From: a virus
Virus record (IMG/VR): IMGVR_UViG_3300032236_000866
Coordinates: 1-47,780 of that record
Reading direction: 5' to 3' (one strand)
Length of the DNA stretch: 47,780 bases
This document shows positions 1 to 47,780 of this stretch, one piece after another; positions within the stretch are counted from its first letter, which is position 1, and each line of letters opens with the position of its first letter. Below the pieces are notes generated by a model that did no database searches, was not told where the DNA came from, and saw only the letters and a list, made by a program, of their open reading frames with translations. A program made the position numbers and the translations under genes.

Positions 1-123
1 ACCTTGAGTAGCAGTACCTGCGGCTCCTTGAGTTCCTGTTGTACCTTGAGTAGCAGTACCTGCGGCTCCTTGAGTTCCTGTTGTACCTTGAGTAGCAGTA
101 CCTGCGGCTCCTTGAGTTCCTGT
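1..123. repeat. 42-bp tandem repeat inside the collagen-like fibre gene
   Basis: Bases 1-42 and 43-84 are identical, and 85-123 match the first 39 bases of a third copy before the array changes. The unit encodes 14 residues: three Gly-X-Y triplets plus an interruption with 'TATQ'. Such arrays can change length by recombination or slippage. The array continues past the window edge. Confidence 0.9.
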
Positions 124-2052
124 AGTTCCTTGAGTTCCTTGAGTAGCAGTACCTGTAGTTCCTTGAGTTCCTGTTGTACCTTGAGTAGCAGTACCTGCGG
201 CTCCTTGAGTTCCTGTAGTTCCTTGAGTTCCTTGAGTAGCAGTACCTGTAGTTCCTTGAGTTCCTTGAGTAGCAGTACCTGTAGTTCCTTGAATACCTTG
301 AGTCCCTTGAATACCTTGAGTTCCTTGAAGTCCTTGAATACCTTGTAGACCTTGAGTTCCTTGAGTAGCAGTACCTGTAGTTCCTTGAATACCTTGAGTC
401 CCTTGAATACCTTGAGTTCCTTGAAGTCCTTGAATACCTTGTAGACCCTGAGTTCCTTGAATACCTTGAGTTCCTTGAAGGCCTTGTAATCCCTGAAGTC
501 CGGCAGCATAAGGAGTAGTCCAACTAACTCCAACCCCGGCACCAACAACTGTTAAAATAGACCCAGCAGCACCTACATTTCCATAATAATCTTTAAGGCC
601 TGAACGAAGTCTTGTATTACCATTTACATCTAAGAGGTCTGATGGATTTGTAGTTCCGATACCAACATTACCAGAAACATAAACACCTCCAAATGCTTGA
701 AGTATTTGATTTGATGTTCCAGTAGAAGTGCCTATACCGATTAAAGTGGTAGATTGGAGTGTACTAATACCAGTAACTCTCAAATTATCAGTAGTGGTAA
801 CTCCAATAACATTTAAAAACTTAGTAGTCGTAACCCCAGTAACACCTAATGTTGCTATGGTTGCAATTCCAGTTACATTCAAATTAGTTAAATTTGTTCT
901 ATCAATATTAATTTCAGTAACCGTTAAAATTCCAACATAACCAGTGGTTGCGGTAATAAATCCAATAGTTGATATTCCAAGATATGAATTTGTTATCGTT
1001 GCAAATCCAATCGTAGCAACTCCAATATAAGCATTTGTTGCAGTAATAAATCCTACAGTGGTTATTCCAAGATTTGAATTGGTAATATTAGCATATCCTA
1101 TTGTGGTTACTCCAAGATATGAATTCGCAACCGTTGCAAATCCTACTGTAGCAACTCCCGTAACTTTTAAATAATCAATCTCAGTTTGACCTTTAAATCT
1201 AGAATATCCGAGAACATCAAAAAGGTATCCTGGCAATGTACTTCCAATGCCAACACGATTATTTGTGTAATCAAATACAAAATTTGCAGCACCATCAACC
1301 AATCCAGCACTGTTATGATACTGAATATTGGTAATTGTTCCACCAGCACCCGCTCTAATTGCACTTTGATTTATCCAAGTTACTCCCCCTAGATTATTTT
1401 TTATTAATATCTGATTATTAGTTCCTGGTTGATTGTTATAATCATATATTGTTCCTCTTAGTCTTAAATTCCCATTAACATCAAGTTCTTGTGTTGGAAG
1501 TGCAGTTCTAATTCCAACAGAACCAACACCAATCACTGTAAAAATTGTTCCGCCAGTACCAACATTAAGAGAAGTTCCTGCTGTTAATATTCCTGTACTA
1601 TTATCAAAAGTTAAAAGTGATGAAGTCCCAAATTCATTATTATTATTAAAAAGTAGTTCCCGATTACTTCCTGGAGAAAATACTGTAATCGTAACTCCAA
1701 TTCCTGGAGACCCATCTAGATTCAAATACCCTTTAGCACTTATAGCAGCACCAACAAAATTAAGTTGAGTAATGCTACCCACACCAGCATTTGATGGGAC
1801 AATAATATTTTCATCATATACTGTAATTCCCCCTATAGCAGAGCTACCACTAACTGGTATCCAATATCGTTGTCCAGGATAACCAATAACAGAAACTACC
1901 TGTTGCTGTACTCCTATAGGAAGAGTTTGAGTAAATAATGATGGGTCACCAAGATTTGGTTCTGCTTGATTTAATGCAAGAGCTTGATATCTATCATCAG
2001 TTAATTGCGATTGAGGAATTCTTTGAACTCTTCCACTCAAATACTTTGCCAT
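1..2052 (-). CDS. Collagen-like tail fibre / virion structural protein (3' end beyond window)
   Basis: The reading frame is open from the ATG at 2052 to base 1, giving 684 codons, and the stop lies outside the window. The N-terminal part is rich in G, N, T and V with repeated 'VGIGT' and 'LDVNG' phrases. These phrases are common in trimeric phage fibres and recur in the neighbouring structural gene. Residues about 250-430 are near-repeats of 'TNSYLGVTTIGFAT'. From about residue 516 the protein becomes a collagen-like Gly-X-Y array of GTQ, GIQ, GLQ and GTT triplets, interrupted by 'TATQ'. It is the last visible gene of the structural operon and starts 4 nt after the stop of the preceding gene. 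The fibre role is inferred from composition and context; the receptor-binding end is not visible. Confidence 0.8.
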   Translation of the reverse strand, partial: MAKYLSGRVQRIPQSQLTDDRYQALALNQAEPNLGDPSLFTQTLPIGVQQQVVSVIGYPGQRYWIPVSGSSAIGGITVYDENIIVPSNAGVGSITQLNFVGAAISAKGYLNLDGSPGIGVTITVFSPGSNRELLFNNNNEFGTSSLLTFDNSTGILTAGTSLNVGTGGTIFTVIGVGSVGIRTALPTQELDVNGNLRLRGTIYDYNNQPGTNNQILIKNNLGGVTWINQSAIRAGAGGTITNIQYHNSAGLVDGAANFVFDYTNNRVGIGSTLPGYLFDVLGYSRFKGQTEIDYLKVTGVATVGFATVANSYLGVTTIGYANITNSNLGITTVGFITATNAYIGVATIGFATITNSYLGISTIGFITATTGYVGILTVTEINIDRTNLTNLNVTGIATIATLGVTGVTTTKFLNVIGVTTTDNLRVTGISTLQSTTLIGIGTSTGTSNQILQAFGGVYVSGNVGIGTTNPSDLLDVNGNTRLRSGLKDYYGNVGAAGSILTVVGAGVGVSWTTPYAAGLQGLQGLQGTQGIQGTQGLQGIQGLQGTQGIQGTQGIQGTTGTATQGTQGLQGIQGLQGTQGIQGTQGIQGTTGTATQGTQGTTGTATQGTQGTTGTQGAAGTATQGTTGTQGTTGTATQGTQGTTGTQGAAGTATQGTTGTQGAAGTATQGTTGTQGAAGTATQG
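265..456. repeat. 96-bp tandem duplication inside the collagen-like fibre gene
   Basis: Bases 265-360 and 361-456 are two head-to-tail copies of a 96-bp unit (32 codons). I see a single difference (T at 352 versus C at 448), so the duplication looks recent. The unit length keeps the reading frame. Confidence 0.88.
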
Positions 2053-2055
2053 GTA

Positions 2056-2730
2056 TTATACCGCCACATTGTTCTCAAGAATACTACAAACAAATTCCAT
2101 TTGAAGTGGTGCAACTACTCCCCCACTTACATAGGTATGACCAATCCCTGCCACAACACCAGAATTAGTTACAAAGGTTTTTGATACACCAGCATTTCCA
2201 ACAATAGAACTTACAGTAAATGATTGTTGTGGTGATGGGAAAATAGTCGTTGTAATTCCACTATTTGCTGCACAAGTAAATGCAAGACCACTCATTGTAA
2301 CCTCGTCACCAACATTAAAATTATGAGGAGTGGCGGTTACAATTGTCGTTATACCAGTAGTATTATCATAAGTGCAAGTGCTAATAGAAACAATACCAGA
2401 TTGAGTTCCTTTAATTACAATAGAATCTGATATAAGTGCAGTTCTTTCTAATACTAATCTCCCATCAATGATTATTAATGAATCATTTGGAAATACAGTA
2501 GCCTTGTTAATAATTCTATTATTTCTAGTATTTCCTGCAGTTCTTGATGCAGTACTCTTTCTGCGATGAGTAAATGTAACTGTTGGATAAGTTGTTATGC
2601 CAGCAACATTTGATACTTGAGCATAAAGAACAATTGCAGATACTCCAACAGGAGTTGTATATACAGTTTGCTCACCTGGGGCAACCGGAACTGCAATTGT
2701 TAAAAACTTATTAAGAGGTGCGACTGCCAT
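2056..2730 (-). CDS. Putative virion structural protein
   Basis: This 224-residue protein is rich in V, T, I and G with predicted beta character and no transmembrane segment or signal peptide. It contains an 'FTHRRKST' stretch followed by 'LIIDGRLVLERTALI', a pattern I associate with small conserved virion proteins of T4-like cyanophages. It starts 1 nt after the stop of the upstream 849-residue protein and stops 4 nt before the collagen fibre, inside the structural operon. No enzymatic motif is visible. The structural role rests on context and composition. Confidence 0.6.
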   Translation of the reverse strand: MAVAPLNKFLTIAVPVAPGEQTVYTTPVGVSAIVLYAQVSNVAGITTYPTVTFTHRRKSTASRTAGNTRNNRIINKATVFPNDSLIIIDGRLVLERTALISDSIVIKGTQSGIVSISTCTYDNTTGITTIVTATPHNFNVGDEVTMSGLAFTCAANSGITTTIFPSPQQSFTVSSIVGNAGVSKTFVTNSGVVAGIGHTYVSGGVVAPLQMEFVCSILENNVAV

Positions 2731-2731
2731 A

Positions 2732-5281
2732 TCATCTCAATGCAAGAATTAAAGGGGTAACTTCTGCCTGTATTGCTCTACTAAAATCTTTTCCTGAAAT
2801 TGTGGATGTTGTTTGATTAATTTGAATACCTTTACCAATATCAAAGTTTCCTTTTTGATCGGTACTGGTAAATGGAATTTGTGCTCCATCTAGTGCAACA
2901 ATTTCATGTGCCTTTATAGGAACTCCACCAGATTGAGGTGTTGCTATATTTATACTTGTACCTGCACCAATATATTCAAAAGAATGAGTACTGGTGAGAA
3001 TACGACTAATTCTTTTCAGTTCAATTGCATCATCTGCAAATAACTCATAAGGAATAAATTCATTGAAAGTTGTCGTTGTAATCCCTGTTGGGGATGTTGA
3101 ATTATCAGTTGATTCTAAAACCGTAAAATATATAGGTTCCATATTTGCAAGATATTTATTTTTAGGTTGAACTTCCCCATTAATAACGACTCTAATATCT
3201 TGCGAGGGAAGATAATTTCTTCCACTATTAATTACATCTATTGAAGCAATTTTTTCAGTAGCATCATCTATATTTGCACTTGCTTCTGCAATAATTCCTT
3301 GAGGACCTTTTGGAGGATATGTTCCATCAACATCTTGAATAATGATAGATGGAGGAGAAGAAGAACTGTATGTAATAGCACTACTATTATCTTTCACACT
3401 AATTGATGCCAATCTTCGTAAGGGAGCAGTAATAATTCCAGTCAACCCATTAACATCCGCATAATTACTAAGATTAATCTTAAACCAAAGTGCTTGACCA
3501 TCATAAGGTCTTCTTGGAGTATTAGTGCCGACATAAAATACTGAAGTGAGACCAACTTTATCATTAAGTCTACCATCAGCATTTTGTGGAGAAGTATATT
3601 GCTTAACTTTACCAGTAAATTCTGTTCTACCTAAACCAACTGCATAAAGTCCATAATTACCAAAAGATGAGTTGGAGTTTGTAAGGTCGCATTGCCCGCC
3701 GGTATCAACATAAATTGCCTTATCACAGTTAATTGTGAAGATAGAAACCAACTGAGCATATCCATTATTTGTAATTGAAACGCCAATACCTGCCTCATTA
3801 TATTGTGTAAATGAATCACAAACCATACACTTAAGGTCTGCACCAATATTAGAAGCAGTTGCGTGGTCTCCATTAATCTTCATACCAATACTTAATGGCA
3901 TAAAGTTAGTGCAGTTTCTTACATATGGAGACCTCCATCTTCCACTTGGACCTTCTGTTGCAGGACCAGGAGCAAGATATCCACTTACTGCTCCAAAAGA
4001 TTTTCCTGCTACAATATCAGTAGTTGTTGGGGGGAAGGCAAGTGCTCCTCCACCTGGATTTGATTGTCCTGTCTCACAGTTAAAGTTAAGATTCTCAATC
4101 AGACATCCTCTTCTTACATGAAAAATATCTTTACCTAAGTTATTGGGAACAATGGTTACAAGTCTTAAATCTTGCCCACTTACAGATACATCAGTGCGAA
4201 GACCGATTGGATTATTCTCATAATAGACACCAGAACGAACAAAAATTGTATCTCCTGCTTCTGCAATTGCTGCTGCGGCACCAATAGTTCTTTTTGCATC
4301 ACCCTCCAAATATCCACTATTTGAATCATTACCATCTATCGTAACCCAAATAGCATTTTGGGTTTGAACTCCTGGGGGTCTCCAAGAAACTCCAGTACCT
4401 ACAGAAGCAAGTCTATAATCAAACTTTCCAAGTGCAGTGCTATTATTAATATCAATTAAAGATGAATTGAGTTCAATCGTGTTGTTGAACACTGCAGAAC
4501 CATCCACATTTAAAGTTGAATCAAAATCAACTGCACCAGTAGCATGAAGAGTTCCGGCAATATCTAAAGTTGATGTTGGATTGTTATTCTGAATTCCAAC
4601 ATTGGTCATCCTATAGATACTACCATCAGGATTAAAATCCCAATAATCATAAGCATAAATATCTGCAATGTTTGGATTTGATGGATTTACAAATGCTTGT
4701 ATTGGGTCTATAGTAACTCCTGCTCCCCTTCCTGTTTTTAGATTTATTCCAAAAAATGATTGCCCAGTTCCAATCAAAGATGACTCATTATAAACAAGAA
4801 TTCCTAAAGCAGATGTAGGATTTACTTGTACCCATCTTATACCATTCCCATCCCTTGAAAGATAATAAGCAATCTCTCCCGGATAATTAATTGAGTCGTA
4901 GATATTTTTATCTATTTTTACACTTCCAGCAACATCAAGTCTTTGTTGTGGTTGCGTGATTCCAATACCAACTCTACCACTAACAATTTCATCACCAACA
5001 ACATCTAATATACCAACAACATTTAATGTTGCTTGTGGATTATTTGTACCAATTCCAACTCTTGTCAATCCAGGATTAATTACAAAACTATTTTGAACAA
5101 ATGGGTCATTAAATCTAATAGTGCTATCATTTAACAATGGATAATAGATAGCATTATTAGTTATTGCAATACCAACAAGACTATAATTTGGATTCTGTCT
5201 TAGAAATAAATCTAAATAAGTTCCAATTAAATCTGTGGAAGTAACAATACCAGTTCTTGAATCCCGAATTAAAACACTCAT
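2732..5281 (-). CDS. Fibre-like virion protein with a beta-helix region
   Basis: The protein has 849 residues. The N-terminal 300 residues carry fibre repeats ('VGIGTNNPQATLNVVG', 'VGIGITQPQQRLDVAG') like those of trimeric phage fibres. Residues about 309-560 ('IWVTIDGNDSNSG', then 'AGDTIFVRSGVYYE', 'LVTIVPNN', 'ENLNF') resemble a right-handed parallel beta-helix of the pectate-lyase type. That fold occurs in tailspikes that bind or cleave polysaccharide. The C-terminal part is a mixed region ending 'RAIQAEVTPLILAL'. The start overlaps the upstream gene by 4 nt (ATGA). I see no clear catalytic triad, so an enzymatic activity cannot be claimed. Confidence 0.72.
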   Translation of the reverse strand: MSVLIRDSRTGIVTSTDLIGTYLDLFLRQNPNYSLVGIAITNNAIYYPLLNDSTIRFNDPFVQNSFVINPGLTRVGIGTNNPQATLNVVGILDVVGDEIVSGRVGIGITQPQQRLDVAGSVKIDKNIYDSINYPGEIAYYLSRDGNGIRWVQVNPTSALGILVYNESSLIGTGQSFFGINLKTGRGAGVTIDPIQAFVNPSNPNIADIYAYDYWDFNPDGSIYRMTNVGIQNNNPTSTLDIAGTLHATGAVDFDSTLNVDGSAVFNNTIELNSSLIDINNSTALGKFDYRLASVGTGVSWRPPGVQTQNAIWVTIDGNDSNSGYLEGDAKRTIGAAAAIAEAGDTIFVRSGVYYENNPIGLRTDVSVSGQDLRLVTIVPNNLGKDIFHVRRGCLIENLNFNCETGQSNPGGGALAFPPTTTDIVAGKSFGAVSGYLAPGPATEGPSGRWRSPYVRNCTNFMPLSIGMKINGDHATASNIGADLKCMVCDSFTQYNEAGIGVSITNNGYAQLVSIFTINCDKAIYVDTGGQCDLTNSNSSFGNYGLYAVGLGRTEFTGKVKQYTSPQNADGRLNDKVGLTSVFYVGTNTPRRPYDGQALWFKINLSNYADVNGLTGIITAPLRRLASISVKDNSSAITYSSSSPPSIIIQDVDGTYPPKGPQGIIAEASANIDDATEKIASIDVINSGRNYLPSQDIRVVINGEVQPKNKYLANMEPIYFTVLESTDNSTSPTGITTTTFNEFIPYELFADDAIELKRISRILTSTHSFEYIGAGTSINIATPQSGGVPIKAHEIVALDGAQIPFTSTDQKGNFDIGKGIQINQTTSTISGKDFSRAIQAEVTPLILALR

Positions 5282-6318
5282 TTGAAGTATTGATTGTAAC
5301 TAGGGTTAGTTAAAATATTTAGTGCTGAGTTAAGATTATTTAATCTTGAACTATTTTGACCTTTTGCATAAGTAAATCCATATCTTTGAATATAATATCT
5401 TTGGGTTTCACTTTTAAGTGAATTTACTACACCAATCAAAGACTCTCTCTGTGACCTCAAAGTTGTCAATTCATTATTAATTTTATTATATTGAGTTAAA
5501 TAGTCAGAACAACTTATAGGACAAGTTGAAGTTTCTCCAGAATTAATCTCATGTATAAAAACTCCATCAATGTAATTTACATAAGTTGTATTACCATACC
5601 CCAATACTGGTGAACCCACTGAACCAACTTTAAGTACAGCACCAGAACCTGTGGTTCCTACACCAACAATACTTAAAGTATCTCCTACCTTATATCCAAC
5701 CCCCCCACTATAAATGCTTGCAGTTTTAACAGTTTTACCTGAACCGACAACCACATCTGCTACTGCACCAGAACCTGAACCTCCAGTTAATGTTTTAGAA
5801 TAATAAGTTGAAGAAATGTATCCAGAACCACCATTTATGACAATTAAATTTAAAATCGCATCACTATTCAATCCATTTATGGTAGTTCCATATCCAATTC
5901 CATCTGTAAAAATAAGAGGAGTTAATCCAGATTTATATGAATATGGGTCAATTCCATCATAGGTTGGATTATTTGCATTTATTTGATATGATGCTAATTG
6001 CTCATAATAGACAGTAGCACCAACAGCAACAGTAGTAGTCTCACCCGTTGGAACTCCATAAATATCAAGAATTGGAACAGATGCAGTCAATCCACATCCA
6101 CAAGTATTAACAGCAGTTGAAACTTGCGATAAATCATAAATTTTTTTATTAATGTCAACTGTTAAATTTGCAACTACTAAATCTAATTGCTCTGCTGGAT
6201 ATGTAAATTCGTTAATTTTTATTTGTATTGGTCCAATTAAAGTATCAATTGAATCATTTTGACTTTGCAGAGAAATTTGTTCTTCTGCATAAGTATCTAA
6301 AATATCTTGCAATGCCAT
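5278..6318 (-). CDS. Virion structural protein with Gly-rich beta repeats and C-terminal coiled coil
   Basis: This 346-residue protein has an N-terminal helical heptad-like stretch ('YAEEQISLQSQNDSIDTLIG'). The middle contains repeats of the type 'SGYISSTYYSKTLTGGSGSGA' and 'GGVGYKVGDTLSIVGVG'. This 'YSGGxGYxxGD' module also occurs near the C-terminus of the gp5-like hub protein in this operon. A second helical segment at about residues 270-320 looks like a coiled coil. It overlaps the downstream gene by 4 nt and follows the upstream gene by 2 nt. It is probably a baseplate, fibre-attachment or neck component; no T4 homologue is recognised. Confidence 0.6.
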   Translation of the reverse strand: MALQDILDTYAEEQISLQSQNDSIDTLIGPIQIKINEFTYPAEQLDLVVANLTVDINKKIYDLSQVSTAVNTCGCGLTASVPILDIYGVPTGETTTVAVGATVYYEQLASYQINANNPTYDGIDPYSYKSGLTPLIFTDGIGYGTTINGLNSDAILNLIVINGGSGYISSTYYSKTLTGGSGSGAVADVVVGSGKTVKTASIYSGGVGYKVGDTLSIVGVGTTGSGAVLKVGSVGSPVLGYGNTTYVNYIDGVFIHEINSGETSTCPISCSDYLTQYNKINNELTTLRSQRESLIGVVNSLKSETQRYYIQRYGFTYAKGQNSSRLNNLNSALNILTNPSYNQYFK

Positions 6319-6320
6319 AA

Positions 6321-7091
6321 TTATTCTTCTTTATACTCAACTACAAGTTTTGGTAAATCTATTCTTTCTGCATATATGGTATAACTACAATCAATAATGC
6401 CACCGGAGTTATTAAAAATTTCAATTGTCTTTCCCCATTCCCCGATTTTATAATATAATTCTTGATATACATTATGTGATGTTAAATTTACAGTGATTGA
6501 TTCTAAATCAATTAAATTATTCCAATAATCTGGAAGTTCAATCGTATTTGAATCAATCAATCTACCACGAATATAAACACCAATTTCTGGACCTTCAAGA
6601 CAAGTATGAACTAATCTATATCCTTCTTTATTTGGATGCGGAATATTGAATTGTTTAAATGGTGCGGCAACACCTCCAGCTGCAGTAAACAGACCATTTA
6701 TTACGCATGTACCAGTAACCATCAAATTTCCAGTAACAGTTTTATTGGAAGTGGTTATATTGGCACCAATATTTACTTTAACAGCAGCAGAGATATCTGT
6801 TGCTAATTTTGTACTAAGACCAAAAAATTGAGAAATTCCTACTGTGTTTGTATCTCCAACAAAGTTTGATATTCCTGTAACTTCCAAGGATGCTGGAAGA
6901 GCAATACTTAATGGGGGTCCAATCATACAAGTTGCTCGTGCAACTCCTGGCTCTACTGCTGCACCAATATAAACTGGTCCATTTAACACAGCAGTTCCTG
7001 GAAGAAGTTTTGTACCAGCACTCAAAAATGAGGTATCAACTTGACCTACTTGCAGTTTTTCACCAACATTAGCAACAGTAAAATCCGCCAT
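6321..7091 (-). CDS. Virion structural protein with fibre C-terminal domain (HPNKEGYRLVHTCLEGPE motif)
   Basis: This 256-residue protein has a beta-rich N-terminal half with fibre-like 'LEVTGISNFVGDTNTVGIS' repeats. The C-terminal domain begins at the 'IPHPNKEGYRLVHTCLEGPE' motif, continues 'GVYIRGRL', 'IELPDYW', and ends 'VEYKEE'. I recognise this domain from the ends of tail-fibre and structural proteins of T4-like marine phages. In such proteins it is thought to be a terminal folding or receptor-proximal module. It lies in the structural operon, 8 nt from the upstream needle gene. Fibre assignment is likely; the exact virion position is not known. Confidence 0.65.
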   Translation of the reverse strand: MADFTVANVGEKLQVGQVDTSFLSAGTKLLPGTAVLNGPVYIGAAVEPGVARATCMIGPPLSIALPASLEVTGISNFVGDTNTVGISQFFGLSTKLATDISAAVKVNIGANITTSNKTVTGNLMVTGTCVINGLFTAAGGVAAPFKQFNIPHPNKEGYRLVHTCLEGPEIGVYIRGRLIDSNTIELPDYWNNLIDLESITVNLTSHNVYQELYYKIGEWGKTIEIFNNSGGIIDCSYTIYAERIDLPKLVVEYKEE

Positions 7092-7099
7092 AATTAGTT

Positions 7100-7669
7100 T
7101 TAACTATCCGAACAAATAGAATTAAAGAACTTCTGAAATTTTTTAATTGCCTGTACTATTTGCCCCAATACTGAAGAACTATCGGCGTCTACTCCCGAAC
7201 TTACTGTAGCTTGTGTACCGGCATTAACCTCAGTAGTGGTGCCTGCCATTGATGCAGTTTGAGCCGCTGCCATTGTGACATTAGTTCCTTGAGTAGTTAC
7301 TGTGGGAGAATCCATATGAATAATTTTAGATGCCTGGAAACTGATTTCTCCACCATCTACCCCATCAACGCCAACGAACCGGATATTTGCGGCTTGAATT
7401 GTGATTGTTCCATTAGGCGCACAAAGATGAATTCCTCCATTTTTAGCATAAATAATCTTTGCTGGGGTCTGTTCGTTGGTAATGTTTTTACCAACTACTT
7501 CTTTTGAAGTAGCATTTGCAACAAAATCGTGGTCTCCATTTTCATAAAAAATATTACCTTGTCCTAACTTGGTAGTTAATGCGTAATCTACCTTGCCATT
7601 ATTTGGACTAGGAACTCCACAATCTACTCTATAATGGTCGTGCTGGCGAGAATGTTCGGGAAGTGTCAT
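7100..7669 (-). CDS. Baseplate central spike / needle beta-helix protein (gp5 C-terminal-like)
   Basis: I place the start at ATG 7669, which overlaps the upstream stop as ATGA. A TTG two codons earlier is possible. The 189-residue product begins 'MTLPEHSRQHDHYRVDCG' and then becomes a series of short beta repeats ('GNIFYENGDHDFVANATSKE', 'GGIHLCAPNGTITIQAANI', 'GGEISFQASKIIHMDSPTV'). These resemble the triple-stranded beta-helix of T4 gp5C and VgrG needles. It follows the OB-fold gp5-like gene directly, so the T4 gp5 functions appear divided between two polypeptides here. The needle role is inferred from repeat pattern and position. Confidence 0.6.
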   Translation of the reverse strand: MTLPEHSRQHDHYRVDCGVPSPNNGKVDYALTTKLGQGNIFYENGDHDFVANATSKEVVGKNITNEQTPAKIIYAKNGGIHLCAPNGTITIQAANIRFVGVDGVDGGEISFQASKIIHMDSPTVTTQGTNVTMAAAQTASMAGTTTEVNAGTQATVSSGVDADSSSVLGQIVQAIKKFQKFFNSICSDS

Positions 7670-9933
7670 ATACAATCTATCACTGATGTTACTGCTATAC
7701 CTATCATAGAAGTTGTGCCCATTCCTGAAATATATGTTGGAGTAAATTTCATAACTGGAATAATTTCTGCAGCAACTCCTGTTTTAGTATTTATAATGAT
7801 TGTGGGAGTATCCGTAAACCCACATACCGTATTTGTTAGTGGCTGAACTGAAACAATGGAACCACTTGGTGAAACGATAGGAGTATATGTATTTTTACCG
7901 TCTGTAATTCGGTCCCCTGTTGTATATCCGTACCCAGGAGCTATTACAACTAAAGTTTCAACACATCCCGAAATATAGCTAGTTATTCCAGTTCCACCAG
8001 TTCCGGTATTTCCAATTCCAGTTCCAGTACTTCCAATTCCAGTTCCTCCAGTTCCGGTACTTCCAATCCCAATTCCTCCAGTTCCAGTGCTTCCAATTCC
8101 CGTAATATTTCCACCGCAATATCCATCTCCAGTATTGGTTAAATAAATTGAAGTGATTTCCCCACTTGCCCCAATAATTGGAGCTGCAGTGGCACCAGAA
8201 CCATATCCACTATTGTCTACAACTCTAACTGTTGTATTTCCTTGAGTATATCCAACTCCCCGATTAGTAATTTCAATTGCAAATATTTTTTTATTATCTC
8301 CTACAATTGGAACTGCCGTTGCTCCAACTCCATCTCCAATAATTCTTACTGCAGGAGGAATACAATATTTCCATTTGCTACCAATTTGCATCGGCATTAA
8401 ATCAGCTTGAGTTTGAGGATTGGTAACTTTAGAAGAGCAGTTTCTATCTTGAAATAAATTACCGAAGGGACCAAAATCTCCATATAATGCAGATTGCCGA
8501 ATTGAATCATCAATTGTATTGCCTATTTCATTTAATCCTTTAAATACATTTACATTTTTAACTGCCTTTTCCCAATCATCTGATTCCTTTTCACTTGGTC
8601 CAAATTTAGACGCCCAAACAGTTGGAGTTTTACAAGCAAGTCCAGTACATTCAAGAAAGCTAAAAATCTGCGATGCCAATGAACTTGCTTGATTTAAGAT
8701 ACTAGATATAGTTCCAAGTCCTCCAGTTAACCAACTAATTCCAGACATAATACTACCTAAAGCATTTTCAATCTCATTCATTAAGTTAGAAAGAATTCCT
8801 GCGGTCCACTGTTCTATGGCACACAATGGAGCATTAATCGTAGTGTCTACTAAATCTTTAAGAAGTCCTTGAATAAAATTAAAAATAGTTGCAGGCAATT
8901 TATCAAGAATACAAAATATAATATCAAGTATTTTTTTCATCGCCTCCAAAACAATTGTCTGCTGAGGAGGTGGAACTATAAGGCCAACTAATTTTCTAAA
9001 TGCCCAAGAGATACATTTAAAAATTGTATTTCTTAAATTATTAATAATTAACTTTACAACCCCCGTAATACTTCTTGCAGTATTACGAATAATATTAGTA
9101 ATATCTGCAATCTCATTCAGCACCGGGTCAATATAAGTATGTAAATACTTATCTAATCCATTTGTAACAGCCATAAAATCTTGAAGAGCTTGTGTAATTT
9201 GCCCTATCAGATTATTCTGACAACCATTTGGTATAGTCAAAGTAATATCAGCTTTATATGCTACTTGCCATAATGATGAAGAATCAAATATAAGCCTATC
9301 TCCATATTGCGGGAACTTTATTTCATTAGTATTAAGAGTAGATGTGGTAAACCCAATATTAGAATTGAATGCAAGATTTACTAAATCCTTTTGAGATAAT
9401 GGTGGAGTTTGAGCAGAAGGGTTCTCCGGGTCAATAGGTTTATCTGCTCTAGAACTTCTTTGAGTAGCTGGAATTACATTTCCAGGATGTCCCGTAAAAG
9501 GTTTAAATGCTGAACTTTTTTCTTTTGCTATAAGTTCTTCACTGATTAAGTTATTGACACCATCGCTACGATAAAGTAAACCAATTACAACAGGTTGCTG
9601 TGCATCATCTCCATCTAAAAAGAAACCAAAACAAGTTTCACCACCTTTTAAATTTATAGTTCCGCCAACTCCACCTTGAGTACTTCCAAAAGAAGGGTCC
9701 AGCATAATTTGCGCCCAAGGCAAATCATCATCAGCAAGAATGTTTCCATCAAATGGATGATACCCAACAACTCTTACTTTACATCTTGCAGGCCAAACTT
9801 CACCATTGGACCCCTTCTCTTTAGCAAATTGAGACTTATCTTTCCAAGAGTTCTTTTGAGCTACTTGACCTATCCACCAAGTAAACCCATCTTTACCAAT
9901 ATAATTAGATTTTAATAAAGCTTCTTCAATCAT
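7666..9933 (-). CDS. 5: gp5-like baseplate hub protein with OB-fold domain
   Basis: The protein has 755 residues. Residues about 45-125 ('VWPARCKVRVVGYHPFDGN', 'LPWAQIMLDP', 'CFGFFLDGDDAQQPVVIG') match the OB-fold domain of gp5/VgrG-type hub proteins. A helical, partly hydrophobic middle (about 230-430) follows. The C-terminus has two 'NxGxGYxxGxxT' beta modules flanking a low-complexity 'GIGSTGTGG' array. No T4-type lysozyme domain is visible; candidate cell-wall hydrolase domains are instead in the two hub proteins at 11457-14743. It overlaps the next gene by 4 nt (ATGA) and the preceding small gene by 8 nt. Gp5 family membership is likely, from the OB fold and gene order. Confidence 0.72.
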   Translation of the reverse strand: MIEEALLKSNYIGKDGFTWWIGQVAQKNSWKDKSQFAKEKGSNGEVWPARCKVRVVGYHPFDGNILADDDLPWAQIMLDPSFGSTQGGVGGTINLKGGETCFGFFLDGDDAQQPVVIGLLYRSDGVNNLISEELIAKEKSSAFKPFTGHPGNVIPATQRSSRADKPIDPENPSAQTPPLSQKDLVNLAFNSNIGFTTSTLNTNEIKFPQYGDRLIFDSSSLWQVAYKADITLTIPNGCQNNLIGQITQALQDFMAVTNGLDKYLHTYIDPVLNEIADITNIIRNTARSITGVVKLIINNLRNTIFKCISWAFRKLVGLIVPPPQQTIVLEAMKKILDIIFCILDKLPATIFNFIQGLLKDLVDTTINAPLCAIEQWTAGILSNLMNEIENALGSIMSGISWLTGGLGTISSILNQASSLASQIFSFLECTGLACKTPTVWASKFGPSEKESDDWEKAVKNVNVFKGLNEIGNTIDDSIRQSALYGDFGPFGNLFQDRNCSSKVTNPQTQADLMPMQIGSKWKYCIPPAVRIIGDGVGATAVPIVGDNKKIFAIEITNRGVGYTQGNTTVRVVDNSGYGSGATAAPIIGASGEITSIYLTNTGDGYCGGNITGIGSTGTGGIGIGSTGTGGTGIGSTGTGIGNTGTGGTGITSYISGCVETLVVIAPGYGYTTGDRITDGKNTYTPIVSPSGSIVSVQPLTNTVCGFTDTPTIIINTKTGVAAEIIPVMKFTPTYISGMGTTSMIGIAVTSVIDCI
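7987..8106. repeat. Low-complexity GIGSTGTGG-encoding minisatellite in the gp5-like gene
   Basis: Imperfect units of about 12-30 bp (variants of ccagttcc, ggtacttcc and aattcc) encode an array of 'GIGSTGTGG' type. The array lies as a flexible linker between two beta modules of the hub protein. The spacing stays in frame throughout. Confidence 0.75.
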
Positions 9934-10135
9934 CGTAAATTCTACATTCCAGTGCCGATGGGTTTAACTGACAATATAATTCTAATGTATTGGGAACTTC
10001 TAAAGCGTTAGGATTATTTTCCTGATATTTTAAAAGTTCTTCTAGATATGATTTTAAATATCTTTGCCTCTGTGTATTTTCAGAATATTTTTCTAATTCT
10101 TCGGCAATTTTGATAATGTGTTGTTCTAATTCCAT
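9926..10135 (-). CDS. Small helical protein of the baseplate operon
   Basis: This 69-residue protein is mostly helical and charged ('LEQHIIKIAEELEKYSENTQ', 'LKSYLEELLKYQENNP') with a short C-terminal 'YCQLNPSALECRIYDD'. It starts at ATG 10135, 10 nt after the gp27-like gene, and overlaps the gp5-like start by 8 nt, so translation is probably coupled. I do not recognise a family. Its place between the gp27-like and gp5-like hub genes suggests a hub assembly factor or minor hub component, but this is only context. Confidence 0.6.
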   Translation of the reverse strand: MELEQHIIKIAEELEKYSENTQRQRYLKSYLEELLKYQENNPNALEVPNTLELYCQLNPSALECRIYDD

Positions 10136-10145
10136 TTGATTTTAG

Positions 10146-11456
10146 TTAAGTATTAGTACCATAAAGACCATAGCTATCCCGTATAAGTCGTAGGCTGGTA
10201 ATCATTTGACCACCTTCAAAGTGATGGCGTAATTCTTTAATTAAATAATAACCGCTTTGTTCGTCATCAGCTTTTGCTGTATTTGAACTATCTATTCTTG
10301 GAAATTCAGAGTAGATAATATCACCTACTTTTAAATTAATATTACAAGGAACTATCATATTTAGTGCTTGTCCAAACAAAATATTATATCTTGAATAAGA
10401 CATTGCCATATCAGCACCATTTCTTTTAGCATCCCCTACAGTTCCATCATTATTTAATGCACCTCTATCAGAAGTTCTCACCATAATGCGAGTTATACTG
10501 TCTCCAAATTCTTCAGAGACTGCTAATTTATCTTGACTACCTAATTTATTATTGATTTGGTCTTTTAATTTATAAGTATATAAATCTAATTTATTTGTAT
10601 ATAAATCATAAAAATAGGTCTTATTTGCATAAGTTCCAACACGCAATGCCTTCATTAAATCACTATTCTTTTCAAAGCTATAGTTTAAAATTTTAAATTC
10701 ATTAGCTATTTTATTGCTCTCAATAACTTGAGTATAAAAATAACTTGGTATAGTTTCCTTATTAGTGCTTCCTATTTGAATTTGAGTAGGAGATACCAAA
10801 CTATCTATACTTCTAAAATTAAATCCTTCCTTATTCTCATAAAATAAAAATCCTGCAATTCCTTTTGCTTCTCCAGTCTGACCTCCACCAGAAGTTCCAC
10901 TAACAGGTCCAGTTGCAGGAACTGCTTTAGGTCCTAACCAAGTAAGTGTGTGAAATGGTTTTTTGTTATTTCCGATAAAAGAATAATTATTTGATGTGGA
11001 TTCAATATTATTTTCTTTATATTTTTCAGTTAATAATACATCTTTAAGAATAGTTGTAACCGTATTTTTTAAATTTCCTTGATATTTTCTTTGACATCTA
11101 ACTGTCTCATTTGTTAACCCTTCACGAGAAACCATATGTAAAGTAAACCTTTCATTACCTTGTTGAGCATCCAATCCACTTACTTTATAAACATACATTG
11201 AGTACTTATCATCTAAGACAAAATCACCAAAAATAGTAGAGACATCAATACTAATTGATTCCCCTCCTCTTATAGGCAAAATATTAAAGAGTGAAGAACT
11301 ATTCAGTATCACTGCTATTGCAGTTACACAAGGGGATAGTATATCCTCATAATAATCAAAGAATAATAATGAGTTGGTGATATCTACTGCCTTAGTACCG
11401 TCTAAGGTTTTAATCACAAACTGATTAATTTTATATGAACTAACTGCTAAAGACAT
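10146..11456 (-). CDS. gp27-like baseplate hub protein
   Basis: The 436-residue protein begins 'SLAVSSYKINQFVIKTLDG', continues with 'SISIDVSTIFGDFVL' and has a central 'FHTLTWLGPKAVPA', 'FLFYENKEGFNFRSIDSLVS' segment. The last two phrases are typical of gp27/gpD-type hub proteins that form the trimeric base of the VgrG/gp5 spike. The C-terminal part contains 'NLKVGDIIYSEFPRI', a beta-domain typical of this family. It precedes the gp5-like gene in the same operon, separated by one small ORF. The assignment rests on motif memory and synteny. Confidence 0.65.
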   Translation of the reverse strand: MSLAVSSYKINQFVIKTLDGTKAVDITNSLLFFDYYEDILSPCVTAIAVILNSSSLFNILPIRGGESISIDVSTIFGDFVLDDKYSMYVYKVSGLDAQQGNERFTLHMVSREGLTNETVRCQRKYQGNLKNTVTTILKDVLLTEKYKENNIESTSNNYSFIGNNKKPFHTLTWLGPKAVPATGPVSGTSGGGQTGEAKGIAGFLFYENKEGFNFRSIDSLVSPTQIQIGSTNKETIPSYFYTQVIESNKIANEFKILNYSFEKNSDLMKALRVGTYANKTYFYDLYTNKLDLYTYKLKDQINNKLGSQDKLAVSEEFGDSITRIMVRTSDRGALNNDGTVGDAKRNGADMAMSYSRYNILFGQALNMIVPCNINLKVGDIIYSEFPRIDSSNTAKADDEQSGYYLIKELRHHFEGGQMITSLRLIRDSYGLYGTNT

Positions 11457-13040
11457 TTAACTTGCGGATAAATTTGTAAGAAGTAGAGTTTTTATAAGAC
11501 TATTTACCACTTGACCTTCACTAGGTCCTGGGAGAGTGGTAGTTCCTCCTCCATCACCTCCTCCTACAGGTATATAAACTGGTTGGGAAGAACCACCACC
11601 CCCACCCATAGCAATTACAGAAGGTCTATCAATAATATAGAACTGACTTTGTGAATATGAAGGATATTGTTGAATTTGTGGAACTTGACTTGGTGCTGCA
11701 GGAGCAACCATTTGTGCTTTTATTTGGTCTTGCTGTCTTGATCTTATATCACGAACATAAGAATTATACATTTGCTGTGCTTGCTTCACTTCAGGATCAG
11801 TCACTGGTGTTGTTTGCATAGTATTTTTAAACTGATACTTTTGACCTGTTAATTGTGCTTTTAGTTTAGGGTCTTTGAGTATTCTATCACCACTTTTAGT
11901 TCCTTTAATAAAATCTTCAATTGATTGTTGTTTTTTTATAGTATTGACTTTTTGATCTGCTGATCCTTCTTTTGTGAATTGAGATTGTTTTTGTAAATCT
12001 TTTTTATTTTCTTCTTTTTTTGGTTGGACTTTAGGTACACCCGATTTACTAGATTGCAAATATGGCAAAGGATCTATATCTTGACCTTTAGTATCTTTTC
12101 TCATATAGTGTAAATGAGTATTTCCACCCCAATCCTTAACTGTACCTATTTGTTGTCCTGATTTTACTGTATCACCTATTTTTGCTTGAGCATTTATATG
12201 ACCATAAAGCCCCTGCTGTCCGTTATCATATTTAATAATAAGTGCATCTCCGTGACCTCCATAATTATTATATTTGTCTATAACTTTACCAGTTCTTGTT
12301 GCAACTACTGGACTATTTGGGTCAACTCCAATATCTTGTCCGTGATGGGGTCTTCCTCCATCACGAGTAGATGAAAAAGTTCCTCCCATATATCCTGTAG
12401 TTGTATTAATTCTTGGGTCTCCACTTGGAAGAGGGAATACTTCATCTCCAGTTCCAGTTGGAGTTATTTCGGTTCCTTTATTTTTATAATCAAATTTTTG
12501 GTCTTTTTCTGTTTCTCCTTGTCCCCAATCTCCAGTTTTATTCATTTGTTGAGTAACATTTCCAAATAGCCCAGAAAGTACTCCTTTTTCAAATTTACTT
12601 ACGGCAGAACTAAATTTTGTTATGATATCTTCAAAATTTCCTTTCCCAACGGCTGCTTTTTGTGAAGCTTCTTGTGTTTTTAGTTTTCTTTCAAGTTTCT
12701 GCTTAACTCCATTGTTATTTGCAGTTCCTGCTACTGCTCCCACTACCCCAGCCATTCCTAAAAGACCAGCTCCAGCAAGTCCAAGTCCACCTCCGGATGA
12801 ACTTCCAAATAAATTACTAGGAGCGCCAGAATTAGAAGCAATATTTATATTTGCAAGCTGTGTTATCTTTTTTTTATCTGGAAGTTTTATACTTTCAACT
12901 TGTTTTTTTCGTATATATAAAAAACTTGCAATATCATTATATTGCCCTTCAACTGTTTCCAATGAACCTTTTGAACGAACAGCAGTTGATACAATATTAT
13001 TAGCAGCAGTTTGAAATACAGATTTAAGTGTTATTGCCAT
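11457..13040 (-). CDS. Baseplate hub protein with M23 peptidoglycan endopeptidase domain
   Basis: I chose ATG 13040 (527 residues), 2 nt after the upstream stop; a TTG 6 nt further up is less likely. Residues about 200-330 form an M23 (lysostaphin/LytM) metallopeptidase domain. It shows the first motif HxxxD in 'RPHHGQDIGVD' (H232, D236), then 'GLYGHI', and the HxH motif in 'GGNTHLHY' (H309, H311). These residues bind the catalytic zinc. A Gly/Ala-rich hydrophobic segment lies at about 80-107, and the C-terminal 200 residues are K/Q-rich and then G/P-rich. It probably cuts peptide cross-links locally as the tail penetrates the cell wall. It sits among hub genes, not in a lysis cassette. Confidence 0.75.
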   Translation of the reverse strand: MAITLKSVFQTAANNIVSTAVRSKGSLETVEGQYNDIASFLYIRKKQVESIKLPDKKKITQLANINIASNSGAPSNLFGSSSGGGLGLAGAGLLGMAGVVGAVAGTANNNGVKQKLERKLKTQEASQKAAVGKGNFEDIITKFSSAVSKFEKGVLSGLFGNVTQQMNKTGDWGQGETEKDQKFDYKNKGTEITPTGTGDEVFPLPSGDPRINTTTGYMGGTFSSTRDGGRPHHGQDIGVDPNSPVVATRTGKVIDKYNNYGGHGDALIIKYDNGQQGLYGHINAQAKIGDTVKSGQQIGTVKDWGGNTHLHYMRKDTKGQDIDPLPYLQSSKSGVPKVQPKKEENKKDLQKQSQFTKEGSADQKVNTIKKQQSIEDFIKGTKSGDRILKDPKLKAQLTGQKYQFKNTMQTTPVTDPEVKQAQQMYNSYVRDIRSRQQDQIKAQMVAPAAPSQVPQIQQYPSYSQSQFYIIDRPSVIAMGGGGGSSQPVYIPVGGGDGGGTTTLPGPSEGQVVNSLIKTLLLTNLSAS

Positions 13041-13042
13041 AA

Positions 13043-14743
13043 TCAACCATCCACAATATTATAAACCATTTTAGAATAAAGAACTAAAAAGTTATCTACA
13101 TTTCCTGCAGGAAGAAATGGAACAGAAGGAGCCGCTTTAGAGGGGGGAGGTGGTGCAGAACCCCCTCCCCCTCCACCACCTTGCGATTGCCCACCTACAG
13201 ATGAAACTTTGGGAGGCATCTTTATGGTTGTAATCTTTGCTTGTGGATTAACTGGTTTTGATATCGCATCTGCTTTTGCTTTAGTTTGAGTTGGTGCTGC
13301 TGCTACTTGTGCTGGTGAAGGAAGAATAGGAGCAGATGGCACTCCCTGGTATGTCTTTAAATTTTTTTGATAATTTTGCAAAAATTGTTGTTGTGTTAAT
13401 AATTGTTGAGTGCCTCCGGGAAGTGAAGGCCAAACACCTTTTAATCTTTTCGCAACTGCTAATGGATCTTTTTGTAATTGTGCTACAACTTTACTTTCAT
13501 CGCCACCAAGACCACTTACAATTTCTGTTCTTGTTATTTTATCTTGATTTTCTGGACTATACAAATCTTTATTGGGGTCTAATCCTGCAGCCTTTGCTTT
13601 TGCAACCAAATAGTCGGGCATCTCTTGATACTTTCCAACTGCACCAGTTGCTTTTTTAGCAACTTCAGCAATAGTCATTTTAGTTGCACCAGGTAAATTA
13701 TGAGTTCCACCAGCACCAGTATTCATAGATTCATAATTTCCACCAGATTCTGGACCGGAAATGACATCCATTAAAGATTTTATTTCTGATGGAGCGTTCC
13801 CCTGAATAAGTTGAGTTGGTCCAGAACCTGGACCTTCTGGACCTGGAGAAGGTTTAGGGGCACCACCACTACTTCCACCACCAGAAGGTTTTGATGTAGA
13901 ATTAGGAGTTCCGCCTGCTGCTTTAATTAAATTATCAATAGCATTTGAAAATCTATTAATAATAGAACTTAAACTATTTGCAAGATCTTTGGGAATACTT
14001 TGCTGAACTACTGCAGGTTGAAGATTTTCACTTCCACTTAGTGCATTAATTGTCCCTCCTGCTAACATACCTGCCCCTAAAGCACCTGCTCCAAGAGCAA
14101 GCATCTTTCCTCTACCTCCACCTGATACTTTTTCCGTTGCATTTTTTGTAAGATTAGCACCACCAAATGGAGTTGCGGTGGGGAGATTTGATAACTGATT
14201 TACTATTTTATTAATAGTAATACGAATTAATTTTGCAATCTCAAAACTATCTTCAAATAATTTTCTTAATCCTTTCAAACTAGCTGAAGTTTTATTTAAA
14301 TTTTTCTTGTCTACAAAAAATTGAATAAATCCCGTAACATTATTATAAAGACCAAAGAACTTTTCAAGAATTTTTGAAGGTTTACTATCTTCTATTGATT
14401 TTAATTTATCTTGATATCCTTTTGTAAAATTTTGTAATGTGGTTTGAAATACATTTTGTATATTGTTTACAACACCTTGAACTTTATTATCTTGATTTTT
14501 TATATTTGTATTAAGTGCAGTATCAGTTTTTGTTGAAATTGTAGATACTATACTATTAAAATCTGGAGTTACCGGTCTAACGCCACCTCTTTCAAATGGA
14601 ACAATTTTATTTAAAGAAGTAGAATTTACAATAGAAGAACCTAAAGAACCATTTCCTCCAGTTATAAAGTTCTGGAATTGCTCTACAGTTCCTTTACGAT
14701 TGCCAATAATATTGGGTGAATTTAAAACACTATTAATTGCCAT
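13043..14743 (-). CDS. Baseplate hub protein with lysozyme-like (glycan hydrolase) domain
   Basis: The 566-residue protein has a helical N-terminal half, a Gly/Ala-rich hydrophobic stretch at about 208-235 and a long S/G/P linker (280-310). A lysozyme-like domain follows at about 318-465. The domain contains 'ISGPESGGNYESMN' (candidate catalytic E332), 'GAVGKYQEMP' and 'SPENQDKI', the pattern of phage muramidases and transglycosylases that act on glycan strands. The C-terminus is low-complexity and ends hydrophobic. The start overlaps the preceding 58-residue ORF by 11 nt. Together with the M23 protein next door it likely forms the tail-tip wall-degrading apparatus. A tape-measure-like (gp29) role is also possible from its length. 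Confidence 0.65.
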   Translation of the reverse strand: MAINSVLNSPNIIGNRKGTVEQFQNFITGGNGSLGSSIVNSTSLNKIVPFERGGVRPVTPDFNSIVSTISTKTDTALNTNIKNQDNKVQGVVNNIQNVFQTTLQNFTKGYQDKLKSIEDSKPSKILEKFFGLYNNVTGFIQFFVDKKNLNKTSASLKGLRKLFEDSFEIAKLIRITINKIVNQLSNLPTATPFGGANLTKNATEKVSGGGRGKMLALGAGALGAGMLAGGTINALSGSENLQPAVVQQSIPKDLANSLSSIINRFSNAIDNLIKAAGGTPNSTSKPSGGGSSGGAPKPSPGPEGPGSGPTQLIQGNAPSEIKSLMDVISGPESGGNYESMNTGAGGTHNLPGATKMTIAEVAKKATGAVGKYQEMPDYLVAKAKAAGLDPNKDLYSPENQDKITRTEIVSGLGGDESKVVAQLQKDPLAVAKRLKGVWPSLPGGTQQLLTQQQFLQNYQKNLKTYQGVPSAPILPSPAQVAAAPTQTKAKADAISKPVNPQAKITTIKMPPKVSSVGGQSQGGGGGGGSAPPPPSKAAPSVPFLPAGNVDNFLVLYSKMVYNIVDG

Positions 14744-14909
14744 TTTGTTGGTTCTTTAGGTTCTCTTCTTCTATATGCTGTTGCAATAGTCCCAAATACA
14801 ATTCTCTTTCAAATGGTATCAGATTTTCAATTTCACTTAATGAATATTTATGAAACTGTAGTAGAGAGAAATTAATTCTATAATAACTCTCTAAGTCCAT
14901 ATACGCCAT
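14733..14909 (-). CDS. Small baseplate-operon protein (MDLESYY... type)
   Basis: This 58-residue ORF runs from ATG 14909 (an alternative ATG at 14900 would start 'MDLESYYRINF') to a TAA at 14733-14735, overlapping the next gene by 11 nt. Its sequence ('FHKYSLSEIENLIPFERELY') is the pattern of small conserved proteins found between gp26-like and hub genes in T4-like phages. In many tailed phages such short acidic helical proteins sit just before the tape-measure or hub gene and act as assembly chaperones. It starts 2 nt after the gp26-like stop. The chaperone role is inference. Confidence 0.7.
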   Translation of the reverse strand: MAYMDLESYYRINFSLLQFHKYSLSEIENLIPFERELYLGLLQQHIEEENLKNQQNGN

Positions 14910-14911
14910 AA

Positions 14912-15637
14912 CTAGCCGAAAAAACTTGATAACCCTTCCAATTTAACTTCATTTTCTTTTTTGGTTTTTGGATTAACAACTGTAAAAGTATGAGATAATT
15001 TAGGCATAGTTTGAAAAAATGTATCAATCTTTTTAAATTGTTGAGAATTTAACCCTTCAATAAATTCAACCAATTCTTTTTTAGTACAATCCTTTGCAGA
15101 CCAAGTATCTTCTTGATTAAATACCATATCCATACAAGAAGAAACAATATCAAAAGACTTATCTAACATAGAAGCATCATCCATACTGAAATCAAAATTA
15201 TCTTTAATAAATTTATCCAACGAAGGATATTTCATTCTCAAAACTAAATTATCATCTAATTTTATATCTGTAGAATGCTCTGGATTTTTTTGAACTTGAA
15301 TTTCGTCAATAAAGATTGTTACAGGAACTTGAGTTTCCCCATCGTCTTCACAGGTTACAATTAAATCAATACCTTCTCCGACAGACTTTCCTCTTACATT
15401 TAAGAAGATATATTCAATATCAAAAGTAGGAAGCTCTTCAACTTTGATACCTTTAGTAATAATACACTCTTTTAAAATCTGCTTAATCGCATTCGTAATA
15501 GCTTTTGTATCTTTAGTCTCTAATGCAAGAAGTAATATCTTTTCTTCTTTAACTAAAAATGGCCTATACTTTATTGTCTTTTCTGTAGATGGCAATATCA
15601 ACTCATAAGTTGGAGTTATCGGTTTAGGTAATGGCAT
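14912..15637 (-). CDS. 26: gp26-like baseplate hub subunit
   Basis: The 241-residue protein begins 'PLPKPITPTYELILPSTEK' followed by 'KYRPFLVKEEKILLLALE', a signature I associate with the T4 baseplate gp26 family. The middle region ('IEYIFLNVRGKSVGE', 'VTCEDDGETQVPV') is also typical. It is 240 residues long, a little longer than T4 gp26 (about 208). A late promoter box (CTAAATA, minus strand) lies 22 nt upstream of the ATG, so the hub operon can be transcribed from here. It is followed by the small 58-residue ORF and the hub hydrolases. Confidence 0.75.
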   Translation of the reverse strand: MPLPKPITPTYELILPSTEKTIKYRPFLVKEEKILLLALETKDTKAITNAIKQILKECIITKGIKVEELPTFDIEYIFLNVRGKSVGEGIDLIVTCEDDGETQVPVTIFIDEIQVQKNPEHSTDIKLDDNLVLRMKYPSLDKFIKDNFDFSMDDASMLDKSFDIVSSCMDMVFNQEDTWSAKDCTKKELVEFIEGLNSQQFKKIDTFFQTMPKLSHTFTVVNPKTKKENEVKLEGLSSFFG

Positions 15638-15659
15638 TTTATAATTTAGTCAGTATCAT

Positions 15660-15666
15660 TATTTAG
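15660..15666 (-). promoter_or_regulatory. Late promoter box CTAAATA
   Basis: CTAAATA on the minus strand, 22 nt upstream of the gp26-like ATG and overlapping the stop codon of the gp54-like gene. It matches the T4-like late box read by gp55-type sigma with gp33. Confidence 0.7.
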
Positions 15667-16388
15667 TCTTGTTTTGCTTGATATTTCTCAATTATATAAC
15701 GACTATATGTAAATGAAATAGTTGTTTTTGTTATTTGACTACCTTCATATGTTACTGGAATTGCAGTAATATTTGTTGGGTATGCATCTATCATTCTATA
15801 AGTTAATGTAGTGGGCTGTGCTCTTTTACTGTTGCTCCCGCTCCCGGTATAAAAATCTCTTTCAAATTTACTAATAGATATAATTCGCCTATAAGTATTT
15901 GGATATTTTATTCTAAAAAAATCATTAGTTGAAGTTGCTCCACCTTGACCTATTGGACTTGCACCATATTCTCCAGCAGAAGTATAGATTGGATTAATAT
16001 AATTCATCCATTCTTCAAATAAACGAATGTTCTGATATTCATTATCTACATATAGAGTAATTGTAAAATCAGTATATACTTTTTTAGTTGGAAATTTCTC
16101 TAAAACTCCTTGATGACTTCCAAATTCAGCTGCGGTATCAAAGGTAACTCCAGGTAAAGCTGCTTCAGCACAAAAGAAATCATAAAAATTATTAGATTGT
16201 AGCTCAGAAGTAATAACCCCAGATTTCTTTAGCCAACCTAGTAAGCCAGAACTATCATTAGCTAAATGTAAAGATACTTTAAATTGACTTGTAACTGAGA
16301 GTGCTCCAAACAAGTCAATAGCACCAGGGAGCACATCTCTCGGTAATGTTTGCTTGATATATAATGGACTTATTGGTAGATTTGCCAT
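15663..16388 (-). CDS. 54: Tail-tube-fold baseplate protein (gp54/gp19-like)
   Basis: The 241-residue protein contains 'FYDFFCAEAALPGVTFDTAA', 'FPTKKVYTDFTITLYVD' and 'FEEWMNYINPIY', followed by 'FFRIKYPNTYRRIISISKFE' and a C-terminal 'TLTYRMIDAYPTNITAIPV'. This is the beta-barrel tail-tube signature shared by T4 gp19, gp54 and related tube-initiator proteins. Its place at the head of the hub genes, and not beside the tail sheath, favours the gp54 tube initiator role on the baseplate. It is transcribed divergently from gp4, with overlapping late promoters in the 29-nt gap. Confidence 0.65.
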   Translation of the reverse strand: MANLPISPLYIKQTLPRDVLPGAIDLFGALSVTSQFKVSLHLANDSSGLLGWLKKSGVITSELQSNNFYDFFCAEAALPGVTFDTAAEFGSHQGVLEKFPTKKVYTDFTITLYVDNEYQNIRLFEEWMNYINPIYTSAGEYGASPIGQGGATSTNDFFRIKYPNTYRRIISISKFERDFYTGSGSNSKRAQPTTLTYRMIDAYPTNITAIPVTYEGSQITKTTISFTYSRYIIEKYQAKQD

Positions 16389-16395
16389 CTAAATA
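16389..16395 (+). promoter_or_regulatory. Late promoter box CTAAATA for the gp4-gp53 operon
   Basis: CTAAATA on the plus strand, starting 1 nt outside the divergent gp54-like ATG and 22 nt upstream of the gp4 ATG. It lies back to back with the box at 16413-16419. Confidence 0.72.
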
Positions 16396-16412
16396 ATAGA
16401 AGTCTTATGAAA

Positions 16413-16419
16413 TATTTAT
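16413..16419 (-). promoter_or_regulatory. Late promoter box ATAAATA for the gp54-like gene
   Basis: ATAAATA on the minus strand, 24 nt upstream of the gp54-like ATG (16388). It overlaps the first two bases of the gp4 ATG on the other strand, so the two late promoters face outward and overlap. Confidence 0.65.
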
Positions 16420-16885
16420 GTCCCGTAAAGAAGACTATTCATATCGCCAAGGGAAATTTAAACCATTACATCCTGAGAAGTATAAAGGGGACCCAACTGG
16501 AATAATTTATAGGTCTTCTTATGAATTAAAATTTATGAATTATTGTGATTTAAATGAAAGTATTAGTGAGTGGAAAAATGAAGAATTTTTTATCCCCTAC
16601 CGTTCCCCAATAGATAACCGAATTCATAGATATTTTCCAGACTTCTATATAAAGTATAAAGACAAAGAAGGAAATACCCGAAAAGTTGTTATTGAAATAA
16701 AACCAGCAAAAGATTTAAAAATGCCCGAAACAAACCCAAAAAGGAAAACAAAATCTTGGGTGTATTCAGTAAAAGCATATGCAATAAATCAAGCAAAATG
16801 GAGTGCTGCAAGAGAATTTTGTGCAGATAGAGGATATGAGTTTCGTATATTCACAGAAACGGACTTGGGGATTAACGTAAAATGA
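16418..16885 (+). CDS. 4: gp4-like head completion protein
   Basis: The 155-residue protein contains 'YRSSYELKFMNYCDLNESI', 'WKNEEFFIPYRSP' and 'RYFPDFYIKYKD', followed by 'VVIEIKPAKD'. This is the T4 gp4 (gp50/65) head completion family, whose fold resembles TnsA/PD-(D/E)XK nucleases: the D of 'FPDF' and the E-x-K of 'IEIKP' are in the expected order. The protein acts on the filled head before tail attachment. It is first in the plus-strand operon, with a late promoter 22 nt upstream, and overlaps the next gene by 4 nt (ATGA). Confidence 0.85.
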   Translation: MSRKEDYSYRQGKFKPLHPEKYKGDPTGIIYRSSYELKFMNYCDLNESISEWKNEEFFIPYRSPIDNRIHRYFPDFYIKYKDKEGNTRKVVIEIKPAKDLKMPETNPKRKTKSWVYSVKAYAINQAKWSAAREFCADRGYEFRIFTETDLGINVK

Positions 16886-17400
16886 TATCCGAAGATATTT
16901 TAAAACAAGCTGGAAGAACTGGATATAAAAGTGGAGATTGGTATACTAATGCTTTGATGAATGAACTTCGTAATTATCAAAGAAAAAATATCAACGAGAT
17001 GGATACTAGGTTTATCATACCTGGAGATTTTGTATTCTTTTTATACTCTGCAAAGTATCCACAGAAATATAAATTCTGGGACCAACATCCTTTAGTTTAT
17101 GTGTTAGAAATAGATGTCCGTAGAGGTCTATTTCTTGGCTCTAATGTTCATTACTTAAACCCATCTTATCGTGGAGGAGTAGTATCTTCTTATCTAAATA
17201 AAGAAGGAAACGGAAATGCTCCAAGAATAACCTTACATAATTATTTGTTTGATAATGTAGTCAGTGATTTCTTCAAAGTTCCAGAAGATGATTGGAAAGG
17301 AGTTTCACTATTACCTACTGAAAGTTTTGTAGATAATAAGGGACAAAAAGTTCCCAAATATAGAGTATGGAGTTATTCACCTTCACAATCTTCACCATAA
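16882..17400 (+). CDS. Conserved T4-like phage protein (LGxNxHYLxPxYR type)
   Basis: The 172-residue protein has 'PGDFVFFLYSAKYPQKYKFW' and 'HPLVYVLEID', then 'GLFLGSNVHYLNPSYRGGVV'. I recognise this pattern from many T4-like phages without a secure function. It lies between gp4 and gp48, a location held in other phages by head-tail joining or wedge genes. It overlaps gp4 by 4 nt, and its TAA is directly followed by the ATG of gp48 with no spacer, so the genes are tightly coupled. A structural or assembly role is likely. Confidence 0.65.
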   Translation: MISEDILKQAGRTGYKSGDWYTNALMNELRNYQRKNINEMDTRFIIPGDFVFFLYSAKYPQKYKFWDQHPLVYVLEIDVRRGLFLGSNVHYLNPSYRGGVVSSYLNKEGNGNAPRITLHNYLFDNVVSDFFKVPEDDWKGVSLLPTESFVDNKGQKVPKYRVWSYSPSQSSP

Positions 17401-18894
17401 ATGGCACTAATCTCAGTTAACCCTCAATTTTATAAACCTAATTATCAACCAGTAGGAGGCTCTAGTTTTTTAGAGCTTAAATACGACCCCTCAAATGGTA
17501 ATACAATATTAGAAGTATATAATGTAACTGCTGGCATTAGGGGTCCATCTAATGAAGTTTATAAAAATGGAGTGTGGAATGTTCTTTCAGGAGGAGTAAA
17601 TACTGCTGGTGAAAAAGAAAAAGTTCATAGTATGGTAAAGGATGCAATAAAAAATGCAGCCCCTCAAAGTAAAGGAGTGGTCCCTTCCTTTGTTTTAAAT
17701 AACGAGCCATCTAAAGACTTTCAAGGTCAAGGAAATGCACCAATTCCGTCTCAAAGTACTGGAGGTATCCTTGGAGGTGTAGCTAATGCACTTTTTGGAC
17801 CACTAGAATTTAATGTACCATTTACCTCGGAAAATGAAAAAGATTTATTTGGAGATAAGGCAAAATCACTATTAAGGTATCCTGATGATATACTTGAAAA
17901 TAATCAAGATACTTTTGTAATATCTCAATATAATTACCAAGCTCCAGGTGGAGATGTATTTACAAAACCAGATAAGTATAAAGAGTTATTTACAAATACT
18001 GGATTACAAAGAAATAGTGCATTAAAAGATTGGATAGGCACTACAATATTACCTATGCCAAATAAAGTAGTAGACCAAAATGGAGTTAATTGGGGGTCAG
18101 GAGATAGTATAAATTCAATTAGTATGGCAATGGGAGGATACGGATATCAAAACACCGCTCAGATGGCATTAGGGCAAGGTACTTTATCTCTGGGTGAGAT
18201 TGCTACAAACGTATATTTAAAGTCTGAAACGGCCGGATTGGGAGGTCTTCCGGATGAATTTGGAAAAAACCTAAAAAATATGTTAACTGGATTAGCTGCA
18301 GGGGGAGCAGGACTGGCAGATAGAGGAGATTTCAAGGCAATGTTAACATCACTTCTATTGAAAAATGCAGGATATGATATTCCACCTGAAACTATCTTAT
18401 CAAGAGGATTTGGCGTCGTTCCTAACTCAAATCTGGAACTACTCTTTAATGGACCTGCTCTTAGAGGATTTACTTTTGGATATCGTATGACACCTAGAAG
18501 TCAAAAAGAAGCAGCAAATGTAAGAAGAATTATAAGATTTTTTAAACAAGGTATGGCTGCAAGAAAAATGACAGGACAGGCAGGACAAGGTTCGGCATTC
18601 TTAAAAACTCCAAATGTTTTTAAACTCAGATATCAATCTGCGGGCAAACCCATTCCTGGAGTAAATAAATTTAAAATCTGTGCTTTAACTCAGTTTGCAG
18701 TGGATTATACACCGGAATCACAATGGACTGCGTATGAAGACCCGGATTCTCCAGGTCAACCAGTATCTGTTGTTATGAATTTACGATTCAATGAGATTGA
18801 GCCAGTATATGAAAGTGATTATCAAGAAAATAATATATTTGGAACTACCAAAAAAGATTTAGAAACTGTTACCGATAAGGATGTAGGGTACTAA
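17401..18894 (+). CDS. 48: gp48-like baseplate tail tube cap
   Basis: The 497-residue protein has 'SFLELKYDPSNGNTILEVYN' near its N-terminus, a variable low-complexity middle, 'FNGPALRGFTFGYRMTPRSQ' with 'ANVRRIIRFFKQGMA', and ends with 'VVMNLRFNEIEPVYESDYQE'. The C-terminal half matches the tail-tube-cap gp48 family of cyanophages; the last motif is a tube-fold strand pair. It caps the baseplate and starts tube polymerisation with gp54. The ATG follows the previous TAA directly. It is longer than T4 gp48 (about 364), mostly through the N-terminal region. Confidence 0.75.
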   Translation: MALISVNPQFYKPNYQPVGGSSFLELKYDPSNGNTILEVYNVTAGIRGPSNEVYKNGVWNVLSGGVNTAGEKEKVHSMVKDAIKNAAPQSKGVVPSFVLNNEPSKDFQGQGNAPIPSQSTGGILGGVANALFGPLEFNVPFTSENEKDLFGDKAKSLLRYPDDILENNQDTFVISQYNYQAPGGDVFTKPDKYKELFTNTGLQRNSALKDWIGTTILPMPNKVVDQNGVNWGSGDSINSISMAMGGYGYQNTAQMALGQGTLSLGEIATNVYLKSETAGLGGLPDEFGKNLKNMLTGLAAGGAGLADRGDFKAMLTSLLLKNAGYDIPPETILSRGFGVVPNSNLELLFNGPALRGFTFGYRMTPRSQKEAANVRRIIRFFKQGMAARKMTGQAGQGSAFLKTPNVFKLRYQSAGKPIPGVNKFKICALTQFAVDYTPESQWTAYEDPDSPGQPVSVVMNLRFNEIEPVYESDYQENNIFGTTKKDLETVTDKDVGY

Positions 18895-18898
18895 AAAA

Positions 18899-19810
18899 AT
18901 GCCATACTTTAACGAACTTCCAAATATAAGATATGGTGCCAGTTCTTTAGGCTCATCCAGTAATGGAGATGTAGTTCTTGTAAAAAACTTGTTTAGAAGA
19001 GCAAAACTTCGTGACGATATGGTAAATGCAGCAACTGCATTTCAGTATTATCAAATTCAAGATAATGAAAGACCCGACCAAATAGCAAAAAAAGCATATG
19101 ACGACGCAAATTTAGATTGGGTCGTATTAATTACAAATAATATAACAAATATAAACGAACAGTGGCCTTTAGATAATGAAAGTTTTTATAAGTATCTTTT
19201 AGATAAGTATGGTTCTGATGAAGAGATGCAAGCAATTCATCATACAGAGACTTTAGAAGTTAAAGATGAATATGATAGATTAGTAGTTCCTAAAAAAATA
19301 ATCACAGATAAGGACCTAACTCAAGCTGTTGTTGTAGGCTCAGGTGGCGGATTAGATTATACATTATCCAGCTTTCCAGTTGCAAATGGAATACTTCCAT
19401 TAAAAATTACAATTACTCTTGGAGACTACTTTCAAGTTTGGGATAGACCTTCTCAAGATGCAGGAGTATATATTGCTCCTGAATATTTTGTAACTGATAT
19501 TACTTTAAAAAATTTACGAAAGAATAGTCCAGAAGACCATTCTACTTTGAAGGTCTATGCAAGAGATGAAACACATACAGATATATACATTCCCAACAGT
19601 TTAAATGGGTTCCCTTCTACTTGGGGAGGCTCTGCCATAATATACGGAAGAGATAGTGAAACTACTATCTACACATATGGTTGGGTTTCAACACCAATAA
19701 ATATTGCAGGAGATGCTCGTCTTTATAGTATTGCAGGGCAAACTATAGAGAATACTAATACAATAATTCCAATCTTTAGATTTAAATCTATCGGAGTAGC
19801 ACCACTATGA
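18899..19810 (+). CDS. 53: gp53-like baseplate wedge protein
   Basis: The 303-residue protein has the gp53/LysM-like N-terminal block 'KLRDDMVNAATAFQYYQIQD' and 'ERPDQIAKKAYDDANLDWVV', with 'NEQWPLDNESFYKYLLDKYG' after it. In T4 gp53 the equivalent block joins wedge to hub. Beyond residue 140 a beta-rich extension ('AVVVGSGGGLDYTLSSFPV', 'YTYGWVSTPINIAGDARLYS') differs from T4 gp53. It overlaps the next small gene by 4 nt. That neighbour carries a segment like the C-terminus of T4 gp53, so the wedge function may be shared by the two products. Confidence 0.75.
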   Translation: MPYFNELPNIRYGASSLGSSSNGDVVLVKNLFRRAKLRDDMVNAATAFQYYQIQDNERPDQIAKKAYDDANLDWVVLITNNITNINEQWPLDNESFYKYLLDKYGSDEEMQAIHHTETLEVKDEYDRLVVPKKIITDKDLTQAVVVGSGGGLDYTLSSFPVANGILPLKITITLGDYFQVWDRPSQDAGVYIAPEYFVTDITLKNLRKNSPEDHSTLKVYARDETHTDIYIPNSLNGFPSTWGGSAIIYGRDSETTIYTYGWVSTPINIAGDARLYSIAGQTIENTNTIIPIFRFKSIGVAPL

Positions 19811-20100
19811 GTAATTCACCAATTCAAGGAATAACAATTGCATTCAATAATGAAACAGAACCTAGCTATTTAAATACTCAATATAATAATGTAGATGTAA
19901 GAAATCAACAAAAAGATATAACTAATTATGAGTACGAAGTAAATGAAAATGAGAAAAAAAGACAGATATTATTGTTAAGACCAGAATATCTTGGAGTGTT
20001 TATTAGTGATATGAAAAATATTATGAAATATGATAAGTCTTCTGATTATATTGATAGTAAAACTAAAGGCGTATATAATCCAAAATTAAAAGGAGTATAA
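19807..20100 (+). CDS. Small baseplate protein resembling a gp53 C-terminus
   Basis: The 97-residue protein contains 'YEYEVNENEKKRQILLLRPE' followed by 'FISDMKNIM'. From memory this resembles the C-terminal 'ENEKLRQIKII...INSFMNDLIRIME' region of T4 gp53. The gene overlaps the gp53-like ORF by 4 nt (ATGA) and is the last gene before a strong terminator hairpin. It could be a separated gp53 tail or an independent wedge partner. An alignment is needed to decide; the coding call itself is firm. Confidence 0.7.
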   Translation: MSNSPIQGITIAFNNETEPSYLNTQYNNVDVRNQQKDITNYEYEVNENEKKRQILLLRPEYLGVFISDMKNIMKYDKSSDYIDSKTKGVYNPKLKGV

Positions 20101-20125
20101 AAAAGGGTCTCATCTGAGACCCTTT
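20101..20125. terminator. Bidirectional terminator between gp53 and gp32 operons
   Basis: A 10-bp perfect stem, AAAGGGTCTC (20102-20111) and GAGACCCTTT (20116-20125), closes a 4-nt loop between convergent genes. On the minus strand the stem is followed by a T-run, as for an intrinsic terminator of gp32. On the plus strand the tail is less T-rich. Confidence 0.88.
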
Positions 20126-20131
20126 ACTTTA

Positions 20132-20780
20132 CTACATTGAAGCGAGCTTAGAGAAATAATTTAGAGCATCATCTCCATCTTCATCATCCTCGTCTTCTTC
20201 ATCTTTAGAAACTGTTTTAGAACTAGTTTTAGAAGTAGTTTTTTTGCTTTCTACAAGCTTCTCATAGTCGTCTTCAGCTTCTTCTTCAACTTCAGGGTCA
20301 ACTTTTTTACGGGTATCTCCACGAAGTCCAAGAACAAGGTCCAGACGGTTCTTTAGTTCATCATAAGACTTGAACTTACTTTCATCAATAAAATCGTTAA
20401 GATTATACATTGATTTATAAAGTTTTTCAAGTTCTTTATCATCACCATCTAGAAGTTCACTAGGCTTATCAAAATTAGATTTATCATAATTCCAATATCC
20501 ATCAACTTTACAGATTTTCAGGTTGAAGTCTGAACCTTCCCACATATCAAAAACATTGATTGCAGTCTCGCCCTTAAACTTAGGACGGAGAGCTTCTTCA
20601 ATCTTTTCCCAAATCTTCTTACCATACTTGTAAAGAAATACCCTTCCATTGTTGGCAGGATTTTCTGGGTCATCAAGTACATAGATGTTAGAGTAATAAG
20701 AAAGCTTTCTCTTACGGTCTCTTACAATATTTTGCTTTTCTTTGCTACCAGTGTTCCAGTCTTCACGATTATGGTCGCAA
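20132..20780 (-). CDS. 32: gp32 single-stranded DNA-binding protein, exon 2
   Basis: Exon 2 supplies the last base of a split Val codon and then 215 codons, starting 'CDHNREDWNTGSKEKQ', continuing 'LSYYSNIYVLDDPENPANNG', 'FLYKYGKKIWEKIEE' and ending in a long acidic tail ('DEEDEDDEDGDDALNYFSKL'). These match the T4 gp32 core and acidic C-terminus, which recruits replication partners. Read alone, this exon would look like a short ORF from Met 20545. Joined to exon 1 after removal of 20781-21965 it gives a 313-residue protein (T4 gp32: 301). It coats ssDNA in replication, repair and recombination. Transcription ends at the hairpin at 20101-20125. Confidence 0.9.
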
Positions 20781-20914
20781 CCTTTATGTTCGTTAGTGTT
20801 CGTTAATCACTAACCGGGACTTACCCAGCTCATATTTTCATATGAGAGCAGACTATATCACACACCTAAAATATAGGTGTCTCCGCATTTTGAGATACTT
20901 ATCTCTACTCCCGG

Positions 20915-21859
20915 TCAAGGGATAGTCGTTGAACCTTCCTCAAGTATATTTGAGGCTTGGCTGCTGATTGCCTTGTGTAAAATAGATAAATACTTATCTT
21001 CATTTTTTAGAGTTCTATCTTTAGTTACATCTTTAGAATGTATTACTAAAAATATATGGTTGTATCCTTGATTAATAGAAGATTTATGCTTAATGATATT
21101 CTCTTCAAGATTAATATTAAAAGTGTATTCACTCTTTACTTCTATTAATAGATTTTTATAATATAAATCAGGATAATATTTTTTATCTTCAGGAAGATTT
21201 ATTCTAGGAACTTGGTCCCCAGTTTTTATTTCAGTTATTTCTATAAGTTTAGATAAAAGTCTTATAGCAATATCTTCATATCCTTGAACTCTAAAAGTTA
21301 TTCCACCACACTCAAAAACTTTATTTGAGTTTTTATATGGAGTTGGTTGATAATTATTTTTAATTTTAGTCTGTTTTGATTTTTCAACTATATTTTCAAT
21401 ATCCTGAGAAGTTCTTCTTTCCCATTGTCGTTTTGCTTTTTCTGAAAAATAATTTTTTCCATATTTAGAATGATATGATAATATTCTTTTTTGACTTATC
21501 ATATCTTTATATTCGTCAGACCAATTAGATTTGGTTTGCTTACTTTTTTCTATAAAAGATTTTTTCTTTTCCGGATTATTTACAAAACGATTTTTTACAC
21601 ATTCTTTATGTTCTTTACTTTTATTTTTACATCCAACAGAACAATAAATCCTGTAACCCTTATCTATCTGATGAAACTTTGTTGAGTTATTGCAGTATAA
21701 ACATTTACCAATATCACCGATGTAAGTTAGGTAATATTCTTGAGAAGTAATATTAACTTTCCTAAGATAATTTAACATACCTCTTAAAGTTGAGTAATAT
21801 TGTTTATTGATTTCACAATAAACTCCTTTTTCAGTTATTAAGGGATTGATATTTTCCAT
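20915..21859 (-). CDS. Intron-encoded PD-(D/E)XK homing endonuclease
   Basis: The 314-residue ORF lies wholly inside the gp32 intron. Residues 53-77 form a zinc finger (C53, C56, C73, C77). Two helical repeats share 'EKSKQTK' (about 104-110 and 159-165) and may bind DNA. The C-terminal domain starts 'FRVQGYEDIAIRLL' (E195, D196), followed by 'YYPDLYYKNLLIEVKSE' (D231, E240-V-K242), the order of a PD-(D/E)XK/Vsr-like nuclease. It probably cuts intronless gp32 alleles to spread the intron. Its stop codon lies in the R/P7 region of the ribozyme, so coding and catalytic RNA overlap. A late promoter box lies 23 nt before the ATG. Confidence 0.85.
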   Translation of the reverse strand: MENINPLITEKGVYCEINKQYYSTLRGMLNYLRKVNITSQEYYLTYIGDIGKCLYCNNSTKFHQIDKGYRIYCSVGCKNKSKEHKECVKNRFVNNPEKKKSFIEKSKQTKSNWSDEYKDMISQKRILSYHSKYGKNYFSEKAKRQWERRTSQDIENIVEKSKQTKIKNNYQPTPYKNSNKVFECGGITFRVQGYEDIAIRLLSKLIEITEIKTGDQVPRINLPEDKKYYPDLYYKNLLIEVKSEYTFNINLEENIIKHKSSINQGYNHIFLVIHSKDVTKDRTLKNEDKYLSILHKAISSQASNILEEGSTTIP

Positions 21860-21882
21860 AATAGTTGGTTTATCTCACAAAC

Positions 21883-21889
21883 TATTTAG
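21883..21889 (-). promoter_or_regulatory. Late promoter box CTAAATA inside the intron
   Basis: CTAAATA on the minus strand within the intron, 23 nt upstream of the endonuclease ATG. The spacing is the same as for virion genes in this window. It would allow endonuclease expression late in infection, independent of the gp32 message, as is known for the td intron endonuclease I-TevI of T4. Confidence 0.65.
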
Positions 21890-21965
21890 TCATTTTACAT
21901 TTAGGTATCCCAGCAGTTAACGGAGTTTTCACTATAAATTACTCTATAGTGCCGCTTACGCATAA

Positions 21966-22258
21966 ACGGGACACTTACGGCCACCAAGAGTAGTAGGGCA
22001 GTTATCAATCAGCCATTGTCCTGTAGGACCCTGGAATGCGTGATTAAACACCGAAACATACTCATCTTCCCATTCTTCTAATCGAGCAGGAAGAAAACGA
22101 ATGGTTGCCTGACCAATACCCGCTTTAGTGAGGGTTGGTTTCCACAATCTATCGTCTTCATTAGAACTCCCACCTTCATTAAGTTTATCAACTTGCTTAA
22201 GAAGCTTTTCAGTGAGTGAACCAGATTTTGACTTTTTTTTCAAGTCTGCAAAAGACAT
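21966..22258 (-). CDS. 32: gp32 single-stranded DNA-binding protein, exon 1
   Basis: Exon 1 encodes 97 residues plus two bases of codon 98. It starts 'MSFADLKKKSKSGSLTEKLL', the basic N-terminal cooperativity segment of gp32, and continues with 'DDRLWKPTLTKAGIGQATIR' and 'FNHAFQGPTGQWLIDNCPTT', ending 'RKCPV'. Without splicing, translation stops two codons later at TAA. With splicing the motif becomes CPVC, matching the zinc-binding region of T4 gp32. A GGAG ribosome-binding site precedes ATG 22258. The first gene upstream is 87 nt away, and the gap holds a hairpin leader. Confidence 0.9.
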
Positions 22259-22319
22259 AAAATTCTCCGTATTTGTTGTTTGTATTTGGCTTTTATGAAA
22301 ACTTTACTGCTCTAAGACA

Positions 22320-22337
22320 GAGGGATTTCAAGCCCTC
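22320..22337 (-). promoter_or_regulatory. Hairpin in the gp32 leader (possible autoregulatory site)
   Basis: On the minus strand GAGGG (22333-22337 complement) pairs with CCCTC (22320-22324) around an 8-nt loop about 60 nt upstream of the gp32 ATG. An AU-rich unstructured stretch leads from it to the GGAG site. T4 gp32 represses its own translation through a 5' pseudoknot and an unstructured leader. The arrangement here is similar, but the pseudoknot pairing (loop UGAAA with downstream UUUCA) is only a possibility. Confidence 0.4.
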
Positions 22338-22345
22338 AAGTAAGT

Positions 22346-22681
22346 CTACCCTTTAGTTATCTGCTCGTCAAGTCTCGTAATGGTGGTTTCAAGCAACTCA
22401 AAAAACTCATTTATACCTTGACCTTCTTTAAGCCCAAGCATTTTTGCGGATTCAAGTATTTGGTTTTTTGTTTCTAATGCTTCGGGGTCATCAGATAAAG
22501 ACATTCTAAAGAAAAGATTTTTTTGTTTCTCAAGAAATACTTTCATTAAATCTAAATGAGCCCGTTTCTCTTCTTTACTAAAAAATGGAATTAAAAGTAT
22601 TTGAGTTGCAAGTTCCTCTTGCAGTTCTCCAAGTTCTTTCATTGACTGCTTTACTACTGAAGAACTAAAAAAATTGCTCAC
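22346..22681 (-). CDS. DUF1825 family protein
   Basis: The 111-residue helical protein begins 'SNFFSSSVVKQSMKELGELQ' and includes 'FFSKEEKRAHLDLMKVFLEK' and 'FFRMSLSDDPEALE'. This matches DUF1825, a family of short cyanobacterial proteins also carried by cyanophages; its function is unknown. The start is GTG, overlapping the gp59 stop as GTGA, with GGAG upstream. It sits between gp59 and gp32, suggesting a link to replication or host takeover. A host origin is plausible but old, since codon use matches the phage. Confidence 0.7.
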   Translation of the reverse strand: MSNFFSSSVVKQSMKELGELQEELATQILLIPFFSKEEKRAHLDLMKVFLEKQKNLFFRMSLSDDPEALETKNQILESAKMLGLKEGQGINEFFELLETTITRLDEQITKG

Positions 22682-23268
22682 AAAATACTCTCCTTTAATA
22701 TTTTTGCGTATGTATCAATATCTATATGTATAAAAGGCTTATACTTAGAAATTCTACCACTTAGAAACTCCCATACTGGGTCGTCTAATATTTTATCATA
22801 ATTATTTGTATACCCTAAGATATAGTCTAAAATAACTAAAGTTTCTAGAGATACTGCTTTTTGTAAGTGTTTTTGAATTAGTGGAGAATGCTTACCTCTT
22901 TCACAAAAGAAGAATTCATTAAATGCTTCCTTTGGTATGAAAACTTCAACTTCAGTTTTAAACATATACCGAAGACTTTGTATCTTTCTTGACCAATTTT
23001 CGTAAACTTTATCTCCAGATTTTATGATTTCCCCAATCCATATCGTTTGAGGGTCATCGCATTCAACAAAGTTTGCTACAAAATAATCCTTGATTTCATC
23101 TTCAGTCTTTTTACGGCTCAATCTTTCAAAAAAATACTTATCCTTTCTTTTATTAAATGCTACCAAAGAAGCATTTGATTTTCCACAATATTTAAAATAA
23201 TCGTAATTAGATTTAGTAAAATGATTTTTTAAAGAAAGAAATAATTTATAACAATCAAATGGGCTCAC
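22678..23268 (-). CDS. 59: gp59-like helicase loader
   Basis: The 196-residue protein has 'SPFDCYKLFLSLKNHFTKSN' at the N-terminus and 'FNKRKDKYFFERLSRK', matching T4 gp59 ('YQKRRDKYFFQKLSEK'). The remaining helical sequence ('VEVFIPKEAFNEFFFCERGK', 'LETLVILDYILGY') also follows gp59 order. Gp59 binds gp32 and loads the gp41 helicase at forks and recombination intermediates. The start is GTG, overlapping gp33 as GTGA, and the stop overlaps the DUF1825 start. T4 gp59 is 217 residues. Gp32, gp59 and gp33 form the same cluster in T4. Confidence 0.88.
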   Translation of the reverse strand: MSPFDCYKLFLSLKNHFTKSNYDYFKYCGKSNASLVAFNKRKDKYFFERLSRKKTEDEIKDYFVANFVECDDPQTIWIGEIIKSGDKVYENWSRKIQSLRYMFKTEVEVFIPKEAFNEFFFCERGKHSPLIQKHLQKAVSLETLVILDYILGYTNNYDKILDDPVWEFLSGRISKYKPFIHIDIDTYAKILKESIL

Positions 23269-23525
23269 AATACAGATTTAGTTTTATTAGTGTTTTTCAA
23301 AAAATTTAATTTAATCGCATTATGCTTTAATTTTTCTTTCAAAGGCTTTGATAAAAGTTTAGGTATAGTTTCAATATCAATATTATGAATTTCACAATAA
23401 TTAACTATACCCTCAATATAATCGCATTTATTACTAAGGACATATTCTTCTATATCCATAGCAAATTTCTCAGGACATAAGAATTTCTTCTTAATAATAT
23501 CTTCTACTTTAGTCTCGTTTGTCAT
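23265..23525 (-). CDS. 33: gp33-like late transcription co-activator
   Basis: The 86-residue protein ('VEDIIKKKFLCPEKFAMDIE', then 'YIEGIVNYCEIHNIDIETIP') is the gp33 type of T4-like cyanophages. Gp33 links RNA polymerase to the sliding clamp and works with the gp55 sigma factor at late promoters such as the CTAAATA boxes in this window. It follows the exonuclease gene by 1 nt and overlaps gp59 by 4 nt. Identification rests on this sequence pattern and the conserved 33-59-32 order. Confidence 0.8.
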   Translation of the reverse strand: MTNETKVEDIIKKKFLCPEKFAMDIEEYVLSNKCDYIEGIVNYCEIHNIDIETIPKLLSKPLKEKLKHNAIKLNFLKNTNKTKSVL

Positions 23526-23526
23526 T

Positions 23527-24198
23527 TTATACCGTATGTGAATTCACGAAATGTTTAATGTATTTTACCAGAAGTTTAATGTATTTTGCAAGGTCTCTTT
23601 CCTCATAAACTACAAGTTCTCCATTTTCACAAGCCATTATAATGACAAGTTTTTTAACTTCTAGTCCCGTAAGTTCTTTTAACATAAAGGCATATGCAGT
23701 TGCCTGAACAAAATAGTTCTCAATCCACTCACGGGGCTTTGGTTTTTCAGAAGTCTTATAGTCAATAATAGCAAGTTCACCTTCATACTCTGCAATAGTA
23801 TCACAGGTTCCTGCAATTCCCAAATATTCGCTATACATAGCGATTTCAATTCCATAAATCTTTCCAAATTTATGTAATGCTGGCTTTAATATTTCAAATA
23901 ATTTATGAGATAGTTCTTGGACTTCTGGAAGAGGTTGATTTGAAATATAGTGCTCTACTAATGTGTGAGTATCTGTTCCTCTGCTAGTTGCCCTATTAGT
24001 TTTCTCATCTGCTGCTTTATTACCAACTCTGCGTCTCCAATTTATAAAGATTTGTCGGTTAAAAAAACTAGTCACCGATGTAATGGAGACAAATTTTTTA
24101 AGTTCTTCTGATGAAGTAGGAATAAAGTAATAGCGTATTCCATCAATTGTGGTTCGGTCAATTGGTGGAAGTTTCAAATCAATGTGTTCAAAAATCAT
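23527..24198 (-). CDS. RecB/MGME1-like PD-(D/E)XK exonuclease
   Basis: The 223-residue protein shows the RecB-type nuclease order: 'RGTDTHTLVEHYI' (motif with H and E), 'GIAGTCDTIAEY' (catalytic D), 'GELAIIDYKTSEK' (D-x-K) and 'NYFVQATAYAFML' (Q-x(3)-Y). This is the family of phage and mitochondrial single-strand exonucleases. In cyanophages such proteins are thought to act in DNA degradation or recombination. It overlaps phoH by 4 nt (ATGA) and is followed by gp33 after 1 nt. All four motifs are intact. Confidence 0.82.
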   Translation of the reverse strand: MIFEHIDLKLPPIDRTTIDGIRYYFIPTSSEELKKFVSITSVTSFFNRQIFINWRRRVGNKAADEKTNRATSRGTDTHTLVEHYISNQPLPEVQELSHKLFEILKPALHKFGKIYGIEIAMYSEYLGIAGTCDTIAEYEGELAIIDYKTSEKPKPREWIENYFVQATAYAFMLKELTGLEVKKLVIIMACENGELVVYEERDLAKYIKLLVKYIKHFVNSHTV

Positions 24199-24962
24199 AG
24201 CATAGTCAATCCAAGCTCTCTCTTTGCTAGTATATACTCACGCACCAATCCACTACGGACAATATCTTCAACCCCAAACTCAATAATTTCAAAAGAATTC
24301 ATTAATTGTAAAATTCTCATAAAATCGTGAATACCTGTTCTTTCATTTTGACGAACTAAATCAGTTTGTTCTGCATCTCCCGCAAACATAATTTTACAAT
24401 TTTCACCAACTCTAGTAATTAAACTATCAAGTTCGTGTGCATTCATATTAGAAAATTCATCAATAATTAAGATGCTATTATCAAAAGTTGTTCCTCTAAG
24501 AAATGAAGTACTCCAAAAACTAATTGTTTCTTGAGATTTCAAATTACCATAAAGCATCTCAAAGTCAGCTTCAGAAGGAAGTTGGAACATATATTTTACC
24601 ATATTTTTATATGGTATTTCAAATAATCCTGCCTTATCTTCGTGAGAACCTGGAAGGAACCCTATCTCTCTTGTCTGAACAAGAGACCTAATAATATAAA
24701 TTTTTTCATATGGTGTGATTTCATCCAATACTTCTTTCAGTGCTTTATAAAGAAGAACAAAAGTTTTACCACTTCCAGCAACTCCGTGAGCAACAATATG
24801 TTTCCCTTCATCATAAAAACTAAAAAGTTTTTTTTGATTTTCAGTCAATGGTTCAATATTGAGAAGTAAATCTGAATTTATTGGCTTTTTCCTTCTCATT
24901 TGTTTAGCAGTAAGTCCTGCCCCAATTCCAGCTTGGTCCGTGGTCTTTTTTCTTCTAGTCAT
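24195..24962 (-). CDS. phoH: PhoH-like ATPase
   Basis: The 255-residue protein has a Walker A 'GVAGSGKT' (60-67), 'RSLVQTREIGFLPGSHEDKA', Walker B 'SILIIDEFSN' (about 163-172) and the C-terminal 'IMFAGDAEQTDLV' motif, all typical of PhoH. PhoH is a near-universal marker of cyanophages and belongs to the host phosphate-starvation regulon, though its role in infection is unsettled. A short basic N-terminus precedes the ATPase domain. It lies 13 nt after the TTG-started small gene and overlaps the exonuclease by 4 nt. Confidence 0.93.
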   Translation of the reverse strand: MTRRKKTTDQAGIGAGLTAKQMRRKKPINSDLLLNIEPLTENQKKLFSFYDEGKHIVAHGVAGSGKTFVLLYKALKEVLDEITPYEKIYIIRSLVQTREIGFLPGSHEDKAGLFEIPYKNMVKYMFQLPSEADFEMLYGNLKSQETISFWSTSFLRGTTFDNSILIIDEFSNMNAHELDSLITRVGENCKIMFAGDAEQTDLVRQNERTGIHDFMRILQLMNSFEIIEFGVEDIVRSGLVREYILAKRELGLTML

Positions 24963-24975
24963 TTATATGTTTGGT

Positions 24976-25218
24976 TTAGATTTTTTTTACTTTTGATGCT
25001 GGCATCCTGCTTACTCGATCTAAAACTTCGTTCCATCCAGGACGTTTGGAAACAAGTTTGTCTTTCCATTCCCCAACTTCTCCTGGACTTGCAGACCCCT
25101 GGGACCAATCCCTTTTCCATTCAGGATTGTCGTTGTACCACTGGGTAATGTCGTGAACACTCATTTCAATCACTTTAGTCTCACCAGTTTCTTTATGAAT
25201 AATTGGATAAATTGCCAA
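24976..25218 (-). CDS. Conserved cyanophage small protein (TTG start)
   Basis: The 80-residue protein ('AIYPIIHKETGETKVIEMSV', 'QWYNDNPEWKRDWSQGSASP', 'GWNEVLDRVSRMPASKVKK') matches a small conserved protein found in most T4-like cyanophages, usually annotated hypothetical or regulatory. No ATG is available in frame upstream; TTG 25218 is preceded by GGAG at the right distance, so TTG is the start. A late box ATAAATA lies 25 nt upstream. Function unknown. Confidence 0.8.
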   Translation of the reverse strand: MAIYPIIHKETGETKVIEMSVHDITQWYNDNPEWKRDWSQGSASPGEVGEWKDKLVSKRPGWNEVLDRVSRMPASKVKKI

Positions 25219-25243
25219 AATTAAATCTCCATTTTATATAAAA

Positions 25244-25250
25244 GTATTTA
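25244..25250 (-). promoter_or_regulatory. Late promoter box ATAAATA
   Basis: ATAAATA on the minus strand, 25 nt upstream of the TTG start at 25218, overlapping the stop codon of the preceding 53-residue ORF. It could bring phoH, the exonuclease and gp33 under late control as well. Confidence 0.5.
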
Positions 25251-25409
25251 TTCCAATGTAATAGATGATGCATCATCACATTCTACACATTCAATACATT
25301 CATCAATATCTGGATTTTCTTTTAGGAATTTCTGAAATGCGTCTTCATCAGTAAGAAGAACTTTAAATATATGACCAGTTAAATGGTCTTTTACACACCA
25401 AGTTTTCAT
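25248..25409 (-). CDS. Small acidic protein, 53 residues
   Basis: The ORF starts at ATG 25409, 6 nt after the thyX stop, and ends with TAA at 25248-25250. The product is acidic: 'KTWCVKDHLTGHIFKVLLTD', 'AFQKFLKENPDIDECIE', then 'CVECDDASSITLE'. The four Cys include C-x2-C-x2-C spacing near the C-terminus, which might bind a metal. Similar small proteins occur next to thyX or phoH in cyanophages. No function is known to me. Confidence 0.65.
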   Translation of the reverse strand: MKTWCVKDHLTGHIFKVLLTDEDAFQKFLKENPDIDECIECVECDDASSITLE

Positions 25410-25415
25410 AATGCC

Positions 25416-26171
25416 TCAAGGAGATAATCTAGCTTTATGTAACCTCTTCTCTTCATAATAACTGAAGATTTCAGGAACCCACGCTTTAATTACAGGAACC
25501 ATACCCTCACAGAGTGCTTGAATTTCTACCTGTGCATCAAGTTTTGCCCTTAAATCCAAGAAATGAAGTGCTGCTCTGAGTGAGAATGTAACTACAAAGT
25601 TCTGACGAATGTTCTGAGGAAGATAATCACGAAGATGCTCCTCTGCCATACCACGGTTTTCAAATAAATCTGTATAACGCTCAGATGCCTCTACACAGAA
25701 CATTAACTCTCTTTTATAATCTTCCTGCGTCCATTCATACTTATGCCCTTTACGGTCAAGGTAGAGCCCAGGAGGACGCACATAATAAACCTCTTCAGGA
25801 GGTAAATCCCCCTTAGCAACTTTTAGTACACGGCGACCAGTATACCGCTGAGATTGAACATCAAAGGATACTCCAACCCGATGAGTTCTTGCCTGAACGA
25901 TTACATTATGAACAAATCCAACACAGTCCAAAGCAATCGCAGGATGTTCCAATGGACCCCAGTGCCCACGCTCATTTGCAAGTAGTTGTTCAACAACCCA
26001 TTTTCCACATTCCGTTTCATTCGGTGGAAATATTGTATGAATAGGTTCTTCGGAATAATCATTCTTTCCTGCCTGCCAGACCAGAGTTTGTGGAAGTTGT
26101 GATTGCCTAAGCATCACGACTTTCATTTTGTTATCTAGTTCCAGAAGGTCATTTGCTTTAATAGGTCTCAT
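25416..26171 (-). CDS. thyX: Flavin-dependent thymidylate synthase ThyX
   Basis: ThyX makes dTMP from dUMP using FAD, NADPH and methylene-tetrahydrofolate. I use ATG 26171 (251 residues), which comes 1 nt after the previous stop; a TTG 12 nt upstream is possible. The signature motif RHRxxSxNExSxRY is present in the variant 'RTHRVGVSFDVQSQRY' (residues about 95-110), with S and SxRY conserved. 'RGHWGPLEHPAIALDCVGF' and 'LPQNIRQNFVVTFSLRAALH' are also typical. Cyanophages use thyX to enlarge the dTTP pool, together with nrdB at the right end. A sigma-70 promoter lies upstream at 26361-26389. Confidence 0.93.
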   Translation of the reverse strand: MRPIKANDLLELDNKMKVVMLRQSQLPQTLVWQAGKNDYSEEPIHTIFPPNETECGKWVVEQLLANERGHWGPLEHPAIALDCVGFVHNVIVQARTHRVGVSFDVQSQRYTGRRVLKVAKGDLPPEEVYYVRPPGLYLDRKGHKYEWTQEDYKRELMFCVEASERYTDLFENRGMAEEHLRDYLPQNIRQNFVVTFSLRAALHFLDLRAKLDAQVEIQALCEGMVPVIKAWVPEIFSYYEEKRLHKARLSP

Positions 26172-26172
26172 A

Positions 26173-26337
26173 CTATTTTCCAAATCCTTTTGATGTTAGT
26201 TTTTTAAATTCTTTCAAATTGTTTTCAAGAATACGCAATTGTTTTTTCATATAAAAAAGTTCTTCATCCGAATACACTTCATCATTTTCAAGTGCTTTCT
26301 TTAAATGCTTAATCAATTTATCTTCTTTAATTTTCAT
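26173..26337 (-). CDS. Small helical protein upstream of thyX
   Basis: This 54-residue ORF runs from ATG 26337 to TAG at 26173-26175, 1 nt before the thyX ATG. The product is a charged helix ('KLIKHLKKALENDEVYSDEE', 'MKKQLRILENNLKEFKKLTS') with coiled-coil character. It is the first gene after the sigma-70-like promoter at 26361-26389, so it is probably expressed early with thyX. No family recognised. Confidence 0.65.
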   Translation of the reverse strand: MKIKEDKLIKHLKKALENDEVYSDEELFYMKKQLRILENNLKEFKKLTSKGFGK

Positions 26338-26360
26338 TCAATCTCTCGTATTCTCTTGAT

Positions 26361-26389
26361 ATAATACAGAAAAAAAGAGGGGAAGTCAA
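26361..26389 (-). promoter_or_regulatory. Sigma-70-type promoter with -35 in a terminator loop
   Basis: On the minus strand TTGACT (26384-26389) and TATTAT (26361-26366) are separated by 17 nt. The -35 box lies in the loop of the terminator hairpin of the upstream gene, and the spacer is the T-run of that terminator. It would drive the small ORF at 26173 and thyX early with the host polymerase. Confidence 0.7.
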
Positions 26390-26398
26390 CCCCTCTTT
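26370..26398 (-). terminator. Intrinsic terminator downstream of the 85-residue ORF
   Basis: Stem AAAGAGGGG (26374-26382) and CCCCTCTTT (26390-26398), loop 7 nt, followed on the minus strand by a T7 run. It ends the minus-strand operon coming from 28120 and overlaps the promoter described at 26361-26389. Confidence 0.88.
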
Positions 26399-26401
26399 GC
26401 T

Positions 26402-26659
26402 TTATTTTCTTTTTTTCGGGTCTGTTGTCTTAGGAGTATATCCATAAGATTTGGGATTAATTTTCCCATCCGTCCATACAATAGCATTTACATTTCGGTA
26501 TTCATCGTAGTAATAATCAAATACTGATACAATGCTACCACTACTAACTATATCATATTTTAACTCATTATCTACTAGATAAGAGACTAAATATGTATCT
26601 CGTGGAAGCTCTTTATTTTTTTTAAGTTCTGGAGAACAATCTTTATGAAGAATGACCAA
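26402..26659 (-). CDS. Hypothetical protein, 85 residues (TTG start)
   Basis: The protein begins 'VILHKDCSPELKKNKELPRD' and contains 'FDYYYDEYRNVNAIVWTDGK', ending with a basic 'KSYGYTPKTTDPKKRK'. The frame has no ATG near the 5' end; TTG 26659 follows the stop of the previous gene by 9 nt and has a GAGG site. It ends directly before the terminator at 26370-26398. It resembles small conserved cyanophage proteins, with no known function. Confidence 0.6.
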   Translation of the reverse strand: MVILHKDCSPELKKNKELPRDTYLVSYLVDNELKYDIVSSGSIVSVFDYYYDEYRNVNAIVWTDGKINPKSYGYTPKTTDPKKRK

Positions 26660-26668
26660 CTTTACACC

Positions 26669-27310
26669 TCATCTCCTTTCCCAGATGATATCTGGATATG
26701 CTTCTGATATAATTTCTCTGGTAATTTTATATTTGTTCGTCAGTTTTTTATCTTTCACTAGGCAAAGAATTTCTGCATCTAGAGGATGTAGACCTTCAAG
26801 AAGTTGAATGAACATACTTTCTCTTCTTAGTGAGGGAAGTCCCGGATTTCCAGGGGTTCCATCCACTGACTTTACAAAATTAATTAGACTTTCATATTCA
26901 GTTCTTAGTGAAGTATGACCAGCTCTAATCTTTTCAGTATAACTGATGGAAGAGTTATCATATGATTCCATTTTTTCTACTTCCTTTTCAATCCGCTCAG
27001 ACATTGAGCCAGACTTTACCAAGTCTTCACCAGCAGTAGAATATGGAACTTCACCCTCAGGAATCATTGAAACTACATTATTATCAAAGTTCCAGATAAA
27101 AATTGATTTTAATGAAGGATGTTCATATTCCTTTAAAACTTTTACTTTTTCGGCATCAGTTGTTTGGGCATTCACTAATCCCAAAACTTCAAATACAAAA
27201 GGATTATTTGGAAGCTTTGTATTCTCCACTTTTGGTTTAGGAGTAGTAGTTCTTTTTCTTGTAGCAGGTTTTGCAGTAGGTTTTGTTGTTGTAGTTTTTG
27301 TAGTAGTCAT
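26669..27310 (-). CDS. Conserved T4-like cyanophage protein (DUF6433-like)
   Basis: The 213-residue protein has a Thr/Lys/Pro-rich disordered N-terminus (first 35 residues), then 'FVFEVLGLVNAQTTDAEKVK', 'SIFIWNFDNNVVSMIPEGEV' and a C-terminal 'LEGLHPLDAEILCLVKDKKL'. I recognise the core as a conserved protein of T4-like marine phages (DUF6433, if memory is right). The function is unknown; the basic N-terminal tail suggests nucleic acid or polymerase contact. Its stop is 9 nt before the TTG start of the next gene. Confidence 0.65.
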   Translation of the reverse strand: MTTTKTTTTKPTAKPATRKRTTTPKPKVENTKLPNNPFVFEVLGLVNAQTTDAEKVKVLKEYEHPSLKSIFIWNFDNNVVSMIPEGEVPYSTAGEDLVKSGSMSERIEKEVEKMESYDNSSISYTEKIRAGHTSLRTEYESLINFVKSVDGTPGNPGLPSLRRESMFIQLLEGLHPLDAEILCLVKDKKLTNKYKITREIISEAYPDIIWERR

Positions 27311-27344
27311 AATTATTTTCAGTTTAATTTATAGTATCTAGGGG

Positions 27345-27578
27345 TTAATCTTCATCGTCTTCGTCGTCTTCGGAATCAAAATATCCATTTTCAAATCGGA
27401 CTGCCACAATTTCATCAGGAATAATATTTCCGTTATTATCAAACATTTCAGGATGCATAAAAATTCTTTGAGGTTGCGTTTCATAGGAATGCATTTTTGC
27501 TAACCAACCGATAACTCCACCTATACATAAGAATAAAAAACTTAATAGACCAAAAATGGTAAGTTCTGCTGCTAACAT
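27345..27578 (-). CDS. Small membrane protein with acidic tail
   Basis: The 77-residue protein has one N-terminal transmembrane helix ('LTIFGLLSFLFLCIGGVIGW', residues about 6-25) and a soluble part ending in an acidic run 'SEDDEDDED'. 'RIFMHPEMFDNNGNIIPDEI' is a conserved feature I associate with cyanophages. A GGAG site precedes ATG 27578. Start and stop are adjacent to neighbouring genes. The membrane topology is inferred from hydrophobicity; the function is unknown. Confidence 0.65.
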   Translation of the reverse strand: MLAAELTIFGLLSFLFLCIGGVIGWLAKMHSYETQPQRIFMHPEMFDNNGNIIPDEIVAVRFENGYFDSEDDEDDED

Positions 27579-27579
27579 T

Positions 27580-27777
27580 TTATTTCTCCGAAAGTTTAGA
27601 GCTGTCTGTTATTGAAAATTCTAACTTTAATTTAAATTCTCTTTGGAAAAGAGAAATAATTTTTTCAAAGTGAATTCTTTTCTTTATATTCTCTTTAGGT
27701 GTATCTTCCCTCCTATAAAGTAATAACTCAACCCCACGATTTCTATCGTGAATTCCTATATTATTTAGATTATTCAT
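27580..27777 (-). CDS. Small hypothetical protein downstream of glutaredoxin
   Basis: I use ATG 27777, which overlaps the glutaredoxin stop as ATGA (65 residues); a TTG one codon earlier is less likely. The product ('NNLNNIGIHDRNRGVELLLY', 'IHFEKIISLFQREFKLKLEF') is basic and mixed helix/strand, with no motif I recognise. Tight coupling with glutaredoxin suggests joint expression. Confidence 0.6.
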   Translation of the reverse strand: MNNLNNIGIHDRNRGVELLLYRREDTPKENIKKRIHFEKIISLFQREFKLKLEFSITDSSKLSEK

Positions 27778-28025
27778 CAAATCATATTATTCTCTTGTAG
27801 ATATTTAACAGTATCTATGCATCCCCCAAGATGATTAGAGTTGTATACTACTTGTGGGAATGTGGAACCTTCTCCAAATTCTTTATAAAATTCTTCTCTT
27901 GTGAAATTAACTCCAAGTTCATAATGTATGGTTGGAGAGTCTGCAGTAATACTTACATTACTTAAAACTTTTTTTATTTTATCACAATATGGACATCCTT
28001 GGCGTGAATAAACTATAAAACTCAT
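27777..28025 (-). CDS. Glutaredoxin
   Basis: The 82-residue protein has the dithiol active site CPYC (residues 11-14) in 'SFIVYSRQGCPYCDKIKKVL', followed by 'TFPQVVYNSNHLGGCIDTVK', the cis-Pro and glutathione-binding segment of the family. It reduces disulfides, most likely regenerating the phage class I ribonucleotide reductase whose small subunit gene lies at the right end. It overlaps the 32-residue membrane peptide and the next gene by 4 nt each. Confidence 0.92.
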   Translation of the reverse strand: MSFIVYSRQGCPYCDKIKKVLSNVSITADSPTIHYELGVNFTREEFYKEFGEGSTFPQVVYNSNHLGGCIDTVKYLQENNMI

Positions 28026-28120
28026 AATAAAATAATAAATATAGGAACAATAATAATTAAAAATCCGATTAGGGCTCCCGTTATTTCATCAAATAACGGA
28101 AGAAGACTGCCACTATCCAT
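28022..28120 (-). CDS. 32-residue membrane peptide
   Basis: ATG 28120 to TGA at 28022-28024, overlapping the glutaredoxin start as ATGA. The product 'MDSGSLLPLFDEITGALIGF' is followed by an I/L/V-only C-terminal helix, so it is a single-span membrane peptide. A late box ATAAATA lies 21 nt upstream of the ATG, at the same spacing as other late genes, which supports the call. Function unknown. Confidence 0.6.
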   Translation of the reverse strand: MDSGSLLPLFDEITGALIGFLIIIVPIFIILL

Positions 28121-28141
28121 ACAAAAAGATAAAGATACTAC

Positions 28142-28148
28142 TATTTAT
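28142..28148 (-). promoter_or_regulatory. Late promoter box ATAAATA
   Basis: ATAAATA on the minus strand, 21 nt upstream of the 32-residue membrane peptide and overlapping by one base the stop codon of the HNH gene. It should drive the operon 28120 to 26402. Confidence 0.62.
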
Positions 28149-28519
28149 TAGTCAACCATATTTTTTCGTGGGCGATAAACTCGCAGTTCTTGGTTTGATA
28201 GCTGGGTTCTCCATCTCACTATAGCATCATATCTTTCAATAGTAAAGAATTCTTGAGACCTATACCAATCTATCCAATCACAATGACCCTTAGAACGATT
28301 ACAATTAAGGCAACAACATATAACATTTGTCAAATGGTCTCCCCCGCCTTTAAACTGGGGAATAATATGGTCTAGGGTAAGGTCTTCTGTGCTTTCGCAA
28401 TACCCACATTTATGTTCCCATTTTTCTTTAATTGATTTTCTCCAAAGTTTTCTAGCCTCTTGTGGTGAAGTCGTTTCTAAGTTGTAAAGATAATCTTCTG
28501 GAGAACTGTAAAGTTGCAT
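28148..28519 (-). CDS. HNH endonuclease
   Basis: The 123-residue protein contains an HNH domain: C38-x2-C41, 'LTLDHIIPQFKGGGDHLTNV' (D50, H51; H62, N65) and C70-x2-C73 before 'NRSKG'. This is the McrA-type HNH with a structural zinc site. Small free-standing HNH enzymes in T4-like phages are often homing endonucleases, and some act in DNA packaging; nothing here decides which. It is transcribed divergently from the internal-protein candidate at 28590. Confidence 0.85.
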   Translation of the reverse strand: MQLYSSPEDYLYNLETTSPQEARKLWRKSIKEKWEHKCGYCESTEDLTLDHIIPQFKGGGDHLTNVICCCLNCNRSKGHCDWIDWYRSQEFFTIERYDAIVRWRTQLSNQELRVYRPRKNMVD

Positions 28520-28562
28520 CTTTAATATACAAAGATACTATATCTAGTATGCTAAAAGAATT

Positions 28563-28569
28563 CTAAATA
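28563..28569 (+). promoter_or_regulatory. Late promoter box CTAAATA
   Basis: CTAAATA on the plus strand, 20 nt upstream of ATG 28590. Late expression fits a head protein. Confidence 0.68.
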
Positions 28570-28589
28570 CTTAAAACACGTCAGTATAA

Positions 28590-28895
28590 ATGAAAACTTA
28601 TAATGAATTTATCACAGAAGCAAACCTAGCAAAAAAAGCAAAGGATTGGTGGAATAAAGGAAGAGATGAAAGAGTTCCTGATGAGAACAACGCATCTTGG
28701 AAAAAATTGATGGATGATGATAAAAACCAACTAACCAGGACTGATAAAGCATTCAAATCTGGAGCAACTGGTGTTAAAGGTTGGAGACCTCATAAGGCAT
28801 TCAGTCCCGAAATGGTCAAGACAGGACCCACGCCAGCAGTTAGACAAGCATTTGAAAGACCAGTAAGAGCAGTTAAATCAATACTTAAAAGGTAA
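28590..28895 (+). CDS. Candidate internal head protein with capsid-targeting propeptide
   Basis: The 101-residue protein begins MKTYNEFITEA. T4 internal proteins II and III begin MKTYQEFIAEA, a capsid-targeting sequence cut by the gp21 prohead protease after (I/L)-x-E. Here the site would be ITE|A, after residue 10. The predicted mature part (about 91 residues) is basic and starts 'NLAKKAKDWWNKGRDERVPD', ending 'AVRQAFERPVRAVKSILKR', which suits DNA-bound, co-ejected proteins. A late promoter box lies upstream. It has no similarity I can see to T4 IPs beyond the propeptide, which is the usual case for this fast-evolving class. Confidence 0.7.
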   Translation: MKTYNEFITEANLAKKAKDWWNKGRDERVPDENNASWKKLMDDDKNQLTRTDKAFKSGATGVKGWRPHKAFSPEMVKTGPTPAVRQAFERPVRAVKSILKR

Positions 28896-28911
28896 AAAAT
28901 AATGAGGTATT

Positions 28912-29103
28912 ATGGCAAGAGAGTTTGATACCCCTCATAGAGAAAAATGGAACAAACCCATTCACCAAATACTCAAAGCAATAGATAATCATACCCGTCT
29001 TCATTTGGAGACGGGTGATTTGTGGCACGAAGAACAGGCACAGATACTAAGAAAATATATTAAAAGTTTAAAAGTTTGGATACACGAACAGGAAGGAAGA
29101 TAA
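28912..29103 (+). CDS. Conserved cyanophage small protein
   Basis: The 63-residue protein 'AREFDTPHREKWNKPIHQIL' followed by 'AIDNHTRLHLETGDLWHEEQ' and 'LRKYIKSLKVWIHEQ' is a small protein I recognise from most T4-like cyanophages, without known function. It is mostly helical with several His. It follows the internal-protein candidate by 16 nt and ends before a convergent fibre gene; no hairpin terminator is visible in the 45-nt gap. Confidence 0.75.
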   Translation: MAREFDTPHREKWNKPIHQILKAIDNHTRLHLETGDLWHEEQAQILRKYIKSLKVWIHEQEGR

Positions 29104-29148
29104 TTATTTTATATTATTCATCTATAATGCTTACTACAGTTCCTGTAT

Positions 29149-29757
29149 TTAAATTGTTTTATATCCATACAATACGGTTTGACCTATACCGCTATTATTA
29201 GTAATACCAAACGAAAAGATATTACTATTGCTGACAGCGGGACTAGATGTACTTATAGACCCAGATGTGCCGATTATTTGACTTGGTATTGCTGTTAATA
29301 CCAATTGATTTCCCACAGCATAATACCAACCATATTGATTACCTATTACTGGAACATTTGTATTTGAAATGGAAACAGTAGCATTCCAAATACAAATACC
29401 ATTTGGTATATTACCTCTCATCCACATCACATAATTTGCATTTGCTGGTGCAGTAAAACTATAAGTGCCAATACCAGCAGATACAGTCCAACTACCCCCA
29501 TAAGTACCTTGATTTCCATCAGTACCTTGAATGCCCTGTAATCCCTGAACTCCCCGAGTACCTTGAATTCCCTGAACTCCTTGTGTTCCTTGAGTTCCAC
29601 CACCTATCGCCAAGCCTCCCATAGTTGTTCCATCGGATAAACTTAAAGATGGAATGCTGGGATCATAAAATATTTCTCCTTCATTACCAACAAATTGGGT
29701 TGGTTGTGAATCTCCAAGTTTTTCAACAAGAACTCTATAGGTAGTATTAGTAATCAT
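29149..29757 (-). CDS. Collagen-like fibre protein, 202 residues
   Basis: The N-terminus ('ITNTTYRVLVEKLGDSQPTQ', 'NEGEIFYDPSIPSLSLSDGT') is the trimming or attachment module common to phage fibre proteins. Residues about 75-110 are Gly-X-Y triplets ('GTQGTQGVQGIQGTRGVQ'). The C-terminal 90 residues form a beta-rich head ('GTYSFTAPANANYVMWMRGN', 'NSNIFSFGITNNSGIGQTVL'). The collagen vocabulary is the same as in the fibre at 1-2052. A late box ATAAATA lies 21 nt upstream of the ATG. It may be an accessory adhesin or decoration fibre. Confidence 0.7.
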   Translation of the reverse strand: MITNTTYRVLVEKLGDSQPTQFVGNEGEIFYDPSIPSLSLSDGTTMGGLAIGGGTQGTQGVQGIQGTRGVQGLQGIQGTDGNQGTYGGSWTVSAGIGTYSFTAPANANYVMWMRGNIPNGICIWNATVSISNTNVPVIGNQYGWYYAVGNQLVLTAIPSQIIGTSGSISTSSPAVSNSNIFSFGITNNSGIGQTVLYGYKTI

Positions 29758-29778
29758 TTTTTTAATATCGCGTATTGT

Positions 29779-29785
29779 TATTTAT
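29779..29785 (-). promoter_or_regulatory. Late promoter box ATAAATA for the small fibre gene
   Basis: ATAAATA on the minus strand, 21 nt upstream of ATG 29757. It lies 6 nt from a plus-strand CTAAATA box, so two late promoters are arranged back to back. Confidence 0.65.
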
Positions 29786-29791
29786 TAAATC

Positions 29792-29798
29792 CTAAATA
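29792..29798 (+). promoter_or_regulatory. Late promoter box CTAAATA for the 36-residue membrane peptide
   Basis: CTAAATA on the plus strand, 28 nt upstream of ATG 29827; spacing is slightly longer than usual. Confidence 0.5.
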
Positions 29799-29826
29799 CC
29801 AATACTAATACAATATTTATTGCGAA

Positions 29827-29937
29827 ATGACTGAATTGCCTTGGGGAGTTATTATAATTCTGGGTTCTGGTTTAATTTTTACTTGTTATTGCATTTATTA
29901 TATTCTAAGACTAGCATATCTGGAAATGAAAGAATAA
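29827..29937 (+). CDS. 36-residue membrane peptide
   Basis: ATG 29827 to TAA 29935-29937. The product 'TELPWGVIIILGSGLIFTCY' plus 'CIYYILRLAYLEMKE' is a single hydrophobic helix with a charged C-terminus. A late box lies upstream and a terminator hairpin starts directly after its stop, so the unit promoter-ORF-terminator is complete in about 170 bp. The function is unknown; the size and composition fit small phage membrane peptides. Confidence 0.6.
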   Translation: MTELPWGVIIILGSGLIFTCYCIYYILRLAYLEMKE

Positions 29938-29938
29938 A

Positions 29939-29961
29939 AAACCACCTTTTTGAGGTGGTTT
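29939..29961. terminator. Bidirectional terminator
   Basis: Stem AAACCACCT (29939-29947) and AGGTGGTTT (29953-29961), 5-nt loop, between the convergent 36-residue ORF and the DUF1003 gene. On the minus strand the stem runs into six T, as for an intrinsic terminator. Confidence 0.85.
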
Positions 29962-29966
29962 AAGAA

Positions 29967-30392
29967 TTAAAAAATAAACTTATTTGGTTTATTTTCTTTT
30001 TTAGTATTGTCTTCAATATTACCAATTCTATTATTTAAAGTATCAAAGTGTTTATCAATATGCTTTTCAAGTGCAATGATAATTTTATGATCTGTTCTGT
30101 CAATCTCTAAATTTTCAATTGCTCTTTTACGATCAATTTCAGATTGACGATTTGCTGCCATTAAAAGAACTGGTCCGGTATATGCTGCCTGAAATGAAAG
30201 CAGAATATTCAAAAACATAAAAGGATATGGGTCAGGTTTTTTTGGTGAGAGTGTATTAAGTATGAGCCAAAATGCTATAAAACTTGATTGAGTAATGATA
30301 AACTTCCAAGAACCTACTAAGTTAGATAATTGGTCCGCAAGTTTTTGTCCAATTGTCAAAGTCTCATCATAAGAAGACTTTTGTGATAGCAT
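29967..30392 (-). CDS. DUF1003 membrane protein
   Basis: The 141-residue protein has two hydrophobic helices ('SWKFIITQSSFIAFWLIL', about 28-46, and 'FMFLNILLSFQAAYTGPVLL', about 58-78) followed by 'MAANRQSEIDRKRAIENLEI' and a helical cytoplasmic tail. This is the DUF1003 family, found in bacteria and some phages, with no established function. A late box TATAAATA lies 25 nt upstream. Position next to the cell-wall hydrolases makes a membrane role in lysis conceivable, but two helices and a coiled tail do not identify a holin. Confidence 0.8.
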   Translation of the reverse strand: MLSQKSSYDETLTIGQKLADQLSNLVGSWKFIITQSSFIAFWLILNTLSPKKPDPYPFMFLNILLSFQAAYTGPVLLMAANRQSEIDRKRAIENLEIDRTDHKIIIALEKHIDKHFDTLNNRIGNIEDNTKKENKPNKFIF

Positions 30393-30417
30393 TTTTAGTG
30401 AGGAGGTGGGTAACTAT

Positions 30418-30425
30418 TATTTATA
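30418..30425 (-). promoter_or_regulatory. Late promoter box TATAAATA
   Basis: Full T4 late consensus TATAAATA on the minus strand, about 25 nt upstream of the DUF1003 ATG (30392). Confidence 0.68.
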
Positions 30426-30429
30426 TACT

Positions 30430-30750
30430 TTAATCTCGTTGTCTCCAATCATCCCCATCATTCTTTTTAAAGAAATCTACAATTTCATCTACACTATCAA
30501 ATTTGGAAATACCTTTTTGAGTTTCACCAACTCCACCGATATCTAATTTATTGAGAAAGTCATCTAAATCACCTGTCACCATATTGGGATTTTCTGCTCT
30601 TCTTCTCGCCTGACGAAGTATTGTTGCTGCAGAACGATTTGCTTTACTTAACTTTTCTGCCCATATCATCTCACTTAATTCAACACTTTCACCTTTAATA
30701 ATTTTATCACAAATTACATTCAATTTCAATCTATATTGTGTAGAAAGCAT
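30430..30750 (-). CDS. Conserved cyanophage protein, 106 residues
   Basis: The helical protein contains 'YRLKLNVICDKIIKGESVEL' and 'WAEKLSKANRSAATILRQAR', followed by 'NPNMVTGDLDDFLNKLDIG' and an acidic 'FFKKNDGDDWRQRD' end. I recognise it as a conserved protein of T4-like marine phages, without assigned function. It has its own late box ATAAATA 21 nt upstream and is followed by another late promoter for DUF1003, so it forms a single-gene late unit. Confidence 0.68.
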   Translation of the reverse strand: MLSTQYRLKLNVICDKIIKGESVELSEMIWAEKLSKANRSAATILRQARRRAENPNMVTGDLDDFLNKLDIGGVGETQKGISKFDSVDEIVDFFKKNDGDDWRQRD

Positions 30751-30771
30751 TCAAGAACTCCAAGTATAGTA

Positions 30772-30778
30772 TATTTAT
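30772..30778 (-). promoter_or_regulatory. Late promoter box ATAAATA
   Basis: ATAAATA on the minus strand, 21 nt upstream of ATG 30750, touching the stop codon of the upstream gene. Confidence 0.62.
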
Positions 30779-31203
30779 TAGTTACCAATATACTTATTAT
30801 AAGCATTTACCCAATCAGTTGCGATTGCTTTTTGTGCTTCTTTCATTGTAATCTGTTTAGAACAAATCATCCTATGAAGTTTATTTTCCAATACATCTTT
30901 ACGGTGAGCATTTAATGGTTGAGTAGTATAACTTTGAGGCCATAAATTTTTAATATCATTACTACCACCAAGTTCAAGTGAAATTAAATGATCTACCTCA
31001 AACTTATCAGATGTTGGATCAATATGATACTCAGCAAAGACCTGTCTCTTAACTGACTCTGGAACATTACGAACCGTAGCAGTATATCCTGGAGTGCAAA
31101 TCTTTTCTACAGTTGCTGTAGGATCTGCTGCTCCAGGAGTTAATTCTGGATTTGGTTTAATAGGAACAGTAACTATAACTGCAGCAAGTAAGATTGGAAT
31201 CAC
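30778..31203 (-). CDS. Exported HNH-like nuclease
   Basis: The 141-residue protein starts with a signal-like hydrophobic segment ('[14 protein letters not shown]') followed by a P/A-rich linker. An HNH-type ββα fold follows: '[20 protein letters not shown]' (D, H), '[20 protein letters not shown]' (N, H, K) and 'KLHRMIC'. Such proteins occur in phages and bacteria as secreted or periplasmic nucleases. The start is GTG, overlapping the GH19 stop as GTGA. It is the third gene of the late unit with the C39 and GH19 enzymes and might clear DNA on lysis. Export is inferred. Confidence 0.7.
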
Positions 31204-32015
31204 TTAATAACCTCACAACATTTCTGATAATATTCTTGTCTGCTAGACAACCCATTATAACCACCATTCACTCTTAAAGTAACCTGCTCTACTGATGGAT
31301 TCTTATCACAAAGAGCATTCATTCCATTATTGTGCCACCAGAAACCAGCAGAAGTTGCAGGATACTTAGAAGCAACATAAGAAACTCCATCCATAACTTT
31401 TGGGTCATGTAGGTAATTAGAAAGTGCCTGATAGTTTGCTCTTCCAGTCAATTGAATAAATCCGGCACCCTTATATATTCTACCATCTCCGGGGTGAGTA
31501 TTACCTAAATCACTTCTGCCTTCATAATCAGCACCAGAAGCAAGTTCTTCAGTATAGATTCCACCACCAGACTCATGAGAAATCTGAGCCAGGAAATGAC
31601 GCATACGAAGTGTTGTAGTGATATTAAAAGTTCTTAAACAATTATTTAAATCTGCTACTTGACTTGTAGGAATAACTGTAGTTTTACATCCCCAGATATG
31701 TGCTAGTTGTATGCTGGAAATTAATTGTTTAGGTAATCGTGGTTTCTTTCTCCAAAGAGTTTCAAATTGATTTAGAATATCCGTAGGAATAGTTGTCTGC
31801 AAATAAGTAAATGCTGCAAGTTGCGGAGTCAGACCCTTATAATACTTAACCGCATTTACCAGTTCAATTGGTTCTGGTTTAGGAGTATTCCGATAAGTAG
31901 TTCCAAATGTAGATAAAACTATTTCGGAAAGTTTTCCTTGTAGGAATTTAAGAGCAGCATCCTGTTCTTCAGTGCCAATATAATACTTTGCTACATCTAT
32001 GAGTTGAATAGTCAT
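31200..32015 (-). CDS. GH19 chitinase-like endolysin
   Basis: The 271-residue protein has a C-terminal GH19-type lysozyme domain (about 100-271): catalytic E148 in '[12 protein letters not shown]', '[14 protein letters not shown]' (second Glu about 156), '[15 protein letters not shown]' and '[14 protein letters not shown]'. GH19 enzymes in phages cut peptidoglycan glycan strands. Residues 1-90 contain two copies of a KYY...YR-type module ('[20 protein letters not shown]' and '[20 protein letters not shown]') like those in the adjacent C39 protein. It overlaps both neighbours by 4 nt. No signal peptide is seen, so a holin would be needed. Confidence 0.85.
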
Positions 32016-32848
32016 TTAAAAATTCTTCCCCAACCAGTGCCTGGGGTTCCTTGTTCTAACCAACGATGAGAAAGAACTTCTTTGCTATAAACAGCATTCT
32101 TACCATTCCCTACAGGTCCAGTATAAGCATCATTCAGAGACCCATATGGATCATTGATATAGTAATCACCTTTAGCAGTCTTTCCTTTGACTACAACCAT
32201 GTGCCCACCAGTAGGAGCAGACAGAGACCCCCTGTGTAGGATACCAATAACAACAGGTTTCCCAGCAGATAAACTCTTATCAATATCATCAAACCCCAGA
32301 TTGTAATAAAATTCAGACTTAACCCCATAAGACGCAAGAACACTGGTCTGAACTGAATGGTCTGTTGAATCACCAATTGCGAATACTTTTTGAATATAAG
32401 CATCATCGCCTTTGGAACCATGAAGTGTTCCTGGTTTAATAAACTCTAGGCACATCGCACACGATGAAGAGTTACAAGTTCTAGATGCATCCCTATAATT
32501 ATCTACCTGATTGAAGTAAGGAACATTCAAATTAATTTCCTTTGGTGCTGGTGGTTTTTCTCTATACTTCACAACCCATGCAGAAGTATCTGAAAGTAGT
32601 TCTGCGGAAAGTTTAGCTGCTAGTTCGCCAACTGCTTTTACATGGTTTGCATTCTTTTCATTGAAGTACTGAAAGAACTTATAAAGAACTACTGCCTCTC
32701 CAGTATCCTCTCCACGATAAGTAACTACCCAACCAGCATTTGATACTAGTAAAGTTGGAATTGCTTTAGCAAGAATGCCAACACCAGCAACATGATTTAC
32801 ATTGTGCTCATCGTAATACTTGAAAAAATTAATAAAATCAAATTTCAT
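32012..32848 (-). CDS. C39-family peptidase, probable second endolysin
   Basis: The 278-residue protein has a C-terminal papain-like C39 domain (about 106-278): '[20 protein letters not shown]' (oxyanion Q114, likely catalytic C125), 'GGHMVVVKG' (H216) and 'YINDPYGS' (D233). Residues 1-95 hold two copies of a module ('[20 protein letters not shown]' and '[20 protein letters not shown]'), each ending '...VVTYR' or '...VVKYR'. The modules are likely wall-binding or oligomerisation repeats. The enzyme probably cuts peptide bonds of peptidoglycan, complementing GH19. It has a late box CTAAATA 25 nt upstream and heads the lysis-type unit. Confidence 0.78.
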
Positions 32849-32872
32849 TTTAATATATTTTTAATAACTATC

Positions 32873-32950
32873 CTATTTAGATTGAGATGTTTTTATTATA
32901 ATTATTGCTAACATTGAACTAAAATACACTAAAAAGAAATAGTATACCAT
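32873..32950 (-). CDS. 25-residue membrane peptide upstream of the lysis genes
   Basis: ATG 32950 to TAG at 32873-32875. The product is 'MVYYFFLVYFSSMLAIIII' plus 'KTSQSK': one hydrophobic helix with a short polar, positive tail. A late box CTAAATA lies 23 nt upstream of the ATG, and its stop codon is part of the next late box for the C39 gene. The promoter spacing argues that it is expressed; it is too short for standard gene callers. Its position directly before two endolysin genes makes a holin or lysis-timing role worth testing, but that is inference. Confidence 0.5.
   Translation of the reverse strand: MVYYFFLVYFSSMLAIIIIKTSQSK
32874..32880 (-). promoter_or_regulatory. Late promoter box CTAAATA for the C39-GH19 unit
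   Basis: CTAAATA on the minus strand, 25 nt upstream of ATG 32848. It overlaps the last codon and stop of the 25-residue ORF. Confidence 0.68.
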
Positions 32951-32973
32951 TGAGATAAAAAATCCCTACCCTA

Positions 32974-32980
32974 TATTTAG
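32974..32980 (-). promoter_or_regulatory. Late promoter box CTAAATA for the 25-residue ORF
   Basis: CTAAATA on the minus strand, 23 nt upstream of ATG 32950. It may also feed the C39 and GH19 genes as a second promoter. Confidence 0.58.
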
Positions 32981-32987
32981 AGTAAGG

Positions 32988-33005
32988 ATAAGTATGCATA
33001 CTTAT
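32988..33005. repeat. 18-bp perfect palindrome ATAAGTATGCATACTTAT
   Basis: Both halves are exact reverse complements with no spacer. It lies just upstream of the late box at 32974-32980 and about 40 nt after the last gene of the glycan cluster. A further hairpin AGTGTT/AACACT lies at 33012-33027. Such a site could be an operator or a processing or terminator structure; the sequence does not decide. Confidence 0.6.
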
Positions 33006-33043
33006 TTGTGTTAGTGTTTTAGAACACTCTAGGAAACTTTCAG

Positions 33044-33826
33044 TTATTCCCTAGTTTCTGCTATTCTTCCTAAATATGGGTCAAACTCCATAAGCTTTTC
33101 AATAGATAGATCACTTCCACTTTCATTCCAAAATTTTAAAAGACTATCGTAGCTCTGTTTATGAAAAATATCAATATGTTCAGGATGAATAGAAGAACCT
33201 AATGCAATCTTATATAAAAATAATGGAATTGAATAAGTATTCCCTGAGTTATAGATTAAATCATCTGCAACTGCGCGAGGTTTCACTCCATTATCAAGTT
33301 TATATTTATCCCCACGAATATGATGATTGATTATTTTTTGTGCGTGATGCCTAGTGATAATATATGCAGCAGTTGAGAAATCATTTACAAATCTTCTATG
33401 TAGAGTTATATGAAGAGGTCCAGTGCAAATAATTGCCAGTTGAACTACATCCCAATCATAAGGAATTCTAGAGTAAAAATCAGACCAAGAGAAGTTCCAA
33501 TTCTGTACTGTTTGAAAATCTACATCATCTTCCATAATGATAGCACAAGGACTATCGGAAGTTGTCATCCAATGATTTATTGCTTTAAGATGTGATGTAA
33601 TGCATCCAATTTCACCGGAAGTCATATTGTCAGGATAACGCCCTTTGATAATATGGCTTAGATCATCTTCACGACCATCATAAGCAGAGATACGAGTATA
33701 ATTTTTAATTTCCCAATATTTAAATTGATCTTCCATATACTCATTCCTTTCAGGTTGACCATCTAAATTTAAATAGTAAACCGGAGGAAGATTTTTAAGT
33801 TTGTATGTAGATTTATTTTTATCCAT
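33044..33826 (-). CDS. GT25-family glycosyltransferase
   Basis: The 260-residue protein has 'LPPVYYLNLDGQPERNEYME', 'YTRISAYDGRED', 'TSGEIGCITSHLKAINHWMT' and 'CAIIMEDDVDF', the sequence pattern of LPS glycosyltransferase family 25, with the EDD metal-binding motif. Members add sugars such as galactose to LPS or to protein-linked glycans. It is the last gene of the glycan cluster and overlaps the previous gene by 8 nt. The donor and acceptor cannot be told from sequence. Confidence 0.85.
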   Translation of the reverse strand: MDKNKSTYKLKNLPPVYYLNLDGQPERNEYMEDQFKYWEIKNYTRISAYDGREDDLSHIIKGRYPDNMTSGEIGCITSHLKAINHWMTTSDSPCAIIMEDDVDFQTVQNWNFSWSDFYSRIPYDWDVVQLAIICTGPLHITLHRRFVNDFSTAAYIITRHHAQKIINHHIRGDKYKLDNGVKPRAVADDLIYNSGNTYSIPLFLYKIALGSSIHPEHIDIFHKQSYDSLLKFWNESGSDLSIEKLMEFDPYLGRIAETRE

Positions 33827-34637
33827 TATACTTTTTAAGATATTTTTGATTTGAATAGTATTGCTTAAGTTGGTCTTTATTCATTTTTTGAATAGTATTC
33901 CATAAGTCATTATTTTTTTGCATATGGGGATTATTGAACCAAGAGTTCTCAGTCCTCTTATGCTCCAAATGATAGATAACTGAATCAATTCTAGATACAG
34001 TATAACCCAAAGTCGTGAATCTGTAAAATCGTTCCACATCTTCTGGTGCATATGCAACAAAATTTTCATTCTCCATACCACCATCAATATAAACTTGGCG
34101 ATTGAAGAATTGAACAAATCCATATTGTGACATATAAAGTTTAGATTTTTCTTCTAATACTTTAAAATTAAAATCATAATTTAAAAAATCAGATACAAGT
34201 TCATCATCAGCAAATACTTGTTTCTGATAATCTCCATATCCATAAGGATAAACAACATCAGATTCTTTACTTAGAAGCAAATTATATGCAGACACATAAG
34301 ATTCTATGGGAAGTAAAATATCACAATCATAATTAACAACCACCGAAGTATTTGCCAACATCAACATATCATTTAAAACTCTTTGCCTATGAAATGAAGG
34401 TGAATAAGATTGTTCAAATATATGAGTAAGAGATAAAATATCATTCTCAAGGTATTCTTCTATTTGTGGCAAGGCATCTTTTTTAAAAATTGATTCCTTA
34501 TCAACTTCATGAACAATAATGTTTGTATCAAAATTGGACATTAAGAAGCATAATGTAGTAATTACATTTCGGAGTCTATCGTCAGATTCAATTCTGATTG
34601 GAACTATAAAAGTTGCATCTTTAAGATCAATTTTCAT
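33819..34637 (-). CDS. GT2-like glycosyltransferase (GT-A fold)
   Basis: The 272-residue protein begins 'KIDLKDATFIVPIRIESDDR' and has a metal-binding-like 'VVNYDCDILLPIESYVSAYN', then 'VVYPYGYGDYQ' and a C-terminal 'YAPEDVERFYRFTTLGYTVS', 'VIYHLEHKR'. The last part is the N-terminal galactosyltransferase/GT27-C-like segment seen in many GT2 relatives. The predicted fold is GT-A with a nucleotide-sugar donor. It overlaps both neighbours by about 10 nt. It likely adds one sugar in the glycan made by this cluster. Confidence 0.75.
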   Translation of the reverse strand: MKIDLKDATFIVPIRIESDDRLRNVITTLCFLMSNFDTNIIVHEVDKESIFKKDALPQIEEYLENDILSLTHIFEQSYSPSFHRQRVLNDMLMLANTSVVVNYDCDILLPIESYVSAYNLLLSKESDVVYPYGYGDYQKQVFADDELVSDFLNYDFNFKVLEEKSKLYMSQYGFVQFFNRQVYIDGGMENENFVAYAPEDVERFYRFTTLGYTVSRIDSVIYHLEHKRTENSWFNNPHMQKNNDLWNTIQKMNKDQLKQYYSNQKYLKKYNG

Positions 34638-35379
34638 CAGGATACTCTCTATTATTTTTATATTTTTCAGTTACATACTCATATTCATTTCTATTAACTG
34701 ACCAACTACCTTCTGGATGATTAATTTGCATATCATAAGTGACACGATTACTACTTACTCTATCTGGATGTTCTCTATTTGAAACCAAAATATCTTCCAA
34801 AATATGAGGCATTCCATAGGACATTCGCATTCGATGATATAAATCAGTATCAATAAGCAATCTAATAGTTTCATCCATATAAAGTTTGCACTCATTTAAT
34901 GTAACAAAACAAGAGGGACTTCCTAAAAGATTTCTACCTTCAAGCATCATATCAGTCCATCTAGGAATCATTGGTCGATTAAATGATTTACCATCAGGTG
35001 TATGATTAAATCCATGCATCATCCATTTGCATTGAGTTTTATCAAAAGTGTCTTTAATCTTTTGTAATGCAAATGAATCAACGAATAAATCATCCTGGTA
35101 GATGATTTTTAAAATTCTACCTTCAGCAAATTCTAAACAACAATTTGTATTCGGTGCCTGATACCCTCTACCATTTTCATTTCGAACATAAGTGATTTCA
35201 AATTTTTTAGAACTTTTTTCACAAAAATTATAAATTTCATCATCTTTACTATGATCAGAAATTACAATATCATAATCAGTAAATGTTTGATATTCAATTG
35301 TATCAAACAATTCTGAAAGGTACTTAACTCCATCCCCATAAAATTCATAAGTAGGAATACAAATAGAAATTTCAGACAT
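34627..35379 (-). CDS. GT2-family glycosyltransferase
   Basis: I use ATG 35379, which shares a base with the upstream stop (TAATG); a GTG 15 nt further up is less likely. The 250-residue product starts 'SEISICIPTYEFYGDGVKYL', continues 'YDIVISDHSKDDEI' and 'GRGYQAPNTNCCLEFAEGRI', then 'LKIIYQDDLFVD', the classical GT2 nucleotide-binding and DxD region ('YQDD'). It is an inverting transferase of unknown specificity, in the middle of the glycan cluster. Confidence 0.85.
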   Translation of the reverse strand: MSEISICIPTYEFYGDGVKYLSELFDTIEYQTFTDYDIVISDHSKDDEIYNFCEKSSKKFEITYVRNENGRGYQAPNTNCCLEFAEGRILKIIYQDDLFVDSFALQKIKDTFDKTQCKWMMHGFNHTPDGKSFNRPMIPRWTDMMLEGRNLLGSPSCFVTLNECKLYMDETIRLLIDTDLYHRMRMSYGMPHILEDILVSNREHPDRVSSNRVTYDMQINHPEGSWSVNRNEYEYVTEKYKNNREYPDEN

Positions 35380-36161
35380 TAAATTTTTACCCACCTTTCA
35401 GGAATAATATCAGAAGTATTATGCTGTGCGGTGTATCCACTATCACCAAACCAACGAGATGGTGCAATTACATTATCATATCCAGATAACCAAGCCCCCC
35501 ACCAAGAAAATGATGAGTTAGCAATGATATGATGAGAACACATAGACATCAGGCACATATCTACAAGATTCCACTCAGATTCAGAAATCATAAATCTATC
35601 GGGTTTAAATAAATCTTGTTCTTTACACCATTGTATATCATCAGAGAAAATAAGAACTGGAAGATTGGAATCAAATTTACTCAGCGCCTCCACATAGTAT
35701 TCTAAAGGACAAGGAGGGTGTTCTACAGATTTTTGTACATAATCAGTTCTACGAACATGTAAAGAGATTACTTCATCAAAATTAAACGCTTCTATACAAG
35801 GATTTAAAATTTTTGATTTAAATGTAAAGTCCTCCCGAATACTATCTGCAATATGTGAAAAATACTTTTCAGTTTGAAAATACCCGAATAGATTTATATT
35901 ATTCTGACATTCATCAACATATTTTTGAGAATAATTATATTGTTTTTCTTGATAATAATTGCCAGATAGAAATTTTTTATTTTTTAAATTTGGAAGAGTG
36001 AAAGCTTCAAATAATTGATGGTTCTCCCATTCATTTTTAAAATTTGATTCGGGGATACAAAATTCATACCCTTTAGTTTTGGCAATGCCACGAAGTGCAG
36101 CATATTGAAACATTTGATTTCCAAGTCTACCTTGGCTACCGATGTGATTAAAACCAATCAT
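35379..36161 (-). CDS. GT11-type alpha-1,2-fucosyltransferase
   Basis: The 260-residue protein has 'GRLGNQMFQYAALRGIAKTK' at the N-terminus, the GDP-fucose-binding 'ISLHVRRTDYV' motif, and 'MCSHHIIANSSFSWWGAWLS', all signatures of family GT11. It transfers fucose from GDP-fucose onto galactose-type acceptors. No GDP-fucose synthesis genes are visible in this window, so the phage may use a host nucleotide sugar. It overlaps the DUF5672-like gene by 4 nt (ATGA). Confidence 0.9.
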   Translation of the reverse strand: MIGFNHIGSQGRLGNQMFQYAALRGIAKTKGYEFCIPESNFKNEWENHQLFEAFTLPNLKNKKFLSGNYYQEKQYNYSQKYVDECQNNINLFGYFQTEKYFSHIADSIREDFTFKSKILNPCIEAFNFDEVISLHVRRTDYVQKSVEHPPCPLEYYVEALSKFDSNLPVLIFSDDIQWCKEQDLFKPDRFMISESEWNLVDMCLMSMCSHHIIANSSFSWWGAWLSGYDNVIAPSRWFGDSGYTAQHNTSDIIPERWVKI

Positions 36162-36832
36162 AATTGTGTATTTTTTGGTAAATAATAATGAAATCCAAAG
36201 GGAGTTATTCCTACAGTTTCTTCAATAGATTTTTCGTGTGAAAATTTTGCCGCAACTTCTACTGGAGCAAATTTACATCCACATCTTTCGTATATATGAC
36301 GATTATGAACACAAATATTTCCGTCTTCAGCAAAGTTATTTGCATTCATATGTTTATAAAAATCACCTTGATTAACATTCCATTCAATGTATTCATGTTT
36401 AGGGACATCCAAAAGCTTCTTACTTCTCAAACTAAATCCACCATTCCCAACCCTTTGATGCTTGCCAAATGGGTCAACATAAGCATTTTCAGTATATTGC
36501 CATGGTGCGCCAATATAGTCATATTCTAACCAAGAATCATCCCACTTATCGGGATTGACTACAAATCCATCTGCCTGAATTATTAAACAATGGGAAGTAT
36601 GTACATGATTTGTTAAATTATAAATGCAGTAGTAACTATAATCATTAATATTTTTAATCTGATAACATTCAGAATATTCAATGAAATCTGGGAGGTCTTT
36701 TGGTCTTTCATGAGTGACTAATCTTACTGCACCAAAATTAATCCTTTCAATACTTTTACTAAAAGCAAAATAGGTTTGAGGGAGATTTACTGAAGATACA
36801 CAAATGAGAGTTACATTAGGGAGATTAATCAT
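36158..36832 (-). CDS. DUF5672-like glycosyltransferase
   Basis: The 224-residue protein has 'LPNVTLICVSSVNLPQTYFA', 'LIIQADGFVVNPDKWDDSWL', 'YDYIGAPW' and 'RVGNGGFSLRSKKLLD', the signature set of DUF5672 proteins, which have a GT-A-like fold and are linked to glycan synthesis. 'QADG' likely replaces the DxD motif. It overlaps both neighbours (8 nt and 4 nt). The sugar is unknown. Confidence 0.8.
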   Translation of the reverse strand: MINLPNVTLICVSSVNLPQTYFAFSKSIERINFGAVRLVTHERPKDLPDFIEYSECYQIKNINDYSYYCIYNLTNHVHTSHCLIIQADGFVVNPDKWDDSWLEYDYIGAPWQYTENAYVDPFGKHQRVGNGGFSLRSKKLLDVPKHEYIEWNVNQGDFYKHMNANNFAEDGNICVHNRHIYERCGCKFAPVEVAAKFSHEKSIEETVGITPFGFHYYLPKNTQL

Positions 36833-37763
36833 TTTTTTTAATTGAATTATTGACTATTTTATCATAAAAATTCTCAATATCCAAATTATCAAGATTAATC
36901 TCCTGCATATTATTAAATAAGTATTCATTAACAATAAGAAGATCTTCGGTGACATCAGAGTAATCGTCCACAAAAAGAACTGGATAGTCCTTCATAAGAT
37001 ACTCTAAATAATCATTCTTCTTCATGATAGGAACTCTCCTCATATAAAGAACTTCCCAATTTCTATGACAATCTATTGCATTTCCGATAGGACATATAAC
37101 AAATTTACACAAATTAATATCATTTAGATATTCAGAATATTCTTTTCTAGATGTGCTGGTAATAGCCCAACTTTTATTTTTAAAAATATCAACAATTCCT
37201 ATTCGGTCGTTGTTAGTATTTTCACTATGATTGACATATAGTAGATGAGTAGGAATAAAAAAACTTTGACTATTCACTAAACTCGTTAGTATATTGATCC
37301 TATCATCATTTAGTGACAATTTTCTCTGCACACCATAAGGAATTGGATTAACCTTCCCACCATAAGAAATTGAATTTACTGCATTTATACTTAAAACATT
37401 ATTTGGAATTTTATCAAAAATATATTCATCAATAGGAGTGTCTTCAAGATTTGTAAAGATTATAAATTTTTTATCAGGAAAGTTTGAGCATAAACTCAAA
37501 AGATCACTTTCCTCCATCAAAGAATTTACATAAAATCTATCATAAGATTTTACACTTTCAATTTCTCTTTTATAGAGTCTTATATTATCAATAAAAAGAG
37601 TCATGCACTCTTTGGTTTCAAATAAAACCCTCTCAACAAATTCTATATTTAAAAGATTTGCATTTTTCATAAAATGCTCAGGAACATTTCCAAAACTTCC
37701 CGATTGGTCTCCAAAAGAATAATCACATAAATTTGAAAGACTTACCCCATCAATTGGCTTCAT
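36825..37763 (-). CDS. Exostosin-like (GT47) glycosyltransferase
   Basis: The 312-residue protein has a C-terminal domain with 'LCKFVICPIGNAIDCHRNWE', 'VLYMRRVPIMKKNDYLEYLM' and 'PVLFVDDYSDV', matching the exostosin-type GT-B domain, in which the 'E' of 'HRNWEVL' is conserved. The N-terminal half is less conserved ('KKFIIFTNLEDTPIDEYIFD'). It overlaps the neighbouring methyltransferase by 14 nt and the DUF5672 gene by 8 nt. A role in surface or virion glycan synthesis is inferred from the domain and cluster. Confidence 0.72.
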   Translation of the reverse strand: MKPIDGVSLSNLCDYSFGDQSGSFGNVPEHFMKNANLLNIEFVERVLFETKECMTLFIDNIRLYKREIESVKSYDRFYVNSLMEESDLLSLCSNFPDKKFIIFTNLEDTPIDEYIFDKIPNNVLSINAVNSISYGGKVNPIPYGVQRKLSLNDDRINILTSLVNSQSFFIPTHLLYVNHSENTNNDRIGIVDIFKNKSWAITSTSRKEYSEYLNDINLCKFVICPIGNAIDCHRNWEVLYMRRVPIMKKNDYLEYLMKDYPVLFVDDYSDVTEDLLIVNEYLFNNMQEINLDNLDIENFYDKIVNNSIKKND

Positions 37764-38466
37764 TTTTTCTTAAAACTGAAATATAGTATCCATTATGCCA
37801 ATCACTATTCTGCATAGTATTATTTTCGGGAGGATATGAATCATCATCCGTTGTTCTGATTTCAACAGAAAAAATCACATCAAGATTATTTTTTTCAATG
37901 GCATTTAATGTTCCATCCCTCACCTTTTTCCAATTCCAATCGTCACAAATAAAGATAAACTCATTATCCAATGAAGGTTGCGCGAAGACTAACCCATCAT
38001 ACTGGTCCTGTTCTTGATGAGGCCCATCAAAAAAGTAGATATTATATTTTCCAATTTCATCATATTTAATATTTCTAAAATCACTTTCTTCAAAAACTAT
38101 TTCAATATCAGAACATTCATCTGCACACTTTTGAATATTATCACAAAAGATAGTTTTAGGTCCGCCAAATTCAGACCAATTGTCTATGCAATATGCTTTA
38201 ACTTTATTATTATAAATTGCAGAACAAGAAGTAGACCCTTTCCAACAACCAACTTCAAGATATCTCGCATCTTCCGATAAAGACTCTATTAAATTATTAA
38301 TAAAATATCTATATTTTTTTCCAGACATTCCATCCATTTCTAGTATCCAATTTGGAAGTTTTATATTTTGTTTCAAAAGAGAGTGTTCTATTAAATCAAT
38401 ATATTTACTATTTTTATTTTTTTTATTTTTTAATTTATTTAAAAAAATACCATTTTTTAATTTCAT
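37750..38466 (-). CDS. Class I SAM-dependent methyltransferase (type 24-like)
   Basis: I use ATG 38466, overlapping the upstream stop as ATGA (238 residues); a TTG 15 nt upstream is less likely. The product has a lysine-rich N-terminus, then 'DARYLEVGCWKGSTSCSAIY' (motif I), 'VKAYCIDNWSEFGG', 'YNIYFFDGPHQEQDQYDGLV' and 'FIFICDDWNW'. This is the class I fold of the methyltransferase-24 type, which often methylates sugars. The position in the glycan cluster supports a sugar O-methyltransferase role. Confidence 0.8.
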   Translation of the reverse strand: MKLKNGIFLNKLKNKKNKNSKYIDLIEHSLLKQNIKLPNWILEMDGMSGKKYRYFINNLIESLSEDARYLEVGCWKGSTSCSAIYNNKVKAYCIDNWSEFGGPKTIFCDNIQKCADECSDIEIVFEESDFRNIKYDEIGKYNIYFFDGPHQEQDQYDGLVFAQPSLDNEFIFICDDWNWKKVRDGTLNAIEKNNLDVIFSVEIRTTDDDSYPPENNTMQNSDWHNGYYISVLRKNEAN

Positions 38467-39056
38467 TTTTTGATTCCCCAAAAGTAAAGATCTTCACAAG
38501 GATTGATGTAGGTCCTCATGTTTTTAATAAAATCGGTAGGATTATCATAATCTTCAGTGCTATGAAATTCATACTCCGAAAAAATTTCATCAAAAGATTC
38601 TTCAAAAGACCCCCTAAAATCTTGCTCATCAAGATTTTTATAATATTCCCATCCAATACCTACAGTAAGAGGAGAAGAACCTGAATCAGTCCTAGTTGTT
38701 CCATGCTCCTTTCTTCCCGTTGTAGCACAAGTAAATAAAACTAGCCCATTACTTTTACACATTCTTACCATATTTGCAAAAGTTTGTGCCCAATATGGAT
38801 TGTGCTCAAAACATTCTCCAGAAGTGCATACATCATATGATTCATCTGGAGCATCATACTCTTGTCCTTGACATACTAAATCAACTCCTTTACCTTCACC
38901 TACATCAATTCCCAAATAATCGCAATTTGAAAAAAACGACCTCATAGTTCCATTGATATCTAAACTTCCAATTTCAAGGACTTTTACATTCTCAAACAAA
39001 TTTGGAAATTTATTTTTTACATATGAGATAAAATCTTGTTGTGTGCTATGTGCCAT
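38463..39056 (-). CDS. Class I SAM-dependent methyltransferase (type 11-like)
   Basis: The 197-residue protein has motif I 'VKVLEIGSLDINGTMRSFFS', 'CDYLGIDVGEGKGVDLVCQG', and 'ESYDVCTSGECFEHNPYWAQ', then 'GLVLFTCATTGRKEHGTT'. This order is typical of methyltransferase-11 domains, often found in glycan clusters of cyanophages. It overlaps the next gene by 4 nt and follows the upstream one by 4 nt. The substrate is unknown. Confidence 0.8.
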   Translation of the reverse strand: MAHSTQQDFISYVKNKFPNLFENVKVLEIGSLDINGTMRSFFSNCDYLGIDVGEGKGVDLVCQGQEYDAPDESYDVCTSGECFEHNPYWAQTFANMVRMCKSNGLVLFTCATTGRKEHGTTRTDSGSSPLTVGIGWEYYKNLDEQDFRGSFEESFDEIFSEYEFHSTEDYDNPTDFIKNMRTYINPCEDLYFWGIKK

Positions 39057-39060
39057 TATT

Positions 39061-39636
39061 TTATTTGGTAATTTTTAAAATATGTAATCCCGGTGCCCAA
39101 AGTTCAAGCAAATTTTCAGTTTTTTGTTTTCCGGACATATTAAATGCTTCATATTTAGTGTATCCCAAAGATTTTGCTAAATCAAGCAAAGGGGAAACCC
39201 ATTCATTTTTTGTAATATCTTCAACTACTAGAATTCCACCATTTTTAAGTTTAGAGTAATATTTCACAATTACCAGTTCAAAAGATTCGTAGGTATGAGG
39301 ACCATCATCAATTACAATATCAAAATAAGAATCTTCAAATAAATTTAAGGCATCTTGGGAATACATATCCATTTTATAACAAGTTGTATTCTCTATAGGT
39401 ACAAAATTTTCAATTTCTCCACCATAGATATTAGAATCAGGGTGGAAATATTCTTTCCATAATTTAATAGAACCTCCGCCACGAATTCCAATTTCTAAAA
39501 TATTAATTGGAGATTTAGTAAGAGGTTTAAAATGTTTTTCATAAAAATGGTCATAATATCCTAATTGATATTTGTCAGTGCAATATCCTCCTTGCAAATA
39601 TCTTTCGGATAAGGTAATTGTTCTTTTTCTTGCCAT
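39061..39636 (-). CDS. Class I SAM-dependent methyltransferase (cephalosporin-hydroxylase-like)
   Basis: The 191-residue protein starts 'ARKRTITLSERYLQGGYCTD' and has 'YYDHFYEKHFKPLTKSPINI', 'LEIGIRGGGSIKLWKEYFHP' (motif I), 'YFDIVIDDGPHTYESFELVI' and 'GGILVVEDI'. This is the sugar O-methyltransferase pattern seen in macrocin and cephalosporin-hydroxylase-like proteins. It is the first gene of the glycan cluster. No late box or good sigma-70 promoter is visible directly upstream; only an AT-rich stretch is seen. Confidence 0.82.
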   Translation of the reverse strand: MARKRTITLSERYLQGGYCTDKYQLGYYDHFYEKHFKPLTKSPINILEIGIRGGGSIKLWKEYFHPDSNIYGGEIENFVPIENTTCYKMDMYSQDALNLFEDSYFDIVIDDGPHTYESFELVIVKYYSKLKNGGILVVEDITKNEWVSPLLDLAKSLGYTKYEAFNMSGKQKTENLLELWAPGLHILKITK

Positions 39637-39671
39637 AATAGATTATTTTTTATTTTTAATTTTATTGACAC

Positions 39672-39866
39672 TCAATTCGTATTATCAATAGTATATGGGG
39701 AGATACATTGTTGTTGCTCTGCAAACTTTATAGATTCATCTTTTTCTGAGCAAAGAACTATTAACTCCCCATCTGGAGTCTTGAGTACGAACTTTTTACC
39801 TTCTTCAATTTCTGCCATAACATCCTCAAAATTGTTTTCAAGATATTGAAAATTTATTTCAATCAT
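39672..39866 (-). CDS. Small protein with weak Phd/YefM-antitoxin resemblance
   Basis: I use ATG 39866 (64 residues), overlapping the upstream stop; a TTG 12 nt upstream is less likely. The sequence 'IEINFQYLENNFEDVMAEIE' plus 'EGKKFVLKTPDGELIVL' resembles the N-terminal DNA-binding part of Phd/YefM antitoxins (xLxxxFxxVxxxVxxGxxxxIxxxDGxPxxxL). No toxin gene is visible next to it. The partner upstream is an unrelated 68-residue ORF. The match is suggestive only. Confidence 0.6.
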   Translation of the reverse strand: MIEINFQYLENNFEDVMAEIEEGKKFVLKTPDGELIVLCSEKDESIKFAEQQQCISPYTIDNTN

Positions 39867-40065
39867 AATAGGTGTCAAAAACTTTAACTTTTTCTCTTAT
39901 CTTAGTCCCGTAAAGCGCAATTTCTATGTCAGCGTGAGTAATTTCAATATTAGCATTATGTAATGCCTCTTGAAGAGCAGCTCTGACACTTAATTTAATT
40001 TTATACAATTCTTGTTCTTGCCTAGTCTTTTCATAGGCATCAAAATATGGAGTATCAGTAGGCAT
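39859..40065 (-). CDS. Small hypothetical protein, 68 residues
   Basis: The product 'PTDTPYFDAYEKTRQEQELY', 'LSVRAALQEALHNANIEITH', then 'IALYGTKIREKVKVFDTYYD' is helical and charged. It follows a sigma-70-like promoter (TTGACA-18-TATAAT at 40087-40116) and overlaps the next small gene by 8 nt, so the two are translated together. No family recognised. Confidence 0.6.
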   Translation of the reverse strand: MPTDTPYFDAYEKTRQEQELYKIKLSVRAALQEALHNANIEITHADIEIALYGTKIREKVKVFDTYYD

Positions 40066-40086
40066 AAAATAATTAGTATTTTGATT

Positions 40087-40116
40087 ATTATATCAACTCT
40101 AATTATATTATGTCAA
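40087..40116 (-). promoter_or_regulatory. Sigma-70-type promoter
   Basis: Minus strand: TTGACA (40111-40116) and TATAAT (40087-40092) with an 18-nt spacer, 21 nt upstream of ATG 40065. Both boxes match consensus. The downstream genes are the pair at 39672-40065, and the glycan cluster may also be reached by read-through. Confidence 0.68.
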
Positions 40117-40124
40117 CAATTGAT

Positions 40125-40271
40125 TTATTTAATTTTTAAAAAATTTTCCATTGGGTCTTTTCCAGTGGTCATAATGGCGCAGGCTCTCTTATAAAAATTG
40201 TTATTTGTATTTCCTGATGCTTCCATTACTTCTTTAATTTTTTTCCAATTGTCGTAGGTATGTTTATCCAT
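40125..40271 (-). CDS. Small conserved cyanophage protein, 48 residues
   Basis: ATG 40271 to TAA at 40125-40127. 'DKHTYDNWKKIKEVMEASGN' followed by 'NNFYKRACAIMTTGKDPMEN' is a small protein I recognise from cyanophages. It lies just upstream of the sigma-70-type promoter at 40087-40116. Function unknown. Confidence 0.68.
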   Translation of the reverse strand: MDKHTYDNWKKIKEVMEASGNTNNNFYKRACAIMTTGKDPMENFLKIK

Positions 40272-40315
40272 TTTAATTGAGAAAGGTTTGCTCACCTTCC
40301 TAAGTTAAAGTTTTA

Positions 40316-40576
40316 CTACTTAACCTCAAACTCTAACTTTCGGACTTTACGATTACGTCTTGCTTCTTGAAATGCTAGGTCTTCTTTTGTAAATTCTAAA
40401 GATACTTGTTCATCTTTTTTTGAAATTAATCCAGAAATAATTTCAACTTGAGACAAATCTCTTGCTGAAATTTTATCATTTACAATCATAGTAAAATTAG
40501 GACATCCACAAGATTTGGGTTTTGTTGGATGCCCTTCTATATTTGTATTACAATTTTTACATCTAATACTAATCAT
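40316..40576 (-). CDS. Small zinc-ribbon-like protein
   Basis: The 86-residue protein begins 'ISIRCKNCNTNIEGHPTKPK', then 'SCGCPNFTMIV', giving C6-x2-C9 and C23-x-C25 pairs that suit a zinc ribbon. The rest is helical and basic ('FTKEDLAFQEARRNRKVRKL'). Similar proteins occur in most T4-like cyanophages. A nucleic-acid or transcription role is plausible but not shown. Confidence 0.68.
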   Translation of the reverse strand: MISIRCKNCNTNIEGHPTKPKSCGCPNFTMIVNDKISARDLSQVEIISGLISKKDEQVSLEFTKEDLAFQEARRNRKVRKLEFEVK

Positions 40577-40626
40577 TATTCTATCCTATTAGTAAAATAT
40601 ATATTCTACTAGTTTTTTAATTTAGC

Positions 40627-40836
40627 TCAAAAAATTCCTGGAATAATTTGCCCAGTCAGTGCATAAGCACCAATCGCAGCAATAAATCCCATCATCGCAA
40701 ATCTTCCATTTAACTTTTCTGCCCGTTCGGCATAAGTTTCAGTTTCATGTTCTTGCATGTCTTTCTCCGTAATGTACATTGAGGGTTCTTTTGCGAACAG
40801 ATTTTGCTGTCCACGATCATTAGTTGTGATAGTCAT
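40627..40836 (-). CDS. hli: High-light-inducible protein (HLIP)
   Basis: The 69-residue protein has the Hlip/chlorophyll a/b-binding motif AExxNGRxAMxGF in 'AERAEKLNGRFAMMGF' (about 38-53) and one transmembrane helix ('GFIAAIGAYALTGQIIP'). The E and N residues of the motif bind chlorophyll. It protects photosystems in the thylakoid membrane and is a hallmark auxiliary photosynthesis gene of cyanophages. A sigma-70-type promoter (TTGGCA-17-TATAAT) lies 27 nt upstream, so early expression by the host polymerase is likely. Confidence 0.95.
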   Translation of the reverse strand: MTITTNDRGQQNLFAKEPSMYITEKDMQEHETETYAERAEKLNGRFAMMGFIAAIGAYALTGQIIPGIF

Positions 40837-40863
40837 TTAAACATTATAAAGGTTTATAATACA

Positions 40864-40892
40864 ATTATATAGGAAATATAAAGGAATGCCAA
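40864..40892 (-). promoter_or_regulatory. Sigma-70-type promoter of hli
   Basis: Minus strand: TTGGCA (40887-40892) and TATAAT (40864-40869), 17-nt spacer, 27 nt before the hli ATG. The -35 box directly follows the hairpin at 40894-40910 that ends the porin gene. Confidence 0.72.
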
Positions 40893-40893
40893 G

Positions 40894-40910
40894 CACCCCA
40901 TAAAGGGGTG
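40894..40910 (-). terminator. Terminator-like hairpin downstream of the SLH porin gene
   Basis: CACCCC (40894-40899) and GGGGTG (40905-40910) with a 5-nt loop, 26 nt past the porin stop. The minus-strand tail 'CTTGGCATTCC' is not a proper T-run, so termination may be partial. Confidence 0.55.
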
Positions 40911-40936
40911 GCTCAACTCAACTTATGAGTAGTCTA

Positions 40937-41812
40937 TCAGAACTTGATACCTAGACCAGTTGTGAATACTGGGCTATAAGTTCCATTAGAAACACCATAG
41001 CTATTTGCAGCGTTGGTAGTAGGGAACTTGAGATCAGCAAAACCAACCAAAGAATTAGTGATGCGACCTTCAATACCCAGAGCAAGAACAACTTGACCCT
41101 GTGAACCAACGGCAGACTGATAGTTAGAAGAAGTATTGTTTACAAAGGGAACTTGATAACCAACTCCACCATAAACATTAGCACGACTTACTTTAGTTCC
41201 ATCGGCAAGAGTCTTGCGTGAGATGGAATAATCATAAGTAGCAAGTGCTCCACCGGCAGCACCAATCTGACCAGCAGGGCTACCGACAAAGTTAGCATAA
41301 GGGCGAACTGAAACTTCATTAGCCCAAACAGTAGCAACAGGAAGACGCGCCTGAACGGTAGCACCAGAAACTGTGCGGTTAGCACTATACCCATTACCAG
41401 CAACACCTTGTTGGTCCAGAAGAACACCAACACCAACATACTGACCAACGCCTTGTGCCTTACGAGCAGAAGCAACTTCCAGAGTCGTTACACGAGCATT
41501 AGTAGCAGCCAGTTCCTTAGAGAACTCAGCACGAAGAGCAGCCGCAGTGCGAGCATCTTCAGCACTGGAGAACTCGGAAATGCGGTCCAAGCAAGCATTC
41601 GTCAGAGCAGCCAGCTCAGCACGAGTAGCAGCCTGAGCAGGCTTCAGAGTGCCATTAGGATAGCCAGCAAGGCAACCATAACGAGCATTCAAGTTGGTAA
41701 TTGCCTGATATGCCCAGTTAGTGGGAGAAACATCAGAGAATTGACCAGCAAATGCAGGGGCGGTCATCGCAGAAACGGCAACGGCACCAGCAAAAATAGA
41801 TTTAATTTTCAT
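40937..41812 (-). CDS. Cyanobacterial-type SLH-domain outer membrane porin
   Basis: The 291-residue protein has a signal peptide ('IKSIFAGAVAVSAMTAPAFA', cut about residue 22), an SLH domain ('FSDVSPTNWAYQAITNLNAR', 'GCLAGYPNGTLKPAQAATRA', about 25-75), a helical linker (85-115) and a beta-strand-rich C-terminal part ending 'FTTGLGIKF' with a terminal Phe, as in outer-membrane barrels. SLH-porins are the main outer-membrane proteins of cyanobacteria. The gene is clearly more GC-rich than its neighbours, with codons such as GCC, CTG and CGT, which indicates host origin. It has a T4 late box TATAAATA upstream, so its expression is now under phage control. Confidence 0.88.
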   Translation of the reverse strand: MKIKSIFAGAVAVSAMTAPAFAGQFSDVSPTNWAYQAITNLNARYGCLAGYPNGTLKPAQAATRAELAALTNACLDRISEFSSAEDARTAAALRAEFSKELAATNARVTTLEVASARKAQGVGQYVGVGVLLDQQGVAGNGYSANRTVSGATVQARLPVATVWANEVSVRPYANFVGSPAGQIGAAGGALATYDYSISRKTLADGTKVSRANVYGGVGYQVPFVNNTSSNYQSAVGSQGQVVLALGIEGRITNSLVGFADLKFPTTNAANSYGVSNGTYSPVFTTGLGIKF

Positions 41813-41843
41813 AAATTTTGTTAAGTTTTACAACTACAAGGTT

Positions 41844-41851
41844 TATTTATA
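41844..41851 (-). promoter_or_regulatory. Late promoter box TATAAATA for the SLH porin
   Basis: Full T4 late consensus on the minus strand, about 31 nt upstream of ATG 41812. It lies between the tRNA gene and the porin, with a small CTCAGA/TCTGAG hairpin between tRNA and promoter. Confidence 0.65.
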
Positions 41852-41870
41852 TCTCAGATTTTTCTGAGAA

Positions 41871-41942
41871 AGCGGATGACGTGATTTGAACACGCAACCA
41901 ACAGCTTGGAAGGCTGTGACTCTACCGTTGAGTTACATCCGC
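41871..41942 (-). tRNA. tRNA-Gly(UCC)
   Basis: A 72-nt cloverleaf is complete: acceptor GCGGATG/CATCCGC, D-arm ACTC/GAGT, anticodon stem ACAGC/GCTGT with loop CTTCCAA (anticodon TCC), and T-arm GCGTG/CACGT with TTCAAAT loop. The discriminator is T, and CCA is not encoded. It reads GGA and GGG codons; GGA is very frequent in the AT-rich structural genes here. A sigma-70-type promoter lies upstream. Confidence 0.95.
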
Positions 41943-41991
41943 AGAATGGGAGATTTAACTCTCCCGCAATTCACTTCACCTGAATAAACGA

Positions 41992-42020
41992 AGTATAAGA
42001 TGCGATAAGCATCATGTCAA
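41992..42020 (-). promoter_or_regulatory. Sigma-70-type promoter of the tRNA gene
   Basis: Minus strand: TTGACA (42015-42020) and TATACT (41992-41997), 17-nt spacer, about 50 nt upstream of the tRNA. A hairpin GGGAGA/TCTCCC (41948-41965) lies in the tRNA leader, without a T-run, and could aid processing. Confidence 0.7.
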
Positions 42021-42037
42021 GACCATAAATTTATCAC

Positions 42038-42409
42038 TTACAGTCTGGCATAACAAACCCTAATCTCTCCCCTACTTGGTGATGCAATTGTTGAGAAAGC
42101 ACCATAAGAAAGATCAAGACTCCTACCACTTACATATGGACCACGATCATTAATTCGTATAACAACAGATTTTCCATTTGATTCATTAGTTACTCTCAAT
42201 CTAGTACCAAATGGAAGATAACGATGTGCGGCTGAGTTACCATAAGCATCAAACCGCTCGCCATTAGCGGTTCTTTGTCCATCGTAACCGTCGCCAATTC
42301 CATAATGTGAGGCATAAGAACAGGTCGCTGCTTGAGAGGGAATTGGAGCAAGAGCACCAAGACCCAAAGCAACGACCGAAAGGGTTTGAATTGTTTTGTT
42401 TAAAAGCAT
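42038..42409 (-). CDS. RlpA-like double-psi beta-barrel protein, exported
   Basis: I use ATG 42409 (123 residues), where the signal peptide 'LLNKTIQTLSVVALGLGALA' plus 'PIPSQA' starts; ATG 42430 and a TTG at 42454 are in frame. The mature part ('CSYASHYGIGDGYDGQRTAN', 'GERFDAYG', 'YLPFGTRLRVTNESNGKSVV', 'RINDRGPYVSGRSLDLS') is the RlpA-like DPBB domain, with conserved 'NDRGPY' and the catalytic-type D of 'DLS'. RlpA relatives cleave naked glycan strands of peptidoglycan. In a phage it may act in lysis or in envelope remodelling. It is more GC-rich than neighbours, suggesting host origin. Confidence 0.82.
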   Translation of the reverse strand: MLLNKTIQTLSVVALGLGALAPIPSQAATCSYASHYGIGDGYDGQRTANGERFDAYGNSAAHRYLPFGTRLRVTNESNGKSVVIRINDRGPYVSGRSLDLSYGAFSTIASPSRGEIRVCYARL

Positions 42410-42545
42410 TAGTTTAATAGAATTCGGCATCCGTATAGAAAGGGGGTATACCAACCCTCTCGGGAGGCACTTTCCACGGCTCTAAGTTTCACATCAAAAT
42501 CTCATGATATGACCCAATGTGTTTGGGTTTCCTCATAATAAGCTA

Positions 42546-42992
42546 TTATTTAGGATTTGTCAAGATTTCCCTTTGGAAGTAATCTTTTCGGTAATACCTA
42601 CTTAGAATATTACTGTTAAAATAAAGTGGAGTTCCATCTTCAAGGCTTTCCGTCAGCACATTATTTAAAAATAACTGCCTCGTCTCTTCGTAATTTGTTT
42701 TACCTAAAGTTTTATGTAAAGATAGTATGGTTCTTTTAAACTTATCTTTACCTAGTCTTTTTATCTCTTCTTTTAACTCAGGACAAGACCCATAATATTT
42801 TTTCCAATCACTTTCTTGTTTTACTTTTCTTTTTCCTCCTTTGGGCTTTCTAAAAGACCAAAAGTATTTTCTTCCCAGATATTTTCTAGGAGTTTCTATG
42901 CATTCTATAAGATATACAAACCCATAGTTATCTTCTATTTGTTCGCTATCAAATACTTCCCCATTGTATAACCAAGGGTTTTCATAACTCAT
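42546..42992 (-). CDS. GIY-YIG-type endonuclease
   Basis: The 148-residue protein has 'YGFVYLIECIETPRKYLGRK' (G-F-V/Y-Y-L-I and the YLG equivalent of GIY-YIG), followed by 'WKKYYGSCPELKEEIKRLGK', 'RTILSLHKTLGKTNYEETRQ' (catalytic E) and an 'LFLNNVL' segment. The set is typical of small GIY-YIG nucleases of T4-like phages (Seg-like homing or host-DNA-cutting enzymes). A late box CTAAATA and a strong sigma-70-type promoter lie upstream. The following 91-136 nt before RlpA contain hairpins but no gene. Confidence 0.78.
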   Translation of the reverse strand: MSYENPWLYNGEVFDSEQIEDNYGFVYLIECIETPRKYLGRKYFWSFRKPKGGKRKVKQESDWKKYYGSCPELKEEIKRLGKDKFKRTILSLHKTLGKTNYEETRQLFLNNVLTESLEDGTPLYFNSNILSRYYRKDYFQREILTNPK

Positions 42993-43011
42993 ATTAAAGT
43001 TTCTAATGAGT

Positions 43012-43018
43012 TATTTAG
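43012..43018 (-). promoter_or_regulatory. Late promoter box CTAAATA
   Basis: CTAAATA on the minus strand, 19 nt upstream of ATG 42992, about 45 nt downstream of the -10 of the sigma-70-type promoter at 43061-43089; the gene may have both early and late starts. Confidence 0.58.
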
Positions 43019-43060
43019 GGGTCTTTAAAGTACTAGAGTAATTTTCAACTCACAGAAGTT

Positions 43061-43089
43061 ATTATACACATAAAAAAAGCACCTGTCAA
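43061..43089 (-). promoter_or_regulatory. Perfect-consensus sigma-70 promoter inside a terminator hairpin
   Basis: Minus strand: TTGACA (43084-43089) and TATAAT (43061-43066) with exactly 17 nt between. The -35 box is formed by the loop and flanking stem bases of the terminator at 43072-43096. It would drive the GIY-YIG gene and possibly RlpA. Confidence 0.78.
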
Positions 43090-43096
43090 GGTGCTT
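43072..43096 (-). terminator. Intrinsic terminator downstream of the 680-residue gene
   Basis: Stem AAGCACCT (43077-43084) and AGGTGCTT (43089-43096), loop GTCA, followed on the minus strand by a T7 run. It shares its loop with the -35 box of the promoter at 43061-43089. Confidence 0.9.
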
Positions 43097-43115
43097 AATA
43101 AATTGTAATATTATA

Positions 43116-45158
43116 TTAATCTTCGTCTTTTGGTCTATATCTACCAACTTCGGGCATTGGTAATGGTCTCTTGCCACCTTTAGTTGCTACACTTCTTCTT
43201 GCTGTATTGATATTATCAAATCTGTCAAGGTTTTTCATTGCTTTTTTTCTTTCAGGAGAACCCATAGGTGTGCTCAATGTTGCAAAATGTTCTTCATCAC
43301 TACCAAGAAGTTCTGTTTCTTTTCTCTTCATTTTAGCAATAGGAAGAGGTTTCTTTTCTTCAATGATACTGTCAAACCAGTTCTCACTCATATTATTGAT
43401 AATTTCATTTGCATCTTCAACTGATGTTGCAAAATTGTTTTCAAGAAGGTATGATGCTACAAGTTCGTATGCTTCATATGCTTCTCTATTGAGCATTTTT
43501 TTCTCTCTAGGGGTTAAAGCACTTCTTTGGTTTCCTCTTGCTGCTTGCTTTGCTTTTACCGCAGGAGTATCAGATTGATGAGCATATCCACGAAGACCAT
43601 AATCAGAAGAAGTTGTTCTGCGGAAATCACCTCTCTGCGCTCTTGCAAATTTTTCTCTTGATGCTTCCTTTGCAGTATCTCCATAAGTTGGTCTGTTTTC
43701 TAATTCAGTTGCTTTATCGGCAAATTTTCCACCACCTGTTGATTTTGCAATCTTATTACGAATTGCAACCTCATCATGACCTCTTTTAGACATTGCAGTT
43801 GCTTCATTCGCAAGCACTTTCTTACGAATTGCTCCAGCAACTCTATTTCCTGCTTCTTTTGAACCATATTTCTTTGCTGCTTTTGCAGCAATCTTCTTAA
43901 ACATCAAACCTGGTTTACCTTCGTCTCTTTCTTCAATATACTCAAGTTCTTCATAAATCTCAAACATATCTTCCCAAGTATATTCACTTAGGTCATAACC
44001 TTCTTCTAAAAGTTCATTTACCCAGAGTTCTACTTCTTCTTTTTTGACAGACTTAAGAACTCTGTCAGCAGCAGACCCAAGATTATCCTTTCTGAGATTT
44101 GGGTTCAGTCTTCTGGTTGCCTCTGGAGCCTTCTCCTTTGTTTTAGGTGCTTGTGAACCCATAGGTCTCTCGGACACCCTTCCAGTTGCTCCATGCATCT
44201 GATTAAGGATTGCTGACGCTGCCCTTTCAAGTGCTTCTGCTTTCTTAGCTTCTTTTCTTTGCCTTGCTACTTCACTTGTCCTACGGGAAGATGTCATTAC
44301 TGCACCTTCTTTTTCCATCTCCTTTACTCTTGCTCGTCTTGCCGCTATTCTTGCTTCTTTTTCTGCCTTAGTTTCTTCATCCAAAGAATACTCTTCTTTG
44401 TTATAAGATTTGTTCTTTACTTTTTTAATTGCTTCTTCTCTAGACATACCAGAAGCAACCATTCTTGCAATCATATTATCGGCAAAATCGTTGTCACCAT
44501 CTCCATCCTTGTCTCTGGATGCATTATACTCTTTTTTCTTTGCTTCATAGATTGAAGCATAAGCACTTGCAATATTTCCGATTTCTTTTTCAGAAGGCCA
44601 TTCATAAGATTGATTTTGTGTCACTGGTTTTGATACTCCTGATGATGCAGCATTTTTTGCGGCAACACTTGCATAACGAGATTTCTCTGTATCAGTAAAT
44701 GCTCGTGCCTTAAAATTAGAACCAACTCCTGTCCCTTCTACTCCATTTTTCTTTGATAGAACTGGACTAGAAGCTGTTGCTGCTGGTCTTGCTACTGCAG
44801 GTGCAGGCGTTGTTGGTCTTGATACTGCTGGTGTAGGTGCTGGTGTAGGTGCTGGTTTTGATACTGCTGGTGTAGGTGTAGTTGCTGCAAACTTCCCTGT
44901 TGTTTTATCTAAAGTTCCTTCAACTCCACCTTTGGCAGCCTTAACTACAGGATTTACTCCACCAAATCTCTGTGCTCTCTGAGCATCCAATCTTGAATTA
45001 GATTGTCTTTCGGCAGCCATATCAGACCTTACTTTATCAACTGCCTTTTGGCCACCCAAATTTATTCCAACTTCAGTAATATATTCGCCATTCAACTCAT
45101 CTCCACTATAAACACTTAAATACAAATCGTTCCAGGTGTCCAATTCTTTTTTATCCAT
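43116..45158 (-). CDS. Large, basic, probably virion-associated protein
   Basis: The 680-residue protein is charged and helical. It has a proline-rich linker (about 90-130; 'TPTPAVSKPAPTPAPTPAVS'), an EF-hand-like 'DKDGDGDNDFADNM' segment (about 218-231), lysine- and arginine-rich helices (about 250-370), and a repeated acidic helical module: 'VELWVNELLEEGYDLSEYTW' and later 'YELVASYLLENNFATSVEDA' followed by 'NEIINNMSENWFDSIIEE'. A similar module is in the 460-residue protein at 45857. The pattern fits conserved T4-like cyanophage structural or core proteins, but no function is known. A late box lies upstream and a strong terminator lies downstream. Confidence 0.7.
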   Translation of the reverse strand: MDKKELDTWNDLYLSVYSGDELNGEYITEVGINLGGQKAVDKVRSDMAAERQSNSRLDAQRAQRFGGVNPVVKAAKGGVEGTLDKTTGKFAATTPTPAVSKPAPTPAPTPAVSRPTTPAPAVARPAATASSPVLSKKNGVEGTGVGSNFKARAFTDTEKSRYASVAAKNAASSGVSKPVTQNQSYEWPSEKEIGNIASAYASIYEAKKKEYNASRDKDGDGDNDFADNMIARMVASGMSREEAIKKVKNKSYNKEEYSLDEETKAEKEARIAARRARVKEMEKEGAVMTSSRRTSEVARQRKEAKKAEALERAASAILNQMHGATGRVSERPMGSQAPKTKEKAPEATRRLNPNLRKDNLGSAADRVLKSVKKEEVELWVNELLEEGYDLSEYTWEDMFEIYEELEYIEERDEGKPGLMFKKIAAKAAKKYGSKEAGNRVAGAIRKKVLANEATAMSKRGHDEVAIRNKIAKSTGGGKFADKATELENRPTYGDTAKEASREKFARAQRGDFRRTTSSDYGLRGYAHQSDTPAVKAKQAARGNQRSALTPREKKMLNREAYEAYELVASYLLENNFATSVEDANEIINNMSENWFDSIIEEKKPLPIAKMKRKETELLGSDEEHFATLSTPMGSPERKKAMKNLDRFDNINTARRSVATKGGKRPLPMPEVGRYRPKDED

Positions 45159-45194
45159 CTTTTTAGTAGCAGTAAGAAGTACTTTTCTATCTAA

Positions 45195-45201
45195 TATTTA
45201 G
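45195..45201 (-). promoter_or_regulatory. Late promoter box CTAAATA
   Basis: CTAAATA on the minus strand, 36 nt upstream of ATG 45158; spacing is long for this set. Confidence 0.5.
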
Positions 45202-45668
45202 TCTTTTATTTCTCTAGGGTCTGGAGATACCCAGAGAGACCGTATTCCCATCGTAGGTCCTAATAGTTCTTGTGCTTTACTAGTATCAGGAGCAAACTCA
45301 TAATAAATTGCATTTTCTACAATTGTTCTTTGTGCATCAGTATATTTGGATTTCTGTATCTCTTTTAATATATTTTTATTTTTCATATTAATGGTTCGGT
45401 GTTGCCTTTCCCATTTTTCATAATTTCTTATTGCATTATCTACATCACCTTTAACTCTTAAATCTAATAAATGAGGGTCCTGAATAAAATAATCATTCAA
45501 CCTTGAACCCGGAGCAATGCGTCTTTGAATACTATCAATTGCTTTGTATATTATATCTTCTGGAATATGAGTACATTCAGATAAAGTACCAACAACACTT
45601 ATCAGTACTACTCCAATAATAGCATACTGAAATATCTCTGTTTTTGTTCTTCCAAAATTAAAGTTCAT
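45198..45668 (-). CDS. Membrane-anchored conserved protein, 156 residues
   Basis: An N-terminal transmembrane helix ('IFQYAIIGVVLISVVGTLS', about 12-30) is followed by a soluble helical domain ('DIIYKAIDSIQRRIAPGSRL', 'VDNAIRNYEKWERQHRTINM') and a C-terminal 'LLGPTMGIRSLWVSPDPREI'. The type-II topology is inferred. It overlaps the 73-residue gene by 11 nt. I recognise it only as a conserved cyanophage protein, without function. Confidence 0.65.
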   Translation of the reverse strand: MNFNFGRTKTEIFQYAIIGVVLISVVGTLSECTHIPEDIIYKAIDSIQRRIAPGSRLNDYFIQDPHLLDLRVKGDVDNAIRNYEKWERQHRTINMKNKNILKEIQKSKYTDAQRTIVENAIYYEFAPDTSKAQELLGPTMGIRSLWVSPDPREIKD

Positions 45669-45879
45669 TTAGGTTCTCGCAGAACTCTTTGAATGTCTTT
45701 TTCTTTATCCAAGTATCTGGAGTTTTATTGTGTTTATTTACAAAACCATTATGAAGTTCCTTTGCAGTAAGGTCATACTTCTTCATAATGGGTCTCATCA
45801 ACTTATCTATAGAAGAATAAGAGGTCTTCTTTAACTTAAGAAGACCTCTTTCAAGTTCAAGTATCGCTGAAGTTAGCAT
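45658..45879 (-). CDS. Small conserved basic protein, 73 residues
   Basis: The protein ('SYSSIDKLMRPIMKKYDLTA', then 'KELHNGFVNKHNKTPDTWIK') matches a small conserved family in T4-like cyanophages. It overlaps the end of the 460-residue gene by 23 nt and the next gene by 11 nt. It is basic and helical; no function known. Confidence 0.7.
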   Translation of the reverse strand: MLTSAILELERGLLKLKKTSYSSIDKLMRPIMKKYDLTAKELHNGFVNKHNKTPDTWIKKKTFKEFCENLNEL

Positions 45880-47239
45880 TTTCCTCTAAGTAGCTTTTCC
45901 AATATTCATAACAAGACAACTCTTCACCCATACCTCTTCTTGCCCTTTGTCTTCTTCTTTGCGTTTGCTTTATGGTTGATGATGGATTATCACTAGTTCT
46001 TCCACCTTTTGTTCCTTGATAAGAACGAAGTTGTGTTTCGCCAGATGCATTTGGTTTTGCCAAATGAGTTTTAATTTTTGTGGAAGTTGGTTGATTTTTC
46101 TTTTCCCCCTCAAATGCCTTATGGACCTTTGCGGCATCATCATACATATGAATTTTCTTGGCACCACTCTGCTTTGCAACTCCTTTTGCTACATCTACTT
46201 TTTTCTTTCCAATATCACTACCTTTCATTCCACCAGTATAATGAATTTTATTGATAGGAACATCAACACCCTTCTTCTTCAAATGCCCTTGAAACTCTGA
46301 TGGATTATCAAACTTCGCACGAGCAGTGATGATATGAACATTTTGACCTCTTGCTTGCTTTCTTTTTACATCTTTAATTACTTTTTTGTTTGCGCTTGAA
46401 GTTTCTCCAAACTTTTTGGCACTTCTGAATTCACTAAAATCATAAGAATGTCCTTTATCAAGTTTATGAGTATTGAACTCTTGATTGCTTAAACTCTTAA
46501 CTCTTTTACCAGATGCATCATTTACATGAACCTGAACATTTGTTTTCCCTTTCTTGCCATGTCCAACCAAAGTTTCATCTACATCATATGCGTGAACTGT
46601 TTTCTTTGGCCTGGTTCCTCTCGCTTTCTCTTCAATATACTCTTCAAGAATGGCTGACACAAATTCATTACTCATATACTCAAACATATTTTCAGCAGTC
46701 TCATAATCTTCTGCGAAATCAGCATCAATCAAAGTTTCAATTACAAACTCATAAGCATCATTATAATCAAGTTCTTCTGGAACACAATTGTTTACTTTTT
46801 TACCATTTTTCATTTTAAACCCTTTTTTCTTCTTACCGGGCCAGCATTTTGTAAATCCATTATCATCTGCTTCTTCACTCATTGCTTGCTTTCTTTTCCA
46901 AGCATAATAAATCTTTTCTCCTTTTTCTGCACCATACTCTTTCATCATAGCGGTCTTTGCAGAACCAGTTTTCTTTCCAAGTGCTTCTTCTTTTCTTCTC
47001 TCTGCAGAAGTCATATGTCTTTCCCCAAGTTCAACTTCTTCTTTTCTTACAGTCTTCACAAAACCAGGAACATCTACTTGTTTTGCTTTTTTTCTTTGTA
47101 ATTCTACTGCTTTAGGTCCAAGTTGTGCTGCCGCATCTGGTGTTAATGCTGATGCCCCACTAGATTTTTTAATTTGACTTTGAGACCCCTTCAATACTCC
47201 TTCACTATAAACTCTTTTGAACTTAGAAATTCCAGACAT
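45857..47239 (-). CDS. Virion-type protein fused to a HAD-superfamily phosphatase domain
   Basis: I use ATG 47239 (460 residues); a TTG 12 nt upstream is possible. The N-terminal half has 'TSAERRKEEALGKKTGSAKT', 'YGAEKGEKIYYAWKRKQAMS' and the acidic helical module 'YEFVIETLIDADFAEDYETA' plus 'FEYMSNEFVSAILEE', shared with the 680-residue protein. The C-terminal half (about residues 212-385) is a HAD domain: 'VHAYDVDETLVGHG' (DxDET, nucleophile D), 'VHIITARAK' (motif II T), 'GKKKVDVAKGV' (motif III K) and 'IHMYDDAAK' (motif IV DD). HAD domains of this kind dephosphorylate small molecules or nucleic acid 3' ends. A late box lies upstream. Confidence 0.75.
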   Translation of the reverse strand: MSGISKFKRVYSEGVLKGSQSQIKKSSGASALTPDAAAQLGPKAVELQRKKAKQVDVPGFVKTVRKEEVELGERHMTSAERRKEEALGKKTGSAKTAMMKEYGAEKGEKIYYAWKRKQAMSEEADDNGFTKCWPGKKKKGFKMKNGKKVNNCVPEELDYNDAYEFVIETLIDADFAEDYETAENMFEYMSNEFVSAILEEYIEEKARGTRPKKTVHAYDVDETLVGHGKKGKTNVQVHVNDASGKRVKSLSNQEFNTHKLDKGHSYDFSEFRSAKKFGETSSANKKVIKDVKRKQARGQNVHIITARAKFDNPSEFQGHLKKKGVDVPINKIHYTGGMKGSDIGKKKVDVAKGVAKQSGAKKIHMYDDAAKVHKAFEGEKKNQPTSTKIKTHLAKPNASGETQLRSYQGTKGGRTSDNPSSTIKQTQRRRQRARRGMGEELSCYEYWKSYLEENANFSDT

Positions 47240-47261
47240 ATGAATACGCAATACTTTTTTT

Positions 47262-47268
47262 TATTTAT
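47262..47268 (-). promoter_or_regulatory. Late promoter box ATAAATA
   Basis: ATAAATA on the minus strand, 22 nt upstream of ATG 47239, starting where the T-run of the nrdB terminator ends. Confidence 0.68.
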
Positions 47269-47294
47269 AAAAAAAGAGGGGTAAAACCCCTCTT
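47269..47294 (-). terminator. Intrinsic terminator of nrdB
   Basis: Stem AAGAGGGG (47274-47281) and CCCCTCTT (47287-47294), loop TAAAA, with a T7 run on the minus strand, 3 nt after the nrdB stop. The late box at 47262-47268 follows at once. Confidence 0.9.
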
Positions 47295-47297
47295 GCG

Positions 47298-47780
47298 TCA
47301 CAACTGAAATCCAGAAAAATCATTAGATTTCATATCTTGTTTAATACCACCCACCACATAGCTAGAAATTTCTACTTCTTGTGGTGCCATTTGAACTGAT
47401 TTACTATTTAACCAGTGGTCAGTCCAAGGAAGTGGATTGTTCTTTGCCGGAATATCATATTCCGGTTTGAGACCAATTGCCTTCATACGACGATTTGCAA
47501 TCCATTCAACATAGTTCCAAAGTAGTTTATCATTCAATCCAATCATAGAGCCATCTTTAAAGAGATACTCTGCCCAAGTTTTTTCTTCATTTACACAATT
47601 CTTAAACGCACTTCTCACCCATTCTTCTTCTTCATTAGCAATTTGTTGCATTTCTGCATCATCTCCTTCACGCCACTTATTGAGGATGTTTTGAGTAATG
47701 ACAAGGTGCTGATTTTCGTCTCTTGCGATGAGAGAGATAATCTTAGCGGATCCTTCCATAAGTTTGAGTTCACCAAACGC
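47298..47780 (-). CDS. nrdB: Ribonucleotide reductase class I beta subunit NrdB, C-terminal part
   Basis: The frame is open to the right edge: 160 codons are visible and the start is outside. 'SAKIISLIARDENQHLVITQ' holds the E-x2-H iron-ligand motif of class I beta subunits (E and H in 'DENQH'), and the C-terminus 'SYVVGGIKQDMKSNDFSGFQ' plus 'L' ends with the tail that binds the alpha subunit. NrdB forms the diiron-tyrosyl radical needed to make deoxynucleotides. The phage glutaredoxin and thyX act in the same pathway. Confidence 0.92.
   Translation of the reverse strand, partial: AFGELKLMEGSAKIISLIARDENQHLVITQNILNKWREGDDAEMQQIANEEEEWVRSAFKNCVNEEKTWAEYLFKDGSMIGLNDKLLWNYVEWIANRRMKAIGLKPEYDIPAKNNPLPWTDHWLNSKSVQMAPQEVEISSYVVGGIKQDMKSNDFSGFQL

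Follow-up and report, generated by a model that had tools for sequence, protein, structure and literature searches.

A probable mobile group IA2 intron with a PD-(D/E)XK homing endonuclease frame in the gp32 gene of a T4-like cyanophage

The window, that is, the whole stretch of DNA analysed, is a virus record of 47,780 bases (IMG/VR IMGVR_UViG_3300032236_000866). Its proteins have a cyanomyovirus affinity, with gp32 reaching at most 58% with Synechococcus phages and PhoH having a cyanomyovirus match at 73%. The gp32 gene lies on the minus strand in two parts, separated by an insertion that holds a further open reading frame (ORF). Three other contigs, referred to here as L006, L007 and L111, are used for comparison. 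The main features are:
22258-21966, minus strand: gp32 exon 1, 293 nt, residues 1-98, ending CCC GT
21965-20781, minus strand: group IA2 intron, 1185 nt (Rfam RF00028, 35.4 bits; empty site in L006, same site occupied in L007 and L111)
20915-21859, minus strand: putative homing endonuclease ORF, 314 aa, in the P5 loop, with a Cys4 finger, DUF7487 and a C-terminal PD-(D/E)XK domain
20780-20132, minus strand: gp32 exon 2, 649 nt, beginning T TGC GAC and running through the stop

An earlier note on this DNA, made from the letters alone, had proposed that gp32 is interrupted by a group I intron. It did not mention the 314-aa ORF at 20915-21859, and it placed the exons 1.4 kb apart, a figure reached by measuring as far as the first ATG in exon 2 (at 20545); the actual spacing is 1185 nt. 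Its prediction that removal of 20781-21965 would join the frames is correct: the 293 and 649 nt join in frame to encode 313 residues and a stop. The joined protein matches the Pfam gp32 family (4.6e-43), PHROG 224 over its whole length (1.2e-108) and solved T4-type gp32 (2e-47), and the CPVC motif restored by the joining falls on the CPVC of T4, as the note had expected. An alignment of the joined protein with four Kyanoviridae gp32 proteins, which the note had proposed as a check, runs through the junction without gap or insertion, and the alignment to T4 gp32 is likewise gap-free there. Reading through into the intron instead would end gp32 with CPVYA and a stop, about 3-4 codons past exon 1, leaving a 100-aa stump (…KCPVYA).

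The intron RNA was assigned the following helices, with the basis of each assignment in brackets:
21952-21969, minus strand: P1, exon CCGU (21969-21966) with IGS GCGG (21955-21952) (sequence; kept in L111)
21956-21959, minus strand: P10 5' strand GUAA, with exon 2 UUGC (20780-20777) (sequence; kept in L111)
21930-21951, minus strand: P2 hairpin CACUAUA/UAUAGUG (MFE fold of core)
21920-21925, minus strand: P3 5' strand, with 20886-20881 (MFE fold of core)
21911-21916, minus strand: P4 5' strand CUGCUG (P), with CAGCAG (Q) at 20966-20961 (MFE fold of core)
21892-21905, minus strand: P5/P5a 5' strands CCU and GUAAAAU, with AGG (20973-20971) and AUUUUAC (20983-20977) (sequence)
21860-21886, minus strand: hairpin AAUAGUU/AACUAUU, flush with the endonuclease AUG, z -1.9 (putative sequestration of the ribosome-binding site)
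20938-20955, minus strand: P6a hairpin CCUCAA/UUGAGG (fold)
20851-20927, minus strand: P7, GACUA (20927-20923) with UAGUC (20855-20851) (covariation counts)
inside P7, minus strand: P7.1 (20922-20909), GUA linker, P7.2 (20905-20892), P3' and P8 (20880-20862) (covariation counts)
20829-20846, minus strand: P9 with GAAA loop (fold)
20792-20814, minus strand: P9.2, GUUAGUG/CACUAAC (covariation)

The intron and exon 2 both begin with TT, so that the cut could shift by two bases if it were judged by joining alone. However, only a single position places a U before the 5' site and a G as the last base of the intron, as the group I rules demand. The splice sites proposed in the earlier note are at this position, and its P1, P10 and terminal G all hold in the sequence: the 5' site lies in P1, where exon CCGU faces intron GCGG with a U-G pair, P10 is formed by UUGC of exon 2 and the GUAA immediately 5' of the intron GCGG, and the intron ends in AAAGG (AAATG in L111).

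The R and S elements form P7 and a GAAA-capped hairpin forms P9 (CUCAUAU-GAAA-AUAUGAG), both as proposed. When folded freely with a shortened ORF loop, the core gives P2, P3, P4, P5, P6a, P7.1, P7.2, P8, P9, P9.1 and P9.2, and the fold of the 3' domain beats all 200 of 200 shuffles (z -3.6). The 3' part can be aligned, at about 70%, to the td introns of T-even phages and to Twort-type introns of Staphylococcus phages. Across ten phage introns, 87% of the helix cells pair, whereas sliding leaves no more than 45% paired; covariation scores 0.44, compared with 0.16 after shuffling. Double changes occur at every pair of P7.2 and at 6 of the 7 pairs of P9.2, and covariation with the td-type and Twort-type phage introns is strong in P7.1, P7.2, P8 and P9.2. 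P7.1 and P7.2 are linked by GUA (GGGA-GUA-GAGAU at 20912-20901); such a linker was the criterion by which the Pf-WMP3 intron was assigned to subgroup IA2 (PMC3428280), and we therefore make the same assignment here. The locus thus combines the U-G pair in P1, the terminal G, a P3-P9 core with an R/S P7, and exon continuity.

The covariance search proposed in the earlier note gave a divided answer. Rfam RF00028 matches at 20829-21055 with an E-value of 6.1e-7 and aligns the R and S elements, but its 35.4 bits are below the curated gathering score of 50 bits, and a scan of the whole window at E <= 0.05 did not list the family. The model scores 28.2 bits in L007 and has no match in the intron-less L006. 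We do not regard the gathering score as a biological criterion in this case, because Rfam misses phage introns (PMC11878797) and because the ORF here splits the core.

The related contigs show that the presence of the intron varies. L006, from another metagenome, carries a gp32 with about 93% DNA identity to that of the window (271/293 in exon 1), from which the intron is precisely absent: its junction reads TGTCCTAT followed directly by TTGCGACC, where the window has TGTCCCGT, the intron and then TTGCGACC. By sequence comparison, L006 is a natural empty site. The L007 contig begins inside the endonuclease; what it holds of the intron is the 3' part, inserted at the same nucleotide as in the window. 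That part agrees with the window at 328/331 positions, and exon 2 at 592/634 (about 93%; Fisher p 1.6e-5). This is expected under recent homing, but the 180 bases downstream of gp32 are also 98% identical to the window, which makes the contrast suggestive rather than conclusive. In the 77-kb viral contig L111, an intron of 1198 nt occupies the identical position, between the exon bases CCCGT and TTGCGAC. P5a has become GUAAUAU/AUAUUAC there, with one compensatory change from A-U to U-A that keeps the helix across the whole ORF. The claim of the earlier note that gp32 is split by a group I intron is therefore borne out by the empty site, by the introns at the same nucleotide in L007 and L111, by covariation and by the Rfam match; these comparisons establish the identity of the intron and its boundaries.

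The intron-bearing viruses have CCCGT before the site, while L006 has CCTAT (CCUAU in RNA), giving a weaker P1. The difference may be due to resistance, to drift or to exon co-conversion. In the phage collection, gp32 was matched in 2392 records at 2393 places, so that at most one record has gp32 in two places, although short first exons may miss the E-value limit. A megablast search with 6 kb of the window gave no match among phage records, and two scans, one for the intron's exact 5' end and one for the same 3' end together with DHNR codons, also found none.

The intron separates the two cysteines of CPVC, and the earlier note took it to have homed into an unchangeable zinc site. This explanation was rejected. 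Of the gp32 relatives, 83 extend over the site; CPxC is found in only 10 of these, the other 73 having DP(V/L)(S/G); the proline is invariant and the valine mostly so. The site was therefore not chosen for unalterable zinc ligands, although the clade of the window does keep them. It is worth adding that at gp32 residues 96-99, across records L002-L085, the CPVC ligands are mostly replaced by DPVS or DPVG in cyanophage-type gp32.

The protein encoded in the P5 loop has a Cys4 finger (C53, C56, C73 and C77) and matches Pfam DUF7487 (4e-11) and PHROG 3339, annotated 'homing endonuclease' (7.6e-6). The candidate catalytic residues of its PD-(D/E)XK domain are D231, E240 and K242; comparison with its relatives shows these three and E195 to be invariant in 11 sequences. 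AlphaFold models the C-terminal domain (residues 178-302) with a pLDDT of 95. Its Foldseek neighbours include the R2 retrotransposon protein, cap-snatching endonucleases, PvuRts1I and, from the phage homing enzyme I-Bth0305I, the catalytic domain. All of the top matches are of PD-(D/E)XK type, but the best E-value is only 1.9e-3, which places the nuclease in a superfamily and not a subfamily. The predicted structure has the conserved E, PD and ExK elements on an alpha-beta core that characterise the PD-(D/E)XK superfamily.

Relatives of the nuclease were recovered only with looser thresholds and alignments: neither tblastn against phages at E <= 1e-5 nor a single-sequence viral scan gave a match, and the genome contig collection contained no close relative. 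One relative, Va1, has a TnsA-like Pfam match, and free-standing relatives adjoin gp23 in Vibrio phages. Another lies inside the NAD-dependent DNA ligase gene (ligA) of a huge phage (L088, 2471-3478; L096, 2971-3981), where Rfam finds no group I intron; this insert sits between ...GFR and ...WAIAIKFP and has some 60 nt besides the ORF. A further relative lies in an apparent intein (L091, 2179-3447; IMGVR_UViG_3300035698_007621), whose C-terminal end HHYILKNGIVSHN is followed by T, in a phage gene that looks RecA/UvsX-like. DUF7487, listed by Pfam as of unknown function, is probably a family of homing nucleases.

The 3' end of the ORF overlaps the ribozyme core (P5', P4', P6, the 5' strand of P7, and P7.1), so that translation of the nuclease and folding of the ribozyme should be mutually exclusive on one RNA molecule. 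There are known cases of ORFs that overlap the core, and tight control of their expression has been reported (PMC3984707). The last 25 codons have 93% DNA identity between the window and L111 while the remainder has 64%, as expected where one sequence is both coding and ribozyme. In L111, a hairpin of different sequence stands at the same place before the endonuclease start (z -3.8), and in T4 the ribosome-binding sites of intron endonucleases are sequestered by hairpins (PMC2988022). By analogy, the start-codon hairpin probably keeps translation of the nuclease low on gp32 transcripts. A late-promoter motif, TATAAATA, precedes the endonuclease in L111, just before the hairpin. The window has only ACTAAATA there and shows no enrichment of TATAAATA, and escape through a late promoter, as in T4, is therefore a lead only.

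We consider it very likely that the insertion is a mobile self-splicing group IA2 intron in the gp32 of a T4-like cyanophage, with a PD-(D/E)XK homing endonuclease in its P5 loop. Transcription of gp32 would yield a precursor, within which the intron RNA would fold as a ribozyme; guanosine would attack the 5' site held in P1 at the U-G pair, and joining of the exons would restore gp32. The nuclease would most likely cut intron-less gp32, with repair then copying the intron in.

The most serious alternative is that the ribozyme splices while the endonuclease does not cut, or cuts at another place, so that the intron is now inherited by descent only. Intron-encoded nucleases often decay, as in the T4 nrdB relic (PMC2993671), and the amino-acid identities of the nuclease (57.5%) and gp32 (63.5%) between the window and L111 are similar enough to be compatible with descent. 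We nevertheless hold it unlikely. The ORF is open in both viruses, with D, E, K and all four cysteines kept, a dN/dS of about 0.38 between the two indicates that the protein has been under selection, and presence of the intron varies among close relatives.

Far less credible is a gp32 that works as a two-part, split protein around an unspliced insertion. Mobile endonucleases have split phage genes, the example being Aeh1 nrdA/mobE, as cited in PMC3322345. However, the 100-aa stump would break the OB-fold core and part the CPVC cysteines, exon 2 lacks an early start codon (its first ATG being the one at 20545), and the group I core is complete, with covariation. An assembly chimera or a pseudogene is the least probable reading of all: the window is a metagenomic viral contig, but the same arrangement occurs at the same nucleotide in the independent contigs L007 and L111, and the reading frames are intact. 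A mobile, self-splicing intron thus remains our preferred reading.

The T4 td intron with I-TevI is likewise an IA2 intron of a T4-like phage with its endonuclease in a ribozyme loop, and its 3' domain has about 71% DNA identity to the gp32 intron over 147 nt. It differs in its host gene, in its nuclease (GIY-YIG instead of PD-(D/E)XK) and in having its ORF in P6a instead of P5. The hairpin at the endonuclease start resembles that of T4 (PMC2988022). The intron of Prevotella phage Lak-B1 (L105) has the nearest 5' end, at 86% over 48 nt, and a 3' part at 76%, but its HNH-like ORF follows Q, in P6a, and its P5 is a short hairpin. This intron lies at L105 1352-2130, in an nrdD-looking gene that also holds an intein-like sequence.

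Among cyanophages, the intron with I-PfoP3I in the DNA polymerase gene of Pf-WMP3 is also of subgroup IA2 and in a replication gene, and it shares the GUA between P7.1 and P7.2 and an ORF overlapping the core (PMC3428280). Pf-WMP3 is however a T7-like phage, with a different host gene and an HNH nicking enzyme in P6a. The psbA introns of S-PM2, S-SRM01 and S-CBWM1 are also cyanophage group I introns, and differ in interrupting a photosynthesis gene. Their homing endonuclease is inside the intron (reported for S-CBWM1, suggested for S-SRM01) or free-standing nearby (F-CphI of S-PM2, which carries an Endo VII motif) (PMC8557907, PMC6083498). The homing endonucleases I-Ssp6803I and I-Bth0305I have a fold of PD-(D/E)XK type, as does the gp32 intron nuclease, and the catalytic domain of I-Bth0305I gives a TM-score of 0.65 by target length with its model. 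Neither matches it in sequence; I-Bth0305I uses EDxHD, whereas the gp32 intron nuclease keeps D...ExK and an N-terminal Cys4 finger, with KYG-type repeats in its relatives.

The earlier note gave td, nrdB, nrdD and psbA as the phage genes known to hold introns. This list was too short, as DNA polymerase, terminase, nrdE/nrdF and others have been reported (PMC11878797, PMC3428280). A literature search that covered few subscription journals found no report of an intron in gp32. Group I introns of phages, those of subgroup IA2 in T4-like phages and homing endonucleases carried by introns are all known. What appears to be new, in detail but not in kind, is that an intron in gp32 has its ORF in P5 and that this ORF encodes a DUF7487 PD-(D/E)XK nuclease. 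The gp32 intron extends the hosts of phage introns to an essential gene of replication and recombination, and is a clear phage intron that the Rfam group I model misses at its gathering score. With a natural allele that lacks the intron at about 93% identity, and with two further intron-bearing viruses, homing range and site choice are directly testable. In T4, gp32 is among the proteins reported in intron homing (PMC2988022), so that the element occupies a gene needed for its own spread. Given that gp32 protects a cut and channels its repair, the nuclease may also serve as a weapon against the gp32 of a rival phage. It is a rather unlikely but conceivable proposal that a DUF7487/PD-(D/E)XK lineage moves among group I introns, inteins and free-standing genes, and that cutting of gp32 serves both for homing and as a weapon against co-infecting cyanophages.

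Elsewhere in the window, positions 40937-41812 (minus strand) encode a porin or S-layer-homology protein (68% with S-CREM1, 65% with S-PM2), 33044-39636 (minus strand) is a run of genes resembling glycosyltransferases and methyltransferases, and a Ser/Cys/Leu-repeat frame of low complexity lies at the contig end (4-348, plus strand). A tRNA gene at 41871-41942 (minus strand), with the anticodon loop CUUCCAA, is probably for glycine.

Follow-up and report, generated by a model that had tools for sequence, protein, structure and literature searches.

A predicted internal head protein of a cyanophage carries a domain that recurs in tail and putative head proteins of uncultivated phages

The window, that is the whole stretch of 47,780 nucleotides that was analysed, contains on its + strand a gene for a small protein in which a putative capsid-targeting peptide is joined to a cargo domain (Table 1). 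The translation is MKTYNEFITEANLAKKAKDWWNKGRDERVPDENNASWKKLMDDDKNQLTRTDKAFKSGATGVKGWRPHKAFSPEMVKTGPTPAVRQAFERPVRAVKSILKR (101 aa), and its start, MKTYNEFITEA, is exactly that given in the sequence-only reading, an earlier interpretation of this DNA made from the letters without database searches. Among cultured phages, Synechococcus and Prochlorococcus myoviruses gave the nearest matches to those regions that were tested; the label cyanophage, already used in that reading, is therefore fair. The late promoter placed ahead of the gene was also recovered, as CTAAATAC. The motif NTAAATAN was located 26-43 nt upstream of 14 of the 53 listed window genes, compared with about 0.9 expected from site density. 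An TATAAATG element lying over the start codon (28585-28592) was rejected as promoter because its transcription would start inside the gene, and CTAAATAC was taken instead. Comparison of the gene with six relatives gave dN/dS values of 0.05-0.15, that is, purifying selection, and in the same comparison the leader was preserved at the protein level while its own synonymous sites changed.

Table 1. Features of the window that bear on the tagged gene and on the tail slot.
Feature	Position	Strand	Basis
Late-type promoter element CTAAATAC	28563..28570	+	27 nt upstream of ATG
Whole gene, 101-aa protein made up of putative capsid-targeting peptide and cargo domain	28590..28895	+	ORF list, translation
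Leader MKTYNEFITE, a T4-type capsid-targeting sequence with its predicted cut after Glu10 (ITE/A)	28590..28619	+	T4 comparison, PHROG match
Predicted mature 91-residue basic protein, pI 10.4	28620..28892	+	computed composition
Mobile domain WWNKGR...GPTPAVRQAFERPVR, about residues 20-95	28647..28874	+	common to tail/head proteins of other phages
Downstream neighbour, 63 aa, conserved	28912..29103	+	adjacent in L001-L005, L008, L009
gp26-like baseplate hub protein, slot marker	14912..15637	-	synteny
gp51-like baseplate hub assembly catalyst	14733..14909	-	synteny
Tail-slot protein, 566 aa, endolysin-like PHROG 90, without the domain	13043..14743	-	comparison with carriers
Second tail-slot protein, 529 aa, M23 peptidase domain, without the domain	11457..13046	-	

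Internal proteins II and III of T4 both begin with MKTYQEFIAEA in NC_000866, as the sequence-only reading had stated, and IPI of the same record begins with MKTFKEFTSTTTPVSTITEA and has an ITE/A site at residues 17-19 (here and below, a slash marks the cut). Mutagenesis of T4 IPIII covered leader residues 2, 4, 7, 8 and 10; capsid targeting depends on residues 4 and 7, and processing on residues 8 and 10 (PMC9026906). Y4, F7, I8 and E10 of the window protein are identical to the IPIII residues. The protein thus has the aromatic residue 4 and the Phe7 of the targeting signal as well as the (I/L)xE followed by a small residue of the processing signal (I8, E10, A11), and the predicted cut at ITE is consistent with the rule from which it had been proposed. 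Among the relatives the cleavage motif varies as ITE, IIE, ISE, IGE, IVE, LTE and IDE. The predicted mature part, residues 11-101, is basic as described before (22 K/R vs 11 D/E; pI 10.4).

Database comparisons agree with this assignment. The best of the PHROG internal head matches obtained by hmmscan was PHROG 2667, 'internal head protein' (E 1.3e-4, residues 1-42), and a protein of Enterobacter phage CC31 (L069) has the first 11 residues, MKTYNEFITEA, identical to those of the window protein. Of the 7,661 distinct ORF starts that the fetched loci contain, 29 fit the looser pattern M[KR]T[FY]xx[FYL] against 0.77 expected, an excess that is partly due to selection because the loci were picked for the domain family, the count also taking in unrelated neighbouring ORFs. 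Within the 47.8-kb window the pattern occurs at a single ORF start. The match of the leader to the T4 internal proteins is, on these comparisons, closer than chance would give. Capsid targeting of the window protein by its leader, as originally read, is well supported by the match to T4 at residues 4, 7, 8 and 10, by conservation of the tag across synonymous divergence and by its recurrence in four clades of relatives (see below). gp21 is a core gene in T4-like phages (PMC9026906); no head core genes were recognised in the window, a 47.8-kb fragment.

The remainder of the protein had been described as showing no visible family. This holds for the named databases: no match to the domain was found in Pfam or PADLOC, and the PHROG matches of the window protein arise via the leader only, those to internal proteins all lying in the N-terminal half, within residues 1-50. 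It does not hold for viral contigs. A viral contig search for relatives yielded 69 loci, and a profile of the body yielded 121, of which 80 were kept; altogether the domain was found in more than 100 uncultivated viral contigs. Judged from its sequence, the body is a member of a previously unnamed family that is in no named database, defined here as the WWNKGR/GPTPAVRQAFERP family. The conserved features in an alignment of 82 sequences are WWNKGR, a DD pair and GPTPAVRQAFERPVR, and the window protein has every listed invariant or near-invariant position (W20, W21, N22, G24, R25, R28, E32, L40, D43, D44, G58, P67, G79, P80, T81, P82, R85, Q86, E89 and R90). Every carrier of the domain is a metagenome contig. 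With four versions of the domain as tblastn queries, no copy was detected among 50,697 records of cultured phages, and a cellular origin was rejected on finding no relative in 84,980 prokaryote genomes. A DNA-level element was likewise rejected; synonymous codons vary freely across the most conserved motif, which indicates that selection acts on the protein.

Fold searches were carried out with the same domain. A PDB profile search returned thiolase matches of chance level only and no relative of solved structure. Two AlphaFold models are helical with middling confidence (mean pLDDT 73 and 70), and their comparison with PDB folds gave no match. One viral protein, A0A8S0HVC0 (135 aa, 35-38% identity), matched in fold, weakly, and is unnamed. 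No enzyme motif was found in the domain, nor was any likeness to IPI, IPII or IPIII beyond the leader, either by sequence profile or by PDB fold. The models point to a small, mostly helical domain; its sequence is highly conserved.

In other phages the domain occurs in small tagged and in large contexts. The small tagged forms are 101-155 aa long, start with MKT(Y/F)xxF (MRTY in a few) and belong to four clades, consisting of the window protein with L001-L009, of L052-L059 with L162, of L110, and of L205 with L207. Two of the clades have longer, IPI-like leaders that end in LTE/G and IDE/G; the leader of L110 is MKTFKEFRQDTLTE/G and that of L205 and L207 is MKTYKEFSERAYSSQIDE/G. The clade of L052-L059 and L162 is without Ile8, and some of its members have Asp10, a residue which in T4 blocks processing and leaves targeting intact; this clade counts against the explanation favoured below.

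The large carriers, of 260-2,192 aa, fall into several groups without detectable mutual similarity after the domain is masked. Giant tape measures (L060; PHROG 3779, E 2e-33) are among them; others are tail lysins bearing VanY or SLT domains, and some have weak tape-measure or endolysin matches. In the tape and hub carriers, the domain is situated 50-330 residues before the C-terminus. In L107, L109 and L111 it is inside a protein of 1,482 aa with a cytidyltransferase N-terminus and three (I/L)(D/N)E sites, one of which (ETQLDE/IG) is directly ahead of the domain. The open-ended ORF beside this carrier (L109:6018-10241, +; at least 1,408 aa) has 13 such sites against 0.5 expected, and its product looks like a head polyprotein with many prohead protease cuts (EEVELDEA-type sites). 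A Dps-like ORF was seen by eye at 5570-6016 of the same contig. Purified virions of cyanophage S-CREM2 contain a cytidylyltransferase and two endolysins (PMC10665884), which supports a virion location of the domain carriers. The tail-class carriers are placed in the virion by their sequence class, and the cytidyltransferase polyprotein would presumably be located there as well. In the window, basic low-complexity proteins are encoded at 45857-47251 and 43116-45158 (-); that of 45857-47251 has PHROGs 4359 and 9737 in common with the domain-bearing polyprotein of L109 and may be a head-core protein too.

In the T4-like classes the carrier is found directly after the gp26/gp51 homologues, with homologues of the hub gene 10146-11456 lying beyond it. 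This slot houses most of the tail-type copies of the domain. The domain was not found in either tail-slot protein of the window, and no sequence homology was found between these proteins and the domain-bearing slot proteins, so that the comparison of slots rests on synteny. A single domain copy was present in 23 of the 24 contigs examined. In a 177.7-kb relative the domain is in the tail slot and no MKT[FY]xxF start was found; in one contig with the tagged form, a second tagged ORF is present. The complementarity of head and tail copies is read from the one contig with a tagged form that reaches the tail slot, namely the window. A similar tail locus is present in about 300 cultured phages, in which no domain copy is detectable, and the alignment of carrier L064 with its cultured cyanophage homologues extends to residue 405-406, just ahead of the domain.

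The domain tree, which has 92 columns for 82 rows and in which many forks are open, requires six switches between the small and the large context, of which well-supported branches force at least three. The tail slot proteins of L068 (1-7693) and L106 (1-5547) are 95% identical over the 399 residues preceding the domain and 47% identical within it. For L064 and L100, identity is 81% before the domain, 42% within it and 69% after it. Divergent versions have therefore been swapped inside carriers that are otherwise almost the same, which amounts to a cassette exchange within virion proteins. It is about an even call that a single ejected effector domain, irrespective of route, has moved repeatedly, in aquatic T4-like phages, among tagged head cargo, a head polyprotein that the prohead protease cuts, and tape-measure/hub proteins, with divergent versions swapped and one copy per genome reaching the host at entry.

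The overall explanation that we favour, and consider somewhat better than an even bet, is that the window gene encodes an internal head protein, a portable genome-entry module delivered via the head. Residues 1-10 would bring the protein into the prohead core, a gp21-type protease would cut after ITE (strongly indicated by the sequence), and the mature 91-residue protein would exit with the DNA at infection, as expected from the T4 internal proteins. We infer packaging, cleavage, ejection, their timing and the target. The domain would then act outside the virion, where and when the genome enters, as a free protein in the window phage and tethered to a tail protein in most relatives. Action after exit is the most economical reading because the same domain is present in head cargo and in tape proteins, and a role after ejection is suggested by carriers that all are, or probably are, virion proteins able to exit at infection. 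There it may well neutralise a host factor encountered by the incoming genome, for example a nuclease or another entry-stage defence. Such counter-defence is the leading guess, with roughly equal prospects of being right or wrong. IP1, IP2 and IP3 of T4 are injected and inhibit Type IV restriction enzymes (PMC12373910), and SNIPE, a membrane nuclease, acts at the tape measure on the DNA of an entering phage (PMC13190303); by analogy, a domain that is fixed to the tape measure or comes in with the DNA would be in a good position to counter factors of this kind. Injection to counter host defences had been proposed in the sequence-only reading by analogy with IPI-III of T4. That reading had missed the mobile cargo domain and its tail and head-polyprotein contexts; these strengthen the ejected part of the proposal and leave the target broad, an envelope role included.

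Because the domain is strongly conserved and the T4 counter-defence proteins are alike in their leaders only, a conserved entry target fits no less well than an arms race would. Instead of being an effector, the domain could belong to the entry machinery: it would dock on some conserved component of the inner membrane or wall and aid genome crossing, borne covalently by the tail elsewhere and supplied from the head here. Wall hydrolases (VanY, SLT) also occur in tail slot proteins, the domain lies towards the C-terminus of the tape and hub proteins, the GPTPAVRQAFERPVR tail is strongly conserved, and version swapping would suit different host partners. However, a free protein packed in the head exits with or after the DNA, late for the opening of a channel, and the cultured phages with a similar tail locus do without a detectable domain. 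We hold this role to be rather unlikely, though it accounts for the data nearly as well as counter-defence does.

A head-assembly or DNA-condensing protein without a role after ejection, as partly applies to T4 IPIII, is improbable. Such a function would suit a small, basic protein with a core-targeting leader, and T4 IPIII mutants show head-assembly defects (PMC9026906), but head assembly has no bearing on the tail tape-measure and hub proteins within which the same domain is found. Still less credible is that the leader resembles those of the T4 internal proteins by coincidence and that the product is an ordinary cytoplasmic late protein. The solitary start of this type in the window would agree with coincidence; against it stand the excess of such starts in the fetched loci, their recurrence in the four small-form clades, the PHROG internal head match and the conservation of the tag at the protein level.

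The favoured internal head protein would resemble T4 IPII and IPIII (and IPI) in its MKTYxEFIxEA leader, (I/L)xE motif, small basic mature part and late-type expression, and the loci of its relatives hold other leader-bearing ORFs, as in T4. The mature parts are without detectable similarity, and whereas the T4 proteins have only the leader in common, the cargo here is a conserved domain found also in tail and polyprotein contexts. Many uncultivated relatives carry the domain, up to 76% identical, inside the tape-measure, hub or lysin protein that follows gp26-gp51 in T4-like cyanophages; in the window, by contrast, the slot is without it and the domain is a separate, putatively head-targeted gene. 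Likeness to S-CREM2 ORF154 and NMNAT-like cytidyltransferase-type virion proteins runs through the 1,482-aa carrier with its prohead-protease-like sites, which has many further segments, unlike the single tagged domain of the window protein. In L006 (5411-6004 and 6001-6336) the last 4 nt of a GH19-type endolysin gene also belong to the tagged gene; ipII and ipIII of T4 likewise adjoin the lysozyme gene e.

Discovery of injected effectors has so far relied on leader peptides or proteomics. With one domain occurring as tagged head cargo and as tape-measure insert, each context informs the other: the tail contexts predict an ejected role, and the free form offers a 91-residue protein suited to expression and testing on its own. 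These results suggest one infection-start module delivered by three routes. T4-type capsid targeting would be extended to cyanophages, and a sequence handle is provided on delivered proteins of uncultivated ocean and lake phages.

Additional small ORFs with leaders of this kind were noted at L004:6752-7126 (MKTFREFIAE), L205:2983-3474 (MKTFKQFSEQ), L059:3024-3434 (MKTFREFQEE), L052:665-838 (MKTFQQFSEK), L008:1-317 (-) (MKTFSQFQED) and L006:6314-6514 (MKTLNDFLDE); they are candidates for further internal proteins of cyanophage-like contigs. Elsewhere in the window, 40937-41812 (-) encodes a secreted protein that has an SLH-like stretch (FSDVSPTNWAYQAITNLNARYGCLAGYPNGTLKP), resembles cyanobacterial outer-membrane porins, matches no PHROG family and has an 88% identical copy in L001. 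Collagen-like GxQG repeats are present at 29149-29757 (-), together with tail-fibre PHROG matches, and were seen by eye at 1-548 in an overlapping frame of a repeat-rich gene.
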